From: Sphingobium sp. EP60837
GTDB lineage: Bacteria > Pseudomonadota > Alphaproteobacteria > Sphingomonadales > Sphingomonadaceae
Length of the DNA stretch: 64,000 bases
Assembly: GCF_001658005.1 (NCBI RefSeq)
Contig: NZ_CP015986.1
Span: 1,675,501 to 1,739,500 of the forward strand
Direction of reading: 5' to 3'
Shown here: in pieces, positions 1 to 64,000 of the stretch
Numbering within the stretch: position 1 is the stretch's first letter
Layout: each line of letters starts with the position of its first letter
The notes under the pieces: generated by a model
Database searches by the model: none
The model's input: the letters and a program-made list of their open reading frames with translations, nothing else
Told to the model about the DNA's origin: nothing
Program-made: the position numbers and the translations under genes

Positions 1-496
1 GCAGCACTGCGCTGATCAGATTGATGGCAAGGCCGATGACAGCGACCAGCGTCGCCTCACCAAATTTCACCGAAACCGGCTCGAAGAAGCGCAGCACCGA
101 TTCGATCAGGATGAACAGCGCGGTTACGCCGAGCAGAAGGGCGGAGGCAAAGCCCGACAGGTCGCCAACCTTGCCCGTGCCAAAGGTAAAGCGCGGGTTG
201 CGGGCATGACGGCGGGCATAGCCATAGGCGGCCGCCGCCACCGCCAGGGCGCCTGCATGGGTCGCCATGTGGAACCCATCCGCCAGCAGCGCCATCGATC
301 CGGTGATCCAGCCGAAGACGATCTCCACAACCATCGTGGCGGCGGTCAGCCACACCACCCACAGCGTGCGCCGGGCATTCTGGTCATGGCCCGCGCTGAG
401 GTAGATATGGTCGAAATAATGCTGTTCCTCGTCCTCGCCGAGGAAGGGGGCTTGGACAGCCGATGGAGCGTGGTGATGATGGTCGTGCATAGTCAT
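1..496 (-). CDS. dmeF: Co/Ni cation diffusion facilitator DmeF (partial, C-terminus beyond window)
   Basis: Cation-diffusion-facilitator exporter of the inner membrane, expected to expel Co2+/Ni2+ in exchange for protons. The visible 165 residues start with a His cluster (residues 4-9), followed by transmembrane segments. The second segment carries the metal-site pattern D73-x2-H76-x3-H80; the HxxxH form, rather than the HxxxD of zinc CDFs, is typical of DmeF. The ATG at 496 overlaps the stop of the upstream regulator gene by four bases (ATGA), so the two are translationally coupled. A second in-frame ATG lies at 490. The gene runs off the left edge, so its C-terminal cytoplasmic domain cannot be seen. 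Metal specificity is inferred from the motif and from the RcnR-like neighbour. Confidence 0.88.
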   Translation of the reverse strand, partial: MTMHDHHHHAPSAVQAPFLGEDEEQHYFDHIYLSAGHDQNARRTLWVVWLTAATMVVEIVFGWITGSMALLADGFHMATHAGALAVAAAAYGYARRHARNPRFTFGTGKVGDLSGFASALLLGVTALFILIESVLRFFEPVSVKFGEATLVAVIGLAINLISAVL

Positions 497-765
497 TTTC
501 CGTAGCGGCGGATCAGCGCCAGCATCTCTTCCGCCGCCGCCTCTCGTTCCTTGTCGGTCAGGCCGGGGCGGGCGACATGGTCGCGCATATGCTGTTCGAT
601 CAGTTCTTCCATCAAGCTGCCGACCGCGCCGCGCACGGATGCGACAAGCTGCAATGTCTCCGAACAGCCCGCCTCGCCGGACAATTGCCGCTCGATCGCG
701 GCGACCTGGCCGGCGATCCGCCGCACCCGCGCGAGCAGCTTATCCCTGTTTTCCACCACATGCAT
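493..765 (-). CDS. dmeR: RcnR/DmeR-type metal-responsive repressor
   Basis: Small all-helical repressor of the CsoR/RcnR (DUF156) family, 90 aa, expected to derepress the exporter gene when it binds Co2+ or Ni2+. I chose ATG 765 over an upstream in-frame start. It has a good GGGGAG ribosome site six bases upstream, and it places His2, Cys34, His59 and His63 exactly one position before the RcnR nickel ligands H3, C35, H60 and H64. That set argues for Co/Ni rather than copper (CsoR) or formaldehyde (FrmR). Its stop overlaps the dmeF start. A palindrome covers its own translation start, which suggests autoregulation of the dmeR-dmeF pair. Ligand assignment is by alignment from memory. Confidence 0.88.
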   Translation of the reverse strand: MHVVENRDKLLARVRRIAGQVAAIERQLSGEAGCSETLQLVASVRGAVGSLMEELIEQHMRDHVARPGLTDKEREAAAEEMLALIRRYGK

Positions 766-782
766 AGGATACTCCCCTATGC
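762..782 (-). promoter_or_regulatory. Candidate DmeR/RcnR-type operator
   Basis: Perfect 7-bp inverted repeat gcatagg (762-768) / cctatgc (776-782) around the spacer atactcc. On the minus strand it reads as an AT-flanked G tract, the layout known for RcnR and FrmR operators. It spans the dmeR ribosome-binding site and start codon. A second overlapping palindrome ccctat-gct-ataggg lies at 775-789. Binding is inferred. Confidence 0.6.
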
Positions 783-871
783 TATAGGGCAATTTTCGTC
801 AAACGCGTTTAAGTCGCTATTTCTTACATTAATTCCCTTCCCGCCACCGCTCCGCCTGCCTAACAGAAGGG

Positions 872-2023
872 ATGGCTCAGACCTTCGACTGCGACTTGGC
901 GATCCTCGGCGGCGGCCTAGCCGGCAGCCTGATCGCACTCGCCTTCGCCCGACTCCGGCCCGATATCGACCTGCTCCTGATCGAGCGGGACCAGGTTCTT
1001 GGCGGCAACCACCTCTGGTCCTTCTTCGACAGCGACATCCGCCCCGCCGATCGCTGGCTGATCGATCCTCTCGTCACCCACCGCTGGCCCCAGGGTCACG
1101 AAGTCCGCTTCCCCACCTACCGCCGCGTCTTGGACGGCGGCTATAACAGCATCGCCTCGGCCCAGCTCGACGCCCATGTCCGCCATGTCCTCGGCGACCG
1201 TGTCCTGCTGAGCACGGAGGTTGTGGTAGCGGCCGCCGATCATGTCACCCTATCAGACGGCCGCAATATCCGCGCCCGCGCCGTCCTTGACGCGCGGGGT
1301 GGCGGTGACCTGTCGGCGCTAGACTGCGGCTGGCAGAAGTTCGTTGGCCAGGCCCTTCGCTTGGCGCATCCCCATGGATTGGACCGCCCGGTCATCATGG
1401 ACGCCACCGTCGATCAGTTCGACGGCTACCGCTTCGTCTATCTGCTCCCCTTTGGCGATCGCACCATCTTCGTCGAGGACACCTATTACAGCAACAGCCC
1501 AGCCCTCGACCTCCCAGTCCTCGCCGACCGCATCGCGAGCTATGCCGCCCAGCAAGGGTGGCGGGTGGAAGATGTCGTCCATCAGGAAAGCGGCATCCTT
1601 CCCGTCGTCCATGGCGGCGACTTCGATCGCTTCTGGCCGCCAGAGGATAGTGTCCCTCGTGCAGGCGTGCGCGCTGCATTGTTCCAGCCAATGACCGGCT
1701 ATTCGCTGCCCGACGCTGTCGCGACCGCACTCTGGCTCGCCGATCAGCCGCTCAACAGCCTCGCCACCGCAACCCGCGACCGCGCTGCAGCGCATTGGCG
1801 ATCGGGCGGCTATTACCGCTTGCTCGGCAAAATGCTCTTCCTCGCCGCGCAGCCGGACCAGCGCTGGCGCATATTCGATCGCTTCTATCGCCTTAGTCCC
1901 CATCTTATCGGCCGCTTCTACGCAGGCCACTCCACCTGGGCCGACCGCATCCGCATCTTGTGCGGTCGCCCCCCCGTGCCCATAAGGAGCGCCATGCGCG
2001 CATTGTTGAGCCCCTCCGCCTGA
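872..2023 (+). CDS. crtY: Lycopene beta-cyclase CrtY
   Basis: FAD-dependent lycopene cyclase, 383 aa, which closes beta-ionone rings on lycopene to give beta-carotene. It begins with a Rossmann nucleotide-binding segment (GGGLAG near residues 13-18) and has the CrtY-type sequence LGGNHLWSFFDSD around residues 43-55. The length fits bacterial CrtY (about 380-390 aa). An AGAAGGG ribosome site precedes ATG 872. The stop TGA at 2021-2023 overlaps the crtI start (TGATG), so this is the first gene of a crtY-crtI-LOG-crtB operon. It is divergent from dmeR, with an intergenic region of about 100 bases that should hold its promoter. Confidence 0.93.
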   Translation: MAQTFDCDLAILGGGLAGSLIALAFARLRPDIDLLLIERDQVLGGNHLWSFFDSDIRPADRWLIDPLVTHRWPQGHEVRFPTYRRVLDGGYNSIASAQLDAHVRHVLGDRVLLSTEVVVAAADHVTLSDGRNIRARAVLDARGGGDLSALDCGWQKFVGQALRLAHPHGLDRPVIMDATVDQFDGYRFVYLLPFGDRTIFVEDTYYSNSPALDLPVLADRIASYAAQQGWRVEDVVHQESGILPVVHGGDFDRFWPPEDSVPRAGVRAALFQPMTGYSLPDAVATALWLADQPLNSLATATRDRAAAHWRSGGYYRLLGKMLFLAAQPDQRWRIFDRFYRLSPHLIGRFYAGHSTWADRIRILCGRPPVPIRSAMRALLSPSA

Positions 2024-3504
2024 TGAACCGTAAAGCGATCGTCATTGGGGCAGGCTTCGGCGGCCTCGCCCTTGCCATCCGCCTGCAATCGGCCGGGGTC
2101 GAGACAACGCTGGTCGAAGCGCGCGATCGCCCTGGCGGCCGTGCTTATATGTGGGAAAAGGACGGCTTCGTCTTCGACGCAGGCCCCACCGTGGTCACCG
2201 ACCCGGATTGCCTTGCCGAGCTATGGCGCTTGTCCGGCCATGACATGGCGGAGGATGTCAGCCTCGTGCCCGTCTCGCCCTTCTACCGTCTCAACTGGCG
2301 CGACGGCACGAATTTCGACTATTCCAACGACGAAAACGCCCTCCGCGCGCAGATCGCTAAGCTCAACCCGCAGGATGTCGCAGGCTATCAGCGCTTCCTC
2401 GATTATTCGGAGGGCGTTTATGAGGAGGGCTACCGCAAGCTCGGCTCGGTCGCCTTCCTCGATTTCGCCTCCATGGTCCGCGCCGCCCCCGCGCTCGCCA
2501 AGCATCAGGCGTGGCGTTCGGTCTATTCGGTCGTCTCCTCCTATGTGAAGGATGAACGGCTGCGGCAGGCTTTATCCTTCCACACCCTGCTGGTCGGCGG
2601 CAACCCGATGCAGACCAGCGCCATCTATGCCCTCATCCACAAACTGGAAAAGGATGGTGGCGTCTGGTTCGCCAAAGGCGGCACCAACCGGCTTGTGCAA
2701 GGCATGGCGACGCATTTCGAGCGGCTCGGCGGCACACTGCGCCTCGCTGATCCTGTGGTGCGGATCGAAACCCATGGCGACCGCGCCGTCGCCGTATCGA
2801 CCGCCTCGGGTTGGCGGGGGGATGCGGATGCGGTCGCGACCAACGCCGACCTCATGCACAGCTATCGCGACCTGATCGGCCATCATCCCCGCGGGCAGAA
2901 GCAGGCGGAGAAGCTCGCCCGCAAGCGCTGGTCGCCCAGCCTCTTCGTCCTGCATTTCGGCATTAAGGGCAGCTGGCCCGGCATCCCGCATCATATGATC
3001 CTGTTCGGTCCCCGCTATGGGGGATTGCTGACCGACATCTATGATCATGGCGTGCTGCCGCAGGACTTCTCCTTATATCTGCACCATCCGACGGTCACGG
3101 ATCCGTCGATGGCGCCTGACGGCCATTCGACCTTCTATGCGCTCGCGCCGGTGCCTCATCTGGGCAAGCTTCCGATCGATTGGGAGCAGTTTGGTCCCGT
3201 CTATGCCGAGCGGATACTGGACGAGATTCAGCACCGGCTGATCCCCGACATCCGATCGCGCATCGTGACCCAATTCCATTATGCACCGCCCGATTTTCAA
3301 CATGACCTTTCCGCCCATCTGGGCAGTGCCTTCAGCCTGGAGCCGCTCCTGACGCAAAGTGCCTGGTTCCGTGCCCATAATCGAGACGATGTGATCCCGA
3401 ACCTCTATCTCGTGGGCGCGGGCACTCACCCGGGCGCGGGCATTCCGGGCGTGGTCGGCAGCGCGAAGGCGACCGCCGCGCTGATGCTGGAGGAGCTGGT
3501 TTGA
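2023..3504 (+). CDS. crtI: Phytoene desaturase CrtI
   Basis: Flavin-dependent phytoene desaturase, 493 aa, converting phytoene to lycopene. It has an N-terminal dinucleotide-binding fold (GAGFGG near residues 8-13, then E32 and RPGGRA), and the CrtI C-terminal signature ending GAGTHPGAGIPG near residues 465-476, which closes the FAD site. The start ATG 2023 overlaps the crtY stop by one base; an earlier in-frame start inside crtY is less likely because it would add an unrelated 21-residue tail. It ends in overlap with the LOG-family gene. Its product feeds CrtY and its substrate comes from CrtB, both in the same operon. Confidence 0.94.
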   Translation: MNRKAIVIGAGFGGLALAIRLQSAGVETTLVEARDRPGGRAYMWEKDGFVFDAGPTVVTDPDCLAELWRLSGHDMAEDVSLVPVSPFYRLNWRDGTNFDYSNDENALRAQIAKLNPQDVAGYQRFLDYSEGVYEEGYRKLGSVAFLDFASMVRAAPALAKHQAWRSVYSVVSSYVKDERLRQALSFHTLLVGGNPMQTSAIYALIHKLEKDGGVWFAKGGTNRLVQGMATHFERLGGTLRLADPVVRIETHGDRAVAVSTASGWRGDADAVATNADLMHSYRDLIGHHPRGQKQAEKLARKRWSPSLFVLHFGIKGSWPGIPHHMILFGPRYGGLLTDIYDHGVLPQDFSLYLHHPTVTDPSMAPDGHSTFYALAPVPHLGKLPIDWEQFGPVYAERILDEIQHRLIPDIRSRIVTQFHYAPPDFQHDLSAHLGSAFSLEPLLTQSAWFRAHNRDDVIPNLYLVGAGTHPGAGIPGVVGSAKATAALMLEELV

Positions 3505-4082
3505 AGCGTCTTGCCGTCTATTGCGGCTCAGCCCTACCGGCTGATCCCGTCTATGTCGAAGCGGCGCGCCATGTCGGCCGCACCCTGGCCCAGCGCGGCA
3601 TCGGCGTCGTCTATGGTGGCGGGCGGCTGGGCCTCATGGGCGCGGTTGCCGACGCGGCGCTGGAGGCGGGAGGCGAAGTGGTCGGCGTCATCCCGGATGC
3701 ACTGGTCAGCGCGGAAGTCGCGCATCGCGGCTGTACCGAGCTTCACGTCGTACAGACCATGCATCAGCGCAAGGCGCTGTTCACGGACCTGTCCGACGGC
3801 TTCGTGACCTTGCCCGGCGGCGTCGGCACGATGGATGAACTGTGGGAGGCGATCAGTTGGGCGCAGCTTGGCTACCACGCCAAGCCCGTGGGCTTGCTCA
3901 ACGTCGCCGGCTTTTACGACCAACTCATCGCCTTCAACCGGCATATGATCGGCACCGGCTTCATCCGCCCGCAGCATGCCAATATTCTCGTGCACGCAGC
4001 TGCGATCGAACCGCTGCTCGATCAGATGGCCGCCTACCAGGCTCATGAGCCGATCTTCGCCATAAAAGCCGATCGCCTCTAG
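3501..4082 (+). CDS. LOG family protein (nucleoside-5'-monophosphate phosphoribohydrolase)
   Basis: LOG (Lonely Guy, TIGR00730) family enzyme, 193 aa. Family members hydrolyse cytokinin riboside monophosphates or AMP to the free base and ribose 5-phosphate. The Rossmann-like fold is indicated by YGGGRLGLMG near residues 38-47, and the active-site signature PGGVGTMDE lies near residues 101-109. Translation starts at TTG 3501, sharing bases with the crtI stop (TTGA), so it is coupled to the carotenoid genes. The role in this operon is unknown; it is not a carotenoid enzyme. The natural substrate cannot be read from sequence. Confidence 0.9.
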   Translation: MKRLAVYCGSALPADPVYVEAARHVGRTLAQRGIGVVYGGGRLGLMGAVADAALEAGGEVVGVIPDALVSAEVAHRGCTELHVVQTMHQRKALFTDLSDGFVTLPGGVGTMDELWEAISWAQLGYHAKPVGLLNVAGFYDQLIAFNRHMIGTGFIRPQHANILVHAAAIEPLLDQMAAYQAHEPIFAIKADRL

Positions 4083-4119
4083 TCATCGCTGGCGCTTGCG
4101 GGATGGAGAGGGGACGGGC

Positions 4120-5079
4120 ATGTCGCCAAGCGTGACCCATTTTGACCGCTCAACCCTGGTGGCCCACGCCCGCGATAGCATCGTCCGGGGCTCCAAATCC
4201 TTCGCCCTGGCTTCCAAGCTGTTCGACCGCGAAACGCGAGAACGCGCATGGCTTCTCTATGCCTGGTGCCGCAAATGCGACGACATCGCCGATGGTCAGG
4301 ATCATGGCGGAACGATGCAGGGCGTTACGGACGGGCAGGCGCGGTTGTCGGCGATACGCGTGCTTACCGATGCGGCCTTGCGGGGCGAGCCAACCGGCGA
4401 TCCCGCTTTCGACGGCTTCGGCCTCGTCATGCGCGAATGCCGCATCCCAGACCGCTACGCCCACGATCTGCTCGAAGGTTTCGCGCTCGACGCCCGCGAC
4501 TGGCGGCCCCACAGCGAAGCGGACATGCTGCGCTATTGCTATCATGTCGCCGGGGCTGTCGGGTGCATGATGGCGGTGCTGATGGGCGTCGATCCGGAGG
4601 ACGAAGCCACCCTCGACCGGGCTTGCGACCTTGGCCTCGCCTTCCAGCTTGCCAACATCGCCCGCGACATCAGTGAGGATGAGGCGGTAGATCGCTGCTA
4701 CTTGCCCGAGGAATGGTTGGTCGAAATGGATATCCCACCTGGCGAGCATATGAAGCCATGGGTTCGGCCCAGGCTCGCCATCCTGGCCCGCCGCCTTGCC
4801 GACATGGCTGCGGCTTATGAGGACAGCGCCCGCCACGGCACCGGCGCGCTACCGCCTCGGTCGGCTTGGGCTGTACTCGCGGCAGCTGGCATTTATGGCG
4901 ACATAGCCCGCGAAGTCGCTCGCCGGGGCGAGCAAGCGTGGGACCATCGTGTCGTTACGCCCAAGCTGGAAAAGCTGGGCTGGGTTCTTCGCGCCGCCTT
5001 GCAAGTCTCAGGCCGCGCCCGCCGTTGGCCAGTCGTGACGGCGCGCCCTTCGCAGCTTTGGACCCGTCGAGCAGGCTGA
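4120..5079 (+). CDS. crtB: Phytoene synthase CrtB
   Basis: Squalene/phytoene synthase, 319 aa, condensing two geranylgeranyl diphosphates to phytoene, the first committed carotenoid step. The two aspartate-rich Mg2+-diphosphate motifs are visible: CDDIAD at residues 53-58, and DISEDEA following the helix FQLANIAR. I use ATG 4120 rather than the upstream TTG 4096: a GGAGAGG site precedes it and the family aligns from here. It lies 37 bases after the LOG gene and is the last gene of the crt operon. A terminator follows at once, oriented for the convergent amtB. Confidence 0.92.
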   Translation: MSPSVTHFDRSTLVAHARDSIVRGSKSFALASKLFDRETRERAWLLYAWCRKCDDIADGQDHGGTMQGVTDGQARLSAIRVLTDAALRGEPTGDPAFDGFGLVMRECRIPDRYAHDLLEGFALDARDWRPHSEADMLRYCYHVAGAVGCMMAVLMGVDPEDEATLDRACDLGLAFQLANIARDISEDEAVDRCYLPEEWLVEMDIPPGEHMKPWVRPRLAILARRLADMAAAYEDSARHGTGALPPRSAWAVLAAAGIYGDIAREVARRGEQAWDHRVVTPKLEKLGWVLRAALQVSGRARRWPVVTARPSQLWTRRAG

Positions 5080-5080
5080 C

Positions 5081-5111
5081 AAAAAAAGGACCGATACTTT
5101 CGTACCGGTCC
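5081..5111 (-). terminator. Rho-independent terminator of glnK-amtB
   Basis: Read on the minus strand, a GC-rich hairpin (5111-5088, arms ggaccg/cggtcc extended by tac/gta with a mismatch) is followed by seven T residues (5087-5081). It lies about 70 bases past the amtB stop and directly after the crtB stop, separating the convergent operons. Confidence 0.75.
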
Positions 5112-5180
5112 CAGGCGTGTTCGCAGGAGGAACAAGGTGAGGCGGGCGGGCCGTTCTTTCCGGCCCACCCTGCCGAATTC

Positions 5181-6605
5181 TTAGTAGTTGTAGGCGCGTT
5201 CGCCGTGGCTCGAGAGATCCAGACCTTCCATCTCGGCTTCGACGTTCGGGCGCAGGCCCATGGTCTTGTCGATGATGAAGTAGAGGATCGCGCTGCCGAT
5301 GCCCGAGAAGAGCAGGGTGAACACGACTGCCTTGACCTGGATCCAGACCTGAGCCGGGATGCTGTAGGCTTCCGGATGGAAGGCCGCCGGGAAGACGGTG
5401 TAGTCGAACACGCCCTGGCCGCCGAGCGACGGCGCCGCGACGATGCCGGTGGCAATGGCGCCGACGATGCCGCCGATGCAGTGCACGCCGAACACGTCCA
5501 GGCTGTCGTCATAGCCGACCTTGCCCTTCACGAACGCCACGAAGATGTAGCAGATCGGCGAAACGACGAAGCCGAGGACGATCGAGGTCATGGGAGCCGC
5601 AAAGCCCGCAGCCGGGGTGATGGCGACCAGACCAGCAACCGCGCCCGTGACCGCGCCCAACAGCGAAGACTTGCCATGGTGGACCTGCTCGACCAGCGAC
5701 CAGCTCACCGCCGCCGCGCAGGTGGCGACCATGGTGTTGATGAAGGCGACGCCGGTGACGGCATTGGCTTCCAGGTTGGAGCCAGCGTTGAAACCGAACC
5801 AGCCGACCCACAGCAGGCTCGCGCCGATCATGGTCATGGTCAGCGAGTGCGGCGGCATGGGTTCCTTGGGGAAGCCTACGCGCTTGCCGATCATGATCGC
5901 GCCGACAAGGCCAGCGATACCGGCGTTGATGTGGACGACGGTGCCGCCCGCAAAGTCGAGCGCGCCCCAGCCCCAGAGCAGGCCGTAGTCGGTCGGAGCA
6001 TCAACCAGGAAGTCCGGGCCAGCCCAGTACCAAACCATGTGCGCCATCGGGAAATAGATCACCGTCAGCCACAGCACCACGAACACCATCAGCGAAGAGA
6101 ATTTCACGCGCTCCGCAAAGGCGCCGACGATCAGCGCCGGAGTAATCATGGCAAAGGTCATCTGGAAGACGACGAACACGAATTCGGGCAGATAGACGTT
6201 GTTGCTGAACGTCGCGCCGTAGGTGGTGCCATCGACGCCCATCAGGAACGCCTTGGAAAGCCCGCCGAAGAAGGGATTGGAACCGCCCGAAGTGAAGGCG
6301 ATCGAATAGCCCCAGCAGCACCAGACCAGGCCGGCGACCGAAACGATCATGAACACCTGCATGAGGATGCTCAGCATGTTCTTCGTGCGGACCAGGCCGC
6401 CGTAGAAGAGCGCAAGGCCCGGAACGGACATCATCAGGACCAGCGCGGCCGAGATCAGCATCCAGGCGACGTCGCCCTTATTGACCATGCCCGCCATCGC
6501 AGCGGCGTCTGGCGCCTTGATCGGCGCGGCGAGCGCCGGCGCGGCCGCGAGAAGGGTCAGCGCAGCCGCCCCCATCACGCCGCAAAACTTCTTGGAAAAG
6601 GTCAT
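5181..6605 (-). CDS. amtB: Ammonium transporter AmtB
   Basis: Inner-membrane ammonium channel of the Amt/MEP/Rh family, 474 aa. A Sec signal peptide (residues 1 to about 26, ending ALAAP) is followed by about eleven membrane segments. The segment GLALFYGGLVRTKN near residues 63-76 is an Amt hallmark, and the pore His regions (HMVWYWAG and VHCIGG) are present. The start is ATG 6605, as it carries the signal peptide; the open frame continues upstream into the glnK region but that is not coding. The gene lies 13 bases after glnK in the standard glnK-amtB pair, in which the PII protein plugs the channel when ammonium is plentiful. Expression is expected to follow the sigma-54 promoter upstream of glnK. 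Confidence 0.96.
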   Translation of the reverse strand: MTFSKKFCGVMGAAALTLLAAAPALAAPIKAPDAAAMAGMVNKGDVAWMLISAALVLMMSVPGLALFYGGLVRTKNMLSILMQVFMIVSVAGLVWCCWGYSIAFTSGGSNPFFGGLSKAFLMGVDGTTYGATFSNNVYLPEFVFVVFQMTFAMITPALIVGAFAERVKFSSLMVFVVLWLTVIYFPMAHMVWYWAGPDFLVDAPTDYGLLWGWGALDFAGGTVVHINAGIAGLVGAIMIGKRVGFPKEPMPPHSLTMTMIGASLLWVGWFGFNAGSNLEANAVTGVAFINTMVATCAAAVSWSLVEQVHHGKSSLLGAVTGAVAGLVAITPAAGFAAPMTSIVLGFVVSPICYIFVAFVKGKVGYDDSLDVFGVHCIGGIVGAIATGIVAAPSLGGQGVFDYTVFPAAFHPEAYSIPAQVWIQVKAVVFTLLFSGIGSAILYFIIDKTMGLRPNVEAEMEGLDLSSHGERAYNY

Positions 6606-6618
6606 TATTCCCCCCTTC

Positions 6619-6957
6619 TTACAGCGCGGTTTCGCCGGTCTCGCCCGTGCGGATGCGCACGGCCTGACCGACATCGAGGACGAAGATTTTGCCGTCACCG
6701 ATCGCGCCGGAGTTGGCAGCCTGCTGCGTGGCTTCCACCACCCGCGGCGCGAGGTCGTCATCGCAGACCACCTCGATCTTGATTTTCGGAACCATGTTCG
6801 TGGAATATTCGGCGCCCCGATAGATTTCGGTTTGCCCCTTCTGGCGGCCGAAGCCCTTCACCTCGGACACCGTCATGCCGGCGATGCCGAGCGAGGAGAG
6901 TGCCTCGCGGACATCGTCAAGCTTGAACGGCTTGATGATAGCCATGACAAGTTTCAT
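6619..6957 (-). CDS. glnK: Nitrogen regulatory protein P-II (GlnK)
   Basis: PII signal protein, 112 aa, the normal family length. It forms a trimer that senses ATP/ADP and 2-oxoglutarate, is uridylylated at Tyr51 (visible in RGAEYS), and docks on AmtB through the T-loop (residues 37-55). The conserved C-terminal sequence TGETGETAL is intact. It is first in the glnK-amtB operon, 13 bases ahead of amtB. A sigma-54 promoter starts about 34 bases upstream of the ATG, so transcription should rise under nitrogen limitation through NtrC. The NtrC site itself was not identified. Confidence 0.96.
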   Translation of the reverse strand: MKLVMAIIKPFKLDDVREALSSLGIAGMTVSEVKGFGRQKGQTEIYRGAEYSTNMVPKIKIEVVCDDDLAPRVVEATQQAANSGAIGDGKIFVLDVGQAVRIRTGETGETAL

Positions 6958-6990
6958 GTCGCCCCCTGTTTAATGGTGTGCGGCGACATT

Positions 6991-7008
6991 CCAGCAAGAG
7001 GCGTGCCA
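6991..7008 (-). promoter_or_regulatory. Sigma-54 (-24/-12) promoter of glnK-amtB
   Basis: On the minus strand 7008-6991 reads TGGCACG, four bases, TTGCTGG, an exact match to the RpoN consensus TGGCACG-N4-TTGC. Transcription would start near 6980, leaving a leader of about 22 bases before glnK ATG 6957. Enhancer (NtrC) sites would lie further upstream, between 7010 and 7116. Confidence 0.85.
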
Positions 7009-7066
7009 ATTCGGCAAAGTCGTTCTGTTCGGGACTTTTCTCAGAAGGTTTCCATCTCGACCGCTA

Positions 7067-7112
7067 AAAAAATGGGCAGCGGAAGGGTGATGCCCAAAAA
7101 ATGGGCAGCGGA
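7067..7112. repeat. Tandem 17-bp direct repeat with hairpin potential
   Basis: aaaaaatgggcagcgga occurs at 7067-7083 and again at 7096-7112, separated by 12 bases. The second copy pairs with a preceding tgccc (tgccca/tgggca around A5) to give a small hairpin. It sits just past the stop of the DUF924 gene; on the minus strand the hairpin is followed by a T-rich stretch, so it may act as a terminator. Function is inferred only. Confidence 0.5.
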
Positions 7113-7116
7113 GCGT

Positions 7117-7692
7117 CTACCAGTTTTCAGCCTGCTGAGCGGCCTCTTGTTCCTCGGCCAGGGTCTTTCGCCCAAGTACGGCATTCCGGTGCGGGAAGCG
7201 GCCGAACTGCTCGATCATGTCATGATGATCGCGGGCAAACTCCAGCGAGCGGCTGTCGCCTGCCGCTTCGAACAGGCTAAGCGACAGCTTCTGATCTTCC
7301 AGATCTTCACTGTGCTGAAACGGCATGTAGAAGAATAGACGCCCCGCCCCGCCAATCTGTATGTCATAGCCATGGGAGATCGCTCCACGGGCTACGGCGC
7401 GCGCCAGCTCATCTGTTGCATAAGCCTTTGGGGTGCCGCGAAACATATTCCGGGGCAGTTGATCGAACAGCAGGACGGCGGCGAGGGCATCGTCGGCGCG
7501 GTCGAGAAAGACCTCACCCGCTAATAACCGCTTCTCTTCCCACAGGGTCGCAAAGCGGGTCGCACATTGCCGATCCAGATCGGCATCATGGGTCCACCAA
7601 CGCTGCTCGCCAACCTTGTTGAACCAAAAGTCCAGAAGCGCCGCAGCCCAGTCGGCGGTAACGGCATCATGGCTGTCCGTCAGCATGTTCAT
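7117..7692 (-). CDS. DUF924 family protein
   Basis: Conserved protein of the DUF924 family, 191 aa, predicted cytoplasmic and helical (TPR-like in solved relatives). The family pattern is visible: LLDFWF near residue 20, then VLLFDQLPRNMFRGTP near 73-88 and FFYMPFQHSEDLEDQ near 119-133. No catalytic function is established for the family. It stands alone between the glnK promoter region and tldD, on the minus strand. ATG 7692 is used; a second in-frame ATG two codons later is equally possible. Confidence 0.85.
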   Translation of the reverse strand: MNMLTDSHDAVTADWAAALLDFWFNKVGEQRWWTHDADLDRQCATRFATLWEEKRLLAGEVFLDRADDALAAVLLFDQLPRNMFRGTPKAYATDELARAVARGAISHGYDIQIGGAGRLFFYMPFQHSEDLEDQKLSLSLFEAAGDSRSLEFARDHHDMIEQFGRFPHRNAVLGRKTLAEEQEAAQQAENW

Positions 7693-7746
7693 ACAGAAAT
7701 AAAGATGCGGCGGGACAGTGGTTCCTCAGCCCGTAGCGGCGGCGCC

Positions 7747-9189
7747 TCAGGTCGCCGTGCCGCCTACAGTCAGACCCTCGATAAGCAGTGTCGGCTGCCC
7801 CACACCCGCGGGCACGCTCTGCCCGCCCTTCCCGCACATGCCGATGCCTTCGTCCAGCGCCCAGTCATTGCCGATGCCGGCAACCTTGGTCAACGCGGTC
7901 GGTCCATCGCCGATCAGCGTCGCGCCCTTGATGGGCTCGCCCAGCTTTCCATTCTCGACCTTATAGGCTTCCGTGCAGGAAAAGACGAACTTGCCCGACA
8001 CAATATCGACCTGCCCCCCACCGAAGCTCTTAGCGAAGATGCCGGACTTCATGCGGGACAGCAGCTCCTCCGGATCATCCTGCCCGCCCTTGATGAAAGT
8101 GTTGGTCATGCGCGGCATGGGCGCGTGCGCATAGCTTTCGCGGCGGCCGTTGCCGGTCGGCTCAACGCCCATCAGGCGGGCGTTCAGGCGATCCTGCATA
8201 TAGCCTTTGAGGATGCCGTTCTCTATCAACACATTTTCCTTGGTAGGCGTGCCTTCGTCATCGATGGACAGCGACCCGCGCCGGTTCAGGATCGACCCGT
8301 CATCCACCACCGTCACGCCCCGCGCGGCGACGCGCTCACCCATGCGACCGGAAAAGGCGCTCGTGCCCTTACGGTTGAAGTCGCCTTCCAAGCCGTGGCC
8401 GATCGCCTCATGCACCAGTACGCCCGGCCAGCCCGGCCCAAGCAGCACGGTCATCTCACCTGCAGGCGCGGCGACGGAGCGCAGATTGACGCGCGCATGC
8501 GCCAGCGCTTCGTCGATCGCGCGGTTCCAGATCGCGGGATCCATCACCTCATCGTAAAGATAGCGCCCGCCAATGCCGAAAATGCCGGTTTCGCGGCGGC
8601 CATTCTCTTCCAGGATGACGGACACGTTGAGCCGCACAAGCGGCCGTATGTCGGTTGCGGTAAAGCCATCGGGGCGCACGATCTCCACCACCGACCAGCT
8701 ACCCGCCAGGCTGACCGACACCTGCGCCACGCGAGGGTCGCGGGCGCGAGCGGCAGCGTCGATGGCGGCGCAGAGCGTCACCTTCTCGGCGAACGGCACG
8801 ATCTCCAGAGGATTGGCATCCGTATAGAGGTGACGGTTGGTATGCTGCGGCGGCGGCGCGGGCTGGCCCTTGGCCGGATCGAGCAGAGCCAGCGTTTCCG
8901 CCGCGCGCCGGATCGCCGCTTCGCTGATGTCATTGGCATGGGCGAAACCTGTCATCTCGCCGGACACGCCGCGGAGGCCAAAGCCCGCATCGGTCGAATA
9001 GTCGGCGGTCTTCAGCCGTCCATCGTCGAAACCGAAGCTCTCGCTCGCCCGATATTGCAGATATAGCTCACCATCATCGCACTTCTTAAGTGCGTCGGCC
9101 GTCAGGCGGCGCGCGCCATCGGGATCGAGCAGGCCCGGGCGATAAAGAAGGCCGCGCGCATCGGTGAACTGGGAAGCTATATCGGTCAT
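7747..9189 (-). CDS. tldD: Metalloprotease TldD
   Basis: Zinc metalloprotease subunit TldD, 480 aa, which works with TldE/PmbA to degrade unfolded or modified peptides (microcin and CcdA processing in E. coli). The active-site motif HEAIGH (H260, E261, H264) is intact, followed by the conserved GLEGDFNRKGTS segment. I place the start at ATG 9189, which gives the usual length of about 480 aa; a GTG/ATG 36 bases further upstream would add 12 poorly conserved residues. No tldE partner lies in the window, as is common because the two genes are often unlinked. Confidence 0.93.
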   Translation of the reverse strand: MTDIASQFTDARGLLYRPGLLDPDGARRLTADALKKCDDGELYLQYRASESFGFDDGRLKTADYSTDAGFGLRGVSGEMTGFAHANDISEAAIRRAAETLALLDPAKGQPAPPPQHTNRHLYTDANPLEIVPFAEKVTLCAAIDAAARARDPRVAQVSVSLAGSWSVVEIVRPDGFTATDIRPLVRLNVSVILEENGRRETGIFGIGGRYLYDEVMDPAIWNRAIDEALAHARVNLRSVAAPAGEMTVLLGPGWPGVLVHEAIGHGLEGDFNRKGTSAFSGRMGERVAARGVTVVDDGSILNRRGSLSIDDEGTPTKENVLIENGILKGYMQDRLNARLMGVEPTGNGRRESYAHAPMPRMTNTFIKGGQDDPEELLSRMKSGIFAKSFGGGQVDIVSGKFVFSCTEAYKVENGKLGEPIKGATLIGDGPTALTKVAGIGNDWALDEGIGMCGKGGQSVPAGVGQPTLLIEGLTVGGTAT

Positions 9190-9249
9190 GCCGCCCGATA
9201 TAGGCGCGGCAATTCCTGAGCCCAATCAAAATCGCGAGCGGTGCCTGGG

Positions 9250-9477
9250 TTAGAGGCTCGCGCCCGACGAAATATCCGGTAAACCGGCGACCTCCGGCGT
9301 GTCGGCCGGGCCGCCGATCAGCACGAAGCGACGGTCGCAATAGCCGCAATCGACGTAGCCATGCTCATCGATCTCCAGGAAAACGCGTGGGTGGCCCAGA
9401 GCGGCGGGAATGTCGCCCGATCCGTCGCAGGCGACGCGGGGCTTGGTGACTCGAAGGATTTCGGGCGGCTGGATCAT
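9250..9477 (-). CDS. CHCC zinc-finger domain protein (NDUFS6-like)
   Basis: Small zinc-binding protein, 75 aa, of the zf-CHCC family related to the mitochondrial complex I accessory subunit NDUFS6. Ligand pattern: C17 (VACDG), H29 (GHPRV), then C44 and C47 in DCGYCDRRF. In alphaproteobacteria this family is conserved and thought to associate with respiratory complex I. The gene stands alone between tldD and tRNA-Val, on the same strand as both. The assignment rests on the spacing of the four ligands. Confidence 0.85.
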
Positions 9478-9523
9478 GATGCGCTCGGATTAGCAGCGGC
9501 GGCATGGCATCGCAAGAAGGGCG

Positions 9524-9599
9524 TGGTGGGCGATGACGGGCTCGAACCGCCGACATTCTCGGTGTAAACGAGACGCTCTACCAACTGAGCTAATCGCCC
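9524..9599 (-). tRNA. tRNA-Val (anticodon TAC)
   Basis: Cloverleaf on the minus strand. The 7-bp acceptor stem is GGGCGAT (9599-9593) with ATCGCCC (9534-9528). The D-arm GCTCAGTTGGTAGAGC, the anticodon stem TCTCG/CGAGA around loop TTTACAC (anticodon TAC) and the T-arm with GTTCGAGCC are all present. The discriminator A and an encoded CCA (9526-9524) complete it. Length is 76 nt. Confidence 0.95.
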
Positions 9600-9681
9600 T
9601 ATGCCGCGCCCTGCCTGGTGCAGCCGGAGCGCGCCTATCTAGGCTAATCGGCGCGCGGGTCAAGCCTTGATGACGATCGCG

Positions 9682-10686
9682 TCACGCGCACAGGAAGCGG
9701 CGGCTCGCCATGAACCAGCGGGTCAGCGCCTCGACGGTCTCGTCGGCCAGGGCAATGAAGACGCGGCGGCCATCGTGCGGGTCGGCCTGGCGCTGGACAA
9801 TGCCCTTGTCGGTCAATGTGCGAATCCAGCGCAGCGCGGTGGTCGGCGGCACGGCAGAGGCGATGCACAGGCTGGACACGGAAACCCGCTCTTGCTCCAG
9901 CCGCGCAGCCAGCAGGTCGAGCAGCATGTCCCAAGCTGGATCGGCGAACAAGTCGCCAGGCAGGAACTCCTCGCGCAGCCGCCGCGCCCGCAACAAATCT
10001 CTCACCTGCGCGGCGCTAAGCGGCGAGGCATCCGTTGCAGGCTGGTTGCTGCCCATGGGCTCTACCGCCGGCATGCCGATATAATCGCTGGCGCGGTCCG
10101 ATATGCGCGGGCCCAACGCGAAGGAGGGCGTGGCATGGCGCGGGCGGGACGTCAGAGCCTCCAGAGTGCGGGCGAGACGGCTGACTTCTTCGCTTAACTG
10201 CTGCAGGCGGACGCCCTCGCTTTCCTGATTGACCTCATGAACCGTGCGCTGCGGCGTTGCGCTTCCAGCCGTCAGCAGCGCGGCAGCCAGGTCGGCATGA
10301 TCAGGCGTACAAAGCAATTGCGTTCGTTCGCTCCGGATGCAGGCGAAGGCGAGATCGATCGTGTCGATGCCCGTGACCATGATGACCGGCACATCATTCT
10401 GCACCGCCAACGTCTCGACCTGCACCAGCAGTCGCTCGAGCATGGGCGAGGGTTGCGCGCAAAAGAGCAGGATCACGTCGCAGCCGATCTGCATGTCCAG
10501 CCGCAAGGACGCCTGCTCCAACCCTACGCTGTCCAGCAGCCGGAACTGCGCGGCGGGCGCCAGACCTTCAACATCATCGAGGAAAATATCGTCTGCCAGG
10601 ATCAGCAGGCCGGCCCTTTGATCCTTTACTCCGTAGCTTTCCTCCATCCTCAAGCCTAAGCCCGCTGCGGACCGATCCATTTCCAC
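9682..10686 (-). CDS. Winged-helix (MarR-like) DNA-binding protein with N-terminal receiver-like region
   Basis: Protein of 334 aa. The C-terminal third (about residues 235-334) is a winged-helix domain: LLDLLAARLEQERVSVSSL, then TTALRWIRTLTDKGIVQR as the recognition-helix region, and DPHDGRRVFIAL as the wing, as in MarR-like regulators. The N-terminal region (1 to about 135) alternates strands and helices in the manner of a receiver domain but has no clear phospho-Asp set, and a Glu/Gln-rich linker follows. GTG 10686 has a GGAG site seven bases upstream; an ATG at 10680 is the alternative. No target is evident and it stands alone. Likely a DNA-binding regulator, role unknown. Confidence 0.7.
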   Translation of the reverse strand: MEMDRSAAGLGLRMEESYGVKDQRAGLLILADDIFLDDVEGLAPAAQFRLLDSVGLEQASLRLDMQIGCDVILLFCAQPSPMLERLLVQVETLAVQNDVPVIMVTGIDTIDLAFACIRSERTQLLCTPDHADLAAALLTAGSATPQRTVHEVNQESEGVRLQQLSEEVSRLARTLEALTSRPRHATPSFALGPRISDRASDYIGMPAVEPMGSNQPATDASPLSAAQVRDLLRARRLREEFLPGDLFADPAWDMLLDLLAARLEQERVSVSSLCIASAVPPTTALRWIRTLTDKGIVQRQADPHDGRRVFIALADETVEALTRWFMASRRFLCA

Positions 10687-10928
10687 CTGTTAACTCCTGT
10701 CCCTGCTTTGTTCTGAGCTTATCGCAATATCGCGGCGCTGCGCCCGCTCTCTCCTCCATATCGGACATGGTGATGAAGGATTGCCGGCCGATGCTCGGCT
10801 GCCGCTACGAAATGCAAGGAGTTGACCGCCGCTACCGCCAAAATGGTGTGGCCTTTCGCCAAAATGGCGCGAGCGTAAGCGCAGCCCGATTTATCTCCGA
10901 AATGGACTCTTCTTCTGGCACAAGAGTC
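10687..10928. other. Non-coding stretch between convergent-spaced genes
   Basis: About 240 bases without a convincing gene. It contains a short direct repeat (cgccaaaatgg near 10848 and 10859) and should include the promoter of the winged-helix gene on the minus strand. No RNA gene or clear promoter box was recognised. Confidence 0.4.
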
Positions 10929-11780
10929 TCAGCTAGCCGTCCTTCTGGCGAAATCGATATAAAGCTGACGCAATCGGGTCGCGACAGGTCCGGGCCTGCC
11001 GTCCCCGATCTGCCGGCCATCTATGCGGACGACCGCCTGACAGAGCGTCGATGCGCTGGTGATGAAAGCCTCGCGAGCCGTCAGAGTTTCCTCGACCGTA
11101 AATGGCCGGTATGTGACGCTCATGCCGCTTTCCAGCGCCAGGGCGGTAAGTGCTGCCCCAGTGCAACCGGCCAGCACAGCTTGCGAATAAGGGCGGGTGA
11201 CGATGCCCTCGTCGGTAACCAGAAAAGCGGTCGAAGATGCGCCTTCGGTAATGAAGCCATCCTCCACCATCCACGCTTCCTGCGCTCCCGCTTCCGCTGC
11301 GATCCGCTTGGCCATCGCTTGGGCGAGCAGGCCCACGCTCTTGATGTCGCGCCGCGACCAGCGCTGATCTGGCGTCGTGACGACCGCAATCCCCGTGCGG
11401 GCGGCCGGACTGTCCAGAAAATGCTTCGCCTGCGTGAACATCAACAGCGTCGGTTGCAAAGCGGTCGATGTCAGGAAATCGCGCCCTGCATCAGCGCCGC
11501 CCGTCAACTGCAAGTAGATCAGACCTTCATCAAGCTTGTTCCGCCTCGCCAGATCTTTCTGAACCGCCTCGATCGCGTCGGAGGAGAGGGGGAGGGTAAG
11601 GCCGATTGCGGTTGCCGATCGTTCCAGCCGCGCCATGTGTGAATCGCTATCGACCAGGCGGCCCTCGATCACCGCAGTGACCTCATAGACAGCCTCCGCG
11701 AACAGGAAGCCGCGGTCGAGTACGGACACCCGGGTGTCGGCAAGCGGCAGGAATTGGCCGTTGAGATAAGCGATCGACAT
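10929..11780 (-). CDS. D-amino-acid aminotransferase (PLP fold type IV)
   Basis: PLP-dependent class IV aminotransferase, 283 aa, the length of D-alanine aminotransferase. The Schiff-base lysine is K147 (RRDIKSVGLL), close to K145 of the Bacillus enzyme. The LDRGFLFAEAVYEV segment near residues 21-34 and the phosphate-binding TEGASST segment fit the family. The start at ATG 11780 gives the expected N-terminus (SIAYLNGQF); the frame extends 23 codons upstream but without similarity. It probably interconverts D-Ala and D-Glu for the cell wall; branched-chain or aminodeoxychorismate activity cannot be fully excluded. It lies 79 bases after udgX on the same strand. Confidence 0.85.
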   Translation of the reverse strand: MSIAYLNGQFLPLADTRVSVLDRGFLFAEAVYEVTAVIEGRLVDSDSHMARLERSATAIGLTLPLSSDAIEAVQKDLARRNKLDEGLIYLQLTGGADAGRDFLTSTALQPTLLMFTQAKHFLDSPAARTGIAVVTTPDQRWSRRDIKSVGLLAQAMAKRIAAEAGAQEAWMVEDGFITEGASSTAFLVTDEGIVTRPYSQAVLAGCTGAALTALALESGMSVTYRPFTVEETLTAREAFITSASTLCQAVVRIDGRQIGDGRPGPVATRLRQLYIDFARRTAS

Positions 11781-11859
11781 GAACGGACGGATTTCCCCTG
11801 CGCGACAAGATAAGTCCACCGATGTTGCCGGGGCGATGTTCTGGGTCAAGCAGCGATCG

Positions 11860-13257
11860 TCAATCCAACGCGCTCACGCGCTCTCCTATATTGCGCAGCT
11901 CCTCGACAAAGCGCGCCCGTTCGGCCGCTTTGCGCGCTTCATCGGGCACGCGCAGCAGGAAACTGGGGTGAACCGTCACCCATCCCTCGACGCCATTGTC
12001 CAGCGGGATCGGCGCGCCGCGCGTGCGGCTGATCGTCACGGCTTTACCCAGCATCGCTCGCGCAGCTGTCGCGCCCAAGGCGACCAGGATGCGAGGCCGG
12101 ATACGGTCCAGTTCCTGGTCGAGCCACCAGCGGCAGGCCTGAATTTCCGGCGTTTCCGGCGTCTGATGGATGCGCCGCTTGCCGCGCTGCTCATATTTGA
12201 AATGCTTGACCGCATTGGTGACATAGACGCTGGCGCGATCAATTCGCGCCTCCTCCAGCGCTCGGTCCAGCAACTGTCCTGCCGGACCGACGAAGGGGCG
12301 TCCCGCAAGATCTTCCTGATCTCCCGGCTGCTCGCCGACCAGGACGAGCCGCGCGTCCAGCGGCCCTTCGCCAAAGACCGTCTGCGTCGCGTCCCGGTAC
12401 AAAGGACAGCGGGTGCAGGCCGACGCCTCCTCGCGCAGCGCGTTCCAGGCGACCGCGACGTTACCCGGCCGCGCTGGCACTTTCGGTGGTGTGGCGATCA
12501 TGCTTGCCTCCCTTGCCTGTGCGCCCGCGACCAGTTCGGGGATGAGCGCTGCTTCGGGCAAATTGCGCCAATATTTTTTTGGCATTTCGGACAGCATCGC
12601 GCGTTGCTTGAGCCGCGCGGGATTGAAGGTTGCCGCATAATAGCTCTTCCATACTTCCTCGACCGGATCACCCGCAGGCGCATCCGCTCGGGTCGCCCCC
12701 GGACCCTCGCTCAATATTTCACCATCCCAATGGATGCTGATCTCGGGCGTAAGGATGGACCAGCGCATCGACGCGAAGCGCCTTACAAAGAAGCCGGCAT
12801 TAGCGCGCACGATATGATGATCGGGTTCGAACCAAGCGACGAAGCGTGGCCGGTCACCTTCATCCACCTCGCGAAAGCGCACGAACGCGCGCATTTTATG
12901 CATGTCACGCCGTACCGCTTTTGCGAGACTGTCTGTTCGGCGCATCAAGGGGTCAGCTTGATCGTCCATTCGTGACGGCTGTTGCCGCACATTCAGCAGC
13001 AATTCGTAGAGCAGGGCGAAACGTTGCTCGTCCCGGTGCAGAATCGCACTCTCGGCGAGGTTCAGGAACGCGCGCGGTACGGAAAAGCCCCCGCCCGTGT
13101 TAGGACGGGGCGGCTCGTCGAAGGACAGGAGCGAGGCCGCCTGCCCTTCGACCCGCCAGTCGATATCCTGCGCTGGGACATTGGCCGATGCGAAACGCCG
13201 GGCGGCCGTGCGCCACCCTTCGAAATCGTCCGGCCCGCTCAGCAGCGCCTGATACAT
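11860..13257 (-). CDS. udgX: UdgX family uracil-DNA binding protein (DUF4130-UDG fusion)
   Basis: DNA-repair protein, 465 aa, with two parts. Residues 1 to about 250 match the DUF4130 (TIGR03915) domain that accompanies a linked radical SAM protein. Residues 270-465 form a family-4-type uracil-DNA glycosylase with Fe-S cysteines C281 and C284 and the GEQPGDQED catalytic motif at 308-316. The UdgX-specific loop KRRIH is present at 360-364. In characterised UdgX the His of this loop forms a covalent bond with uracil-containing DNA. The rSAM partner gene lies 960 bases upstream on the same strand, with two genes in between. The DNA lesion handled by the pair is not known. Confidence 0.92.
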   Translation of the reverse strand: MYQALLSGPDDFEGWRTAARRFASANVPAQDIDWRVEGQAASLLSFDEPPRPNTGGGFSVPRAFLNLAESAILHRDEQRFALLYELLLNVRQQPSRMDDQADPLMRRTDSLAKAVRRDMHKMRAFVRFREVDEGDRPRFVAWFEPDHHIVRANAGFFVRRFASMRWSILTPEISIHWDGEILSEGPGATRADAPAGDPVEEVWKSYYAATFNPARLKQRAMLSEMPKKYWRNLPEAALIPELVAGAQAREASMIATPPKVPARPGNVAVAWNALREEASACTRCPLYRDATQTVFGEGPLDARLVLVGEQPGDQEDLAGRPFVGPAGQLLDRALEEARIDRASVYVTNAVKHFKYEQRGKRRIHQTPETPEIQACRWWLDQELDRIRPRILVALGATAARAMLGKAVTISRTRGAPIPLDNGVEGWVTVHPSFLLRVPDEARKAAERARFVEELRNIGERVSALD

Positions 13258-13264
13258 ACGTGCC

Positions 13265-13729
13265 TCAATCGGCGGCTTCTGCCCGCTGCAGTTCGGCAGG
13301 CTTGCGCTTGGCGAAGGCGGCCGCCAGCTTCTGTTCCTCTTCGTCCGTCAGTTCCGCTGCGGCGTCGGGGAACATCTCCTCTTCCTCCTCTTCGATATGG
13401 TGGAGGTAGCGCTTCTTCAGCTTGTCGAAGGTCTCACGCCATGCAGCGCTGTTAAATTCCAGCTCCTGCAATTCTTCGAGATAATCCTCGATTTCCTTAT
13501 GCTCTGACACGCTATGCTGTGCATCTTCCCGCAGGTCGGGCCGGGCGAGCATCGTGGCGTAGAGCGTTTCTTCCTCCGCCGCGGCATGTGCGGTGACTTC
13601 TACCCGAAACTGCTCGAACAACTGTTCCAGCCGCTCATGATCGTCCTGGGCTTGGGCCATCTGCTCGAACAGTTGGCGGTGGACGTCATGATCCTGCTTC
13701 AGGCGGTCGAAAATTGTCGCATTGGCCAT
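13265..13729 (-). CDS. Hemerythrin HHE domain protein
   Basis: Soluble helical protein, 154 aa, with the hemerythrin di-iron pattern. His residues lie in the first helix (QDHDVHRQLFEQM, near 12-24), the second (VTAHAAAEEETLY), the third (EHKEIEDYLEEL) and the fourth (HHIEEEEEEMFP). Relatives bind O2 or respond to oxidative and nitrosative stress. ATG 13729 is preceded by AGGAG. The stop is only eight bases from the udgX start, so it is probably co-transcribed with the DNA-repair genes. The C-terminal tail is charged and probably disordered. Confidence 0.9.
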   Translation of the reverse strand: MANATIFDRLKQDHDVHRQLFEQMAQAQDDHERLEQLFEQFRVEVTAHAAAEEETLYATMLARPDLREDAQHSVSEHKEIEDYLEELQELEFNSAAWRETFDKLKKRYLHHIEEEEEEMFPDAAAELTDEEEQKLAAAFAKRKPAELQRAEAAD

Positions 13730-13789
13730 GGGGTGCTCCTCTAGATACAGAGGGCACAACGAAGGCTGCCGAACTTTGGGTCCCGTTGT

Positions 13790-14146
13790 TTAGCCGAACA
13801 GGAAGCGGAAGATGATCGCGACTGGTATCCAGAGCAGACTGCTGGCGATGCTGGCCAGCCAGACTTGTGCGACATCGCGGCGAAAACGGAGGTCGAGCCC
13901 TGCACTGGAAAGGCCGCTGTCGTCCAATATTTCCCACCTGCGCTCAAGCCTGCGCGCAGCCACGCCGAAGCCGCCGATCGCGACGATAAGCGCAAGGTGA
14001 AGCAGCAGCGAACCGCCCATCCTCGCGACGATTCCGATCTGGAGCAGGCAGAAGACGACAAGCGCGGTCGCGAGATGGCTGCTCATGCGCTTGGCGTAGC
14101 GGCCGCCATGATTCTGCGCAGAAGCGTTTTTGAATAGCGTCGCCAC
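13790..14146 (-). CDS. Small hypothetical membrane protein
   Basis: Unrecognised membrane protein of 118 aa. It shows hydrophobic segments near residues 22-38 and 43-60 and a C-terminal one near 95-117, separated by a polar stretch (LERRWEILDDSGL). GTG 14146 fits a GGAGGGG ribosome site seven bases upstream better than the TTG at 14152. It lies between the rSAM gene and the hemerythrin gene in the same direction, so it may share their transcript. No function is inferred. Confidence 0.55.
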   Translation of the reverse strand: MATLFKNASAQNHGGRYAKRMSSHLATALVVFCLLQIGIVARMGGSLLLHLALIVAIGGFGVAARRLERRWEILDDSGLSSAGLDLRFRRDVAQVWLASIASSLLWIPVAIIFRFLFG

Positions 14147-14217
14147 CAGCAATCCCCTCCATTCCTGCGCTCAAGAAAACATGAAGCGCCGCGCTTATCA
14201 ACGGCAAAAGCAAGGGT

Positions 14218-15468
14218 TCAGGTAAAAAGCTCGAATTGAGTCGGGGGAGGGGTCAGCCGTCTCTTCAGATCAACTTTGTCGATCAGGTGCAGGGGCCGCC
14301 AATCGCTCGCGATGAGGAAGGGCCGAAGTTTGGCGATCGAACTGGTCAGCCGCGCGACATCGTCCAGTCTGAGGCGGCGTTGCCGGCGGCTGGCTAAAAT
14401 GCGATCGACGGCCTTCACGCCCAAGCCAGGCACCCGCAGGAGCATTTCGCGGGGCGCGCGGTTCACATCCATGGGAAAGATACCCCGGTGCCGTAACGCC
14501 CAGGCGAGTTTGGGATCGATATCGAGCGGCAGATGGCCGGTCTCGGGATCGGTCGCTTGTTCAATGTCGCTAACCGAAAAGCCATAGAAGCGCATCATCC
14601 AGTCGGATTGATACAGCCGATGCTCACGAAGAAGGGGCGGGCGTTTGAGCGGCAGGACGGCGCTGGGGGACGGGATGGGGGAGAAGGCGCTGTAGTAGAC
14701 CCGACGCAGGGCGTGCCGGTCATAGAGGGAGCGCGCCCGCCGGAGGATCGCTCGGTCATCCGCGCCGTCAGCGCCAACGATCATCTGTGTGGACTGCCCG
14801 GCCGGGGCGAAGCGCGGTGCATGGCGGTAGCGTTTTCTCGCGTCACCCATATCCTCGATCGACGTGCGCAACTCCTTCATCGCGCCTTCGATCCGCTTCT
14901 CGTCCTTTTCTGGGGCGAGCCGTTTCAGTCCCTCTTCGGTCGGCAATTCGACATTGATGGACAGCCGGTCGGCATAAAGCCCGGCCTGATGCGTCAATTC
15001 AGGGTCGGCGTCCGGGATCGTCTTCAAATGGATATAGCCGCGAAAGTCATGCTCTTCCCGCAGCGCTCGCGCGACGCCGACCAGCTGCTCCATCGTGTAA
15101 TCCGGCGACCGGATGATGCCGGATGATAGAAACAGCCCCTCAATATAATTGCGGCGGTAAAAGTTCAGGGTCAGATCGACCACCTCCCAAACGGTGAAGC
15201 GCGCCCGGCGCACATCGCTGGACCGACGATTGATGCAATAATGGCAGTCGAATATGCAGCTGTTGGTGAGCAATATCTTGAGCAGTGAGATACATCGGCC
15301 GTCCGGAGCATAGGCGTGACATATGCCCATGCCTTCGGTCGATCCCAGCCCGCCTTTGCGGCCTGACAGGCTGTCGCGCTTCTTCGTGCCCGATGACGCG
15401 CAGGACGCATCATATTTGGCGGCATCGGCAAGAATCTCGAGCTTGTGGCGGGTAGACAGGACTGACAT
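14218..15468 (-). CDS. Putative DNA modification/repair radical SAM protein (UdgX-linked)
   Basis: Radical SAM enzyme, 416 aa, of the TIGR03916 (rSAM-link-UDG) family. The [4Fe-4S] cysteines are C71, C75 and C78 (CIFDCHYC). The family start (STRHKLEILADAAKYDASCASSG) is intact. A helix-hairpin-helix near residues 345-378 (LLRVPGLGVKAVDRIL) points to DNA binding. This family co-occurs with DUF4130/UDG proteins, here encoded by udgX about 1 kb downstream on the same strand. It is thought to act on damaged or modified bases, but the reaction is not established. Confidence 0.92.
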   Translation of the reverse strand: MSVLSTRHKLEILADAAKYDASCASSGTKKRDSLSGRKGGLGSTEGMGICHAYAPDGRCISLLKILLTNSCIFDCHYCINRRSSDVRRARFTVWEVVDLTLNFYRRNYIEGLFLSSGIIRSPDYTMEQLVGVARALREEHDFRGYIHLKTIPDADPELTHQAGLYADRLSINVELPTEEGLKRLAPEKDEKRIEGAMKELRTSIEDMGDARKRYRHAPRFAPAGQSTQMIVGADGADDRAILRRARSLYDRHALRRVYYSAFSPIPSPSAVLPLKRPPLLREHRLYQSDWMMRFYGFSVSDIEQATDPETGHLPLDIDPKLAWALRHRGIFPMDVNRAPREMLLRVPGLGVKAVDRILASRRQRRLRLDDVARLTSSIAKLRPFLIASDWRPLHLIDKVDLKRRLTPPPTQFELFT

Positions 15469-15541
15469 AAGTTCATGATATGTTCTTTTGAGGGCACTGT
15501 CCTTGATCTAGATTGCGCCTGCGTTTTCACCGCGCGATGGG

Positions 15542-16300
15542 TCAACTTTTCCAGCTGGGGTCGATGCGGTCGATCAGCCGCACCATCGCCTGAAAGTCGG
15601 GAACGCCGGGGCCGACCGGAAGCTGCACGCCGCCGATGTCGCGCTGATGCACGGCGATCACTTCATCAGGGATATCGAGCGGTGTGCCAGCCGCGCCCGT
15701 GGCGACCTGGATTTCGCAAGCGCGTTGAAGCATCCAGTGCATGAGGAATGCATTGGGCAGGCTGTCCGCCATGACCAGCGTGCCATGATTGCGCAGCATC
15801 ATCAGTCGTCGGTTTCCGAGATCAGCGATCAGCCTTTCCCCTTCTTCAGGCCGCAGCGTGATGCCTTCAAAGTCGTGATAGGCGATTCGCCCGGTAAAGG
15901 CGGCCGCGTAGAAATTGGTAGGACGTAATCCTTCCTTGGTCGCGCTGACCGCCATGGCCGCAGTCGTGTGGGTGTGGATCACGCAATGGGCGTCAGGCAA
16001 ATGACGGTGAAAGACGCTGTGCTGTGTAAAACCGGCTCGGTTCACCGGATAGGGACTGCCGTCCAGCACATGCCCGTCTATGTCGATCTTGACCAGGTTG
16101 GACGCGGTCACTTCCGAATAGAGCAGGCCGAAGGGATTGATCAGGAAGGCGTTATCTTCGCCCGGCACGCGCAATGTGATGTGATTGTAGATCAGCTCCG
16201 ACCAGCCCATATGGTCGAATATGCGGTAGCAGGCCGCAAGCTGCTGGCGCGCTTCCCACTCCGCAGCGGGCGCATTGGATACGGAAATGGCGGTGGCCAT
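15542..16300 (-). CDS. Class II aldolase/adducin family protein
   Basis: Zinc-dependent class II aldolase-fold protein, 252 aa. Conserved points include NHITLRVPG near residues 39-47 (substrate loop), the zinc ligand pair HTHTTA near 109-114, and NHGTLV near 170-175. ATG 16300 has an AGGAGG site six bases upstream; the open frame extends far beyond it only because of GC richness. The family includes fuculose/ribulose phosphate aldolases and epimerases, but the adducin-like subgroup (about 250 aa) is mostly uncharacterised. The substrate is unknown. It stands alone. Confidence 0.88.
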   Translation of the reverse strand: MATAISVSNAPAAEWEARQQLAACYRIFDHMGWSELIYNHITLRVPGEDNAFLINPFGLLYSEVTASNLVKIDIDGHVLDGSPYPVNRAGFTQHSVFHRHLPDAHCVIHTHTTAAMAVSATKEGLRPTNFYAAAFTGRIAYHDFEGITLRPEEGERLIADLGNRRLMMLRNHGTLVMADSLPNAFLMHWMLQRACEIQVATGAAGTPLDIPDEVIAVHQRDIGGVQLPVGPGVPDFQAMVRLIDRIDPSWKS

Positions 16301-16522
16301 GGCGATCCTCCTCTTATCCTGTAATGCGACTATCCGCCGTCGCGGCGCCGCTGTCGAGCGAAACGGCTTTAGGGTTGAATTAGGCCGACTCTGCTGGTAG
16401 GGCGCGCCCCACACGGCGCAGGCTGGCCTGCGACGACTCATCGCTATTACTTTCGGTAGGCCCGTCGGGAGGGGTTTGTTTCCTGGCGAACCGCCCGCTT
16501 TCGACTGGAGTTTGACTGGCTT

Positions 16523-16729
16523 ATGCAAATCATCGTTCGCGACAACAATGTCGACCAGGCCCTGCGCGCGCTCAAGAAGAAGCTGCAGCGTGAGGGCGTG
16601 TATCGCGAGATGAAGCTGCGCCGTCACTACGAAAAGCCTTCGGAAAAGCGCGCCCGCGAAAAGGCGGCTGCGGTTCGCCGCGCGCGCAAGCTGGAGCGCA
16701 AGCGCGCTGAGCGCGACGGCGTCCGTTAA
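16523..16729 (+). CDS. rpsU: 30S ribosomal protein S21
   Basis: Ribosomal protein bS21, 68 aa, very basic, a late-binding component of the small subunit near the anti-Shine-Dalgarno end of 16S rRNA. The family N-terminus [20 protein letters not shown] is complete, and the C-terminus is a run of Arg/Lys/Ala helix. It is followed 72 bases later by an FKBP gene on the same strand. The 220-base region upstream holds no gene and should contain its promoter. Confidence 0.97.
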
Positions 16730-16801
16730 GACGTTCGTTGTCCGGGGCGGCTGTTCGGCCGTCCTTCCCTGCTGATTCCCGCACCTGCGAGGCTTAGGTC
16801 C

Positions 16802-17362
16802 ATGTCCACGACCGCTGTTCCCCTTCGTCCCATCGCCAAGGGGTCGCTGACGCGTCTCTGGATCGGCGTTGCCGCCGTCGCGATCGCCGCTGGCGGACTG
16901 GCCTGGGCCGGGCAGCGCGGAGTTGAGGCTTCGCCCGCAAGCTATCTCGCACATAATGCGGGAGAGGACGGCGTGGTCACGACCGAATCGGGCCTGCAAT
17001 ATAAGGTGCTGGAAGAGGGTGCGGGACCCAGCCCCACCCCCGCCGATGTGGCCTTGGTAGGATATAAGGGAACGCTGCTCGACGGCACCGTCTTCGACGA
17101 GAACCCGCAGACGGCGATGCCGGTGGACGGCGTTGTGCCTGGCTTCTCCGAAGGGCTGCAGAAGATGAAGAAGGGCGGCAAATACCGTCTCTGGATTCCG
17201 CCGCAGCTTGGCTATGGTGAGCAGGCCGCTGGCCCGATCCCCGCCAATTCGGTGCTGGTGTTCGATGTTCAACTGCACGACTTCAAGTCGAAGGCGGACA
17301 TCATGCGCATGCAGCAGATGATGCAACAGGGCGCTACCCCGCCACCGCTTCCCGGAAACTGA
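16802..17362 (+). CDS. FKBP-type peptidyl-prolyl isomerase, membrane-anchored
   Basis: Peptidyl-prolyl cis-trans isomerase, 186 aa. An N-terminal hydrophobic segment (about residues 20-36) is a signal anchor, so the FKBP domain (about 60-162) lies in the periplasm. The domain shows GLQYKVLEEGAG, GTLLDGTVFDE, and the loop FSEGLQKMKKGGKYRLWIPP with LGYGEQ, all typical of FKBPs. A Met/Gln-rich tail ends the protein. It probably helps fold exported proteins. A strong terminator follows 20 bases after the stop. Confidence 0.93.
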   Translation: MSTTAVPLRPIAKGSLTRLWIGVAAVAIAAGGLAWAGQRGVEASPASYLAHNAGEDGVVTTESGLQYKVLEEGAGPSPTPADVALVGYKGTLLDGTVFDENPQTAMPVDGVVPGFSEGLQKMKKGGKYRLWIPPQLGYGEQAAGPIPANSVLVFDVQLHDFKSKADIMRMQQMMQQGATPPPLPGN

Positions 17363-17382
17363 TCAGATCATCTGCATTGGAA

Positions 17383-17405
17383 GGGCCCGGTTTCCGGGCC
17401 CTTTT
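17383..17405 (+). terminator. Terminator after the FKBP gene, possibly bidirectional
   Basis: Perfect stem gggcccgg (17383-17390) / ccgggccc (17394-17401) with loop ttt, followed by TTTTC. It stands between the convergent FKBP and AI-2E genes and may stop transcription from both, though the T tract favours the plus strand. Confidence 0.8.
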
Positions 17406-18485
17406 CTATTCCACGACAACGATAGCGCCCGCGCCGGGCTCGTCTTCCTGCGCCTTCGAGCGTTCCTCCAGATACACTTTGATCATCGCGACGATGGGGT
17501 CGGCCAGGAACAGTCCCAATATTCCGAACAGCGCACCGAACAGAATCTGCGCGGCCAGCACTAGCGCTGGAGCGAGGTCGGTCGCACGCTTCGCCACCAT
17601 GGGCACGATCAGGTAGCCGTCCACGATCTGCACCACCAGATAGACGAAAAAGGCATATAGCCCGGCATCGGTCCCTGCCGAAAATCCCACCAGGACGATC
17701 AGCACGCCGGAGATGATCGACCCGATATTCGGCAGGAAGGCAAAAAGCCCCGTCAGGATACCGAGCAGCCCCGCCATCGGCACGCCCCCCGCAAGCAGCA
17801 GCAACCAGGTGCCCACGCCCTCGACCGCCATGCCGATCAGCCGCCCGAACATCAGCCGGCGCAAGGTCCAACCCATCCTATCGACCACATTATAAAAGCT
17901 CAGCCGCTTGCCCATTGGCAACATCCAGGCGACGCCGCGTTCATACAACCGGGGCTCGGCCGCTATGAAGATCGCCAGCACCAGCATCATGACACCGCTG
18001 GTCACCGCACCCATCATCGTACTGACCGCCGCAGTCACGCGGCCGATGGAGTTGAAAGCTTGGCTCGCGAGGCTTTTGAAGTCGTTTGGCGTGGCGGTGA
18101 CGCCCAATTGCTGCATCCAGTCGCCAAGCCGGTTGATCTGCGTTTCGACGATCGACCGCATAGCCTGGGCCTGCAGCGCCAGGCTCGATCCCGTCAGATA
18201 GAATGTGTAGGCGAGAAAGAGCAGCGCCGCGATCAGCACGATGATCAGCCGCCAGCCCCTGCCGATGGGCAGGACGCGTCGCAGCAGGCGTGTCCCGCCA
18301 TCCATCATCGTTGTCAGGACCAGCGCTCCCATGATCAACATGATCGGTTGAGCGAGCAGCACCAGAAGCCCTGCGGCGAACGCCATGCCGATCCATACGC
18401 TCGCGCGCTTAATCTCATGCTGGACGAGGGGGCTGCGAAGTTCGCTGGGGCCGGGTTCCTCGATATGGACGTGCTTGCCGCTCAA
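17406..18485 (-). CDS. AI-2E family transporter
   Basis: Integral membrane protein of the AI-2E/TqsA/PerM (UPF0118) family, 359 aa, with seven to eight predicted membrane segments. The family pattern is seen in the soluble loop near residues 120-170 and in the C-terminal half: LLAGGVPMAGLLGILTGLFAFLPNIGS near 230-256, and PMVAKRATDLAPALVLAAQILFG near 296-318. Members export autoinducer-2 or act as Na+/H+ antiporters; the substrate here is unknown. It lies 24 bases after lepB on the same strand and may be the last gene of the pyrE-pdxJ-acpS-lepB transcript. Confidence 0.9.
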   Translation of the reverse strand: MSGKHVHIEEPGPSELRSPLVQHEIKRASVWIGMAFAAGLLVLLAQPIMLIMGALVLTTMMDGGTRLLRRVLPIGRGWRLIIVLIAALLFLAYTFYLTGSSLALQAQAMRSIVETQINRLGDWMQQLGVTATPNDFKSLASQAFNSIGRVTAAVSTMMGAVTSGVMMLVLAIFIAAEPRLYERGVAWMLPMGKRLSFYNVVDRMGWTLRRLMFGRLIGMAVEGVGTWLLLLAGGVPMAGLLGILTGLFAFLPNIGSIISGVLIVLVGFSAGTDAGLYAFFVYLVVQIVDGYLIVPMVAKRATDLAPALVLAAQILFGALFGILGLFLADPIVAMIKVYLEERSKAQEDEPGAGAIVVVE

Positions 18486-18508
18486 TCACCAGCCCCTTGT
18501 TAGACACG

Positions 18509-19405
18509 TTATTTCGGGGGTGGAACGCTCTCGGGTCGCAGGCTGTTCCCGGCTCGGCCGCCGCGCAGGCCATGGATCCAGCTGAGCGGGTTCCAGGTGG
18601 AATCGCCATCCAGCGAGAAAGTGATGAATTCCGCCCGGCCGCCGATGGCTTCCCATGGAACCGGGCCGCCCAAGCCATTTTCTTCCAGCGGCGCACGGCT
18701 GTCGGCGCTATTGTCGCGATTGTCGCCCATCAGGAAAACATGGTGCGGCGGCACGCGCACCGGCCCATACCAATCCAGAGCGCTAGGGCCCATGTCGATG
18801 GTGAGGTAGCGTTTGCCGTTCGGTAGAATTTCCTGCCGGACGGGCAACTGGCAATAGTCCTCCCCATCGGCACCCGTGACGCGCGCACCTGGGAACTGGG
18901 TGGGAGAGCAAGGCGCATTGCCATCAACGGGGATGCGCACGGGCCTCAACGCCTTCTGCGGGACCGCTACGCCATTTAGAACAACCTGGCCGCCTCGCAC
19001 TTCTATAATGTCACCGGGCAGTCCGATTACGCGCTTGATATAGTCTTCGCGCCGATTGTGCGGTGAGACGATGACGATATCGCCTCGGTCGGGCAGGTGG
19101 CCGAAAATCCGCCCTTTCAGGAAGGGCAGGGGATGGAAGCTGGGCGAAACATAGGACCATCCATAAGGAAATTTGCTCACCACCAGCCGGTCGCCTTTGA
19201 GCAACACCGGCATCATGGATTCGCTGGGAATGTAGAAGGGCTTGGCCACAAAGCTGTGAAAGGCCAGCACGGCGAGGATCAGAAGAGCGATGCTCTTCAC
19301 CTCATGCCACCAATCGATTGCGCCCTTGTCCGCCCGCGCTTGAACCGGCGGCGCTGGCTCTTCAGCAGGCAGCGGATCATTCTCGCTCATATCGGTTGCC
19401 GTCAT
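18509..19405 (-). CDS. lepB: Signal peptidase I
   Basis: Type I leader peptidase, 298 aa, cleaving Sec and Tat signal peptides on the periplasmic face. After an acidic/Pro-rich N-terminus, one membrane segment (about residues 37-53) precedes the catalytic Ser63 (PSESMMP) and the general base Lys124 (DYIKRVIGLPGD). The C-terminal box MGDNRDNSADSR is present. ATG 19405 has a GAGAAG site. A GTG at 19441 that overlaps the acpS stop (GTGA) is a reasonable alternative and would add 12 residues. It is part of an overlapping operon with acpS and pdxJ. Confidence 0.94.
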   Translation of the reverse strand: MTATDMSENDPLPAEEPAPPVQARADKGAIDWWHEVKSIALLILAVLAFHSFVAKPFYIPSESMMPVLLKGDRLVVSKFPYGWSYVSPSFHPLPFLKGRIFGHLPDRGDIVIVSPHNRREDYIKRVIGLPGDIIEVRGGQVVLNGVAVPQKALRPVRIPVDGNAPCSPTQFPGARVTGADGEDYCQLPVRQEILPNGKRYLTIDMGPSALDWYGPVRVPPHHVFLMGDNRDNSADSRAPLEENGLGGPVPWEAIGGRAEFITFSLDGDSTWNPLSWIHGLRGGRAGNSLRPESVPPPK

Positions 19406-19437
19406 GCTGGGCTTCTCGGATGCAGGGGGTGCGGCCT

Positions 19438-19839
19438 TCACTGCGGCATGGCCTCGATGATGACGAACGCCTGTGCCCATGGATGATCATCGGTTAGCGT
19501 GACGTGAATGATGGGCTTGTGACCCGCAGGGACCATGGACTGAAGCTGGGCGAGCGCTCCGCCGGTCAGCTCCAGCGTTGGCGCGCCGCCCGGGCGGTTG
19601 ACGACGCCGATATCCTTCATGAACACACCGCGGTTGAAGCCGGTGCCCACGGCCTTGGAAAAGGCTTCCTTCGCAGCGAAACGTTTCGCCAGCGTTCCAG
19701 CCTTGGTGAAGGGGCGGCGATTCGCTTTTGTGCGCTCTATATCCGTGAAGACACGCTGCTCGAATCGCGCACCGAACCTATCAAGCGAGTTCTGGATCCG
19801 CTCGATATTGCAGAGGTCGGAGCCCAAGCCGATGATCAA
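19438..19839 (-). CDS. acpS: Holo-[acyl-carrier-protein] synthase
   Basis: 4'-phosphopantetheinyl transferase of the AcpS type, 133 aa, which activates acyl carrier protein for fatty-acid synthesis. The Mg2+ site is seen as Asp8 in [12 protein letters not shown] and Glu in [15 protein letters not shown] near residues 53-67. The length is normal. Its start overlaps the pdxJ stop by four bases and it runs into lepB, so the cluster is co-translated. Confidence 0.95.
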
Positions 19840-20573
19840 CGCACCAAGTCCATCTGCCGCCGCATTTCCCGAATGCTGCCTTCCAACCCGCCAAAGATCG
19901 CCTCGCCGATCAGAAAATGCCCAATGTTGAGTTCAGCAACCTGAGGAATGGCGGCGATTGGGCCGACATTGTCGAAGGTGAGGCCATGGCCTGCATGCGG
20001 CTCAATACCGTTTTTGGCGGCAAGGGCTGCGGCGTCGGCGATCCGTCGCAACTCGTCCGCCCGTTCAGTGCCCGAAACATGGGCATAGCGGCCCGTATGA
20101 AACTCCACGACTGGTGCGCCAAGGCGGATTGCTGCTGCGATCTGCGCTGGATCAGCCTCGATGAACAGGCTGACGCGAATTCCTGCGTCCCCAAGTGCCT
20201 GCACGATCGGCTTTAACGCTTCGATTTGGCCTGCCGCATCGAGACCGCCCTCGGTCGTCCGTTCCTCGCGCTTTTCCGGCACGATGCACGCTGCGTGCGG
20301 CCGATGCTTCAGCGCGATCTCCAGCATCTCCTGGGTAGCCGCCATTTCCAGATTGAGCGGCACGGTGAGCGCCGCCATCAGCGTCACGATATCCTCGTCC
20401 CGAATATGACGCCGGTCCTCGCGCAGATGTGCCGTGATGCCGTCGGCACCGGCCTTCACCGCCAGCAGTGCGGCCTTGACGGGATCGGGATGTTCTCCCC
20501 CTCGTGCGTTTCGGATGGTCGCAACATGATCGATGTTGATGCCCAGGCGCAGATGAGCGGGGGGATGCTGCAT
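19836..20573 (-). CDS. pdxJ: Pyridoxine 5'-phosphate synthase
   Basis: PdxJ, 245 aa, a TIM-barrel enzyme condensing 3-amino-2-oxopropyl phosphate with 1-deoxyxylulose 5-phosphate to pyridoxine phosphate in the DXP-dependent vitamin B6 pathway. The family signature [17 protein letters not shown] begins near residue 8, the catalytic Glu lies in the LEMAATQEM region, and [11 protein letters not shown] near 193-203 is the closing loop. The start is five bases after pyrE and its end overlaps acpS. The pairing pdxJ-acpS is widely conserved. Confidence 0.96.
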
Positions 20574-20578
20574 GCTAC

Positions 20579-21160
20579 TTATTGCTTCCGGCTTCCTGGC
20601 TTGATCGCGGGTATGGCCGCCAATTCGGGCGGCACCTCTTCTGCTTCATAAACCGGGAAGTTGATGCTTACGAGCGGATAGAAGGGTACGCCCAACTCGA
20701 CTTCACCCGCAGACCGGTCAACCAGCGCAGCCTCCGCGATGACGATGCCGCCTTCCGCTTCAACCGCTTCTATCGCCTGACGCGAAGAAAGGCCGGTCGT
20801 GACCACATCCTCAACCATCAGCACCTTCTGTCCCGGAGTGATGGTGAAACCACGGCGAAGTTCAAATATGCCTTCGGGCCGCTCAAGGAACACGGCATCC
20901 TTGTCGAGCGCCCGGCCGACTTCATGACCGATGATCAGGCCCCCCATGGCGGGCGAAACCACCAGGTCGATTTCCTGCCGCAATTCTCGGGGCAGCTTCT
21001 GCACAACGGCTCGCGCTAGGCGGCCCGCGCGCTCAGCGTTCATCAATACGCGCGCGCATTGAAGATAATTGGCGCTACGGCGGCCGGAGGAAAGAATGAA
21101 ATGTCCCTCCAGCAACGCTCCTGCTGCCCTGAATTCCGCCAGTACTTCCTCGTCGGTCAT
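20579..21160 (-). CDS. pyrE: Orotate phosphoribosyltransferase
   Basis: PyrE, 193 aa from the chosen start, transferring phosphoribose from PRPP to orotate in pyrimidine synthesis. The PRPP-binding loop is VEDVVTTG near residues 113-120, and the flexible loop and [11 protein letters not shown] near 20-30 fit the family. ATG 21160 (TDEEVLAEF) matches homologues best; ATGs at 21175 and 21214 would add 5 or 18 residues. It is the first gene of the pyrE-pdxJ-acpS-lepB cluster and divergent from the ctaC operon. Confidence 0.95.
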
Positions 21161-21440
21161 CCGATTTCGATCCATCCGCGCATGCCGCGGCCTCTTTTCA
21201 GGGCCGGCTGGCACTTCTTATTCAAACATGAGCCGCGCCCATGACGCGCCCCTGTGCGCGAGGTGCGAGATAGGCGGAGGACAGGGGCGTTGCAACAGTG
21301 AAGAAAATCTGCTCCTGCCCGCTTGAGGCATCAAAAAACCATGCCTATAAGCCGCGGCAGATCGACCGGGCGGAGGGGGACGCGTATGCGCGCGCCTTCG
21401 TTGCAGCGGCGCCAAGGGGTTACGGGGTAAGAAGACGCTT

Positions 21441-22454
21441 ATGAAAATGGTGAAATCGCTCGTTCTCGCCGGGTTGCTGGCCTTCGCGCCGGCCGCGGCG
21501 TTGAACAGTCAGGCGTTGGCGCAGGACAATGCTGCTGTCGCAGCCTCCGCTGCTGACAATGCGGCCGCGCCGGCCGACTCGAGCGCCAATGCGGCGGCTC
21601 CGGTTGCGCAAGCTGCTCCGGCAGCCAAGGTCGCCGCGCCGCCCCGGATGAAGCCGACCGAAGGTATCGGCATGCCGCGTCCGGGCGAAATCACCCTGCA
21701 GGAGCAGTTCAGCCCCACCGGCCACACGGCCCGTTGGCTGCACGACGTGCTGTTGCTGCCGCTCATCACTATCATCTCGGTCTTCGTTCTGCTCCTGATG
21801 CTCTATGTGATGGTGCGTTTTCGCCGCAGCGCCAATCCGGTGCCGTCGAAGACCTCGCACAACACGCTCATCGAAGTGATCTGGACGGTGGTGCCGGTGG
21901 TCATTCTGCTGGTCATCGCGGTGCCCTCGATCGGCCTGCTGGCGGACCAGTATAAACCCGCGCCCAAGGATGCGCTGACCGTCAAGGTGACCGGCTATCA
22001 GTGGTATTGGGGCTATGAATATCCCGACAACGGGATCCCCGAATATGTTTCGAACATGCTCCCCCGGGACAAGGCCGAGGCGAATGGCGAGCCCTATCTG
22101 CTCGCGCCTGACAATCGCATTGTTCTTCCGGTCGGCCGTCCGATCAAGCTGATCATAACGGGCGCCGATGTGATCCACGCCTTTGCTGTACCGTCGCTTT
22201 GGCTGAAGATGGATGCGGTCCCTGGCCGTCTCAACGAAAAGACCGTCACCATTGAGAAGCCCGGCGTTTATTACGGCCAGTGTTCGGAGCTTTGCGGCGC
22301 GCGCCATGGCTTCATGCCTATCGCCGTCGAGGCGCTGCCTCCCGCCCAGTTCGACCAATGGGTTCTCTCGCAGGGCGGCAAGCTCCAGGGCGCTGCTGCA
22401 GCGGCGACTGCCGCCGCTGCTGCCCCGGCTGCCGCACCCGCCGAAAAGCTTTGA
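21441..22454 (+). CDS. ctaC: Cytochrome c oxidase subunit II
   Basis: Subunit II of the aa3-type cytochrome c oxidase, 337 aa. It has an N-terminal signal peptide (residues 1 to about 27), an Ala-rich stretch, two membrane helices (about 98-120 and 142-163), and a periplasmic cupredoxin domain. The CuA ligands are visible: C281, C285, H289 and M292 in QCSELCGARHGFM, with the earlier His in DVIHAFAVPS. The cytochrome c entry motif GYQWYWGYEYP is present. An unusual Ala-rich tail (about 315-335) ends it. It is the first gene of the cta operon, 18 bases before ctaD. Confidence 0.96.
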   Translation: MKMVKSLVLAGLLAFAPAAALNSQALAQDNAAVAASAADNAAAPADSSANAAAPVAQAAPAAKVAAPPRMKPTEGIGMPRPGEITLQEQFSPTGHTARWLHDVLLLPLITIISVFVLLLMLYVMVRFRRSANPVPSKTSHNTLIEVIWTVVPVVILLVIAVPSIGLLADQYKPAPKDALTVKVTGYQWYWGYEYPDNGIPEYVSNMLPRDKAEANGEPYLLAPDNRIVLPVGRPIKLIITGADVIHAFAVPSLWLKMDAVPGRLNEKTVTIEKPGVYYGQCSELCGARHGFMPIAVEALPPAQFDQWVLSQGGKLQGAAAAATAAAAAPAAAPAEKL

Positions 22455-24140
<1,686 letters not shown>

Positions 24141-24259
24141 CGATCGGCGAAAACAAAGGCGCTCCGATCGACGGGGCGCGGGGTAGCGGTTACGGCCGCG
24201 GACCCGATATAAGCAGTCCCGGCGTCTTTGATGGCGCCGGGCTGCCGCATGAGGAGCAT

Positions 24260-25180
24260 ATGGCAAGTTCGCCGTTCATGGCTGGAAGCTCGTCTTCCAC
24301 AGTTATCGCGCATTGGCGGGATTTTATCGCCCTGACCAAGCCGCGGGTGATGACGCTTGTTGTCTTCACCGGCCTGTGCGGTCTGCTCGCGGCCCCGGCT
24401 CACATTCATCCGGTTCTGGCCTTCACCGCCATCCTCTGCATTGCGCTGGGAGCCGGCGCTGCTGCGACGCTCAACCAATGGTATGAAGCCGATATCGATG
24501 CGAAGATGAAGCGAACGGCGAACCGGCCGCTGCCGGCCGGCCGCATGGATCGGCAGTCGGCCCTCCACTTTGGCGTGGGCCTATCCTTTTTCTCGGTTTT
24601 GTTGATGGGCGTGGCGACCAATTGGCTCGCTGCGGCTGTTTTGGCGGTGTCCATCCTCTTTTACGTGTTCGTCTATACGATCTGGCTGAAGCCGCGAACG
24701 ACGCAGAATATCGTGATCGGCGGAGCTGCCGGAGCATTTCCTCCAGTGATCGGCTGGGCCGCTGTTACAGGTGACATTGGCGCTCTGCCCGTCGCACTGT
24801 TCATGCTGACCTTCTTTTGGACGCCGCCTCATTTTTGGGCGCTCGCGCTGTTTGTGAAGACCGATTATGCTGCAGCCAACATACCGATGCTGCCGGTCGT
24901 ATCTGGCGAAGTCGCGACGCGGCGGCAGATTTGGTTCTACACCGCGATCATGGCTGTGGCGGCGATGGCACCCGTTCTGCTGCGCCTGACGGGGCTGATC
25001 TATGGCGTTGTCGCGCTACTGGGCACCGGGCTGTTCGTCGTCTTCGCATTCCAGGTTTTTCGGCGGAGGGAAAGCGACTCAAGCCGCATGGGGCCGGAGC
25101 GGCGCTTGTTCAAATATTCGATCCTATACCTCTTCCTTCTCTTTGGAGCGGTGGTGGTTGATCGGTGGGTGCTGGCATGA
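24260..25180 (+). CDS. ctaB: Protoheme IX farnesyltransferase (heme O synthase)
   Basis: UbiA-family prenyltransferase, 306 aa, with eight to nine membrane helices. It adds a farnesyl group to heme B to give heme O, the precursor of heme A for CtaD. The Asp-rich motif [15 protein letters not shown] near residues 73-87 and the second motif [17 protein letters not shown] identify it. GAGGAG lies just ahead of ATG 24260. Its stop overlaps the start of a 43-aa gene (ATGA). Confidence 0.96.
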
Positions 25181-25308
25181 CACCCGAGGAGGAAAAGCAG
25201 GTGCGCAGCAGGCAGAAGTCACGCGCGATCGTGACGGGGTTGTTGCTCGGCGCGCTGGTCATTCTTTTCTACGCCATCACCATCGCCAAGATCGGCGGAG
25301 GCCATTGA
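25177..25308 (+). CDS. 43-aa single-span membrane protein of the cta operon
   Basis: Short gene starting at ATG 25177, inside the ctaB stop (ATGA), and ending TGA 25306-25308, which shares bases with the ctaG start (TGATG). The product has a charged N-terminus ([15 protein letters not shown]), one membrane helix (about residues 18-37) and a short GGGH tail. Proteins of this kind (CoxF-like, about 40-60 aa) are common between ctaB and ctaG in alphaproteobacteria. A role in oxidase assembly is inferred from position. The double overlap with flanking genes is strong evidence that it is translated. Confidence 0.8.
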
Positions 25309-25883
25309 TGGCCAGCTTGCCGCCTTCGCCTTTCGACCGGGATCGTCGTAATCGGCGGACGCTTGTGGCGATGGCGGGCGTCGGCTTCGCGATGCTCGGG
25401 CTGGGTTTCGCGTCGGTCCCGCTTTATCGCATCTTTTGTGAGCGTACGGGTTTCGGGGGTACGACGCAGCGCGCATCAGGGGATCTGAAGATCCAGCCAG
25501 CCGTGGGCCACAGCCTGTCAATACGGTTCGATTCGAATGTTCAACCGGGCATGCCCTGGCAATTTTATCCGGAGCATCGGACGGACACGGTGACAGTCGG
25601 TGCGCGGGACATGGCGATTTTCATTGCCAAGAATATGTCCGACAAGCCGGTTACGGGAACCGCCAGCTTCAACGTTACGCCAACGCAGGCGGGAGCCTAC
25701 TTTACCAAGATCCAATGTTTCTGCTTCACGCAGCAGACGCTGCAGCCGGGCCAAGAGGTGCGGATGCCGGTGATCTATTATGTCGATCCAAAGATTCTGG
25801 CGGATCCCGACAACCGGGATACTCAGCAAATTACGCTTAGCTACACCTTCTATCCTGTTGAGCAGGATAAAAAGCCAAGCTAA
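25308..25883 (+). CDS. ctaG: Cytochrome c oxidase assembly protein CtaG (Cox11-like)
   Basis: Cox11-family copper chaperone, 191 aa, which delivers Cu to the CuB site of subunit I. A short cytoplasmic N-terminus and one membrane helix (about residues 21-40) precede an Ig-like periplasmic domain. The Cu-binding motif KIQCFCFTQQ near residues 134-143 is intact, as is the early Cys in FCERTGFGG. The start ATG 25308 overlaps the preceding small gene. It lies between the 43-aa gene and ctaE. Confidence 0.95.
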   Translation: MASLPPSPFDRDRRNRRTLVAMAGVGFAMLGLGFASVPLYRIFCERTGFGGTTQRASGDLKIQPAVGHSLSIRFDSNVQPGMPWQFYPEHRTDTVTVGARDMAIFIAKNMSDKPVTGTASFNVTPTQAGAYFTKIQCFCFTQQTLQPGQEVRMPVIYYVDPKILADPDNRDTQQITLSYTFYPVEQDKKPS

Positions 25884-25927
25884 GGCAATCCACGATAACG
25901 CGAACCGCGAACAGGGAAGAGTACGTC

Positions 25928-26758
25928 ATGGCAGGCGCCAAGCAGCACGATTATCATATTCTACCGCCCAGCATCTGGCCGCTTTTCGGATCCATGTCGG
26001 CGCTGGTGATGGCCTCTGGCGCGATCATGTGGCTGCATCCCGACGCCATGCCTGCGGGCGGCGGTTGGGTATTCCTGATCGGCGTCGCCGGCGTTCTGTT
26101 TACGATGTACAGCTGGTGGGCCAACGTAATTGCAGAGGCGCATGCTGGCGATCACACGCCCGTAGTCCAATTGCACCTGCGCTATGGCATGATCCTCTTC
26201 ATCGCCTCTGAAGTCATGTTCTTCGTGGGCTGGTTCTGGTCCTTCTTCGACTTCTCGCTGTTCCCGAGCCAACTTGCGCCGATTGAAGGGATGTTCCCCT
26301 CCAAGGGCATCGAGGTGATGAACGCGTTTGAATTGCCCTTGCTCAACACGTTGATCCTGCTCTGCTCGGGCACCACCGTTACTTGGGCGCATCATGCACT
26401 GATTCATGGCGATCGGGAGAGCCTCAAGACCGGCCTGTGGCTGACGGTGATCCTGGGTCTGCTCTTCTCGTCGATCCAGGCCTATGAATATGCGCATGCG
26501 CCGTTCCCGTTCGGTGGCAGCCCCTATAGCTCGGCCTTCTATATGGCGACGGGCTTCCACGGCTTTCACGTTCTGATCGGTACGATCTTCCTGATCGTCA
26601 ATCTGGTCCGCGTCTATAAGGGCCACTTCACTCCGCGCCAGCATTTCGGCTTCGAAGCCGCTGCCTGGTACTGGCATTTCGTTGACGTCGTCTGGCTGTT
26701 CCTCTTCGTCGCGATTTACGTGTGGGGTGGCTGGGGCGCTCCGATGCATGGCGGCTGA
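25928..26758 (+). CDS. ctaE: Cytochrome c oxidase subunit III
   Basis: Subunit III, 276 aa, seven membrane helices, which stabilises the active site and proton uptake. The family start (HDYHILPPSIWPLFGS), the middle segment RYGMILFIASEVMFFVGWFW and the C-terminal AAWYWHFVDVVWLFLF are clear. It is the last gene of the operon, 44 bases after ctaG, and is followed by a strong terminator. Confidence 0.97.
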   Translation: MAGAKQHDYHILPPSIWPLFGSMSALVMASGAIMWLHPDAMPAGGGWVFLIGVAGVLFTMYSWWANVIAEAHAGDHTPVVQLHLRYGMILFIASEVMFFVGWFWSFFDFSLFPSQLAPIEGMFPSKGIEVMNAFELPLLNTLILLCSGTTVTWAHHALIHGDRESLKTGLWLTVILGLLFSSIQAYEYAHAPFPFGGSPYSSAFYMATGFHGFHVLIGTIFLIVNLVRVYKGHFTPRQHFGFEAAAWYWHFVDVVWLFLFVAIYVWGGWGAPMHGG

Positions 26759-26781
26759 GCGCTGATACGTCTGAACAGTGA

Positions 26782-26812
26782 ACGGCCGGGCTTGTCCCGG
26801 CCGTTTCCTTTT
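26782..26812 (+). terminator. Rho-independent terminator of the cta operon
   Basis: Perfect 9-bp stem acggccggg (26782-26790) / cccggccgt (26796-26804), loop cttgt, followed by TTTCCTTTT. It lies 24 bases past the ctaE stop. Confidence 0.85.
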
Positions 26813-26964
26813 GCCGCTAGGATAATTATGGCTGTGAGGATGCTGCTGTCCGAACCTACGCTGCGCCCATTCTTTTCCAGCGTTTCCTTTCGAGTATCGA
26901 CTGATATTAGTCAGACGCTCCCGCCGTCGCCGACTGTGGGCGTGATCTCAACGGAGCAGCGGCG

Positions 26965-27603
26965 ATGAAGAATGTACGCTTTCCGCTTTTGGCCACCTTA
27001 GTAGTCGCCGCCGCCATTCTCGTCATGATCGGCCTAGGTGTGTGGCAGCTACAAAGGCGTGGCGGAAAGGAGGCCATGCTCGCGCTGGCCGCGGCCAATC
27101 CCGCCAAACCGCCAATCAGCTTTCCAGCCATGCCGCCCGTGCCGGCCGAAATGCTGTTCCGCCGTTCGTCTCTTCATTGCCTCGATGTGGTCGGATGGCA
27201 GACGGAGGCTGGCCGCGCGGCCGATGGATCGGTCGGCTATCGCTATATCGCTCAATGCTCGACCGGCGCGGAAGGCCCCGGGGCGCTCGTAGCGTTGGGC
27301 GTCGCCAAGCAACCGGACCTGGCACCCCGTTGGAAAGGCGGTCAGATAAGGGGCTGGATCTCCGAGGAGCCGGATCACCGGGCCCTTCTTTCGCGGCTTG
27401 GCGGCAATGTGCTTCCCTTACGGCCTATGCTGATTGCGGAGCGGGCTCCCGAAGGGCTGAAGTCTGTCGCTCCGCCGAGTGTCGAGGATGTGCCGAACAA
27501 CCATCTCGCCTACGCGGTTCAGTGGTTTTTCTTCGCCGCTGTCGCCGCGTTCATTTACGTGCTGGCGCTGAATAGGCGGACGCCTCCCGGCGCATCGTCG
27601 TAA
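26965..27603 (+). CDS. SURF1 family protein
   Basis: SURF1-type cytochrome oxidase assembly factor, 212 aa, thought to help insert heme a. Two membrane helices frame a periplasmic domain: one near residues 6-24 (LLATLVVAAAILVMIGLGVWQL) and one near 183-201. The N-terminal GVWQLQRR motif after the first helix and the C-terminal NNHLAYAVQWFFFA motif are both diagnostic. It stands after the cta terminator but before thrC on the same strand. Confidence 0.9.
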   Translation: MKNVRFPLLATLVVAAAILVMIGLGVWQLQRRGGKEAMLALAAANPAKPPISFPAMPPVPAEMLFRRSSLHCLDVVGWQTEAGRAADGSVGYRYIAQCSTGAEGPGALVALGVAKQPDLAPRWKGGQIRGWISEEPDHRALLSRLGGNVLPLRPMLIAERAPEGLKSVAPPSVEDVPNNHLAYAVQWFFFAAVAAFIYVLALNRRTPPGASS

Positions 27604-27647
27604 AAACTTGCTCCGCGGGCTTCGCACCGCTACCGCGCTTTCCCATC

Positions 27648-29048
27648 ATGCAATATGTGAGCACCAGAGGAAGCGCCCCCGCGCTGGGTTTCGAAGATGT
27701 GACGTTGGCAGGGCTGGCGTCCGACGGCGGGCTGTACATCCCTGAAAGCTGGCCGCGTTTTCCGGAGGCCGAGATCAGAGCCCTCGCGGGTCTCCCCTAT
27801 GTCGAGACCGCGGTGCGGGTCATGGCCCCCTTTGTCGCCGGATCGCTCAGCGAGGATGAACTGCGGGATCTGTGCACTACGGCCTATGGTCGCTTCAGCC
27901 ACCAAGCGGTGACGCCGTTGGCGCAACTGGATCACCAGCATTGGCTGCTGGAGCTGTTTCACGGCCCGACGCTGGCGTTCAAGGACGTGGCCCTGCAACT
28001 GCTCGGCCAGTTGTTCGAGCGTTTCCTGTCGCGGCGGGATGATCATCTGACGATCGTCGGTGCGACCTCGGGCGATACAGGATCGGCGGCGATCGATGCC
28101 GTGGCGGGGCGTGATAAGATCGATATCTTCATGCTGCATCCCGAAGGCCGGGTTTCCGACGTTCAACGGCGGCAGATGACGACGGTGCGTGCACCCAACG
28201 TCCATAATATCGCGATCGAGGGCAGCTTTGACGACGCCCAATCCTTGGTGAAGGCGATGTTCAACGACGCCGCATTTTCCAAGCGCTTCAACCTGTCGGC
28301 GGTGAACAGCATCAATTGGGCCCGGCTGATGGCACAGGTCGTCTATTATTTCTATGCCGCGGTTCGTCTGGGCGCACCCGACCGACCGGTGGCCTTCTCG
28401 GTCCCCACCGGCAACTTCGGTGATATATTCGCCGGCTATGTGGCCGCTCAGATGGGCTTGCCAGTCGCCAAGCTGATGGTCGCAACCAACGTGAACGATA
28501 TTCTGCATCGCGCGCTGGCTGATGGCGACTACAGCCAGGGGCAGGTCGTGCAGACGGCGACGCCTAGCATGGACATTCAGATCAGCTCCAATTTCGAGCG
28601 GCTGCTTTTCGATGCAGGCGGGCGGGATGGCACTGCGCTGGCGGAACAGATGAAGGGGTTTGAAGCGAGCCGTGCGATGCGCCTCACAAATGCGCAGCGC
28701 GCGGGTGCGGCCAAGCTCTTGACCTCGGCCCGCGTGGATGGTGACGCCATGAACATGGCGATCCGTTGGGCTTTTGACGGTTCTGGCCAGGTGATCGATC
28801 CTCACACCGCAGTCGGCCTCGCCGCAGCACGCGAGCTGGAAATCGATTCGAGCGTTCCGATCGTTACATTGGCGACCGCCCATCCGGCCAAGTTCCGTGA
28901 CGCGGTCGAGCGCGCCACTGGTATCCGTCCGCCTCTGCCTGCACGCATGGGCGACCTGTTTGCGCGCGAAGAGGCTTATGCCAAGCTGCCTGCCTCCTTC
29001 GATGCGATAACCGCCTATGTCGCGGAGCGCGCTACGCCAAGGGCATGA
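27648..29048 (+). CDS. thrC: Threonine synthase
   Basis: PLP-dependent threonine synthase, 466 aa, the last step of threonine synthesis from O-phosphohomoserine. The Schiff-base lysine is K112 (LAFKDVALQ), and the phosphate-binding loop is TSGDTGSAA near residues 143-151. The N-terminus YVSTRGSAP and SDGGLYIPE are typical of the long form. Its stop overlaps the next gene by four bases (ATGA). The order SURF1-thrC is commonly seen in sphingomonads. Confidence 0.96.
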   Translation: MQYVSTRGSAPALGFEDVTLAGLASDGGLYIPESWPRFPEAEIRALAGLPYVETAVRVMAPFVAGSLSEDELRDLCTTAYGRFSHQAVTPLAQLDHQHWLLELFHGPTLAFKDVALQLLGQLFERFLSRRDDHLTIVGATSGDTGSAAIDAVAGRDKIDIFMLHPEGRVSDVQRRQMTTVRAPNVHNIAIEGSFDDAQSLVKAMFNDAAFSKRFNLSAVNSINWARLMAQVVYYFYAAVRLGAPDRPVAFSVPTGNFGDIFAGYVAAQMGLPVAKLMVATNVNDILHRALADGDYSQGQVVQTATPSMDIQISSNFERLLFDAGGRDGTALAEQMKGFEASRAMRLTNAQRAGAAKLLTSARVDGDAMNMAIRWAFDGSGQVIDPHTAVGLAAARELEIDSSVPIVTLATAHPAKFRDAVERATGIRPPLPARMGDLFAREEAYAKLPASFDAITAYVAERATPRA

Positions 29049-29914
29049 AGCTCCATACTCTCATCGGCGAGCCTTGGGCTGATTATGGCCTGATCGACTC
29101 GGGGCATGGACGCAAGCTCGAACGCTACGGCCGCTTTCGTTTCATCCGGCCGGAGCCACAGGCGATGTGGGCGCCTGCAAGTGCCGATTGGAAGGCAGAC
29201 GGGGAGTTTGTTCCCGGTTCGGACGAAGAAGGTGGCGGCCGCTGGGTGCATGCGCGACCGGTGCCTTCAGAAGGCTGGCCTCTGTCCTGGAACGAAGTCA
29301 CTTTCGAAGCAAGTTGCACACCCTTTCGCCACTTGGGCTTTTTCCCGGATATGGCCCCGGTCTGGAGCTGGATGCGCGAGCAGGTCGAAGGGGTCGAGCA
29401 GCCTCACATCATGAACCTGTTCGGCTATACTGGCGTCGGCACGCTGGCGATGGCGGCTGCGGGTGCACAGATGGTCCATGTCGATGCGTCCAAGAAGTCG
29501 GTGGCCCAGGCGAGAGCCAATGCCGCTGCTTCGGGATTGGAGGATCGGCCTGTCCGCTGGATCGTCGATGATGCGGCAAAATTTGTCGCGCGGGAAGTGC
29601 GGCGAGGGCGACGTTATGACGGCATATTGCTCGACCCCCCAAAATATGGCCGTGGGCCAGATGGCGAGGTCTGGCGGCTTGAAGAAGATCTGCCAGGCCT
29701 TATCGCCAATTGCCGTCAACTGCTCGATGCAGACAGCCGCTTCCTGTTCCTCACGGTCTATGCGGTGCGCATGTCTGCGCTCGCAATCGGGGAACTGCTG
29801 AGACAAGTCTTCGCCGACCTCCCCGGTGATGTAGAGGCGGGCGAGTTGGCCGTGCGGGAGGAAGCGCGTAGCTTAGCATTACCTACGGCGATCTGGGCGC
29901 GTTGGCGGCGCTGA
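29045..29914 (+). CDS. Class I SAM-dependent rRNA-type methyltransferase
   Basis: Methyltransferase of 289 aa related to the C-terminal half of RlmI/RlmK-type 23S rRNA methyltransferases. SAM-binding motif I is NLFGYTGVGTLA near residues 122-133, the acidic motif II is VHVDASKKSV, and the catalytic motif is LLDPPKYGRGPDGE near 195-208. No N-terminal PUA domain is seen; instead there is a beta-rich stretch with DSGHGRKLERYG near 18-29. The ATG overlaps the thrC stop. An RNA-base target is inferred from the DPPKxG motif; the exact position is unknown. Confidence 0.85.
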   Translation: MKLHTLIGEPWADYGLIDSGHGRKLERYGRFRFIRPEPQAMWAPASADWKADGEFVPGSDEEGGGRWVHARPVPSEGWPLSWNEVTFEASCTPFRHLGFFPDMAPVWSWMREQVEGVEQPHIMNLFGYTGVGTLAMAAAGAQMVHVDASKKSVAQARANAAASGLEDRPVRWIVDDAAKFVAREVRRGRRYDGILLDPPKYGRGPDGEVWRLEEDLPGLIANCRQLLDADSRFLFLTVYAVRMSALAIGELLRQVFADLPGDVEAGELAVREEARSLALPTAIWARWRR

Positions 29915-29948
29915 GCGTTAGCTGCGGCGGTCCAGCATAGCTAACCCC

Positions 29949-31184
29949 TCAGCCCAATCCTACCAGCGGAACGATATCGACGGGCCGCCCATTACGCCGC
30001 AGTTCGATGGTGATGCTCGGCCGTCCGGGGCCGGCGCTGCCCAGCGGATCGCCCTGGCGCACATTATCACCCACCGACGCGGACAGGCGGAGCAACCCGG
30101 TGATCAGCGTCGTCCAGCCGCCACCATGATCGAGGATCATAATCTGTCCGTAACCACGATAAGGCCCGGCGAAGACCACTCGCCCCGCTGTGGGTGCGAC
30201 AGCCAGCGCACCAGCCTGGGTCACGATGGTGAGACCGCGCGATCGCACCCCGCTTTCTGACAATTCACCCATCCCGGTAACGAGTTGGCCCATGACTGGC
30301 AGCCGATAAGGCGGCGGGCCGCCCGATTGGCGTCTCAGCGTCGGGGCTGGCGCAGCCGTGAGGTCAGGGCGAGCGGGACGGAGGAGGGGGCCCGGTAGTG
30401 CCGCCAGTTCGTCACGCAGATCGCCGGCCGCCTGAAGCCGATCCATCAGATCGACGATGTCGCGTGCCCGTTCGCCAAGCGCCAAAGCACGATCGCTCTC
30501 CAGACTGGCGTTGGAGCGATAATCCTTTGCCGCCAGCCTTTTTCGGGTTTCGAGTGTCTGAAGGGCCAACTGGCGATCCCGCAGATCAGCTTGGCTCTGC
30601 GCTAAGGATCCGGCAGCTTGTTCGGCGGTTTCGCGCAGCGCCCGGCTACGTTCCAGTTCGGCGCGCAAACCCGCTGTGCGATCTTGGATGACGGGAAGGA
30701 TCTGACCCAGAACGGCGCGCATGTGCACCGCATCGCTAACCGATCCGGGCTGCACCAGCGCCAGCGCCAATGGACGGCGCGCCATCATCTGAAGGGCCGC
30801 GGTCAGGCGCACGACAGGTTCCTGCTTTGCTGCAAGTCGCGCGGCTTGGGCGCGCTGCATGCGGGCGATGATCGCGATGCGTGCCTGAGCAGCCTGGATG
30901 TCAGCCTCGGCCTGCTGGATGCGAGCAGCCATGGCGGCGGCGCGGCGGCGCGCTTGATCAGCCTCATCTCGGGCGGCGCTGGCCTGCTGCTCCAGCCGTT
31001 CCGATCGCTCCCGTGCCTGTTCGGACTGAATACGGGCTGCCTTGAGCGCAGCTTGTTCGTGTTGAAGGCTGGTCTCGCCTGTGCCGCCAAGGATGAGGCC
31101 GGGCGCGGGCATGGCGGCCAGGCGCGCGGCGGCGATGAGCGCTACAATGCCGATGCCCACTGCGCCAATCGCCGACCGTTTCAC
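29949..31184 (-). CDS. EnvC-like murein hydrolase activator (degenerate LytM/M23)
   Basis: Periplasmic protein, 411 aa. It has an N-terminal signal or anchor (about residues 2-25), a long coiled coil (about 40-130 and 180-265), and a C-terminal LytM/M23 fold from about 300. The zinc ligands of active M23 peptidases are missing: the HxGxD position reads RSRGLTIVT, and the HxH position reads SITIELRRNG. This matches EnvC-type proteins, which activate amidases at the division septum rather than cut peptidoglycan themselves. I prefer GTG 31184 (GGGGG upstream); a TTG at 31220 is possible. It is convergent with the methyltransferase gene. Confidence 0.85.
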   Translation of the reverse strand: MKRSAIGAVGIGIVALIAAARLAAMPAPGLILGGTGETSLQHEQAALKAARIQSEQARERSERLEQQASAARDEADQARRRAAAMAARIQQAEADIQAAQARIAIIARMQRAQAARLAAKQEPVVRLTAALQMMARRPLALALVQPGSVSDAVHMRAVLGQILPVIQDRTAGLRAELERSRALRETAEQAAGSLAQSQADLRDRQLALQTLETRKRLAAKDYRSNASLESDRALALGERARDIVDLMDRLQAAGDLRDELAALPGPLLRPARPDLTAAPAPTLRRQSGGPPPYRLPVMGQLVTGMGELSESGVRSRGLTIVTQAGALAVAPTAGRVVFAGPYRGYGQIMILDHGGGWTTLITGLLRLSASVGDNVRQGDPLGSAGPGRPSITIELRRNGRPVDIVPLVGLG

Positions 31185-31265
31185 CCTTGCCCCCCGTCGG
31201 CCATGTTCAGAGCCCACCAAAGCTGATTATCCGGAAATCCGGGTAGCTGTCGAGCAATGAGCGCA

Positions 31266-31688
31266 TCAGCCTTCACGATGATAGGGGTGGCCCGTCAGGA
31301 TCGAACAGGCGCGCCAGAGTTGTTCGGAGAGCATCGCGCGCGCCATCATATGCGGCCAGGTCATGGCGCCGAACGCGATCAGCAGGTTGGCATTCGCCCT
31401 GTCGGCATCATCAAAGCCGTCGGCCGCGCCGATCAGGAAGCGGCATTCGCGCGTGCCCGCGTCTCGCCATCCCTCCAGACGTCGGGCAAACTCCATGGAG
31501 CTCAGCTGCTTGCCCTTTTCATCGAGCATGACGGTGATGGTGCCCGGCTGCGCGGCCGGCAGCTTTCCGCCGCGATCGGGCAGTTCGGTAATCCTGTGCG
31601 GCATCGTCAGCCGCTTCATATAGCGATCGACCAACTCGGCTTCGGCCGACCGTCCAATCTTCCCGCGCGCGATGATATGGAGGAGCAT
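31266..31688 (-). CDS. rlmH: 23S rRNA (pseudouridine1915-N3)-methyltransferase RlmH
   Basis: SPOUT-class methyltransferase, 140 aa, acting on pseudouridine 1915 of 23S rRNA in the 70S ribosome. The SAM-binding trefoil knot is marked by FLIGAADGFDD near residues 83-93 and by the C-terminal LTGHPYHRE. The length is slightly below the E. coli protein (155 aa) but normal for this group. It follows rsfS in the nadD-rsfS-rlmH cluster. Confidence 0.95.
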   Translation of the reverse strand: MLLHIIARGKIGRSAEAELVDRYMKRLTMPHRITELPDRGGKLPAAQPGTITVMLDEKGKQLSSMEFARRLEGWRDAGTRECRFLIGAADGFDDADRANANLLIAFGAMTWPHMMARAMLSEQLWRACSILTGHPYHREG

Positions 31689-31732
31689 GGCTGTGCCCCT
31701 AACCTGTCAGCGCCCGCTTGTCGAAGACCGCT

Positions 31733-32122
31733 TCAGGCGGTGCCAGCTACCGGCGCATCGACAAAGCCCCACATGCGCTCAAGATTGTAGAAGCTGCGCA
31801 CTTCGGGGCGGAACAGGTGCACGATCACGTCGCCCGCATCGATCAGCACCCAGTCAGCGACCGGCAAGCCTTCGACGCGCGCAGAGCGGCCGGTGGCCTG
31901 CTTGATGCGTTCGGCCAGCTTCTGCGCCATTGACGCGACCTGACGCGATGAACGCCCGCTGGCGATCACCATATGGTCGGCAATGCTGCTTTTGCCTTCA
32001 AGCGGGATGGAGATGGTTTCCTGCGCCTGGTCGTCGTCGAGCGACTTTAGGACAAGGTCGTGCAGGGCGGCAACGCTGTCGGCACTTTGGGCCGTGTCGT
32101 TGGCGGGATGTGGTCTGGTCAA
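31733..32122 (-). CDS. rsfS: Ribosomal silencing factor RsfS
   Basis: RsfS/Iojap family, 129 aa, which binds ribosomal protein uL14 and blocks subunit joining in starved cells. The family segment SIADHMVIASGRSSRQVASMA near residues 44-64 and DWVLIDAGDVIVHLFRPEVRSFYNLE near 88-113 are complete. The C-terminal tail is short. It lies 12 bases after nadD, in the usual nadD-rsfS-rlmH order. Confidence 0.95.
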   Translation of the reverse strand: MTRPHPANDTAQSADSVAALHDLVLKSLDDDQAQETISIPLEGKSSIADHMVIASGRSSRQVASMAQKLAERIKQATGRSARVEGLPVADWVLIDAGDVIVHLFRPEVRSFYNLERMWGFVDAPVAGTA

Positions 32123-32134
32123 AAATGCTCCATT

Positions 32135-32764
32135 CTAGACAATCAACCGGCGCGTGAGCGGATCGCGCACGCGTGCAAGTTCATATTCGCGATGCCAGAG
32201 GGGTTTCGCCTGCCGTAGCAGGGTCGCCGATCTTGGATCAGGGCGAAAGCGCAAAAGCACAAGCGCCGGCGGTCTCCAATCCGTCCAGTCTGCACTCTGG
32301 CGCGCGGGCCGGACGAAACGCCGCAGCCAGGCCATGGCCCCAGAGCCACGGGCAGCACCATCATAACCGGGACGGGCGATTACGGCAATGGGCATATGCC
32401 GCGCAATGCCGCGCCAATCTTTCCACTGGCCGAACTGCGCCAGATTGTCGCCGCCCATCAGCCATATGAAGCGGTTCCGAGGAAAGCGGCGGGTGATCGC
32501 CCTGACCGTGTCAATCGTATAGCGGGTCCCCAGCGTCTGTTCGATCGCAGTGGCGCGAATCGGCCCGCGGCGAGCCATGTTCCGCGCGTGGCGAAGCCTT
32601 GCGGTGAGCGGAGCCATGCCCTTGCGCGGCTTGAGTGGGTTTCCTGGGGACACCAGCCACCAGACCTCGTCAAGCCGCAGAGCCTCCGCCGCGAACAGCG
32701 AAATCGCGCGATGGCCGCCATGGGCCGGGTTGAAGGAGCCGCCCAAAAGGCCAATGCGCGCCAT
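32135..32764 (-). CDS. nadD: Nicotinate-nucleotide adenylyltransferase
   Basis: NadD, 209 aa, adenylating nicotinate mononucleotide in NAD synthesis. The nucleotidyltransferase motif GGSFNPAHGGHRAIS is at residues 8-22 and SPGNPLKPRKG near 39-49. The ISSTxxR motif at the C-terminus is replaced by a diverged DPRSATLLRQ, as in related alphaproteobacterial enzymes. It is followed by rsfS and rlmH, and preceded four bases upstream by crtZ. Confidence 0.93.
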   Translation of the reverse strand: MARIGLLGGSFNPAHGGHRAISLFAAEALRLDEVWWLVSPGNPLKPRKGMAPLTARLRHARNMARRGPIRATAIEQTLGTRYTIDTVRAITRRFPRNRFIWLMGGDNLAQFGQWKDWRGIARHMPIAVIARPGYDGAARGSGAMAWLRRFVRPARQSADWTDWRPPALVLLRFRPDPRSATLLRQAKPLWHREYELARVRDPLTRRLIV

Positions 32765-32768
32765 GCTT

Positions 32769-33281
32769 CTAGTCAGTTTCCACTAACCCTTTGGCCGCGC
32801 GCAACCCGCCGCGGCCGCCGCGTGCCAATTGGCGTTTCAGCTCTTCGGGCGTCGGGGCGATCAGGAAACCGAAACTGACACAGCCTTCCCGCGTTTCGAC
32901 CGCATGGTGCAGCCGGTGTGCCTGAACAATCCGCTTTATATAACGCGTGCGGGGCACATGGCGATGCCCGATCCGGCGGTGGACCAGAATGTCATGAAAG
33001 CCGAGGTAGATGAGGCCATAAGCGGCGATGCCCGCTCCGCAAGCAGTCGCCCAGACGCCCCAGTTCCATTGCACGCCGCCCAGCAGCAGCAGGATGGAAG
33101 GCATTGCAAAGATCACGAAATAAAGATCGTTCGCTTCCCACAAGCCGGTGCGGACGCGGTGATGGCTCGCATGCAGGAACCATCCCGGGCCGTGCATGAC
33201 CCAGCGGTGCATGACATAGGCGAAGCCCTCCATTGCAGCGACCGTGGCGGCGAAGATCAGGAATGGCAAGAGGGCCGACAT
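32769..33281 (-). CDS. crtZ: Beta-carotene hydroxylase CrtZ
   Basis: Di-iron membrane hydroxylase, 170 aa, adding 3- and 3'-hydroxyl groups to beta-carotene to give zeaxanthin. The His boxes are all visible: HRWVMH and HASHH (about residues 25-41), HDILVHRRIGHRH (about 95-107), and HRLHHA (about 122-127). Four membrane helices are predicted. It lies 29 kb from crtYIB, just ahead of nadD, with which it may share a transcript (four-base gap). Together with crtYIB it would yield zeaxanthin. Confidence 0.93.
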   Translation of the reverse strand: MSALLPFLIFAATVAAMEGFAYVMHRWVMHGPGWFLHASHHRVRTGLWEANDLYFVIFAMPSILLLLGGVQWNWGVWATACGAGIAAYGLIYLGFHDILVHRRIGHRHVPRTRYIKRIVQAHRLHHAVETREGCVSFGFLIAPTPEELKRQLARGGRGGLRAAKGLVETD

Positions 33282-33337
33282 GGCGCTCTATATAGGGGCG
33301 TAGATGGAAGCGCGCGACCCGTAATGCCGCTTACATG

Positions 33338-33367
33338 AAAAAGGCCGCGACCCTGCGGATCGCGGCC
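33338..33367 (-). terminator. Rho-independent terminator of the porin gene
   Basis: On the minus strand, stem ggccgcga (33367-33360) pairs with tcgcggcc (33350-33343), followed by TTTTT (33342-33338). It lies 25 bases past the stop of the TorF-like gene. Confidence 0.8.
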
Positions 33368-33391
33368 CTCCTCTTCATTATCCGGATGAAA

Positions 33392-34132
33392 TCAGAAGGA
33401 AGCGGTGATCGAACCCACCACGCCGGCCTTGCTGATGTTGCGGCCGCTCGGGCTGTAGAGCGACTTGTTGGTGTCCACATAGCTGACCCCGAAGGTCAGG
33501 TGGCTCCAAGTGTAAGTCGCGCCGACGCTCCAGTCGGTATATTCGTCACCGATCGTCAGATAGCTCGGGCCAAAGCTATGGCCGAGATGCGCCGATACGC
33601 CGATGGGGGTGTTAGGAACGCTGGCCGACAGGTCGCCTGCCACGTAGAGATTGTCTTCCTTGCCGCCGCCGATCGACAGCGCCTTTGCTTTAGGCGCATA
33701 GGCTGCGCTGAGCTTTGCGGTGGCCGGGCCGAAGGTGCCCTTGATCGAAGCGTAGGGTTCGACGAAGTCGGTGTTCGCGCCGCCCGAACCCGGATAGTAG
33801 TAATAGAGGACGCCGACATCGACGGTGGCTGCGCCAAAGGTCGTCGAATAGCCCGCAATCAGGTCGAGTTCCTGGTCGCTGCCAGCTGCGACATAATCAT
33901 CGATCGACGAACCCCAGGTCGAAACATAGAAACCTGACTCATGGGTGACGGTGATGCCGCCCTGCAGCGCGAAGCGCTTGTCGGTCTGTGAGATGCCACG
34001 GAAACGGTAGTCGGTCACGACAGCGGCGTTGCCGGTCACAGTGAGCGCCGGAGTGGGCTCTTCCTGGGCAAATGCCGGAACGGAAAGAGCAGCGAGAGCG
34101 ACGGCCGAGAGGCCGAGAATGGACTTACGCAT
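33392..34132 (-). CDS. TorF family putative porin
   Basis: Outer-membrane beta-barrel protein of the TIGR02001 (TorF/gcw_chp) family, 246 aa. A Sec signal peptide (residues 1-22, cleavage after PAFA) is followed by amphipathic beta strands and a terminal Phe (ITASF), the outer-membrane insertion signal. The family start TGNAAVVTDYRFRGISQTDKRFALQGGI is clear. These proteins are abundant in sphingomonads; their substrate is unknown. It has its own terminator and stands alone. Confidence 0.92.
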   Translation of the reverse strand: MRKSILGLSAVALAALSVPAFAQEEPTPALTVTGNAAVVTDYRFRGISQTDKRFALQGGITVTHESGFYVSTWGSSIDDYVAAGSDQELDLIAGYSTTFGAATVDVGVLYYYYPGSGGANTDFVEPYASIKGTFGPATAKLSAAYAPKAKALSIGGGKEDNLYVAGDLSASVPNTPIGVSAHLGHSFGPSYLTIGDEYTDWSVGATYTWSHLTFGVSYVDTNKSLYSPSGRNISKAGVVGSITASF

Positions 34133-34332
34133 TGGATTCCCCTTGGTGATGTCTGCGACAGTCCCACCTGCGTCAGGATCCCGAAGTCTCTTTTCCCATC
34201 AAGGGCCGGACCGGGTGTTCTGAACAAAGCAGGGCATGCCGCCCGTTGCCGCGCCGCACAAGAAATTATTGCTCAAATTTATTTTTTGATGCTGAAATGT
34301 TGCTAGACTGCAACAATGAGCAGAGCGGCCTC

Positions 34333-35550
34333 TTACCCCCGCATTTTTCGGAAGCGGAGGAGGCCAGCGTCGAGGTCGGCAATGAGGTCAGCCGGATCTT
34401 CAAGACCGATCTGCAGGCGGACCACAGGGCCTTCCGCCTGCCAGCTTGTGGCGGTGCGGTAACGGGCAGGATCAACCGGCAGGGCGAGACTTTCAAAGCC
34501 GCCCCAACTGTAGCCGATCCCGAAATGGGCGAGGCCGTCGATCAGGGCGGCACGTGATTTTTCGTCGCCGCCCTTGAGCACGAAGCTGAAGAGTCCGCTG
34601 GAGCCGGAGAAATCGCGTTGCCAATGTTCGTGGCCGGGGCAACTGGGGAGCGCGGGGTGGAGGACGCGGGCGACGTCGGGTTGGGCGGCGAGCCAGTGGG
34701 CGATCTGGAGCGCGCTTTCCTGATGGTGATTCAGGCGGACCCCGAGTGTGCGAAGGCCGCGAGAGGCGAGCCAGGCGTCGTCCGGGCTGACCATTTGGCC
34801 GAGGAGATAGGCGGTCTGGCGGATCTTAGGAAAGAGATCTGGGGTCGCGGTGACCGAGCCGAGCATGACGTCGCTGTGGCCGACAATATATTTGGTGCAG
34901 GCGAGGATCGAGATGTCGATGCCGTGGACCATGGCGGGGAAGAAATAGGGTGTGGCCCAGGTATTATCGAGCAAAGTGGCGATCCCCTGCTCCTTTGCAA
35001 GGGCGGTGATGGTGGGGATGTCCTGGACCTCGAAAGTCAGGCTGCCGGGGCTTTCGAGGAAGATGGCTCGGGTATTTTCATGAATTAAACCGCGAATTGA
35101 AGCGATTTCGGCGAGCGGGTCATAATAAGTCGTTTCGATACCGTAACTTTTTAGCATTTGCTGGCAGAAGTTGCGGGTCGGGTCATAGGCGCTGTCGACC
35201 ATGAGGAGATGGTCGCCGGGTTTCAGTACCGACAGCAGTGCGCAGGCGATCGCGGCGACGCCGGAGGGGAAGAGCATCGTGCCTTCCGCGCCCGGCTCCA
35301 TTTCGGTGAGCGCGTCGGCCAGGCTCCAGGCGGTCGGCGTGCCCTTGCGGCCGTAGAAGAGGCGCTCATGCGTGCTGCTGCTGGCGGCGCGGCGCAGATG
35401 CGCGACATCGTCATAGAGAATGGTCGAGGCGCGCCAGACCGGCGGATTGACGATGCCGCCGGGCTGCCCCGGCATGCCGGTCCATTCAGGCTTGCGACCG
35501 GCCTGCGCCAGCCGGGTGAGGGGCTTGCGGTCGTCGCGGTCCTTGGTCAT
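34333..35550 (-). CDS. metC: Cystathionine beta-lyase
   Basis: PLP enzyme of the Cys/Met metabolism family, 405 aa, cleaving cystathionine to homocysteine. The Schiff-base lysine lies in CTKYIVGHSD near residue 209, and LLDNTWATPYFFPAM and the N-terminal VNPPVWRASTILYDD are typical of MetC rather than of CGS/CGL enzymes. The start ATG 35550 overlaps the sseA stop by four bases; the frame upstream lies inside sseA. The coupling with a sulfurtransferase gene suggests joint sulfur-amino-acid metabolism. Confidence 0.93.
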   Translation of the reverse strand: MTKDRDDRKPLTRLAQAGRKPEWTGMPGQPGGIVNPPVWRASTILYDDVAHLRRAASSSTHERLFYGRKGTPTAWSLADALTEMEPGAEGTMLFPSGVAAIACALLSVLKPGDHLLMVDSAYDPTRNFCQQMLKSYGIETTYYDPLAEIASIRGLIHENTRAIFLESPGSLTFEVQDIPTITALAKEQGIATLLDNTWATPYFFPAMVHGIDISILACTKYIVGHSDVMLGSVTATPDLFPKIRQTAYLLGQMVSPDDAWLASRGLRTLGVRLNHHQESALQIAHWLAAQPDVARVLHPALPSCPGHEHWQRDFSGSSGLFSFVLKGGDEKSRAALIDGLAHFGIGYSWGGFESLALPVDPARYRTATSWQAEGPVVRLQIGLEDPADLIADLDAGLLRFRKMRG

Positions 35551-36395
35551 GCCGCGGCCCCCGTCGCCTTGGGCGTGGCAGGATCGAGGCCCCATTCGGA
35601 CCAGCTGCCGTCATAGAGGGTGACGTCCGTTTTGCCGAGCAGCTCAAGCCCCGCGAGCAGGATCGCGGCGGTGACGCCGCTGCCGCAGGTCGTGACGATC
35701 GGGCGCGAGAAATCCGTGCCGGCATCAAGGAAGAGCCGCCGCAGTTGCTCGCCCGTCTTCATGCTGTTGTCGGCGTTGAAGAGGCTTGCCGAGGGAATAT
35801 TGCGCGAACCGGGTATATGGCCCGAGGCCATGCCGGGACGCGGTTCCTTTTCTTCGCCGGTGAAGCGGGCCGCGCCGCGTGCGTCGATGACCTGGGCGGC
35901 TTGGTCGTCGAGATTGGCGATCAGGTCGTCCTTCGTGCGCACCTGCCCTTCTGCACGGCGAGCGAGGGCGTTGCCGCGCGGGATGACGGGCCAGCCGGTT
36001 TCGGTCGGCCGTCCTTCTGCGACCCATTTGGGGAGGCCGCCGTCGAGTATGGCTGCGGCCGCGCCTACGCCATACAGGCGCATCATCCACCATGCGCGCG
36101 CGGCGCTGTGGGTCGGGCTGTTGTCATAGAGGATGATGCGGCTGTTCGTATCGATGCCTAGCGCGCGGCAGCGTTCCTGCATGAAGGCGTCGCTGGGGAG
36201 CATGCCGGGGCGCGGATCGTCGGCGTCGGCGAGGGTGGGCAGGTCGAGATAGGCGGAGCCGGGGATATGAGCGGCCTCGAACTCGGCGCGCGGGTCACGC
36301 GGAGTGCCGGGGAGAAAGAGGCTAGCGTCCAGTATCTTGAGGTCGCCTTTGCTCAGCTCTGCCGCGAGCCAATCGGTGGAGATAAGAATGTCCAT
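35547..36395 (-). CDS. sseA: 3-mercaptopyruvate/thiosulfate sulfurtransferase
   Basis: Two-domain rhodanese, 282 aa. The active-site loop CGSGVTA near residues 238-244 is the mercaptopyruvate sulfurtransferase type rather than the CRKGVT of thiosulfate:cyanide enzymes. The N-terminal inactive rhodanese repeat (about 10-130) and the link region DARGAARFTGEEKEPRPGMASGHIPG near 175-200 are typical. ATG 36395 follows AGAGGCGG; longer frames upstream are Pro-rich and unconvincing. It is coupled to metC. Confidence 0.92.
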   Translation of the reverse strand: MDILISTDWLAAELSKGDLKILDASLFLPGTPRDPRAEFEAAHIPGSAYLDLPTLADADDPRPGMLPSDAFMQERCRALGIDTNSRIILYDNSPTHSAARAWWMMRLYGVGAAAAILDGGLPKWVAEGRPTETGWPVIPRGNALARRAEGQVRTKDDLIANLDDQAAQVIDARGAARFTGEEKEPRPGMASGHIPGSRNIPSASLFNADNSMKTGEQLRRLFLDAGTDFSRPIVTTCGSGVTAAILLAGLELLGKTDVTLYDGSWSEWGLDPATPKATGAAA

Positions 36396-36554
36396 GCCGC
36401 CTCTTTTCGGTGCCGTTTCCAGCTTTTTAGGGACGGGCGGAGGTGGTGGGAAGGGGCTACGGGCCCCTCTCCCGTCAGCCCGGTCAGGCGGGGCTGCCAC
36501 CTCGATCAGAGTCGCATGCCTCCGATGACACCCTAAAGGGGCGAGGGAAAAGGG
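36396..36554. other. Intergenic stretch between sseA and a membrane-protein gene
   Basis: About 160 bases, G/C-rich with the motif cccctctcccgtcagcccgg near 36472, resembling half of the REP-like palindromes found at 38427-38495. No gene recognised; it should hold the sseA promoter. Confidence 0.35.
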
Positions 36555-37808
36555 TCAGCTCGCCAGTTCAAGCGCGGTTGCGCGGCTGCCGGGGGAACGG
36601 AACTGGCGTGGGCCCTGGTCCATGCGGAAAGGCGCAAGGCGGTCAGCGGGTGGGGTTTTTTCCTGGCCGACGATGTAGGCGCGGCCGGTGCGGCCGGTGC
36701 CGGTGGGGGCGGCGCTCGCGTCATTGGCCCAGCGATATTGGGCGTCGAAGGCCACTAGCGGGATCAGCAGAGCGCGGTCCCCCATCTGCACCGGCGCGAT
36801 CTGATCGGGCAGAAGGCGCAGTTCGCCGGTTACGCAATGGCTTTCACCCGGCGCGATCGACACGGCGGAATGGGCGGGCATGCCAGCGGCCCCGGCGAAA
36901 AATTGCTGCAGCATCGCCTGCTGACGGGTGTCGGCATTAGCGATGAGGGTGCGGATCAATATGTCGTCGGCCGCGTGCGATCCGCGATTGTGAAGCGTGA
37001 GGCTGTAGCCGATCGTCGCGCCCATCAGCGACAGGCGGGCGTTGCGCACTTCCAGCGACAGGTCGAGCCAGGGGCGATCGGTTGCCGCAGTGGCGGCTGC
37101 CGGAGGCGCTGCTGGCGTGGGAACCGGGGCTGCAGGTTTGAGCTGCGGCTTGGCTGCCGGGGCGGGTGGCCGAGCCGGCGGCGCGGGACGCGGCGGGGTC
37201 GGCGTGACGGCTGGCTGCTCGGCGAGAGGCTCCTCAACAAGGCTTTCCTCCGCCAACGTGTCGTCCCGGCGGCGGCGGAAGAATAGCCATGCGGCGAGGG
37301 CGGCCAGCAGGGCCATGCCGCCCGCGATCCAAGGCCAGGAAGAGGATTCGGCGGACGCGCTGGGTCGTGCTTTGGGGGCTGGCGGGGCGGCAATCGGCGG
37401 CGGGGCGGCGCGGGGGGCGGTGGGGGACGCGGGAGCTGACTGCGGTGCGGCCGGGGCAGGCGCCGGGCTGCTGCTTCCCGCTGGAGCTGCGGGCTCAGCG
37501 GGTTCCGGGCGAGGCGCGACGGTAGCCGGACGCCGCTCGGCCGGGGAGGGCGTCTGCGGCTGCGGTGCGGGCGGTGCGACGATCGGCGGTGGTGGCGTAA
37601 CGGTGGCAGGCGGCGTTACGGGTGGCGGCGTGACAGGCGCGCCGCGGAAGACGTCAAGCTCGGGGCCCTGGCGGCTGGGGTCGGCAGGCGGCTGATTGGT
37701 GCGGGGCAGATTGAAGACGGGTTCGCCGCCCTCCTGCTCCTGAGCGAAGGAAGGCGTGGCCAGCAGCAGCGGCACGGCGGCAATGATGATGACTGGACGC
37801 AACCCCAT
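36555..37808 (-). CDS. Hypothetical exported protein with Pro/Ala-rich linkers and one membrane span
   Basis: Unrecognised protein of 417 aa. It has a signal peptide (residues 1 to about 22, ending PSFAQ) and a long Pro/Ala-rich segment (about 50-155) with repeated TPPPV/APPAP stretches. One membrane helix (about 163-180) is followed by an RRRR stop, a second Pro/Ala-rich linker, and a C-terminal beta-rich domain (about 245-400) that resembles an immunoglobulin-like fold (YSLTLHNRGSHAADDILIRT). Thus the C-terminal domain would be cytoplasmic. ATG 37808 is chosen for the signal peptide, but no good ribosome site is seen. Function unknown. Confidence 0.65.
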   Translation of the reverse strand: MGLRPVIIIAAVPLLLATPSFAQEQEGGEPVFNLPRTNQPPADPSRQGPELDVFRGAPVTPPPVTPPATVTPPPPIVAPPAPQPQTPSPAERRPATVAPRPEPAEPAAPAGSSSPAPAPAAPQSAPASPTAPRAAPPPIAAPPAPKARPSASAESSSWPWIAGGMALLAALAAWLFFRRRRDDTLAEESLVEEPLAEQPAVTPTPPRPAPPARPPAPAAKPQLKPAAPVPTPAAPPAAATAATDRPWLDLSLEVRNARLSLMGATIGYSLTLHNRGSHAADDILIRTLIANADTRQQAMLQQFFAGAAGMPAHSAVSIAPGESHCVTGELRLLPDQIAPVQMGDRALLIPLVAFDAQYRWANDASAAPTGTGRTGRAYIVGQEKTPPADRLAPFRMDQGPRQFRSPGSRATALELAS

Positions 37809-37909
37809 GGGGAGCAGCCAAGGCAATGGGTCCGCTGAACGGGAGGTGAACGAGGAGGAGCATCGGCGCTGCGGTGACATTAGGCGTGCAATGACGTAGA
37901 TGGCCGGTC

Positions 37910-38377
37910 ATGACTGATACGCCTGAAACTGTAAAACCAATCCATCTTGGGCAGAGCAGCGCCTTGCCTGCTTCTCCTGAAGAGGCGGTGCTCGACTATG
38001 TGCCCAATCCGCGGCCCGGAAAGCCCTATCTGGTGCGCTTCACCGCGCCGGAATTTACCTCGCTCTGTCCCGTCACAGGCCAGCCTGACTTTGCCCATCT
38101 GGTGATCGATTATGCGCCCGGCGCGACGATCGTCGAATCGAAGTCGCTGAAGCTGTTCCTCGGCGCGTTTCGTAACCATGCGGCATTCCATGAGGATTGC
38201 ACGGTGGGGATTGGCGGGCGGCTGTTTGCGGAGATGCAACCTTTGTGGCTGCGGATCGGCGGCTATTGGTATCCGCGCGGGGGGATTCCGATCGATGTGT
38301 TCTGGCAATCGGGCGAGCCGCCTGTGGGGTTATGGCTGCCTGCGCAGGACGTGCCGGGGTATCGCGGGCGGGGGTGA
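37910..38377 (+). CDS. queF: NADPH-dependent 7-cyano-7-deazaguanine reductase QueF
   Basis: Short (unimodular) QueF, 155 aa, reducing preQ0 to preQ1 in queuosine synthesis. The nucleophile is C53 in [11 protein letters not shown] and the acid D60; the NADPH-binding motif ESKSLKL is at residues 76-82, with H94-E95 following. It is divergent from the Pro-rich membrane-protein gene. Other queuosine genes are not in the window. Confidence 0.95.
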
Positions 38378-38426
38378 GCACCCTCATCCAACTTCGCCTA
38401 GCCGACAGGGTCGGCAAGGCTGCGTA

Positions 38427-38495
38427 TCCTTCTCCCGCTCGCGAGAGAAGGATCTGGAAGGACGCGAAAGCCCTCTCCCGCTGGCGGGGGAGGGT
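38427..38495. repeat. Pair of REP-like GC-rich palindromes
   Basis: Two similar imperfect palindromes lie between queF and the DUF559 gene: ccttctcccgctcgcgagagaagg (38427-38450) and ccctctcccgctggcgggggaggg (38472-38495). The second is followed by ttgggtgaggg. Such elements are dispersed repeats in many proteobacterial genomes and are often found beside DUF559 genes. They could also form terminator-like hairpins after queF. Confidence 0.65.
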
Positions 38496-38514
38496 TGGGT
38501 GAGGGCGGAGAGCT

Positions 38515-38886
38515 ATGCTGGCTATCAGGCGTATCAATCCGAACGCCGTTCGGTTGCGACGAGACGCGACGGAATGCGAAAAGCGGCTGTGGGCGGTGCT
38601 CCGTAATCGGCAACTGGATGGCTTCAAGTTTGGGCGGCAGGCGACAATCGGTCCTTATGTCGTCGATCTGCTGCGCGCCGAATATCGCCTGATCGTGGAA
38701 GTGGACGATGGCCAGCATGGGGATGACCTTGATCTACAACGGACGCGGTTCCTGGAGCGGCAGGGATATGCCGTGACCCGATTCTGGAATCATGAGGTTA
38801 TTGAGAATCTGGATGGCGTGCTCGCCAGCATCCGCAGCAGCCTTACTATTAAACAAATGAACAACAAAGTTCGACCAACCGCTTGA
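38515..38886 (+). CDS. DUF559 domain endonuclease-like protein
   Basis: Protein of 123 aa with a DUF559 domain, a very-short-patch-repair (Vsr)-like PD-(D/E)xK fold. Key residues: E21 in DATECEKRLW, Phe/Gly-rich FKFGRQATIGPYVVDL near 38-53 with D52, then EVDDGQHG near 62-69 and RFWNHEVI near 89-96. ATG 38515 has GGAGAG upstream. It follows two REP-like palindromes. No methylase lies beside it. The role of stand-alone DUF559 proteins is not known; a link to the repeats is possible. Confidence 0.85.
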   Translation: MLAIRRINPNAVRLRRDATECEKRLWAVLRNRQLDGFKFGRQATIGPYVVDLLRAEYRLIVEVDDGQHGDDLDLQRTRFLERQGYAVTRFWNHEVIENLDGVLASIRSSLTIKQMNNKVRPTA

Positions 38887-38976
38887 CCGCGGGCGAGAAA
38901 GGTTCGATCCCGCAACTATCGTGGCGCTAGGCCGTTGGGGCTGCGCCGTTCTCAACGTGTCGGAGTTGCGAACCTG

Positions 38977-41607
38977 ATGTCCTTTTCCAAAATTTCGTCC
39001 TTGTTGCTGGCGGCTGCTCCGCTGGCTTTGACCCAGCCCGCATGGGCGCAGGCGTCCGCTGGCCCTGCGCCGGGGATCACGACCCAGTTGCCGCGTGGCG
39101 CCGCGCCCCGTCATTATGCGATCGAGGTGACGCCTGACGCGGCGAATTTGAAATTCAGCGGCAAGGCGACGATCGACCTTGATGTGGCGCAGGCGATGCC
39201 GGTGCTGGTGCTGAATGCCGCCGATCTGACCATCAGTGGCGTGACGCTGACCCCTGCCAAGGGCAAGGCGATGAAGGGAACGGCCAGGATCGATGCGGCT
39301 GCGCAGACGGTGGCGCTGGATTTCGGCAAGCCGGTGGCGCCGGGCAGCTACAAGCTCGACATTGTCTATGCCGGGGTGATCAACACGCAGGCGAACGGGA
39401 TGTTCGCGCTCGACTATACCGACAATGCGGGGAAGGCGAAGCGGGCGCTGTTCACCCAGTTCGAAGCGCCCGATGCGCGGCGCTTTGTCCCGAGCTTTGA
39501 CGAGCCGAGCTACAAGGCGACCTTCGACCTATCCGCCATCGTGCCCACGGGGCAGCTGGCGGTCAGCAACATGCCGGTCGCGACGTCGAAGGATCTGGGC
39601 GGCGGCAAGACGCGGGTGACGTTCGGCACCAGCCCCAAAATGTCCTCCTATCTGCTCTTCTTCGGGCTGGGCGATCTGGAGCGGGCGACGAAGATGGCGG
39701 GGGCGACCGAGGTTGGTGTCATTACCGGCAAGGGGAATACGGGGAAGGCGCAGCTGGCGCTGGATGCGTCGGCGGCGATCCTGCCATGGTATAATGACTA
39801 TTTCGGCGTGCCTTTCCCGCTGCCCAAGCTCGATAATGTCGCGGGTCCGGGTCAGAGCCAGTTCTTCTCCGCGATGGAGAATTGGGGCGCGATCTTCACC
39901 TTCGAGCGCGCGCTGCTGGTCGATCCACGCTTTACGTCGGAGGGGACGCGGCGGACCATTTACTCGATCGTCGCGCATGAAATGGCGCATCAATGGTTCG
40001 GCGACCTTGTCACCATGGCCTGGTGGGACGATCTGTGGCTGAACGAGGGTTTCGCCAGCTGGATGGCGACCAAGGTTACCGACAAGCTGCAGCCGGACTG
40101 GGAAATGCTGCTGACCCGCGTGGGCGGACGCGAGCGGGCGATGGCGCTCGATGCGCTGGCGACGACCCATCCGGTGGTGCAGAAGATCCATACCGTCGAT
40201 GAGGTGAACCAGGCGTTCGACGACATCACCTATGAAAAGGGTGAGGCGGTCATCACCATGCTGGAAGGCTATGCGGGTGAGGATGTGTGGCGGCAGGGTA
40301 TCCGTAGCTACATGAAGCAGCACGCCTATGGGAATACCGTGACCGACGACCTGTGGAAGGCGGTCGAGGGTGCGGGAGCCCAGGGGCTCGTTTCGATCGC
40401 GCATGACTTTACCAGCCAGCCGGGCATTCCGCTGGTGAAGGTGGAGAGTGCGCAGTGCAAGGGCGGATCGACTGTCCTTGCCCTGTCGCAGGGAGAGTTC
40501 AGCCGCGACCGGAAGGACAAGGCACCGCTCAAGTGGAATGTGCCGGTGATGGCGCAGACGATCGGCGGGGCGCCGCAGCGGTTGATCCTGAACGGGACGG
40601 CGTCGGTCACGCTGCCGGGCTGCGGGGCCTATGTGATCAATGCGGGGCAGACGGGCTATTACCGCTCGCTCTATCCGCAGGCGAATGTGCAGGCTCTGGT
40701 GAAGGGGTTCACGCGGCTACCATCGATGGACCAGATCGGGCTGATGGCGGATAATTTCCAGCTGGGGCTGGGGGGCTACCAGCCGATCGGGCTGGCGCTC
40801 GACATGGTGGATGCGGTGCCTGCAAGCGCGAGCCCGGCGGTGCTGGCGGAGGTGCCGGATTATCTCGACAGCGCCTATCTGATGTTGGAGGGCGACAAGG
40901 CGGCGCAGGCGCGCGTGGCCGCTTATGCGTCGCGCAAGCTGGGACCGGTGCTGGCGGGTGTCGGCTTTGATGCGAAGGCTGGTGAGGGGCCGCAGGTTCC
41001 GGTGCTGCGGTCGGCGCTGGTGGCGACGCTGGGGGGCATGGGCGACAAGGCGGTAGTGGCGGAGGCGAAGCGGCGCTTTGCTGAACCTGCCTTGCTCGAC
41101 GGGCCGCTGCGCAATGTGTGGCTGCGGATCATCGGCCAGAATGCGGATGCGGCGACATGGGAAAAGCTGCGCGCCATGGCCAATGGAGCGAAGAGCGACC
41201 TGGAGAAGAGCACGCTGTTCGCTTTGCTGGGGGCGGCGAAGGATGAGGGGCTGGCGCGTAAGGCGCTGGACCTGGCGATGACCGACGAGCCGGGCAAGAC
41301 GACCAGCGCGGCGATCATCTCCGCCGTGGGGGCGGAGCATCCGATGCTGGCGGTGGATTATGTGCTGGCGCACCGGGCGCAATATGAGGCGCTGATCGAC
41401 GTGTCGGCGCGGAGCCAGGCGATCGCGCGGCTGGGCGGCGGATCGGCGGACCCCGCGATGGTGACGAAGCTCGACGCTTATGCCAGCCAGTATCTGACGC
41501 CGGAATCGCGCAAGGTGGTGGATCGGTCGATCTCGGCCATCAAGACGCGGATCGAGACGCGGGCCAGGCTGAAGCCCGCTCTGGTAAGCTGGTTCGCGAA
41601 GAAGTGA
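38977..41607 (+). CDS. M1 family aminopeptidase
   Basis: Zinc aminopeptidase of the M1 family, 876 aa, with a signal peptide (residues 1-24, cleavage after AWAQ), thus periplasmic. The exopeptidase motif is SAMENWGA (the GAMEN motif with Ser for Gly), and the zinc site is H334-E335-x2-H338 with E357 in WLNEGFASW. An ERAP-like C-terminal helical domain follows from about residue 560. ATG 38977 is used because it begins the signal peptide; a TTG 42 bases upstream is less likely. It degrades peptides in the cell envelope; a terminator follows. Confidence 0.92.
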   Translation: MSFSKISSLLLAAAPLALTQPAWAQASAGPAPGITTQLPRGAAPRHYAIEVTPDAANLKFSGKATIDLDVAQAMPVLVLNAADLTISGVTLTPAKGKAMKGTARIDAAAQTVALDFGKPVAPGSYKLDIVYAGVINTQANGMFALDYTDNAGKAKRALFTQFEAPDARRFVPSFDEPSYKATFDLSAIVPTGQLAVSNMPVATSKDLGGGKTRVTFGTSPKMSSYLLFFGLGDLERATKMAGATEVGVITGKGNTGKAQLALDASAAILPWYNDYFGVPFPLPKLDNVAGPGQSQFFSAMENWGAIFTFERALLVDPRFTSEGTRRTIYSIVAHEMAHQWFGDLVTMAWWDDLWLNEGFASWMATKVTDKLQPDWEMLLTRVGGRERAMALDALATTHPVVQKIHTVDEVNQAFDDITYEKGEAVITMLEGYAGEDVWRQGIRSYMKQHAYGNTVTDDLWKAVEGAGAQGLVSIAHDFTSQPGIPLVKVESAQCKGGSTVLALSQGEFSRDRKDKAPLKWNVPVMAQTIGGAPQRLILNGTASVTLPGCGAYVINAGQTGYYRSLYPQANVQALVKGFTRLPSMDQIGLMADNFQLGLGGYQPIGLALDMVDAVPASASPAVLAEVPDYLDSAYLMLEGDKAAQARVAAYASRKLGPVLAGVGFDAKAGEGPQVPVLRSALVATLGGMGDKAVVAEAKRRFAEPALLDGPLRNVWLRIIGQNADAATWEKLRAMANGAKSDLEKSTLFALLGAAKDEGLARKALDLAMTDEPGKTTSAAIISAVGAEHPMLAVDYVLAHRAQYEALIDVSARSQAIARLGGGSADPAMVTKLDAYASQYLTPESRKVVDRSISAIKTRIETRARLKPALVSWFAKK

Positions 41608-41615
41608 GGGAAGGG

Positions 41616-41640
41616 CGGTGGAGCGATCCACCGTCTTTTC
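41616..41640 (+). terminator. Terminator after the M1 aminopeptidase gene
   Basis: Perfect 7-bp stem cggtgga (41616-41622) / tccaccg (41627-41633), tetraloop gcga, followed by TCTTTTCTT. It stands between two convergent genes; its T tract favours the plus strand. Confidence 0.8.
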
Positions 41641-41643
41641 TTG

Positions 41644-43608
41644 TCAGAAGGCGAGGGACGCCTGCCGCTTGAGGCGGGTGTAGAGTGCAGCGATAACGCC
41701 TGCGAAGATCAGAAGGGCGAGCGGCACGGCCCAGGGATTTTCCGCCACAAGAGCGAGCGGGGCGTCGCTGTCCGTCGCAGCGACCATCCCGGCGAAGGCG
41801 ACGCCGAACAGGCTTTCCCCGACGATGAAGCCGGTCGCCATCAGCACGCCCATGCGCTCGGCAAAGTCGGGGTTGGGCTGACGCACTGCCCAGCGGTTGT
41901 AGAGATGGCCGATGACCGCGCCGACAGGGATCAGCAGGGTCAGCGCCATCGGCAGATAGATTCCCATGCCGACGGCAAGCGGGGGCAAGCGCAGCTTGCC
42001 GGCCTTCCCCAGCAGTTCGTCGATCGCGACCACCACCGCGCCGATCAGCGCGCCGGTGCCGATCAGGTTCCAGTCGAGATCGCCGCCCAGCACGCCCTTG
42101 GCGAGGGCGGAGATCAGGGCGGCCTGGGGCGCGGGGAGGGCGCTGGCCTTGGCACCCGGTGCGCCTGCGAAACCGAAGGCGCTGTTGAGAAGGTCGAGGA
42201 CCGGCGGGATCACCAGCGCGCCGAAGATGACGCCGAGGACCAGCGCGACCTGCTGCTTCCAGGGCGTCGCGCCGACCAGTTGGCCGGTCTTGAGGTCCTG
42301 GAGATTGTCGTTCGAGATGGTGGCGATGCCGAAGACGATGGCGGTGACGAACAGCGCATAGGCGATCAGCGCCTGGGACTGTTTGGGATCGCCGCCCGAT
42401 CCGTAGATGGCCGCGAGGATCAGCGACGCGCCCAGCACCGCGAGGATGCCGACGCCCGAAATCGGGCTGTTCGACGCGCCGATCAAGCCCGCCATATAGC
42501 CGCAGACGGAAGCGATAACGATGCCCGCGACCAGGATATAGGCCAAGGTCAGGATGAGGATCGGCACAGGATTGAGCGCGATCGGCCCGCCTTGCGCGAA
42601 ATACCAGAGCAGGACCGCGATCGGCGCGAGCGAGGCGAGGATGGTGCCGCCGACAATGCCGATCGGCAAGTCGCGCTCGGTGAGTTCAAGCAGGCCGCCC
42701 TCGCCCGCCTTGCGCCGCTGTGCCGCGGCAATGGCGGAGCGGATGCCGCTGATGATCGGTCCCAATATCTTGAGTAGCGTCCAGATCGCCGCCACGCCGA
42801 TCGTGCCTGCACCGATGAAGCGCGCCTTCATGCGGAAGGTGGTGCCGACCACTTCTGCGATATCGGCCCCGGCCGGCAGGGGCGAGGTGAGCCAGGGAAC
42901 GAGCCCGACCCAGCTGATCAGCAGCCCCACGAACATCGCGACGCCCACCGACAGACCGACGAGATGGCCAACGCCGATCAGCGCCATGGAAAAGCTGGTC
43001 GAAAGGGATGTCGCGCCGCTGCCGAACTTGAAAAAGGTCGCCGCTTCCTCCGCGATCAACTTCGTCTTGGCGATGATCGAGAAGGCGGCGGCGGCGAGCG
43101 AACTCATGATGATGGCGGCGAGGCCGCGTTTATTTTCTTCCAGCCCCTCGCGCGATCCTGCGCCGACTTTCAGCACTTCGGCGGCGGCGACGCCTTCGGG
43201 ATAGGGCAAGTCCGAACCCGTCACCAGCGCGCGGCGCAACGGCACCGAATACATGACGCCCAATATGCCGCCCAACGCGATGGTGAAGGCGGACAACCAG
43301 TAGGGAAAGCCGGTCCACCAGCCGATGATGACGAGGCCGGGCAATACGAAGATGATCGCCGACAAGGTGCCCGCGGCCGAGGCGATGGTCTGGACAATAT
43401 TATTTTCCAGGATCGTGCCCGTCGCGAAGAGCCGCAGCACGGCCATCGAAATGACGGCCGCGGGGATCGATGTAGCGAAGGTCAGGCCGATCTTGAGGCC
43501 GAGATACACATTGGCCGCGGTGAAGAGCAGCGTGATGAGCGCGCCTAATATGACGCCGCGAAGCGTCAGCTCCGCCATGGGCGCGGCCTTGGCCGAATCA
43601 GTCGTCAC
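41644..43608 (-). CDS. OPT family oligopeptide transporter
   Basis: Inner-membrane transporter of the OPT family, 654 aa, with about fourteen to sixteen membrane helices. The family start ELTLRGVILGALITLLFTAANVYLGLKIGLTFATSIPAAV and the motif SDLPYPEGVAAAEVLKVG near residues 133-150 place it in the prokaryotic OPT group. Substrates of bacterial members (peptides or metal-chelate complexes) are mostly unproven. It is convergent with the periplasmic aminopeptidase gene; a link through peptide use is possible but only inferred. Confidence 0.93.
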   Translation of the reverse strand: MTTDSAKAAPMAELTLRGVILGALITLLFTAANVYLGLKIGLTFATSIPAAVISMAVLRLFATGTILENNIVQTIASAAGTLSAIIFVLPGLVIIGWWTGFPYWLSAFTIALGGILGVMYSVPLRRALVTGSDLPYPEGVAAAEVLKVGAGSREGLEENKRGLAAIIMSSLAAAAFSIIAKTKLIAEEAATFFKFGSGATSLSTSFSMALIGVGHLVGLSVGVAMFVGLLISWVGLVPWLTSPLPAGADIAEVVGTTFRMKARFIGAGTIGVAAIWTLLKILGPIISGIRSAIAAAQRRKAGEGGLLELTERDLPIGIVGGTILASLAPIAVLLWYFAQGGPIALNPVPILILTLAYILVAGIVIASVCGYMAGLIGASNSPISGVGILAVLGASLILAAIYGSGGDPKQSQALIAYALFVTAIVFGIATISNDNLQDLKTGQLVGATPWKQQVALVLGVIFGALVIPPVLDLLNSAFGFAGAPGAKASALPAPQAALISALAKGVLGGDLDWNLIGTGALIGAVVVAIDELLGKAGKLRLPPLAVGMGIYLPMALTLLIPVGAVIGHLYNRWAVRQPNPDFAERMGVLMATGFIVGESLFGVAFAGMVAATDSDAPLALVAENPWAVPLALLIFAGVIAALYTRLKRQASLAF

Positions 43609-43669
43609 CAGCGTCTCCCCCTCGGGTGTCTTTTACAGATGTATGGTAATAATGTTGCCGGACCGTGGA

Positions 43670-44503
43670 TCAATCGGAAAGTGAGGCATGGTGGACAGAG
43701 GCCGATGGCCGCACGCTCTGACCCGCGGCAGAGGCCATTTCCTTTCGGTCGAGCCAACCGTCCACCAGACTGTTCCACCGGCTATAGCCGCGCGCGTTCA
43801 TGTGAAGTCCGTCGGGTCCGAACAGCGAGGCGTCCGGCAAGCCGTCCCGCGCGAGCAAGGCGCTGCCCACGTCGAGATAGTCAAAGCGCCCGACCCGGCT
43901 TCGCGCCGCGACCGTCATGTTGACGGCCGCCATCTTCGGCCAGAGCGTCCAGCGGATGGGGCTGGGTTTAAGAGACAGATAGGCGATGCGCGCCTTGGGA
44001 TAGTCGGCGCGCAGCCTCTTGAGCAGCGCCAGCACGTCATGCGCCACCGCCCCAGGCGTCGCGCCGCCTGCCAAGTCATTCTCCCCCACATAGACGAGCA
44101 CCGATTGTGGCGCGGCGCGGGGGAGGAGGCGGACGTAATAATGGAGGACGTCGCGCGTCGTAGCCCCGCCGAAGCCGCGATTGAGGGTGCCCCTGTCGGG
44201 AAAACTGCCGCCGGTATTCCAGAGGCGGATGCTGGAGCTGCCGAGGAAGAGGACAGCGCCTGGCGCAGTTGCGTCCACCTCATTGGCTTTGGCGAAAGCG
44301 GCGATTTCGTTGGAGAAGGGAAAGACAGGATCGGCATTTACGCGCGGCGCTTCCGACGATCCGGGCGTCTCCGTCTGCGCGACTGCCAGCGCCGGTGCAA
44401 GCAGCGGCAGGACGAGAGCCGCGAGCGATCGTCCGGACGCTCGCCTCGACCCGCGAACCTCAATGCCGATGAAGCGACCGCAATTGATATTTACCGTTGG
44501 CAT
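43670..44503 (-). CDS. SGNH/GDSL-type esterase
   Basis: Secreted or anchored SGNH hydrolase, 277 aa from ATG 44503. After an Arg-rich N-terminus and hydrophobic signal (about residues 25-44), the four SGNH blocks are visible: FLGSSSIRLW (block I, Ser nucleophile), GFGGATTRD (block II Gly), VGENDLAGG (block III Asn), and DGLHMNARGY (block V Asp-His). The start lies inside the end of hspQ, an overlap of 44 bases; ATG 44524 is also possible. Its substrate, an acyl ester or polysaccharide acetyl group, is unknown. Confidence 0.85.
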   Translation of the reverse strand: MPTVNINCGRFIGIEVRGSRRASGRSLAALVLPLLAPALAVAQTETPGSSEAPRVNADPVFPFSNEIAAFAKANEVDATAPGAVLFLGSSSIRLWNTGGSFPDRGTLNRGFGGATTRDVLHYYVRLLPRAAPQSVLVYVGENDLAGGATPGAVAHDVLALLKRLRADYPKARIAYLSLKPSPIRWTLWPKMAAVNMTVAARSRVGRFDYLDVGSALLARDGLPDASLFGPDGLHMNARGYSRWNSLVDGWLDRKEMASAAGQSVRPSASVHHASLSD

Positions 44504-44831
44504 AGGTGCCGAACATCCCCGCAATGGCCGGATGGTCCACAGGCTCCCCGCTATCGTCGGCGAGCAGATTCTGCTGGCTCACATAAGCGACATAGCTGGT
44601 TTCGCCATTTTCGGCGAGGAGATGATAGAAGGGCTGATGCTTGTCCGGCCGGGATTCTTCAGGAATGGCCCGATACCACTCCTCGCTATTGGCGAAGACG
44701 GGATCGATGTCGAACACGACGCCGCGAAAGCCGAAGCGGCGATGTTTGACGACATCGCCAATGCTGAAGCGCGCATGGACAACGGGCGGTGCAGTGATGT
44801 CGGCTCCGAAAATTGCGGTCGTGTCGGTCAT
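44460..44831 (-). CDS. hspQ: Heat shock protein HspQ
   Basis: HspQ (YccV/HemiM) family, 123 aa, binding hemimethylated DNA in E. coli and acting as a Lon protease specificity factor. The domain runs from about residue 20: FSIGDVVKHRRFGFRGVVFDIDP, then WYRAIPEESRPDKHQPFYHLL, and the C-terminal YANGKYQLR. It overlaps the SGNH hydrolase gene downstream on the same strand and lies 125 bases from tRNA-Ser. Confidence 0.93.
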   Translation of the reverse strand: MTDTTAIFGADITAPPVVHARFSIGDVVKHRRFGFRGVVFDIDPVFANSEEWYRAIPEESRPDKHQPFYHLLAENGETSYVAYVSQQNLLADDSGEPVDHPAIAGMFGTYANGKYQLRSLHRH

Positions 44832-44955
44832 GATGGCAATTTAGGACGCTCGCGCCTTGTTACAAGAAAAATACGGTCCTGGCCGCTTGGCAAGCCGACG
44901 ATCATTCGCTAATGGCCGCCGCTCGACCGGGTCGGCGCATGCTGAACCTTCTGCG

Positions 44956-45044
<89 letters not shown>

Positions 45045-45076
45045 CTTAAGCATCCAACCGGATCCAAGGGCATCCA

Positions 45077-45102
45077 TAAAATCCCGTATTAACGGGATTT
45101 TA
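45077..45102. repeat. 26-bp palindrome between tRNA-Ser and integrase
   Basis: Perfect 11-bp arms taaaatcccgt / acgggatttta around atta. It may be a factor- or integrase-binding site within attL, or a terminator for the tRNA transcript. It is flanked by several catcca boxes (near 45050, 45070 and 45124). Confidence 0.6.
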
Positions 45103-45155
45103 GGCGATTCGCGTGTCCAAGCGCATCCAGCGATATCCAGCCCAAGCCAGCGGCA

Positions 45156-45199
45156 TTTGGGGGCATTTTGGGGGCATCGAATTGAGGATTTGGGGGCAT
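45156..45199 (+). repeat. Three direct repeats tttgggggcat before the integrase
   Basis: The 11-mer occurs at 45156-45166, 45167-45177 and 45189-45199; the last one includes the integrase start codon ATG 45198. Integrase arm-type sites are arranged like this; binding would also repress the integrase gene. Inference. Confidence 0.6.
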
Positions 45200-46520
45200 G
45201 CTGACTGACGCTGCAATTCGAAAGGCGAAGCCTAGGGACAAGGACTACAAACTTGCCGATTCTGGGGGGTTGTATCTGTTCGTAACGAAAACCGGCCACC
45301 GCAGCTGGCGGCTCAAATACCGCTTCGCAGACAAAGAGAAGCGCCTCGTGTTGGGAAGCTACCCCGATCTGTCGTTGGTCGAGGCTAGGGGCATGCGGGA
45401 TGACGCCAAACGGATGTTACGAGACGGCCGCGATCCGGTGATCGAGGCGAAGAAGCGCAAGCTCGCCAACGTGGCTCAGATGGAGAACACGTTCGAGAAG
45501 GTGGGCAGGCAATGGTATGCCGATCAAGTAGCTCGTTGGAAACCTGTACATGCGGCCGATGTCATCAACAGTCTGGAGCGAGATATTTTTCCTGCCATTG
45601 GAGGGCTTCCCATAACCGACATCGACGAGCCCCTTCTCCTCGCCACACTCAAAAAAGTTGAAGCGCGAGGGTCTATTGAGACCTCTCATCGCTTACTCCA
45701 GCGGTGTTCAGCGATATTCAAATATGGCAAGGGTCTCGGTGCGTGCCGCGAGAACCCTGCCGCTGATATGAAGGTCAGCCTAAAGGCCGTTCCCCCTGCA
45801 CGCAGGTGGCCTGCGCTGACGGAGATGGATGAGATTCAGGCGCTGATTCGTGCCGTTGATCGCTCGGCCTCTCATCCGATTACCCGCCTCGCATCAAGAA
45901 TGATGGCGCTGACTGCTCAGCGACCAGGGATGATTCGAACCGCGCCCTGGAGCGAATTCGAGGGCATCGATTGGGATAAGCCAGATGAGCGTGCCGATAG
46001 GCCGCTGTGGCGTATCCCGGCTGCCCGGATCAAGCTCATGCTCGTACTCCGTGAAGATGAGGTGTTCGAACATATTGTCCCGCTTTCGCACCAAGCTGTG
46101 GAGGTTCTTCGTGTCGCCCGTCTTCTTTCGGGTCGCGGCCCCTTAGCGTTTCCTGGGGCGCGCAGCGGCTTGGAACCGTTGAGTGAAAATGCCGTCGGAT
46201 ATTTGTACAATCGGATCGGGTATAAGGGGCGTCATGTCCCGCATGGATGGCGTTCATCCTTTTCCACCACGATGAATGGCCTGGTGGAGCGATCGCACCC
46301 AGGTTCAGATCGTCTCCTGATCGACCGGCTCATTATCGACCTAATGCTAGCGCACATCCCGGCAGGGATGTCTGGTAGCGAACTCATCTATAATCGTGCG
46401 GCTTACATGGAGCGGAGAAGGGAGCTGGCGCAAAAATGGGCGGATCTAATTATGGAGGATCAACAGTCTGCTTCGGTGCTCTTGAGCGGCCCAAGGAGGT
46501 CTAGGGCTAACACACGTTGA
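45198..46520 (+). CDS. P4-type tyrosine recombinase/integrase
   Basis: Site-specific recombinase of the phage P4 family, 440 aa. An N-terminal arm-binding domain (DUF4102-like, LTDAAIRKAKPRDKDYKLAD onward) is followed by a core-binding domain (about 100-190) and the catalytic domain. Catalytic residues are R242 (TAQRPGMIR), H349 and R352 (HGWR), a second His in LAHIPAG, and the Tyr nucleophile, probably Y398 in IYNRAAY (Y403 also possible). It sits 153 bases after tRNA-Ser, pointing into the island. Length is somewhat above the 390-420 aa common for this group because of a polar C-terminal tail. Confidence 0.95.
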   Translation: MLTDAAIRKAKPRDKDYKLADSGGLYLFVTKTGHRSWRLKYRFADKEKRLVLGSYPDLSLVEARGMRDDAKRMLRDGRDPVIEAKKRKLANVAQMENTFEKVGRQWYADQVARWKPVHAADVINSLERDIFPAIGGLPITDIDEPLLLATLKKVEARGSIETSHRLLQRCSAIFKYGKGLGACRENPAADMKVSLKAVPPARRWPALTEMDEIQALIRAVDRSASHPITRLASRMMALTAQRPGMIRTAPWSEFEGIDWDKPDERADRPLWRIPAARIKLMLVLREDEVFEHIVPLSHQAVEVLRVARLLSGRGPLAFPGARSGLEPLSENAVGYLYNRIGYKGRHVPHGWRSSFSTTMNGLVERSHPGSDRLLIDRLIIDLMLAHIPAGMSGSELIYNRAAYMERRRELAQKWADLIMEDQQSASVLLSGPRRSRANTR

Positions 46521-46667
46521 GTGCGGTTAGGGGCAATCTTGGCGGCGAAGCATCTTCAATTTTTCGTGACGCGCAATGCTGCGCCACGTATAAGATGCTC
46601 CAGGCATTATATACGGTGCTTTATGTCCCCGGCGCAACGAATAATGCATCATATTCTATGCTTTCGA

Positions 46668-46724
46668 CACTAAAAGTAGTGCTAAGAGCTTTGAGCTTTG
46701 AAACGTTGGTCATATAATGTCCGT
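46668..46724 (+). promoter_or_regulatory. Candidate promoter and operator of the R-M-like operon (possibly leaderless)
   Basis: An inverted repeat cacta-aaag-tagtg (46668-46681) is followed by a tandem gagcttt repeat (46687-46700) containing a -35-like TTGAGC (46691-46696). Sixteen bases on is a perfect TATAAT (46713-46718). A start point 7-8 bases downstream falls at the ATG at 46726. This would give a leaderless mRNA for the DUF6471 gene. Predicted from sequence only. Confidence 0.55.
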
Positions 46725-46725
46725 C

Positions 46726-47070
46726 ATGACCAGCTATGATGATTCAGGTCCAGCGTCCATCTTCGATGACAGGGCCTGGGAAGAGACCGCAAAAAACATG
46801 CTGCGCGCCGAAATGATGCGCCGCGGCATTTCCTATGCGACTTTGGCTGAGATGCTTTCCGGCATCGGCGTCGGCGACAACGAGTTGAACGTGAAAAACA
46901 AGGTCGGCCGCGGCAAGTTCAGCGCTGTCTTCCTCTTGCAGTGCTTGATGGCGCTGGGTGTCGAGTGGATACAGGTCCCGAAGTCGCTTGATGAGGCATC
47001 CGGAAGGGGTGGTGCGCAGCATCTCGCGAAAGGCCCTCGCGCGCCAGGCGAAGGAGGGATGGCCAGATGA
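46726..47070 (+). CDS. DUF6471 domain protein, possible controller of the R-M-like operon
   Basis: Small protein, 114 aa, matching the DUF6471 family: KNMLRAEMMRRGISYATLAEML, then a short loop with GDNELNVKNKVGRGKFSAVFLLQCL, which has the layout of a helix-turn-helix domain. A basic, Gly-rich tail follows. I use ATG 46726; ATG 46717 lies within the TATAAT box and has no ribosome site either. The stop overlaps the next gene (ATGA). Position first in an R-M-like operon and a possible leaderless start recall C (controller) proteins of R-M systems, but the function is inferred. Confidence 0.75.
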   Translation: MTSYDDSGPASIFDDRAWEETAKNMLRAEMMRRGISYATLAEMLSGIGVGDNELNVKNKVGRGKFSAVFLLQCLMALGVEWIQVPKSLDEASGRGGAQHLAKGPRAPGEGGMAR

Positions 47071-47714
47071 TCAAGACCAGACAGCGAGTCATTGACCACG
47101 GGGAGGTGTTCACCGACGAACGTGAGGTGAATGCCATGCTCGACTTGGTCAAATCCGAGACGCAGAGGATCGACAGCAGATTCCTTGAGCCCGCCTGCGG
47201 ATCGGGAAATTTTCTGATCGAGGTCCTTCGTCGCAAGCTGAGCATTGTCGAGGAACGCTATGGGCGGGGACAACTCGAGTTCGAGCGATACTCTATTCTG
47301 GCACTTGGCTCGATTTATGGCGTCGACCTGCTGGAGGACAACGTATCTGAATGCCGTGACCGACTCTACGAATATTTCAACGACATTTACTCGCGCTACT
47401 TCGGCCCGGAATGCCGCGATGAATGTCGTTCCTCGGCAAGATATGTTCTGGATCGTAACATCGTTTGCGGTGACGCGCTCACGATGACGACCGTAGGCCG
47501 TCGACCCCAACCGATCGTCTTTTCGGAGTGGTCTCCGGTCAATGGCAGCCTCGTGAAGCGCCGCGATTACTCGCTGGCACATCTCTTGGTATATCAGCCG
47601 ATGGAAGGTCCCAGTCTGTTCTCCGATTTGGGGGAGGAGGCCTTTATCCCGAAGCCCGTCCGTGAATTCCCTCTGACTCATTACCTGAAGCTGGCTGAGG
47701 CTGAGCATGCTTGA
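47067..47714 (+). CDS. Methylase-like protein with SAM motif but no NPPY (N6-adenine type)
   Basis: Protein of 215 aa resembling the N-terminal half of an N6-adenine DNA methylase. The SAM-binding motif I is intact (FLEPACGSGNFLIEVL near residues 39-54), and motif II-like YGVDLLEDNV and GDALTM are present. Where motif IV (NPPY) should follow, the sequence reads PIVFSEWSPVNGS instead, so it is probably not catalytic alone. It overlaps the upstream DUF6471 gene by four bases and the downstream methylase by eight. It may supply the cofactor-binding part of a two-subunit enzyme together with the next gene product. Confidence 0.75.
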   Translation: MIKTRQRVIDHGEVFTDEREVNAMLDLVKSETQRIDSRFLEPACGSGNFLIEVLRRKLSIVEERYGRGQLEFERYSILALGSIYGVDLLEDNVSECRDRLYEYFNDIYSRYFGPECRDECRSSARYVLDRNIVCGDALTMTTVGRRPQPIVFSEWSPVNGSLVKRRDYSLAHLLVYQPMEGPSLFSDLGEEAFIPKPVREFPLTHYLKLAEAEHA

Positions 47715-49251
47715 GATCAACTACAATCCCGACGTCCTCAGCTGCCTGGCAAACTTAAGCAACGACGAGGTCTTCACACCGCCAGAGCTGGCGAACGAGA
47801 TTCTTGATCAGCTTCCAGCTAGCCTGTGGTCTGACAGCGGCGCTACTTTCCTCGATCCAGTTACCAAATCCGGGGTGTTTTTGCGCGAGATCGCAAAGCG
47901 CCTGATCGAGGGTCTGAAGGGGGAGTTCCCAGACGAGCAGGAGCGGGTCAATCACATCTTCAAAAACCAGCTGTACGGGATTGCTATCACCGAGCTCACT
48001 GCGCTTCTGGCCCGTAGATCGGTTTACTGCTCCAAGAGCGCAAACAGCCCCTTCTCCGCCTGCACCGACTTCGATGGTCCAGATGGCAACATCCGGTTTA
48101 GCCGGGTCGAGCACACATGGGATGGCAATCGCTGCAGATACTGTGGTGCTTCAAAATCCTTGATGGCGCGTGGCGATGATCTCGAAACGCATGCCTATAA
48201 ATTCATTCACACTGACAAACCCGAAGGCCTCTTCGACATGAAGTTCGACGTCATCATTGGTAACCCTCCATACCAACTCTCGGACGGTGGGCACAACGCA
48301 AGTGCGAGCCCAATATATCATAAGTTCGTGGAGCAGGCGAAGAAGCTCAATCCCTCTTATCTGATCATGATCATCCCAGCGCGCTGGTATTCCGGAGGTA
48401 AAGGCTTGGACGGATTTCGGGCTGAGATGCTGGCGGACAAATCTATCAAAAAGCTCGTCGACTACCCGAAGCTATATGACGCCTTCCCCGGCGTTAAAAT
48501 CCGTGGAGGGGTATGCTACTTTCTCCGCGACAAGAATTACCAAGGTCCGTGCGCGATTCAGACGATGTGGGACAACCTCCCGCTCGGTGATCCGATGGAA
48601 CGCCATCTCAATCAATACGACGTTCTGGTTCGGCGCAACGAAGCAATCTCGATCTTGGAGAAGGTTAAGGGGTTCAGGGAAAACGGGCAGCGGGAGGGCA
48701 CCTACGATACCGTGGTGTCCAGCTCAAAACCGTTCGGGTTCAGGACCAACTTCCATGGGCGGGCTTATCGACGTGGATTGGCCGATCCAGTGAAGCTCTA
48801 CGGATCACAGAAGGTCAGCTGGATTGATAGAGGCCAGGTCCAGCAGAATGCTGAATGGATCGATCAGTGGAAAGTGTTGATGTCTGCCGTGCAGGGAACC
48901 AGCGCTGCCATTGAATCGAAGTTCCTCAGCGCTCCCAAGATCATCGCCCCCGGTGAGGTTTGTTCGGAAACCTACAATGTGGCCGGCAGGTTCGACGACC
49001 GCGAATCGGTAGTACGCTGCGCGAGTTATCTTAAGACCCGTTTTGTCCGGTTCTTGGTCTCGTTGCGTAAAATTTCCGTCCATGCGTCCAAGGACGTCTA
49101 CAGCTTTGTGCCAGTGGTCCCCTTTGACCGTATGTGGACTGATGAGGCCCTCTATAATCGCTACGGCCTGACCGATGCCGAAATCGCTTACATCGAGGAG
49201 ACAGTGGCGCCGATCGAATTGGAACTCGATCTGGAGTCAGTCGATGCCTGA
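47707..49251 (+). CDS. Eco57I-like N6-adenine methylase subunit with degenerate SAM motif
   Basis: Methylase of 514 aa. The start ATG 47707 overlaps the preceding gene by eight bases. The motif I position reads FLDPVTKSGVFLREI (near residues 49-63): Thr-Lys replace the usual Cys-Gly, so SAM binding may be weak. The catalytic motif IV is intact (IIGNPPYQLSDGG, near 184-196). A CRYCG segment near 142-147 may be half of a zinc site. The C-terminal half (about 290-500) should be the target-recognition part. Annotation pipelines would call it an Eco57I-type methylase. It appears to complement the preceding subunit. Confidence 0.85.
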   Translation: MLEINYNPDVLSCLANLSNDEVFTPPELANEILDQLPASLWSDSGATFLDPVTKSGVFLREIAKRLIEGLKGEFPDEQERVNHIFKNQLYGIAITELTALLARRSVYCSKSANSPFSACTDFDGPDGNIRFSRVEHTWDGNRCRYCGASKSLMARGDDLETHAYKFIHTDKPEGLFDMKFDVIIGNPPYQLSDGGHNASASPIYHKFVEQAKKLNPSYLIMIIPARWYSGGKGLDGFRAEMLADKSIKKLVDYPKLYDAFPGVKIRGGVCYFLRDKNYQGPCAIQTMWDNLPLGDPMERHLNQYDVLVRRNEAISILEKVKGFRENGQREGTYDTVVSSSKPFGFRTNFHGRAYRRGLADPVKLYGSQKVSWIDRGQVQQNAEWIDQWKVLMSAVQGTSAAIESKFLSAPKIIAPGEVCSETYNVAGRFDDRESVVRCASYLKTRFVRFLVSLRKISVHASKDVYSFVPVVPFDRMWTDEALYNRYGLTDAEIAYIEETVAPIELELDLESVDA

Positions 49252-51727
49252 TCCGTTTTTTCCGCCTAAGCCCGACATCAATCCCAAAATTTACGCCTAT
49301 CGAGATAAGAGCCCTGCTTACGAAGGCATGCTCAAGGTCGGCTTTACGGCACGCGATGTCGAGAGCCGCGTAGCGCAGCAGTATCCGACCAAGCGCCCAG
49401 GTGAGTTGCCCTACGAAATCGTGCTCGAGGAGAGCGCGGTCTGGAATGATGGAGGCTCTTTCACCGACCGCGATATCCATCGTCAGCTTCGTAAAAAGGG
49501 GGTCCGCAATCCCGCGGGCGAATGGTTCAAGTGCAGTGTCGATGATGTCCGCGCCGCTGTCCTGGCGGTTCGTGAAGGCATCGACAACGAAGACAACCGG
49601 ACGCAGAACTTCAAGATGCGTCCGGAGCAAGCGGCCGCGGTGGAGAAGACCGTGCGGTATTTCACCAGCTTCAACGATGACGAAGGAAACCATACTCCGC
49701 ACTTCCTCTGGAACGCGAAGATGCGCTTCGGGAAGACGTTCGCTTCGTATCAGCTTGTGAAGCGCATGGGTTGGAACAAGGTGCTTGTGCTCACCTTCAA
49801 GCCGGCCGTGCAGAATGCCTGGGAAGAGGACCTCAAAGGCCACATCGACTTCGAGGGGTGGCAGTTCGTGTCACGGGGCGGCCTGTCCGAGGCTGAGGTT
49901 GATATATCCCGTCCAATCGTGTGCTTTGGCTCTTTCCAAGACTTCCTCGGCAAAAACTCCGTCGGCGGTATCAAGGCCAAGAACGAGTGGGTTCACGCGA
50001 CCAATTGGGACTGCGTGATCTTCGACGAATATCATTACGGCGCTTGGCGCGAGAGCGCGAAAGAATTGTTCGAAGCCGAGGATCGCAGGGAATTGGAATT
50101 CGCCCAAGGCGATGGTCTCGACTACTTCTCCGAGGAGAACATGCCGATCACAACGGGCGCATACCTGTATCTGTCAGGAACCCCTTTCCGCGCGATTGCA
50201 TCGGGGGAGTTCATTGAGGAGCAGATCTACAACTGGACCTATTCCGATGAACAGCGGGCGAAGGAGCAATGGGAAGGCGAAGACAATCCCTATGCCTCTT
50301 TGCCGCGAATGGTGATGCTCACCTACCAATTGCCTGATGCGATCCGGGAAATTGCCATGCAGGGTGAGTTCGACGAGTTTGACCTCAATGTCTTCTTTTC
50401 GGCCGAGGGCGAAGGCGATCAGGCACGTTTCAAATACAAGGACGAGGTTCAGAGCTGGCTCGATCTCATCCGCGGGTCCTACGAGGAAACTGCGATAGAC
50501 AATCTTCGGCTTGGCAACGAGCGACCGCCGATGCCGTTCTCAGACGTGCGCCTCCTGAATCTCTTGTCGCACACCTTCTGGTATCTGCCGTCCGTGGCAG
50601 CGTGCCACGCGATGAAGAACCTGATGTCCGAGCGCCAGAACCGCTTTTATCATGACTACAACGTGATGGTTTGCGCGGGTAGTAGAGCTGGTATCGGCGT
50701 GGCGGCGCTCCAGCCTGTCCTGGACGGCATGGAGGATCCGCTTAAGTCCAAGTCTATCACTTTGTCGTGTGGGAAGCTGACCACCGGTGTGTCCGTGAAA
50801 CCATGGAGCGGCATCCTGATGCTTCGAAACATCTCTAGCCCGGAGAGCTACTTCCAGGCGGCGTTTCGCGTGCAGACGCCCTGGGTCGTCCAGAATCCTG
50901 ATTCTGGGTCTCCATCCAGGCGGGAGATCGTCAAACAGGAATGCTACGTTTTCGACTTCGCACCCAACCGCGCGCTCAAGCAAGTAGCTGATTACAGTTG
51001 CCGTCTCAATGTGGACGAGACGAACGCCGAGAAGAAGGTCGAGGAGTTCATCCACTTCCTCCCTGTTCTGGCTTACGACGGCAGTTCCATGCGCCAGATC
51101 GACGCCGTCGGCGTGCTCGATATGGCGATGAGCGGGACGACAGCCACACTGCTCGCGCGGCGCTGGGAAAGCGCGTTGCTGGTGAACGTGGACAACAACA
51201 CCCTGCAGCGACTGATGAACAGCGACGCCGCCATGCAAGCGCTGATGAAGATCGAAGGCTTTCGTAATCTCAATCAGGAAATCGAGACGATCATCAACAA
51301 GTCAGAATCGGTCAAGAAGACGAGGGCCGAAGCCAGCGATCGTGATCTGACGGCAAAGGAAAAGAAGGAGCTCAGTGAGGAGGAGAAGGAATACAAGAGT
51401 GTCCGCAAGGAGATCCAGACGAAGCTGGTCAAGTTCGCGACGCGCATCCCGATCTTCATGTATCTCACGGATTACCGCGAAAAGTGCTTGCGTGACATCA
51501 TTACACAGCTCGAGCCAAGGCTATTTAAGAAGGTCACCGGACTGGGAATTCCGGATTTCGAACTCTTAGTCAGCCTGGGCGTCTTCAACAGCGGGCTGAT
51601 GAATGACGCCGTCTACAAGTTCAAGCGATATGAGGACGCTAGCTTGTCCTACACTGGACTTAATCGCCACGAGGGTGCGGACGTCGGCCTATACGACACT
51701 GTAATATCGGCGCACGAATTCGTCTGA
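49244..51727 (+). CDS. GIY-YIG nuclease-SF2 helicase fusion (restriction subunit)
   Basis: Effector-like protein, 827 aa. Residues 15-100 are a T5orf172-type GIY-YIG nuclease: IYAYRD, LKVGFTARD with R42, HRQLRKKGV, and the metal-binding Glu93 in GEWFK. From about residue 120 a superfamily 2 helicase follows: MRPEQ, motif I AKMRFGKT (K164), motif II DEYHYGAW, motif III YLSGTPFRA, and motif VI FQAAFRVQ. A charged coiled coil (EKKELSEEEKEYKSVRKEIQ) and a helical C-terminal domain complete it. ATG 49244 overlaps the methylase gene by eight bases. This combination points to ATP-driven DNA translocation and cleavage in a restriction or other defence system. Confidence 0.85.
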   Translation: MPDPFFPPKPDINPKIYAYRDKSPAYEGMLKVGFTARDVESRVAQQYPTKRPGELPYEIVLEESAVWNDGGSFTDRDIHRQLRKKGVRNPAGEWFKCSVDDVRAAVLAVREGIDNEDNRTQNFKMRPEQAAAVEKTVRYFTSFNDDEGNHTPHFLWNAKMRFGKTFASYQLVKRMGWNKVLVLTFKPAVQNAWEEDLKGHIDFEGWQFVSRGGLSEAEVDISRPIVCFGSFQDFLGKNSVGGIKAKNEWVHATNWDCVIFDEYHYGAWRESAKELFEAEDRRELEFAQGDGLDYFSEENMPITTGAYLYLSGTPFRAIASGEFIEEQIYNWTYSDEQRAKEQWEGEDNPYASLPRMVMLTYQLPDAIREIAMQGEFDEFDLNVFFSAEGEGDQARFKYKDEVQSWLDLIRGSYEETAIDNLRLGNERPPMPFSDVRLLNLLSHTFWYLPSVAACHAMKNLMSERQNRFYHDYNVMVCAGSRAGIGVAALQPVLDGMEDPLKSKSITLSCGKLTTGVSVKPWSGILMLRNISSPESYFQAAFRVQTPWVVQNPDSGSPSRREIVKQECYVFDFAPNRALKQVADYSCRLNVDETNAEKKVEEFIHFLPVLAYDGSSMRQIDAVGVLDMAMSGTTATLLARRWESALLVNVDNNTLQRLMNSDAAMQALMKIEGFRNLNQEIETIINKSESVKKTRAEASDRDLTAKEKKELSEEEKEYKSVRKEIQTKLVKFATRIPIFMYLTDYREKCLRDIITQLEPRLFKKVTGLGIPDFELLVSLGVFNSGLMNDAVYKFKRYEDASLSYTGLNRHEGADVGLYDTVISAHEFV

Positions 51728-51984
51728 TCCGGAGCGTGTGACCGCGATTGGTTTATCTGCTAGATAAGATTGGCGCCGGAATCGGACCTAGCGGTGGTGG
51801 ACCGTTTCGCTGCCTATAACTCTGGCTGGGAAATGCCAAAGAACAGCAATGAGTTTTTGACGAACCGCTATGGGTTCATCACGGACTACTTGAAAGAGGC
51901 CTTCCACTACCAGTTCAAGCATACCTACCGCTATGAGGCGGTGAACCGGCAAATTCACTATGGACAAAGAGCAATGATCGGAAT
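51728..51984. other. Intergenic stretch after the R-M-like operon
   Basis: About 257 bases. A 72-codon open frame (TTG 51770 to 51988) has an odd, aromatic-rich composition and could be a gene remnant, but no ribosome site or recognisable domain supports it. Otherwise nothing is seen. Confidence 0.35.
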
Positions 51985-52380
51985 TTAAATTTTTGGGCTT
52001 GAGCACCATGCATCTACTTCTTCCTCCCGCCACCCAGCGCAGTTCCAGGAGATATGAATTTGTGCCGGGAATGTTCCGGCTGCTATTTTATTGTACAACG
52101 TAGACCTTTTTAACCCTGTCCTGCGCATGACGTCAGGAAGGCGCAGGAATGTTGAATTGGATCCGCTCGTCGGCATCTTCGGTCCCGATGACGTCCCATA
52201 TGACATGCATATGGGAAGGATAGCGCAGATGAGGCCTGTCCGCTCTTTGGCCGGGAGATGGCTAAGTGCGTGTGCCAAGCTCGACACCAACTCCGCTACG
52301 TCGTCAGAATCGGCTCGGTGCGCGCGGATTGCTGCGCGAGCGGCGGACGATTGAGTATTTATTGCGCGGGCGTTGGTCAT
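51985..52380 (-). CDS. AlpA family phage-type regulator
   Basis: Protein of 131 aa with a C-terminal AlpA/MerR-type helix-turn-helix: FLRLPDVMRRTGLKRSTLY, then the wing region and WREEEVDAW near residues 115-123. AlpA proteins act as excisionase-like regulators of P4-type integrases. The N-terminal 70 residues (Ala- and Ser-rich) are not part of the domain. The wing has CAG where most members have a basic loop. The start at 52380 lies within the end of the 499-aa gene (77-base overlap); a shorter start is possible. It probably controls excision of this element. Confidence 0.8.
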   Translation of the reverse strand: MTNARAINTQSSAARAAIRAHRADSDDVAELVSSLAHALSHLPAKERTGLICAILPICMSYGTSSGPKMPTSGSNSTFLRLPDVMRRTGLKRSTLYNKIAAGTFPAQIHISWNCAGWREEEVDAWCSSPKI

Positions 52381-53803
52381 GGCTAACCTTAGGTTCGGCC
52401 ATGGCGCACTTCGCGGTAGATGATGGCAAATTTAATCCCAAGCGGTAGTCGGGCAGCAAATCCAGCTCTTGCACTCCCATCATGCCTATCGTGTCGGCGA
52501 GCGGCACAGTGCCTCGACTAATCGCACTTTTCATCGGGTAATCTCGCTTTGCATCTTTTAGCAGGGATATGCCGGCCACGTTGCCATCTTGCTCATGCGA
52601 TTTCATTTGTTTTAACAGAGCGAGAGCATCTCCGTTCGAGCTAAATCCTGTACCGGCTTGATCATCCTTCAGGATCAGTGTTCTAATAACGAAGAGAATT
52701 GCGGTGGCGTCCTTCTGCCTCTTGGCGGGGAGATCCGCTGTTAGCCATCCTTGAAAAGCGATCTCACGTCGATTTGCATTGATCGACGTCAGATCTCTTT
52801 TTCTTCTCGATAAGTTAATTAGCCGGTGAGCGGCAAAGGCGAGTTGAATGCCCGCGCTTACACCAAAAAAATAGGTAGATGCAGCTGTGCTTTTAAATCT
52901 ATCGCTTCCATGTCTCGGGGAAGCCTTAAAAGATGGATCGGCTTTCACTTGGACAAGGTATTCTTTCATCTCGAGGAAAAAGTCGTATAGCTCTTTGCTG
53001 ATATGACCGAAGCTCTCGTCGTGATCGACCTCGGAAATGCCTAGAGAACTTGCAGTTTGCTGCGCAAAGCTTTCATCGAATCTTTGAGCGAGCACGGGAG
53101 GTTGCCCCCGAAGCATTGGAAGCTCGTTAATTTTTCGTCTATTTTGCTCAAACCGATAGATATACGCATTGACGATGTCGGACACGAGGTCAAACGCAGC
53201 ACGTTCCGTCACGTCAGTATAGCCGAAAGGCAAAAATTTGCCAGCGTCCAACGCCACGGCTCGTGCTGCGATAAGTTGCATTTCGAACATCGAATAAAGC
53301 ACCAGCAGGTCCGCAGTGCATGAGGTCGCATGGACCAGATGTTTTCCAGCCAAGGCCGAAATTGCGATTGAATTTAGAGCGTCTTCTAAATTCCCGCTAA
53401 TTATATCGACAAATAGCAGCGGATCTTTTTCACGAATCTTGATAAGATTTGATGCCAATTCCGGTAGTTGAATCTTCAAAGCTTTAGCAACAAGGTCCCG
53501 GCCCTCCGCATGAGGGCAGGCACATAGCATGTGGTTCAAAACATTAATAATGTGGTCTTCGCTTTTGTCCTCAAGGCTGAGGGCGAGATCGCGTGGCATT
53601 CGGATGCGATGGTCCATCAGGTGTCCGATGGGTAAACTAGCGAGATCCGCTTCTGTGAACAGGCGAGCTAGATACTCTTGTCGGTCCATCCCATGCGTCT
53701 GGACCCGCAGCACGACGTCCTTAGCCAACGCGCGGATCATCTCCATGTCCACCGGTCCGCTTCCAAAGCCGCGCGGAAAAAAATCTGAAAGATCTTCGAA
53801 CAT
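52304..53803 (-). CDS. Hypothetical 499-aa protein of the island
   Basis: Unrecognised protein of 499 aa, mostly helical, with one possible hydrophobic segment (YFFGVSAGIQLAFAA near residues 300-314) and no signal peptide. Base composition is visibly lower in GC than the flanking genes, which suggests recent acquisition. The last 25 residues, in the alpA overlap, are rich in Arg and Ser and may not be conserved. A short intergenic region with two palindromes precedes it. No catalytic motif is visible. Given its place between two defence loci, it might be a defence or regulatory gene, but this is speculation. Confidence 0.6.
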   Translation of the reverse strand: MFEDLSDFFPRGFGSGPVDMEMIRALAKDVVLRVQTHGMDRQEYLARLFTEADLASLPIGHLMDHRIRMPRDLALSLEDKSEDHIINVLNHMLCACPHAEGRDLVAKALKIQLPELASNLIKIREKDPLLFVDIISGNLEDALNSIAISALAGKHLVHATSCTADLLVLYSMFEMQLIAARAVALDAGKFLPFGYTDVTERAAFDLVSDIVNAYIYRFEQNRRKINELPMLRGQPPVLAQRFDESFAQQTASSLGISEVDHDESFGHISKELYDFFLEMKEYLVQVKADPSFKASPRHGSDRFKSTAASTYFFGVSAGIQLAFAAHRLINLSRRKRDLTSINANRREIAFQGWLTADLPAKRQKDATAILFVIRTLILKDDQAGTGFSSNGDALALLKQMKSHEQDGNVAGISLLKDAKRDYPMKSAISRGTVPLADTIGMMGVQELDLLPDYRLGLNLPSSTAKCAMAEPKVSHDQRPRNKYSIVRRSRSNPRAPSRF

Positions 53804-53816
53804 GTATATTTGCTCC

Positions 53817-53858
53817 GGTGGATTGGATCCACCCCGTGGAGGAAGACCCTAAAGGTCT
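53817..53858. promoter_or_regulatory. Two small palindromes in a divergent promoter region
   Basis: ggtggat-tgg-atccacc (53817-53833) and agacc-ctaaa-ggtct (53844-53858) lie just upstream of the 499-aa gene, in the region shared with the divergent 150-aa gene. They may be regulator sites or a small terminator/attenuator hairpin. Inference. Confidence 0.4.
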
Positions 53859-53957
53859 GATTAAAAATCGAATCGTATACCGCGCGGCGTTCCTCCATTC
53901 CTGTCTAACATCGTCCTCATCGAGCCACCGTGGTTCGGTTTAGAGGAGGACGTAAAG

Positions 53958-54410
53958 ATGACTAACGATGAAGCGGAACTCGGCGCGGAGGTCGCACGTG
54001 AGTTGCTGGCAGATCGCGAATTGCTTGCTGCGCCCCAGGTAGCGGCCGCCCGGTTCGTGAAAGCGCTACTGGCGGCGAACCCTCGGGTGAAACTGCCCGC
54101 GATTGTCGCCAACCAGAGGGCCAAGGATTGGATGGAGGCCGCGCGCGTTACGCAGTCGATCCTCCGTGAGGCGCTGGCTGCTGGTCGCAAGGAGTTGAAA
54201 TCGGCTAGCGCTGAAACAGCGCTGAAAAGGCCAAAGAAGCGCCAGAAGTATGCGCCCGTCGATGCCGAGCCGGTCTCGATGCAAAATCCGCGGCAGCAAA
54301 CCGCTTCGGGAACTTCGGCCCCCGCGGACGCGAGCAGCGCTCACAGCGTCATTGCTCCCAAGCGCGCACCTCACGCTGATCTCTACAGTGACCTGATGGT
54401 GCCGAACTAA
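53958..54410 (+). CDS. Hypothetical 150-aa protein of the mobilisation region
   Basis: Unrecognised protein, 150 aa. Residues 1-78 are Ala/Glu/Arg-rich helices (AELGAEVARELLADRELLAA, then AKDWMEAARVTQSILREALAAG); residues 85-150 are Lys- then Ser/Ala/Pro-rich and probably disordered. ATG 53958 is preceded by GAGGAGG with good spacing. It is the first gene upstream of a broken and an intact ParA-like gene. The high quality of its ribosome site suggests it is real. Function unknown. Confidence 0.6.
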   Translation: MTNDEAELGAEVARELLADRELLAAPQVAAARFVKALLAANPRVKLPAIVANQRAKDWMEAARVTQSILREALAAGRKELKSASAETALKRPKKRQKYAPVDAEPVSMQNPRQQTASGTSAPADASSAHSVIAPKRAPHADLYSDLMVPN

Positions 54411-54506
54411 CTCTCCTTTCTAAAGCTTTTCATCAAAATGGCGGGCGCCTTGATCGTGTCATCTGCCCGCATTTTTTCGAAATGACGCCCAACAGGACTC
54501 AAAATC

Positions 54507-54686
54507 GTGACCATTATTATCGATCAAAATGCTGCCAGTCACCGAGAGCCACGTGCCGTTGAAGGGGCTTCTGTGATCTTCGTCACCGGAGGCAAAGGAG
54601 GTGCAGGTAAGTCATTAAAGACCTTAAAATTTATGCGTTTGTCTCCCACTAACCGGCCACAGGCTCCCTCGCAGAAATGGCGTTGA
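54507..54686 (+). pseudogene. Truncated ParA/MinD-like ATPase remnant
   Basis: An open frame from GTG 54507 to TGA 54686 (59 codons) encodes an N-terminus followed by VIFVTGGKGGAGKSLKT, a deviant Walker A motif of the ParA/MinD class. It then leaves the family (FMRLSPTNRPQ) and stops. The rest of the ATPase is missing. A separate intact ParA-like gene with its own Walker A (NGDKGGIGKS) begins 150 bases downstream. This looks like the 5' end of a second ATPase gene cut off by recombination. Very short, so some caution is due. Confidence 0.6.
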
Positions 54687-54834
54687 AAGCTCCGGCAGGC
54701 GCCGATTAGCTAGCGTATAACCCGCGCCGGCATGGATTGAAGAACTGCCGCCAGGCGCTCTGCGCTTCCGTCAAGAAAGCTCATCAACTCGATCAGCGAC
54801 CTACATTGATCAAATTATTCGAGGAGTGCACGTT

Positions 54835-55596
54835 ATGTCTGCAAAGACAGGATCAATTTGCCCTGAATTTCCGCCACTCGCGACTTCACCGCCTGCGCCT
54901 ATCATTGTCGTCAATGGCGACAAGGGCGGAATCGGCAAATCTCTCATTGCGCGTATTTTGGCCGCATTTCTCCGGTCAGCCGGCTACCTCGTCATCGGCT
55001 TCGATTGCGATGCGCGCAATGCGCATTTGGATCGATATTATCGTAGGGTCATGCCCGTGACGAGGGCTTATCTTCGCCATACGGATGGTTGGGGACTGCT
55101 TCTTGACGGGTGGGAGAATTCCCCTTCAAACGCCGTCCTCCTTGTCGATATGCCCGGGAATATCGGCGACGCGCTGGAACGCGAGATGCACCGGGTCAAT
55201 CGGGCCGTAGCAAAGCTCAATCGCGACATTTTGCATGTTTGGGTGATTGATGAGGAGGCGGACGGAATCACCCTGTTGAACCGCGTCAAAGATTTCGCGC
55301 CACCAAAGCAAACTCTGATCGTGATGAATGGGCGGTTCGGCGATAGCCCCCACTCATTCGTGCTGTGGCACGAGTCCGAACTGCGCGAAGAAATGCTTGC
55401 GGCCGGAGCGTCGGAGACCTTCATTCCGGCGCTGCAAATTCGGCCTCGTACGAAGATCGCCCGCGCACGTTGCCCGTTCGATGATTTGTCGATGTTGACG
55501 CTTAGCGTGTCCGAACAGGTCGATTTTGAGCTGTGGTGGGACGACATCATCCGAGCCTTTCGTCCATTTTGCGTACAGTCGGGGCTGGTCCAATGA
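54835..55596 (+). CDS. ParA/MinD-like ATPase of the mobilisation module
   Basis: P-loop ATPase, 253 aa. The deviant Walker A NGDKGGIGKSL lies near residues 27-37, and a Walker B-like LLVDMPGNI near 102-110. No C-terminal CcdA- or HTH-type domain is visible. GAGGAG eight bases ahead selects ATG 54835. Its stop overlaps the next gene (ATGA). ParA-like proteins in mobilisable elements assist relaxosome placement or partition; here it lies upstream of a membrane protein, MobC and relaxase. Role inferred from context. Confidence 0.8.
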   Translation: MSAKTGSICPEFPPLATSPPAPIIVVNGDKGGIGKSLIARILAAFLRSAGYLVIGFDCDARNAHLDRYYRRVMPVTRAYLRHTDGWGLLLDGWENSPSNAVLLVDMPGNIGDALEREMHRVNRAVAKLNRDILHVWVIDEEADGITLLNRVKDFAPPKQTLIVMNGRFGDSPHSFVLWHESELREEMLAAGASETFIPALQIRPRTKIARARCPFDDLSMLTLSVSEQVDFELWWDDIIRAFRPFCVQSGLVQ

Positions 55597-56177
55597 GACA
55601 ACTTGTCGAACAGATGTATCGTGATCTGTTGGAGCGCGAAGCAAGTTCCGAAGATTACGTCAAAATGGAAAAATTCCTACGGCGCCTTCCTGTGGGAATG
55701 CGGGACTCACCCGGTGTCCTTGCTGAGATAATCTTCCGGTCAGAACATATCCGCCAGATTGATGAAGTCGTCCAGAAGGCCTCATTCGAGGCGCAACAGA
55801 CCGTTCATCGAGACCTACCCAAACGAGTTGAGAAGGCAGCGGAAACTGCCTTCTATACCTTCCGCGATCTGATGCCAGTCGACAGTCGGGACGCGATGGC
55901 GCGCCTGTATCGCTGGGGCGCGTTTTGGATGCTGTTCGTTTTGATCTTCGGCCTCGTCACTGGTGGGGCCAGCACCAAATGGTGGCTCTCGCGTCCGGAA
56001 ATACGCCACCACGCAATCTCGGAAATCAACTTCAATCATTGCATTGATGCCGTCTTCGGAGCAGCAGCGATCAAACAGCGGAATGTCGCGAAAGATGCAG
56101 ATTACGGCGTGGAACAGTTCCGCAGCGACGCTCGCATTTGTGCGGCAGAATACGCCGACCGCCTCGCAAATCAGTAG
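55593..56177 (+). CDS. Hypothetical single-span membrane protein of the mobilisation module
   Basis: Unrecognised protein, 194 aa. The N-terminal 100 residues are helical and charged; one membrane helix follows (about residues 110-130: WGAFWMLFVLIFGLVTGG), then a polar C-terminal part with three Cys residues. The start overlaps the ParA-like stop (ATGA), so the two are co-translated. Position next to ParA and before oriT/MobC suggests a role linking the relaxosome or ATPase to the membrane, by inference only. Confidence 0.65.
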   Translation: MRQLVEQMYRDLLEREASSEDYVKMEKFLRRLPVGMRDSPGVLAEIIFRSEHIRQIDEVVQKASFEAQQTVHRDLPKRVEKAAETAFYTFRDLMPVDSRDAMARLYRWGAFWMLFVLIFGLVTGGASTKWWLSRPEIRHHAISEINFNHCIDAVFGAAAIKQRNVAKDADYGVEQFRSDARICAAEYADRLANQ

Positions 56178-56280
56178 TAGAAGGCCCGTCAGTTCAACGA
56201 TGTTGTACTGACAGGCTGTCCCCTCCGCCTTCGGCTCCGTCCGCAGATAGCTGCGGGTTTAAGTTTAGTGTGCTTTCAAA

Positions 56281-56470
56281 TTAGCCTGGGAGGAAATTAG
56301 CCAGGGCTGGCCTTCGACTACCGCGCATCAGCGCGGTGACGTCAGCTTTGTCGCGTGGCCGCTCTGGCGCTGCCTCAGTCGAGGCCGGACCTGGCCGGGG
56401 AGGAGCGTTGCCCTCCCCTGGACCCCTCCCTCCAAGACTTTTCGAAACCCTTGTTTCTGGAGAAAATGAA
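56281..56470. other. Candidate origin of transfer (oriT)
   Basis: The 293-base gap before mobC holds several palindromes: ccgcgc-atca-gcgcgg near 56320 and ggggagg (56397-56403) / cctcccc (56412-56418) around agcgttgc, followed by tggacccctccctcc. Such a G/C-rich hairpin with an adjacent asymmetric tract, directly upstream of mobC-relaxase, is the usual layout of oriT. The nic site was not located with certainty. Confidence 0.5.
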
Positions 56471-56794
56471 ATGACCCATCGCTCAGGCAGCGAGGTTCGT
56501 GTGCGCACCGTCGTGCTTCCCACGCGCTGGTCACCTGCCGAATATGATCTCCTTCAGGAGATCGCAGAACATTCGGACATCTCAACTGCTGAAGTGCTCC
56601 GCCGTTTGGTCCGGCAATCGCACCCCCAGCTCATTCCTTCGCGTCAGTTGGTTCATGATGTCCGGCGTATCGGCCAGAACATCAACCAGATTGCGCGTCA
56701 TGCGAATACCGCGCGCTCCGTCGAACTCGTGGGCGAGCTGCAAGCCGCCTATGCCGACATGCTCGACGCCGTCCGCAGGATGCTTGCGTCGTGA
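56471..56794 (+). CDS. mobC: MobC-like plasmid mobilisation relaxosome protein
   Basis: Relaxosome accessory protein, 107 aa, of the MobC/BmpH type. The N-terminal half contains a ribbon-helix-helix-like DNA-binding segment (RTVVLPTRWSPAEYDLL, then DISTAEVLRRLVRQ), and the C-terminal part has the MobC signature VRRIGQNINQIARHAN near residues 66-81. ATG 56471 has GGAG eight bases upstream; the open frame before it is oriT-region DNA. Its stop overlaps the relaxase start (GTGA). It should help melt or bend oriT for the relaxase. Confidence 0.88.
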   Translation: MTHRSGSEVRVRTVVLPTRWSPAEYDLLQEIAEHSDISTAEVLRRLVRQSHPQLIPSRQLVHDVRRIGQNINQIARHANTARSVELVGELQAAYADMLDAVRRMLAS

Positions 56795-58287
56795 TCCCCT
56801 CAATCACATGGGGCAGAAACTTTTCCGGCCTGGAAATATATCTTACCTACAATCGCGATCACGAGATCCTCGATCTGCGTGAGGTTTCTTCACTCGGGAA
56901 TGCATCTGCTGAAATGACCTTGGTCGCCGAGCAGGCGCCCAGGGCCAAAGCGGTCGTGATGCACATTTCGCTTTCCGCGGCCGTAGAAGACGGGGAGTTA
57001 TCTGACGAGACATGGAAGCACATCATTGATGATGTTATCCACGAATTTAACCTTCACGGCCACCAACTGGTTGCCGTTCGCCATCGCGATAAAGGCTATG
57101 ACCACATTCACCTCATGATCTGCACCGTGTCGCCTTTAACTCTCAAGACACCTTCGAAGCAGGCTTTCCTCGCGCCACATGCGCGTCAGAAAGGGGTTGC
57201 TTCGTTCGCGCTGAAAAAGACTGCGATTGAGCAGTTACCCGTGACTGATGTTGTGTGGCGATCGTTCAATCAGTTTGCACTGTTCCGGCTTCAAGACCTG
57301 TGCAGGGCGATCGAGAAGCGGCTCGAACTGCGCCAATTGCGTACCCACCTCGAGATGGAGGGCGTACGAGAAGTCGGGCCGTCGCGTCGGACGAAAGCCG
57401 CCCATGAACATCGACAGGCCCGCACTGGTGAGCGGTCTTTGCTTGAAAGGGCTGACGATATCCGTGCCGCACTGGACCTTCGGAGCTGGCACCAAGCTGG
57501 CCGGGCTCTCGCCGCCATCGGTGTCGGCTTCGAGGCTGCTTTGCGCAAAAGCAAAAAGGCAGGGGCGAAGATCATTGGGCTAACGCTGTTTGATTTGCGC
57601 AGCGTCAACAATCGAATCAAGGCCTCCGATTTGGATACCGCGGAGCGCCGATATGGGTTGCTTCAAATTGAAAAGCGCCGCCCTGCGGACGCTATCACAT
57701 TCGAGCAGTGGTGGCCGGAAAATACCGACTATCTGCGCGCCTGCCCGGGGATTAAGGTCCAAGAGGTGCGACCAGACCGGACAGAATTTAATCTATACCG
57801 GACGCAGCATTTCGAGGCGCGCCGACTGGCGCGTCTCGAACGGGAGAAGCTGAAACGCTCGCACCGGGCGAAGCGGAAGGCTCTGTCTGAGCGGTTGACC
57901 AAACAGCGCAAGGAGGAAACTGCACGTCTCCCTTCATCGCAAAGGCGATCGTTCAGCGTCGCGTTCACGAAGAACGTGCGATTGCCTCAGCTCAAGGCGC
58001 TGGACGATGAACATCGGACGCAAATAGGCAAGCTTCGAGTACCGCGCTTGTTGAGCTACGCGCTTTTCATGGCGCAGCGCGTGCCCGAAAAAACCGTGGT
58101 CAAGCATAATGATCCGGTGTTCTACGAAGTGCCCGCTCACAAACCAAGCACGAAGGAAGCTGTTGTGGAGCGATCAGCCGTTGCCCCCTTGCACACGCAA
58201 CCGCATGCTGAACCTCGGGTCGAAACTGACGCCGACATCGATCGTCAACTGGCCTGGCTTGCGCAACAATCAGGCCGTTCGCGTTGA
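56791..58287 (+). CDS. Relaxase/mobilisation nuclease
   Basis: Relaxase of the VirD2/MobA-like group, 498 aa. The N-terminal catalytic domain shows a candidate active Tyr in YLTYNRDH (near residues 17-24) and the metal-binding His triad in VRHRDKGYDHIHLMI (near 102-116), matching the H-x-D-x4-HIH motif III. A long, basic C-terminal part (about 200-498), with a Lys/Arg/Glu-rich coiled segment near 350-385, has no recognised domain. The start GTG 56791 overlaps mobC. It should nick oriT and lead the strand into a helper's transfer channel, as no mating-pore genes are seen in the window. Confidence 0.88.
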   Translation: MIPSITWGRNFSGLEIYLTYNRDHEILDLREVSSLGNASAEMTLVAEQAPRAKAVVMHISLSAAVEDGELSDETWKHIIDDVIHEFNLHGHQLVAVRHRDKGYDHIHLMICTVSPLTLKTPSKQAFLAPHARQKGVASFALKKTAIEQLPVTDVVWRSFNQFALFRLQDLCRAIEKRLELRQLRTHLEMEGVREVGPSRRTKAAHEHRQARTGERSLLERADDIRAALDLRSWHQAGRALAAIGVGFEAALRKSKKAGAKIIGLTLFDLRSVNNRIKASDLDTAERRYGLLQIEKRRPADAITFEQWWPENTDYLRACPGIKVQEVRPDRTEFNLYRTQHFEARRLARLEREKLKRSHRAKRKALSERLTKQRKEETARLPSSQRRSFSVAFTKNVRLPQLKALDDEHRTQIGKLRVPRLLSYALFMAQRVPEKTVVKHNDPVFYEVPAHKPSTKEAVVERSAVAPLHTQPHAEPRVETDADIDRQLAWLAQQSGRSR

Positions 58288-58472
58288 CATTGTGAGAGAG
58301 CCGAGCTCCGCCAAGGCCCCCGGAATTGCGAACCCGTTCTCAGACATGCGACCATTACTGTCGCAGAATGTTGCACAACTTGGCTCGTCTAAAAGGCGTG
58401 GAAAGTTAACAAGAAAATCGTAGCTCCAACGAGCCGATAGCGTTAGCTGGACGCGGAAAATGGGGGGCTGAT
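58288..58472. other. Intergenic stretch before mcrB
   Basis: About 185 bases with no gene. It should carry the promoter of the mcrBC operon; no convincing boxes or palindromes were identified. Confidence 0.35.
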
Positions 58473-61400
58473 TTGCAAGAAGCGGAGTTTAAGGCTTGGC
58501 TTGCCGAGCGGGGAGCAAATACTGAAAACGGTCGAAACACTCGTGCGCACGCGGTGCGAACGATCGAGAATAACCTAGCTGCGCTGGACTCTCCTCATTC
58601 GGATCTCGCCGAAGCCTGGCAAGCGGACAAATTCCTACATTTGCGTCAGCGTCTGAAGGCAATGCAGGCCGACTTTCGGGAGGGCGGCAGTGATTTCAAG
58701 ACGCTCATGCCGCAGTCTGAGAGGCCGCTAAATCGATTGGCTAGCTGGCGCTCCTGGCTGGGCCAGTACGGACAGTTTTTGGAAGGGGCGGTACTGGGCG
58801 ATCGGTACGCCGATGCTATCCGACTGCATGTCCTTGAAAACTACATTGAGCCGGCACGAGAGCGCGAAGAGGATAGCGTTGAGGTCCTGGTACGCGACGT
58901 CAATGCGGCTCTCGGGCTGAAGGAGGCTTGGCCGAACATCTGCCAGGCTCTTGCCGGCCGCAAGTTTCGCGAAATGGCTGATGTGAGACTGGCTGAGCGT
59001 GTCGGCGCGAATATCAGCCCGGCAACGGTCTTGCGTTTTGATCTCGCGGCAAATGACGGTGACATCGAAGGGGAACTGCGTCAGCGATACGGCGTCCCGA
59101 TTGTGGATACCGCTAAGATGCTGGCATTTGGCCTGCCAGATGGGCGTCAGCTTGCCTGGGAGCGCACGGTCTCGGTAGCTCAAATTTGGATTGAAGACAG
59201 TGTCGATCGAGAGTCTTGCCCGCTTCCTATTCACCGTACGTACCTTCCCACACAGGCGCGGCATTCTAATCTACCGCCTCGGCTGAAACATAGGGCGGCA
59301 AATGGACATAGGCCGCGACCCGTTTTGATCGTTCGCCCAGCGGATGCAGTGCAGCTTGTTGAACTGCTCGATTGGTATGACGATGCCGGCCCTTATGTCG
59401 ATCGTGACTGGCTGGATCGGTTGCGTTCTGAATTTCTTGAGCGCCATCCGGGGTTTGTAAGCTTCGAGGACGGCGCCAGCTATGCGTCCAATGAGGGCAG
59501 CAAAAGACGCAATCTGGTAGAACATGCACAAGCTTTGGTAGGTCAGCTCACGGGCGAAGCGAAGGATGAGCCGTCCTTAGGCTCATCGTTGCTCGACCTG
59601 CTCGTCGGCAAAGCCGGGGTGCCATGCGAGCTTCTTGATTGGCGGGTGATCAATATTGTCCAAGCGCTTCGGACTGACAATCCAGGAGTGGTGGAGCAAG
59701 CAGCTGAGGATCTCGCTCAGGCCGGGGACGACGTTGCCGGAGTCATGGCTTTCGTCGGCGCTACCTGGCCGCTGATGCTGCCTCATGCGCAAGCAAATCC
59801 TTATGCCGAAAGCCGAACGATATCGACCATGCTTCGGGCGTTGATCGCTCCCGACGGAATGTTTGGTATCCGATCCACCCCCACTGACAATGCATGTTGG
59901 ATGTTAACCGGGAGTCCCGCTTTCGGACCAAACCCATTGAGCGAAGGTGAGTTGGCCGGCGTGATGCGCCTTGTCCGCACGATGAAACGTATCATGCGCG
60001 ACGAGTGGCAATGGGCGCCTCGCGATCTCTGGGACGCCCAAGGTTTTGTTTGGGAGACCTGCCAGAAGCGATTACCGGAACCCGAAGCGGCGGTCAGCGA
60101 GAACAACGGTGAGACGCCAATCTGGCTTGTGACTTCTCGCGATGGGGACGCTGACGGGTTCGCCAGCTTCGTGGAACGTGCCACATGGCATCTGCTCTAC
60201 GATAGCGACAGCAAGTATAATCATATGGTTCGCGAGATGCAGGCGGGCGATAGGATCGTCTTGCGAGACTATCTGCCAAACCAGCGGAATGCGCCATTTG
60301 AAACCAACGGCAAACCGGTCAGCGCCATGCGGATACGGGCAACCGGGATTGTGACGGGCAAGGGGGAAGACGGTCGTCAGGTTCGAGTGGATTGGACTCC
60401 GTTGCCCGAACCTCTGCTGTGGTGGCTTTACACCAACAATGACACGATTTGGCGGCTCCCACTTGACCGTGATGCGGCGCGTAAGCTCGCCGCGTTCATT
60501 TTTGAAGGCGAAGCACAAGATATCGCCTGGTTTCTGAATCTACCTTTCTGGCGTGACCGCCTCAACGCATCGCAGGATGACAATATCATGCTCAATCCGA
60601 CCAATCTCATACTGTTTGGACCTCCCGGCACGGGTAAGACCTATTCTACGGCCCGCGAAGCCGTACGCTTGTGCGATGGTTTGGCCGACTTTGCGGAAAC
60701 GGGTGAAGGGCGGGCTTCTCTCATGGCTCGCTATCGCCAGCTCGAAGCAGAGAAGCGCATTGCGTTCGTTACTTTCCATCAGGCCTATGATTATGAAAAT
60801 TTCGTGGAAGGCTTGCGGCCTGACGAGGATGCCGAAGAACAGGGAGCTGGTTTCCGGCTAAAGCCATATCTCGGCATTCTACGGGAGATTTGTGCGCTCG
60901 CTGAACATGCTCGGAAAAAGGCGGAAACAGGCGAATCGGGTAGGTCGATCGATCTTTCCACCTGCCAATTTTGGAAGATGGGCTTGGGTGCCATTCGGCA
61001 GGAGGAAGAAGTTTACGAGGCGGCGCTAAAGGACAATTACATTGCCTTGGGTTGGGGGAGAGCCGAAGATTGGAGCGATGATCGCTTCTCGACGGTAGAG
61101 GCGATCAAATCCCATTGGTTAGCGCTCTACCCGGAAAGCCAGGAGCCCAGCAATTGGACTCAAACGCACCGCTTTCGCAACGACATAGCAATCGGGGACA
61201 TCGTCATCATTCCCTACGGCAATAGCGCGTTTCGAGCTGTGGGGCAGATTGTTGGTGACTACGAGTTCATAGCAGAAGCTGAAGGCTATTTTGCCCACCG
61301 TCGTAAGGTGAAATGGCTGCTGACAACAGATGAGCCACTCCCGCTCGATGCAATCATAGACGGCAATTTCACGATGCGAACCGTGTACGAGATACCTCGC

Positions 61401-62183
61401 AAGCGGATCAACATTCCAGCATTGAGTCGGTTGCTTACGACTGACGGTGAATTGAATGACGGTCCTGCTAAGCCAACGAAACCTGACGAATTCGTCTTGG
61501 TGATCGATGAGATTAATCGGGCTAACATCTCCAAGGTTTTTGGAGAACTGATCACTCTCTTGGAACCGGATAAGCGGTTGGGCATGGAAAACGCTTTGAC
61601 GGTTCGACTGCCCTATTCAAAGGTAGAGTTTGGTGTTCCTGCAAACCTTCATGTCATTGGCACGATGAACACCGCTGACCGGTCTATTGCATTGCTCGAT
61701 ACTGCACTCCGTCGCCGCTTTAAATTTCGCGAGATTGCCCCTGACCCCCAGCAGCTCAAGAATGCTGCAGCAGCAACGAACATGCCTCTCGTCGAGATAT
61801 TGAGGACAATAAACGATCGCATTGAATATCTGGTCGATCGTGAGCACCGTATTGGGCATGCCTTTTTCATGGGCTGCAAAACGTCCGACGATGTTGTCGA
61901 CGTGATGCGCGATAAGATCATTCCGCTGCTTCAGGAGTATTTCTTCGAAGATTGGAGCCGCGTTCGGACGGTGCTTGGCGACGGGTTCATTGGCCAGGGA
62001 GTGATCAAGGCTCCACCTGGTATGGAGGGTATTGATCGCGAGCGTTGGTTTGTTCGAGATTTCTACAGTGCTGAACCGAAAATTTCGCTCTCTGATGCTT
62101 TCGCCCGTCTTCTGGGCAAAGCGGCAATTTTGTCAGCGGTCAACGAGGATGATGCGCCGGACGCGGAGAACGACGTCGCATGA
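58473..62183 (+). CDS. mcrB: McrB-type AAA+ GTPase with EVE-like domains
   Basis: Motor subunit of a type IV restriction system, 1,236 aa, much larger than E. coli McrB (459 aa). Residues 1 to about 540 are unrecognised. An EVE/PUA-like domain (about 548-690) follows, reading IWLVTSRDG, WHLLYDS and GDRIVLRDY. The AAA+ domain has Walker A GPPGTGKT at 716-723, Walker B VIDEINRA around D1012, and the McrB signature GTMNTADRS. Between Walker A and Walker B there are about 296 residues instead of about 60, because a second EVE-like module (about 830-985, with WKMGLG, NYIALGWG and GDIVII) sits inside the ATPase domain. Start TTG 58473 has GGGGGG upstream. mcrC overlaps its stop. Confidence 0.9.
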   Translation: MQEAEFKAWLAERGANTENGRNTRAHAVRTIENNLAALDSPHSDLAEAWQADKFLHLRQRLKAMQADFREGGSDFKTLMPQSERPLNRLASWRSWLGQYGQFLEGAVLGDRYADAIRLHVLENYIEPAREREEDSVEVLVRDVNAALGLKEAWPNICQALAGRKFREMADVRLAERVGANISPATVLRFDLAANDGDIEGELRQRYGVPIVDTAKMLAFGLPDGRQLAWERTVSVAQIWIEDSVDRESCPLPIHRTYLPTQARHSNLPPRLKHRAANGHRPRPVLIVRPADAVQLVELLDWYDDAGPYVDRDWLDRLRSEFLERHPGFVSFEDGASYASNEGSKRRNLVEHAQALVGQLTGEAKDEPSLGSSLLDLLVGKAGVPCELLDWRVINIVQALRTDNPGVVEQAAEDLAQAGDDVAGVMAFVGATWPLMLPHAQANPYAESRTISTMLRALIAPDGMFGIRSTPTDNACWMLTGSPAFGPNPLSEGELAGVMRLVRTMKRIMRDEWQWAPRDLWDAQGFVWETCQKRLPEPEAAVSENNGETPIWLVTSRDGDADGFASFVERATWHLLYDSDSKYNHMVREMQAGDRIVLRDYLPNQRNAPFETNGKPVSAMRIRATGIVTGKGEDGRQVRVDWTPLPEPLLWWLYTNNDTIWRLPLDRDAARKLAAFIFEGEAQDIAWFLNLPFWRDRLNASQDDNIMLNPTNLILFGPPGTGKTYSTAREAVRLCDGLADFAETGEGRASLMARYRQLEAEKRIAFVTFHQAYDYENFVEGLRPDEDAEEQGAGFRLKPYLGILREICALAEHARKKAETGESGRSIDLSTCQFWKMGLGAIRQEEEVYEAALKDNYIALGWGRAEDWSDDRFSTVEAIKSHWLALYPESQEPSNWTQTHRFRNDIAIGDIVIIPYGNSAFRAVGQIVGDYEFIAEAEGYFAHRRKVKWLLTTDEPLPLDAIIDGNFTMRTVYEIPRKRINIPALSRLLTTDGELNDGPAKPTKPDEFVLVIDEINRANISKVFGELITLLEPDKRLGMENALTVRLPYSKVEFGVPANLHVIGTMNTADRSIALLDTALRRRFKFREIAPDPQQLKNAAAATNMPLVEILRTINDRIEYLVDREHRIGHAFFMGCKTSDDVVDVMRDKIIPLLQEYFFEDWSRVRTVLGDGFIGQGVIKAPPGMEGIDRERWFVRDFYSAEPKISLSDAFARLLGKAAILSAVNEDDAPDAENDVA

Positions 62184-63511
62184 CGCATCTCCACGTGCCC
62201 GAGTGGGGACGAGTAGCAATCGGTCCAGATGGCTTTTCCCTGGCGCAGGCTGAGGCGCTGCTGGCTGCCGCTCGGGCACATCCGATGGGTGGAGAGGATG
62301 GGAGCGCCATCCTGACCGATCATCGTCACCACCTGCGGGCCAAACAGATGGTGGGGGTCATCGCCGCACCAGGTTGCAGCTTAGAAATCTTGCCGAAAGT
62401 CGATCCTGAGGCCGAACTGGGTGATCTCCCGACGGTTCGGTCCCGCCTGATTTCCTTGCTGGACTTGGCGCTGGGGCTGAACTTGGCGGACGGTGCTCAG
62501 GCAGCCTTGGCTCACGGCGCAGAAAACCTGCTCGATATTTTGATCCGCCTTTTCGCGCAGCGGCTTCTAGCCCTGGCTCGCCGAGGCTTGCATCGCGCTT
62601 ATCAAGCCCGCGCTGAAGATCTGCCGACACTCCGCGGAAAGCTCGATATTGTCCGCCAACTGACAGTTCATGTGGGGCGCCCGGATCGGCTCGCCTGCCG
62701 CTTTGATGTGCTGTCTAGCGACACACCGCTGATGCAGGTGATGAAAGCAGCCGTGGTCTTTCTGTCTCGGTTGGCCCGCGCGCACGACACGCGCCGACTG
62801 CTAGAAGAACTGCGCTTCGTTCTGGCAGATGTCGCGGATGTGCCTATTTCCGCACTTCCCTGGGAGAAGGTCAGGATTGATCGCACCAGCCAGCGGTGGG
62901 AAACTGTCTTCGCTTTGGCGAAATTGCTGCTCAGGCGTGATTGGCAGGGAACGACTTACGATCATCGATCACACAACGGCATAACGCTTCTCTTTCCAAT
63001 GAATGACCTGTTCGAAGCAGCGGTCGCTGCCCTGCTACGGCGGGCTTTGTCAGGAAGCGGCATCAGCGTCGTGGAGCAGGGAGGCCTTCGTCATTGCTTG
63101 GGCGAATGGACAAAAGATGAGGATTGTGAGGGACGCGTTTTCCAAACGCGACCTGATATTCTGCTCCGTCGTGGAGGCAAGGATCTCGCCATCATCGATA
63201 CCAAATGGAAAAGTCTCACCCGGGATGCCTCAGTTGGAAAGAGGGGGGTGGCCCAGGGCGATGTGTACCAGATGATGGCTTATTCCCGGCTCTATCGGTG
63301 CGATCGGCTGATGCTGCTCTATCCGGCGATGGCGGGGAGCGGAACGGCCCTCAGCCACCGCTTCGGTATAGCCGGAGGGCGAGAAATGCTCGCTTTGGGG
63401 CTAGTTGATTTGACGGCGCAGATGAACCTCGTCCAAAACGAATTGAAAAAAATGATTTTCGACCTTCTGCCTCGTGAACTCGAGAGTGATCTGAAGTTGG
63501 CTACAGCATGA
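62180..63511 (+). CDS. mcrC: McrC-type nuclease subunit
   Basis: Nuclease partner of McrB, 443 aa. The N-terminal part (about 1-280) belongs to the McrC family: IAAPGCSLEILPKV near residues 60-73, then DLPTLRGKLD near 150-159. The PD-(D/E)xK nuclease core is near the C-terminus: TRPDILLRR (D near 327), IIDTKWKSL (D and K), and the following QGDVYQMMAYSRLY. The start overlaps mcrB by four bases (ATGA), so the two subunits are co-translated. The pair should cut DNA with modified bases, the specificity being set by the McrB EVE-like or N-terminal domains. Confidence 0.92.
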   Translation: MTHLHVPEWGRVAIGPDGFSLAQAEALLAAARAHPMGGEDGSAILTDHRHHLRAKQMVGVIAAPGCSLEILPKVDPEAELGDLPTVRSRLISLLDLALGLNLADGAQAALAHGAENLLDILIRLFAQRLLALARRGLHRAYQARAEDLPTLRGKLDIVRQLTVHVGRPDRLACRFDVLSSDTPLMQVMKAAVVFLSRLARAHDTRRLLEELRFVLADVADVPISALPWEKVRIDRTSQRWETVFALAKLLLRRDWQGTTYDHRSHNGITLLFPMNDLFEAAVAALLRRALSGSGISVVEQGGLRHCLGEWTKDEDCEGRVFQTRPDILLRRGGKDLAIIDTKWKSLTRDASVGKRGVAQGDVYQMMAYSRLYRCDRLMLLYPAMAGSGTALSHRFGIAGGREMLALGLVDLTAQMNLVQNELKKMIFDLLPRELESDLKLATA

Positions 63512-64000
63512 TCGGTCTACGTCCGGTGCATTGCAACGTCCCTGCGCCGATCTGATCAGCCCCTCCTCGGCGGTAGGGCCTAGCGCTCTTGCATCGTACT
63601 GCGCAGTGGAAAGGCTGTCCGGCGGGACAAGAACTAAAATTTGCCGATGCGTAAGTAAATCAACTTTTCGGCACTAGCTGTCTGTGCAACAGATCCGATG
63701 TTGGTTTTGTTGGCAGTCGACAAGGGGGCATTCTGATTGATAGCTGCATCTCGTCAAAGCACCCGCTGGTTTGCGCCATTCACCCAAGCGCACGGAATTC
63801 GAGGCGAATGATGGTGCGACCATTTTTGTCGCTTGATCGTGCCAAGCTGTAGCGCATGTCAAGAATCCATCAATTCAGCGCCAGCTGCCGTCAACCATGG
63901 CGACGCGTAATCTCGCTCAGATCTTCGTGATCGCTGGCTGTTCGGTAGCGCCACGGAGTTTTTGGCGCTTACAACCTAGCGGCCGCCCATCGGTGGAATC
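63512..64000. other. 489-base stretch without a recognisable gene
   Basis: No convincing coding frame, RNA or repeat is found. Frames on both strands lack a start site and family resemblance. No copy of the tRNA-Ser 3' end is present, so the island is not closed here. Confidence 0.5.

Follow-up and report, generated by a model that had tools for sequence, protein, structure and literature searches.

Methylases assembled from two incomplete polypeptides have been described among the cytosine-5 enzymes. M.AquI and M.EcoHK31I are split C5-methylases in which neither polypeptide is complete, and in the account cited the small subunit holds motifs IX-X or IX (PMC3404938). Two distinct methylase subunits also form one enzyme in Type I systems with M1 and M2, such as PacII, where the cited report places a catalytic domain in each subunit and recognition in HsdS (PMC9613975). 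In the Type ISP enzymes LlaGI and LlaBIII, as the cited papers describe them, a single chain carries an Mrr nuclease, an SF2 helicase and, coupled to the helicase, an N6 methylase of the gamma class with a TRD, and LlaGI flips its adenine without AdoMet (PMC4872093, PMC3874165), as a SAM-less reader would require. For McrBL/McrBS and for Cas11, a defence gene is reported to yield a second, shorter subunit from an internal in-frame start; these proteins are not methylases, and the short product is presented in the sources cited as an assembly regulator or small subunit (PMC12707154, PMC11899642).

The locus analysed here lies in Sphingobium sp. EP60837 (contig NZ_CP015986.1, positions 1,675,501-1,739,500), and that whole stretch of 64,000 nucleotides is referred to as the window. 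With M.AquI and M.EcoHK31I it would share the formation of one methylase from two incomplete polypeptides, and with PacII the use of two distinct methylase subunits. Unlike the split C5-methylases, the enzyme that it appears to encode is an adenine methylase of the gamma class, broken between motifs III and IV and accompanied by a third pseudo-half and a putative internal start. Like LlaGI and LlaBIII, the locus has a helicase, methylase and TRD, but its nuclease is T5orf172, its SAM half stands apart as a separate protein, and a degenerate half is associated with the helicase; its putative internal start is the point of likeness to McrB and Cas11. The operon is not Type ISP, since it has three genes and T5orf172 instead of Mrr, and it is not Type I, since none of the six window proteins that were scanned gave an HsdS-type match, and NPPY and the SAM site are in separate genes. 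No description of such an enzyme was found in the literature searched.

Organization and distribution of the locus

All features given below are on the + strand. The operon consists of three genes rather than one encoding a single polypeptide. The gene S (47067..47714) encodes a 215-aa SAM-binding half with motifs X, I, II and III and a III-IV linker; NC (47707..49251) encodes a 514-aa protein, made up of a pseudo-SAM half, N, and a catalytic and TRD half, C, which matches Pfam Eco57I (E 4e-37); and H (likely start 49244, end 51727) encodes a T5orf172 nuclease with an SF2 (ResIII) helicase (E values of 6.5e-11 and 9.4e-7 for the two Pfam domains). The motif numbers and roles follow the methylase literature. 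The S and NC genes overlap by eight bases (ATGCTTGA, 47707-47714), in agreement with a preliminary description of this DNA. H overlaps NC by eight bases if its likely start is used, and its longest ORF begins at 49175. The T5orf172 nuclease is a GIY-YIG relative; PF01541 itself gave zero matches within the window, and no match to an Mrr-family nuclease domain was found in the window proteins scanned. A DUF6471 protein (46717..47070) overlaps S by four bases. It was rejected as a component of the system, since of 252 loci compared the window alone has it.

Collapsing loci with an identical stretch reduced those 252 loci to 202 groups. The scan of genome contigs used the best 80 of 464 relatives, and the scan for viral C the best 80 of 166. 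Within the window's own phylum (398 genomes searched), just two, the window's own and G011, had S and C at full length, and three more had short matches to S. In a sample of 296 genomes, S was next to N or N-C in 19 of the 22 that carried it. It is apparent that the helicase neighbour is usual across the family and not special to the Sphingobium genome.

Complementary motifs in S, N and C

The 215-aa translation of S carries motif X (DHGEVFT), motif I (EPACGSGNF, 47187..47213), motif II (YGVDLLEDN) and motif III (GDALT), and NPPY is not found in it. Among de-duplicated loci the motif-II acid was kept in 185/185 rows; the GxG of motif I was likewise present in all 185, a count with some circularity in it, since the pattern by which most S loci were retrieved, LEPA[CA]GxG, itself demands GxG (the viral scan used a motif-II pattern as well). 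NPP[YFW] was missing from 182 of 183 S ORFs. As had been proposed earlier, then, the short protein keeps the SAM motif and lacks NPPY; the accompanying suggestion that FSEW (47520..47531, Trp invariant in 8/8) stands in the place of NPPY was rejected. Two S-C fusions (L123 and L195) retain FAEW and then continue to NPPY, so FSEW is the linker between motifs III and IV, and S simply stops before motif IV.

The N half (47707..48237) keeps motif X (NDEVFTPP) and has a Cys143-x2-Cys146 insert. Its motif I is altered to K-S-G (DPVTKSGVF, 47854..47880) and its motif II reads YGIAITEL, without the acid, which is missing in 124 of 125 rows of the de-duplicated loci. The first Gly of motif I was Lys in 122 of these rows, Thr in two and Gly in one. 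This count is not circular, since it was adjacency or C that led to N. The single row with Gly (L241) is an ordinary methylase. The C half (337 aa, NC residues 178-514, 48238..49251) contains the NPPY of motif IV (48262..48273), and NPP[YFW] was found in 111/111 N-C and helicase-N-C ORFs. The earlier reading of the 514-aa protein, with IIGNPPYQL kept and DPVTKSGVF at the SAM site, is thus confirmed. Conservation of the split in homologues had been put forward as a check, and by the counts above (185/185 for S, 122/125 for N) the split between S and NC is widely conserved.

S and C as a probable split methylase

The conserved methylase motifs are thus distributed over two adjoining genes. The order in gamma-class N6-adenine methylases is X-I-II-III-IV-TRD. 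Motifs X to III come from S, and motif IV and the TRD from C, and the order is contiguous in the fusions L123 and L195, which sit on separate supported branches among N-C proteins in the tree. A third S-C fusion without N is gp28 of Fusobacterium phage FNU4, of which no relatives were found in the viral scan. Separate S and C genes without N were observed in L130, L151 and PTm1 (gp277/gp279), and more distant pairs in L154 and L157. As these fused and two-gene forms exist without N, S and C are best read, on the basis of their sequences, as one split gamma-class N6-adenine methylase. The motif counts, fusions and S+C-only pairs uphold the earlier view of complementary halves of one N6-adenine methylase.

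That view had been framed as an obligate heterodimer of S with the 514-aa protein. That the S and C halves belong together stands, but the partner of S is more likely free C, and the active enzyme S.C, because the 514-aa protein carries the module N and a conserved putative internal start. The word obligate is weakened by 24 viral records with an S-like protein and no detectable C; such S-only records are perhaps fragments, and a distant C half can escape detection. C was present in L206 with neither S nor N found, and G594 has a helicase-N-C gene whose 3 kb of upstream DNA yielded no S.

Structure models

The AlphaFold2 model of the 514-aa monomer (pLDDT 90.3, pTM 0.88) has N packed on C in the canonical place, with TMt 0.62 against M.TaqI and TMq up to 0.57 against CamA. 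With N docked in this way, S could find space on the full-length protein only if N moved. The model of the L195 S-C fusion (pTM 0.70) gave a non-canonical arrangement (TMt 0.42-0.48 and rmsd 12.8-15.3 A against M.TaqI).

A probable internal translation start between N and C

Counts for the junction, and those for the helicase below, were made on 129 groups with C matches of >100 bits. The junction codon was ATG, GTG or TTG in 130 of 131 genes; in the window it is the ATG at 48238. The codon preceding [KQ]FDVIIGNPPY in NC genes was ATG in 101 and GTG in two (n=103), and a 104th gene (L058), not caught by the junction pattern, also has Met there. The helicase-N-C genes (n=10) had ATG in four, GTG in two and TTG in three; in the remaining gene, L203, ATG lies one codon upstream. 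A further set (n=18) had ATG in 17 and GTG in one. Conservation of this ATG was rejected as evidence of an internal start when taken alone: ATG before KFDV is usual in distant methylases (42/44 rows), so on its own it proves nothing. Where the junction residue is Val the codon was always GTG (5/5), and where it is Leu, always TTG (3/3); against the codon usage of their own genes, the seven non-ATG codons have a joint probability of 2e-6.

The Shine-Dalgarno energy at the junction was -6.32, versus -3.77 under synonymous recoding (z -10.8, 0/200), and other internal Met codons gave z +1.4. A smaller excess (z -3.0) was seen in the distant-methylase set, which is mixed and includes genuine C gene starts. 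In P-E-E, the first Glu codon was GAG in 35/37 versus 14.9 expected, and the Pro codon was unbiased (12 vs 11.2). In four loci (L010, L012, L207, L213), C is its own gene starting at the junction, with N on the helicase. The signal is not uniform. In the window the ATG is preceded by a weak Shine-Dalgarno-like site (GAAGG, 48223..48227; duplex -3.3 kcal/mol), of the 18 later genes, which come from a single phylum sample, about half have none, and the Shine-Dalgarno 5-mer usually lies 10-11 bases from the start, longer than optimal. Weak mRNA structure at the junction was also found elsewhere and is not unique. Family-wide, an in-frame start codon and ribosome-binding site are conserved inside the NC gene, and the junction looks like an internal translation start from which free C may be made.

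Association of N with the helicase

For loci with at least 2.9 kb downstream, N and helicase were both present in 91, N only in four, helicase only in none and neither in six (Fisher p 1.7e-7). The corresponding values for all 129 groups were 108, 14, 0 and 7 (p 1.2e-6). Five helicase-C fusions missed by the N profile (L006, L009, L138, L140, L205) were counted as N-bearing; the N stretch is present in all five, with K-T-G in four and R-S-G in L138. Among loci with a strong C match, therefore, the helicase was never seen without N, which suggests that N.C acts as a methylation-dead reader for restriction. Distant jumbo-phage forms such as L230, L247 and L249 lie outside these counts because of the 100-bit requirement; some of them pair a helicase with a C that has GxG in its N-like half.

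S, N and H co-evolve (rho 0.84-0.90; N with the helicase, 0.85), and the TRD does not (0.15-0.17). S is still a separate gene in fused relatives, among them L005, L006, L008, L009 and L011.

Proposed model and alternatives

The reading preferred here, to which a probability of roughly 0.7 is assigned, is of a restriction-modification operon in which S and free C form the writer and N.C and the nuclease-helicase form the reader. The long gene would be read twice, from its own start to give N-C and from the junction start to give free C. Free C probably partners S, which would supply the cofactor half, with C as the catalytic and target-recognition half of one methylase. N, which would no longer hold SAM in the usual manner, would work with the nuclease-helicase, and together N.C and the helicase would recognize that same target, leave it unmethylated and trigger restriction. 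Points against this model are the weak Shine-Dalgarno of the window, the docking of N rather than S on C by AlphaFold2, the non-canonical model of the S-C fusion, and the S-only viral records. A more specific form, in which C, translated both alone and fused to N, alternates between S as writer and N with the helicase as methylation-dead reader, is offered tentatively, at a little under even odds.

That S adjoins a full N-C in most complete loci might instead reflect an obligate heterodimer of S with the 514-aa protein, with no free C and a junction signal that slows the ribosome at the domain boundary to let N fold first. A boundary with a Shine-Dalgarno-like site could make the ribosome pause, but the strict GTG and TTG codons for Val and Leu are not needed for pausing, N occupies the site that S would need in the monomer model, and the S-C fusions and N-less pairs manage without N; this arrangement is considered unlikely. 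Somewhat less likely still is a 514-aa protein that is itself a working methylase, holding SAM through the K-S-G loop, with S as an accessory SAM sensor or scaffold. The canonical packing of N on C, its retained motif X and its higher mean identity (0.63 vs 0.53 for S) would favour this, but N lacks both GxG and the motif-II acid. Moreover, seven groups have a strong C but lack N and helicase alike, and in six of them (all but L206) S adjoins C or is fused to it. Simple decay of an old methylase gene pair, leaving N and the duplicated halves with no special function, would accord with the repeated emergence of N-less forms and fusions, but is highly improbable: N has many invariant residues in the N-C alignment (the structure alignment took in 83 of 99 N-C references), exceeds S in conservation, evolves in step with the helicase and is found wherever a strong-C group has a helicase. 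On these grounds N was rejected as a relic.

Implications for annotation and for the family

Two PADLOC models match the family: PDLC03626 (1359 aa, IIG) spans a single chain of helicase and N-C, and PDLC03375 (348 aa, MTase_II) covers C alone. Neither matched S, so the split partner escapes both. S and NC are annotated as separate methylases, and methylome assignments for these widespread operons would therefore need the S-C pair; the predicted free C product inside N-C is not annotated as a gene.

If the writer and reader proposed here are correct, the family would provide a natural amino-methylase split between motifs III and IV, and the two fragments may be of use as a split tool for adenine methylation. 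An internal translation start, conserved across the family, would be central to a restriction-modification system. Should C indeed swap halves, exchange of its TRD would shift both specificities together, and phages could use orphan S halves, or several C halves per S. The model would also explain simply how one recognition domain serves both modification and restriction, with one gene marking the cell's own DNA and recognizing foreign DNA.

Organization and genomic setting of the operon

The preliminary description reported two neighbouring methylase-like genes with complementary defects and an overlap of eight bases. Both genes are present as stated, and the overlap was confirmed. The first encodes a 215-aa SAM-binding half (S; 47067–47714). 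The second encodes a 514-aa protein (47707–49251) consisting of a degenerate SAM half (N) and, from 48238, a catalytic and target-recognition half containing NPPY (C). A nuclease–helicase gene (Pfam T5orf172 and ResIII) is situated 3′ of the long gene, and its likely start overlaps that gene by eight bases. The neighbour had been termed a GIY-YIG helicase; a nuclease–helicase does adjoin, but the Pfam GIY-YIG model PF01541 has no match anywhere in the window, and T5orf172, which we take to be a relative of GIY-YIG, is found instead. The operon is in a mobile island behind a tRNA-Ser(CGA) gene (44955–45044) and an integrase gene (45198–46520), both upstream of it, and the island has a G+C content of 0.54–0.56, as compared with about 0.63 in the flank. 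Searches of Pfam, NCBIfam and PADLOC at E 1 gave no match for a 499-aa protein encoded next to the operon (52304–53803, minus strand).

Conservation of the motif split

A scan of bacterial genomes with an S alignment identified at least 464 relatives, of which 80, representing many phyla, were kept; a scan of viral contigs identified 75. The system is also found on plasmids and phages. Collapsing identical stretches reduced 252 loci to 202 groups. Among the collapsed loci, the motif-II acid is present in 185 of 185 S rows, as is GxG, whose count is partly self-selected by retrieval. In N, where the figures are unaffected by retrieval, Lys replaces the first Gly of motif I in 122 of 125 rows and the motif-II acid is absent in 124. 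Of the S ORFs, 182 of 183 lack NPP[YFW], whereas all 111 long ORFs contain it. It is apparent that the motif split is kept across homologous pairs.

The altered motif I of N (K54-S55-G56; 47866–47874) has Ser or Thr after the Lys, again in 122 of 125 rows; this K-[ST]-G presumably resembles a phosphate-binding loop. Cys143-x2-Cys146 (48133–48144) and His136 of the long protein are invariant in 83 aligned long proteins, and the Cys pair, located in an insert of N, is possibly metal-binding.

In a sample of 296 genomes from the phylum of genome G399, S was found in 22 genomes and C in 23 (25 places). N or N-C adjoins S in 19 of the 22; in the other three, S is at a contig end (G399) or fragmentary (G603, G610). 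S lies near C at 18 of the 25 C places. Six more are helicase-N-C genes without S, five of them preceded by a SAM half of a second class (motif LE-x-x-CGEAPY); for the sixth (G594), neither S nor a second-class SAM half was found within 3 kb upstream. At the last place (G435), C is incomplete and lies on a contig other than that of its S and N.

Neither a comparable split N6-adenine methylase nor a methylase gene with an internal start was found described in an open-licence full-text literature search, and neither feature is in the passages covered from PMC3874165, PMC9613975, PMC12707154, PMC4081073, PMC3404938, PMC8709438, PMC11899642 and PMC4872093. The nearest precedents found are M.AquI and M.EcoHK31I (PMC3404938), McrBS (PMC12707154) and Cas11 (PMC11899642).

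S and C as probable parts of one enzyme

Three S-C fusions lack an intervening N: L123, L195 and gp28 of Fusobacterium phage FNU4, the last of which uses the second S class. A C-half tree places L195 as the sister of L124 (100/100) and L123 in a group with L121 and L115 (100/96); the two fusions are on different branches, both among N-C proteins. S and C are also found without N as separate nearby genes in L130, L151 and Tenacibaculum phage PTm1 (L167:3001–5433; gp277 is C and gp279 a second-class S, with one small gene between), and in the more distant L154 and L157. Together, these gene arrangements indicate that the S and C halves belong together. FSEW had been thought to stand where NPPY should be. 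It is instead part of a linker, because L123 and L195 retain FAEW and have NPPY after it.

Several NPPY halves beside one SAM half were observed in viral contigs (L222:4347–9121, L249:2012–10316 and L203:464–6336), as if a single cofactor subunit served several specificity subunits. Besides one S, L222 has three C ORFs starting MKFDVV(V/L)GNPPY and a further two carrying NIPF, and L249 combines one S with five C-type ORFs, some of which have their own N-like half. Over whole records, 26 of 29 S-only loci have no C match. In two of these, both bacterial genomes, S is close to the end of a contig; the other 24 are viral records, which may be fragments or contain distant C halves that escape detection. 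Such orphan SAM halves (L137, L139, L144, L145, L150 and other viral loci), many of about 150 aa, might be decoys, borrowers or blockers of a host C.

Association of N with the helicase

Among 129 groups with a strong C match, N and helicase are both present in 108, only N in 14, only helicase in none, and neither in seven (Fisher p 1.2e-6), five helicase-C genes whose N was missed by the profile being scored as N after the N stretch was read in each. For groups with 2.9 kb or more of downstream sequence, the counts are 91, 4, 0 and 6 (p 1.7e-7). Certain operons of plasmids and viruses have a helicase-N fusion and a gene of its own for C; the gene order is then S, helicase-N, C (L010, L012, L202) or S, C, helicase-N (L207, L213).

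Distance matrices from 80 complete operons agree among S, N and helicase (rho 0.84–0.90). Agreement with them is weaker for C residues 1–100 (rho 0.39–0.43), and for the target-recognition domain there is hardly any (rho 0.15–0.17, about the permutation maxima), which suggests that this domain is swapped while the S-N-helicase core stays constant. Mean identity is higher for N (0.63) than for S (0.53). That N is merely a relic is contradicted by this conservation, the helicase association and the agreement of N with S and helicase.

The AlphaFold2 model of the 514-aa protein (pLDDT 90.3, pTM 0.88) matches CamA and M.TaqI (TMq up to 0.57; TMt 0.62 for 1g38), and in it N probably occupies the normal SAM-half position on C. 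In that case, docking of S on the full-length protein would need N to be displaced, a clash that free C would remove. The model of the L195 fusion (pLDDT 83.5, pTM 0.70) has a non-canonical arrangement (M.TaqI TMt 0.42–0.48). It is uninformative or mildly against the pairing of S with C, because only two alignment rows cover S and C together and, at the border, fifteen of the S rows are partly misaligned.

A predicted internal start at the N|C junction

The codon before [KQ]FDVIIGNPPY, at the border of N and C, is a bacterial start codon in 103 of 103 pattern-matched N-C genes (101 ATG, 2 GTG), although these and the other junction genes share ancestry and are not independent; L058, the single N-C gene unmatched by the pattern, has Met there. 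The same holds for nine of ten helicase-N-C genes (4 ATG, 2 GTG, 3 TTG), the tenth having ATG one codon earlier, and for 18 of 18 genes in a later set (17 ATG, 1 GTG). Junction Val is GTG in 5/5 and junction Leu TTG in 3/3; from each gene's own codon usage, the joint probability for seven of the eight non-ATG codons is 2e-6.

Anti-Shine–Dalgarno pairing upstream of the junction averages -6.3 kcal/mol, as compared with -1.9 for 868 Met codons elsewhere within the genes and -5.5 for the initial Met of the ORFs. Synonymous recoding with own-gene codons gave -3.8 (z -10.8; 0 of 200 as low as the junction), and 412 other internal Met codons had no excess (z +1.4). The excess is seen in the genome_contigs loci (z -7.7), helicase-N-C genes (z -3.6) and the later set (z -3.1). 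Where the junction reads P-E-E, GAG is used at the first Glu in 35 of 37 genes and at the second in 28, versus 14.9 expected; other Glu-Glu pairs have GAG in 19 of 75 (27.4 expected), and the junction Pro codon is unbiased (12 versus 11.2). A Shine–Dalgarno-like 5-mer lies within 20 bases upstream of 78 of 113 junctions, versus 68 of 973 other Met codons.

Several observations temper these results. The 5-mer spacing, mostly 10–11 bases, is long; the window's own site, GAAGG, is weak (-3.3); and about half of the later set has no Shine–Dalgarno sequence. The junction has little mRNA structure, yet certain other offsets have equally little. Distant methylases, too, usually have ATG at this position (42 of 44 rows), and a mixed set of these, genuine C gene starts included, has a smaller excess (z -3.0). 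Taken together, the sequence comparisons leave an internal start at the N|C border well supported.

Proposed mechanism

Under the hypothesis presented here, N.C and the helicase would recognize the site of the methylating enzyme, be unable to methylate it and start restriction. This role is inferred from the loss of the SAM site in N, the tie to the helicase and the docking. According to the passages covered of PMC4872093, LlaGI can flip the adenine of its target in the absence of AdoMet, so by analogy a SAM-less reader is plausible. S with free C would be the writer of the system, a role that the sequence evidence leaves well supported.
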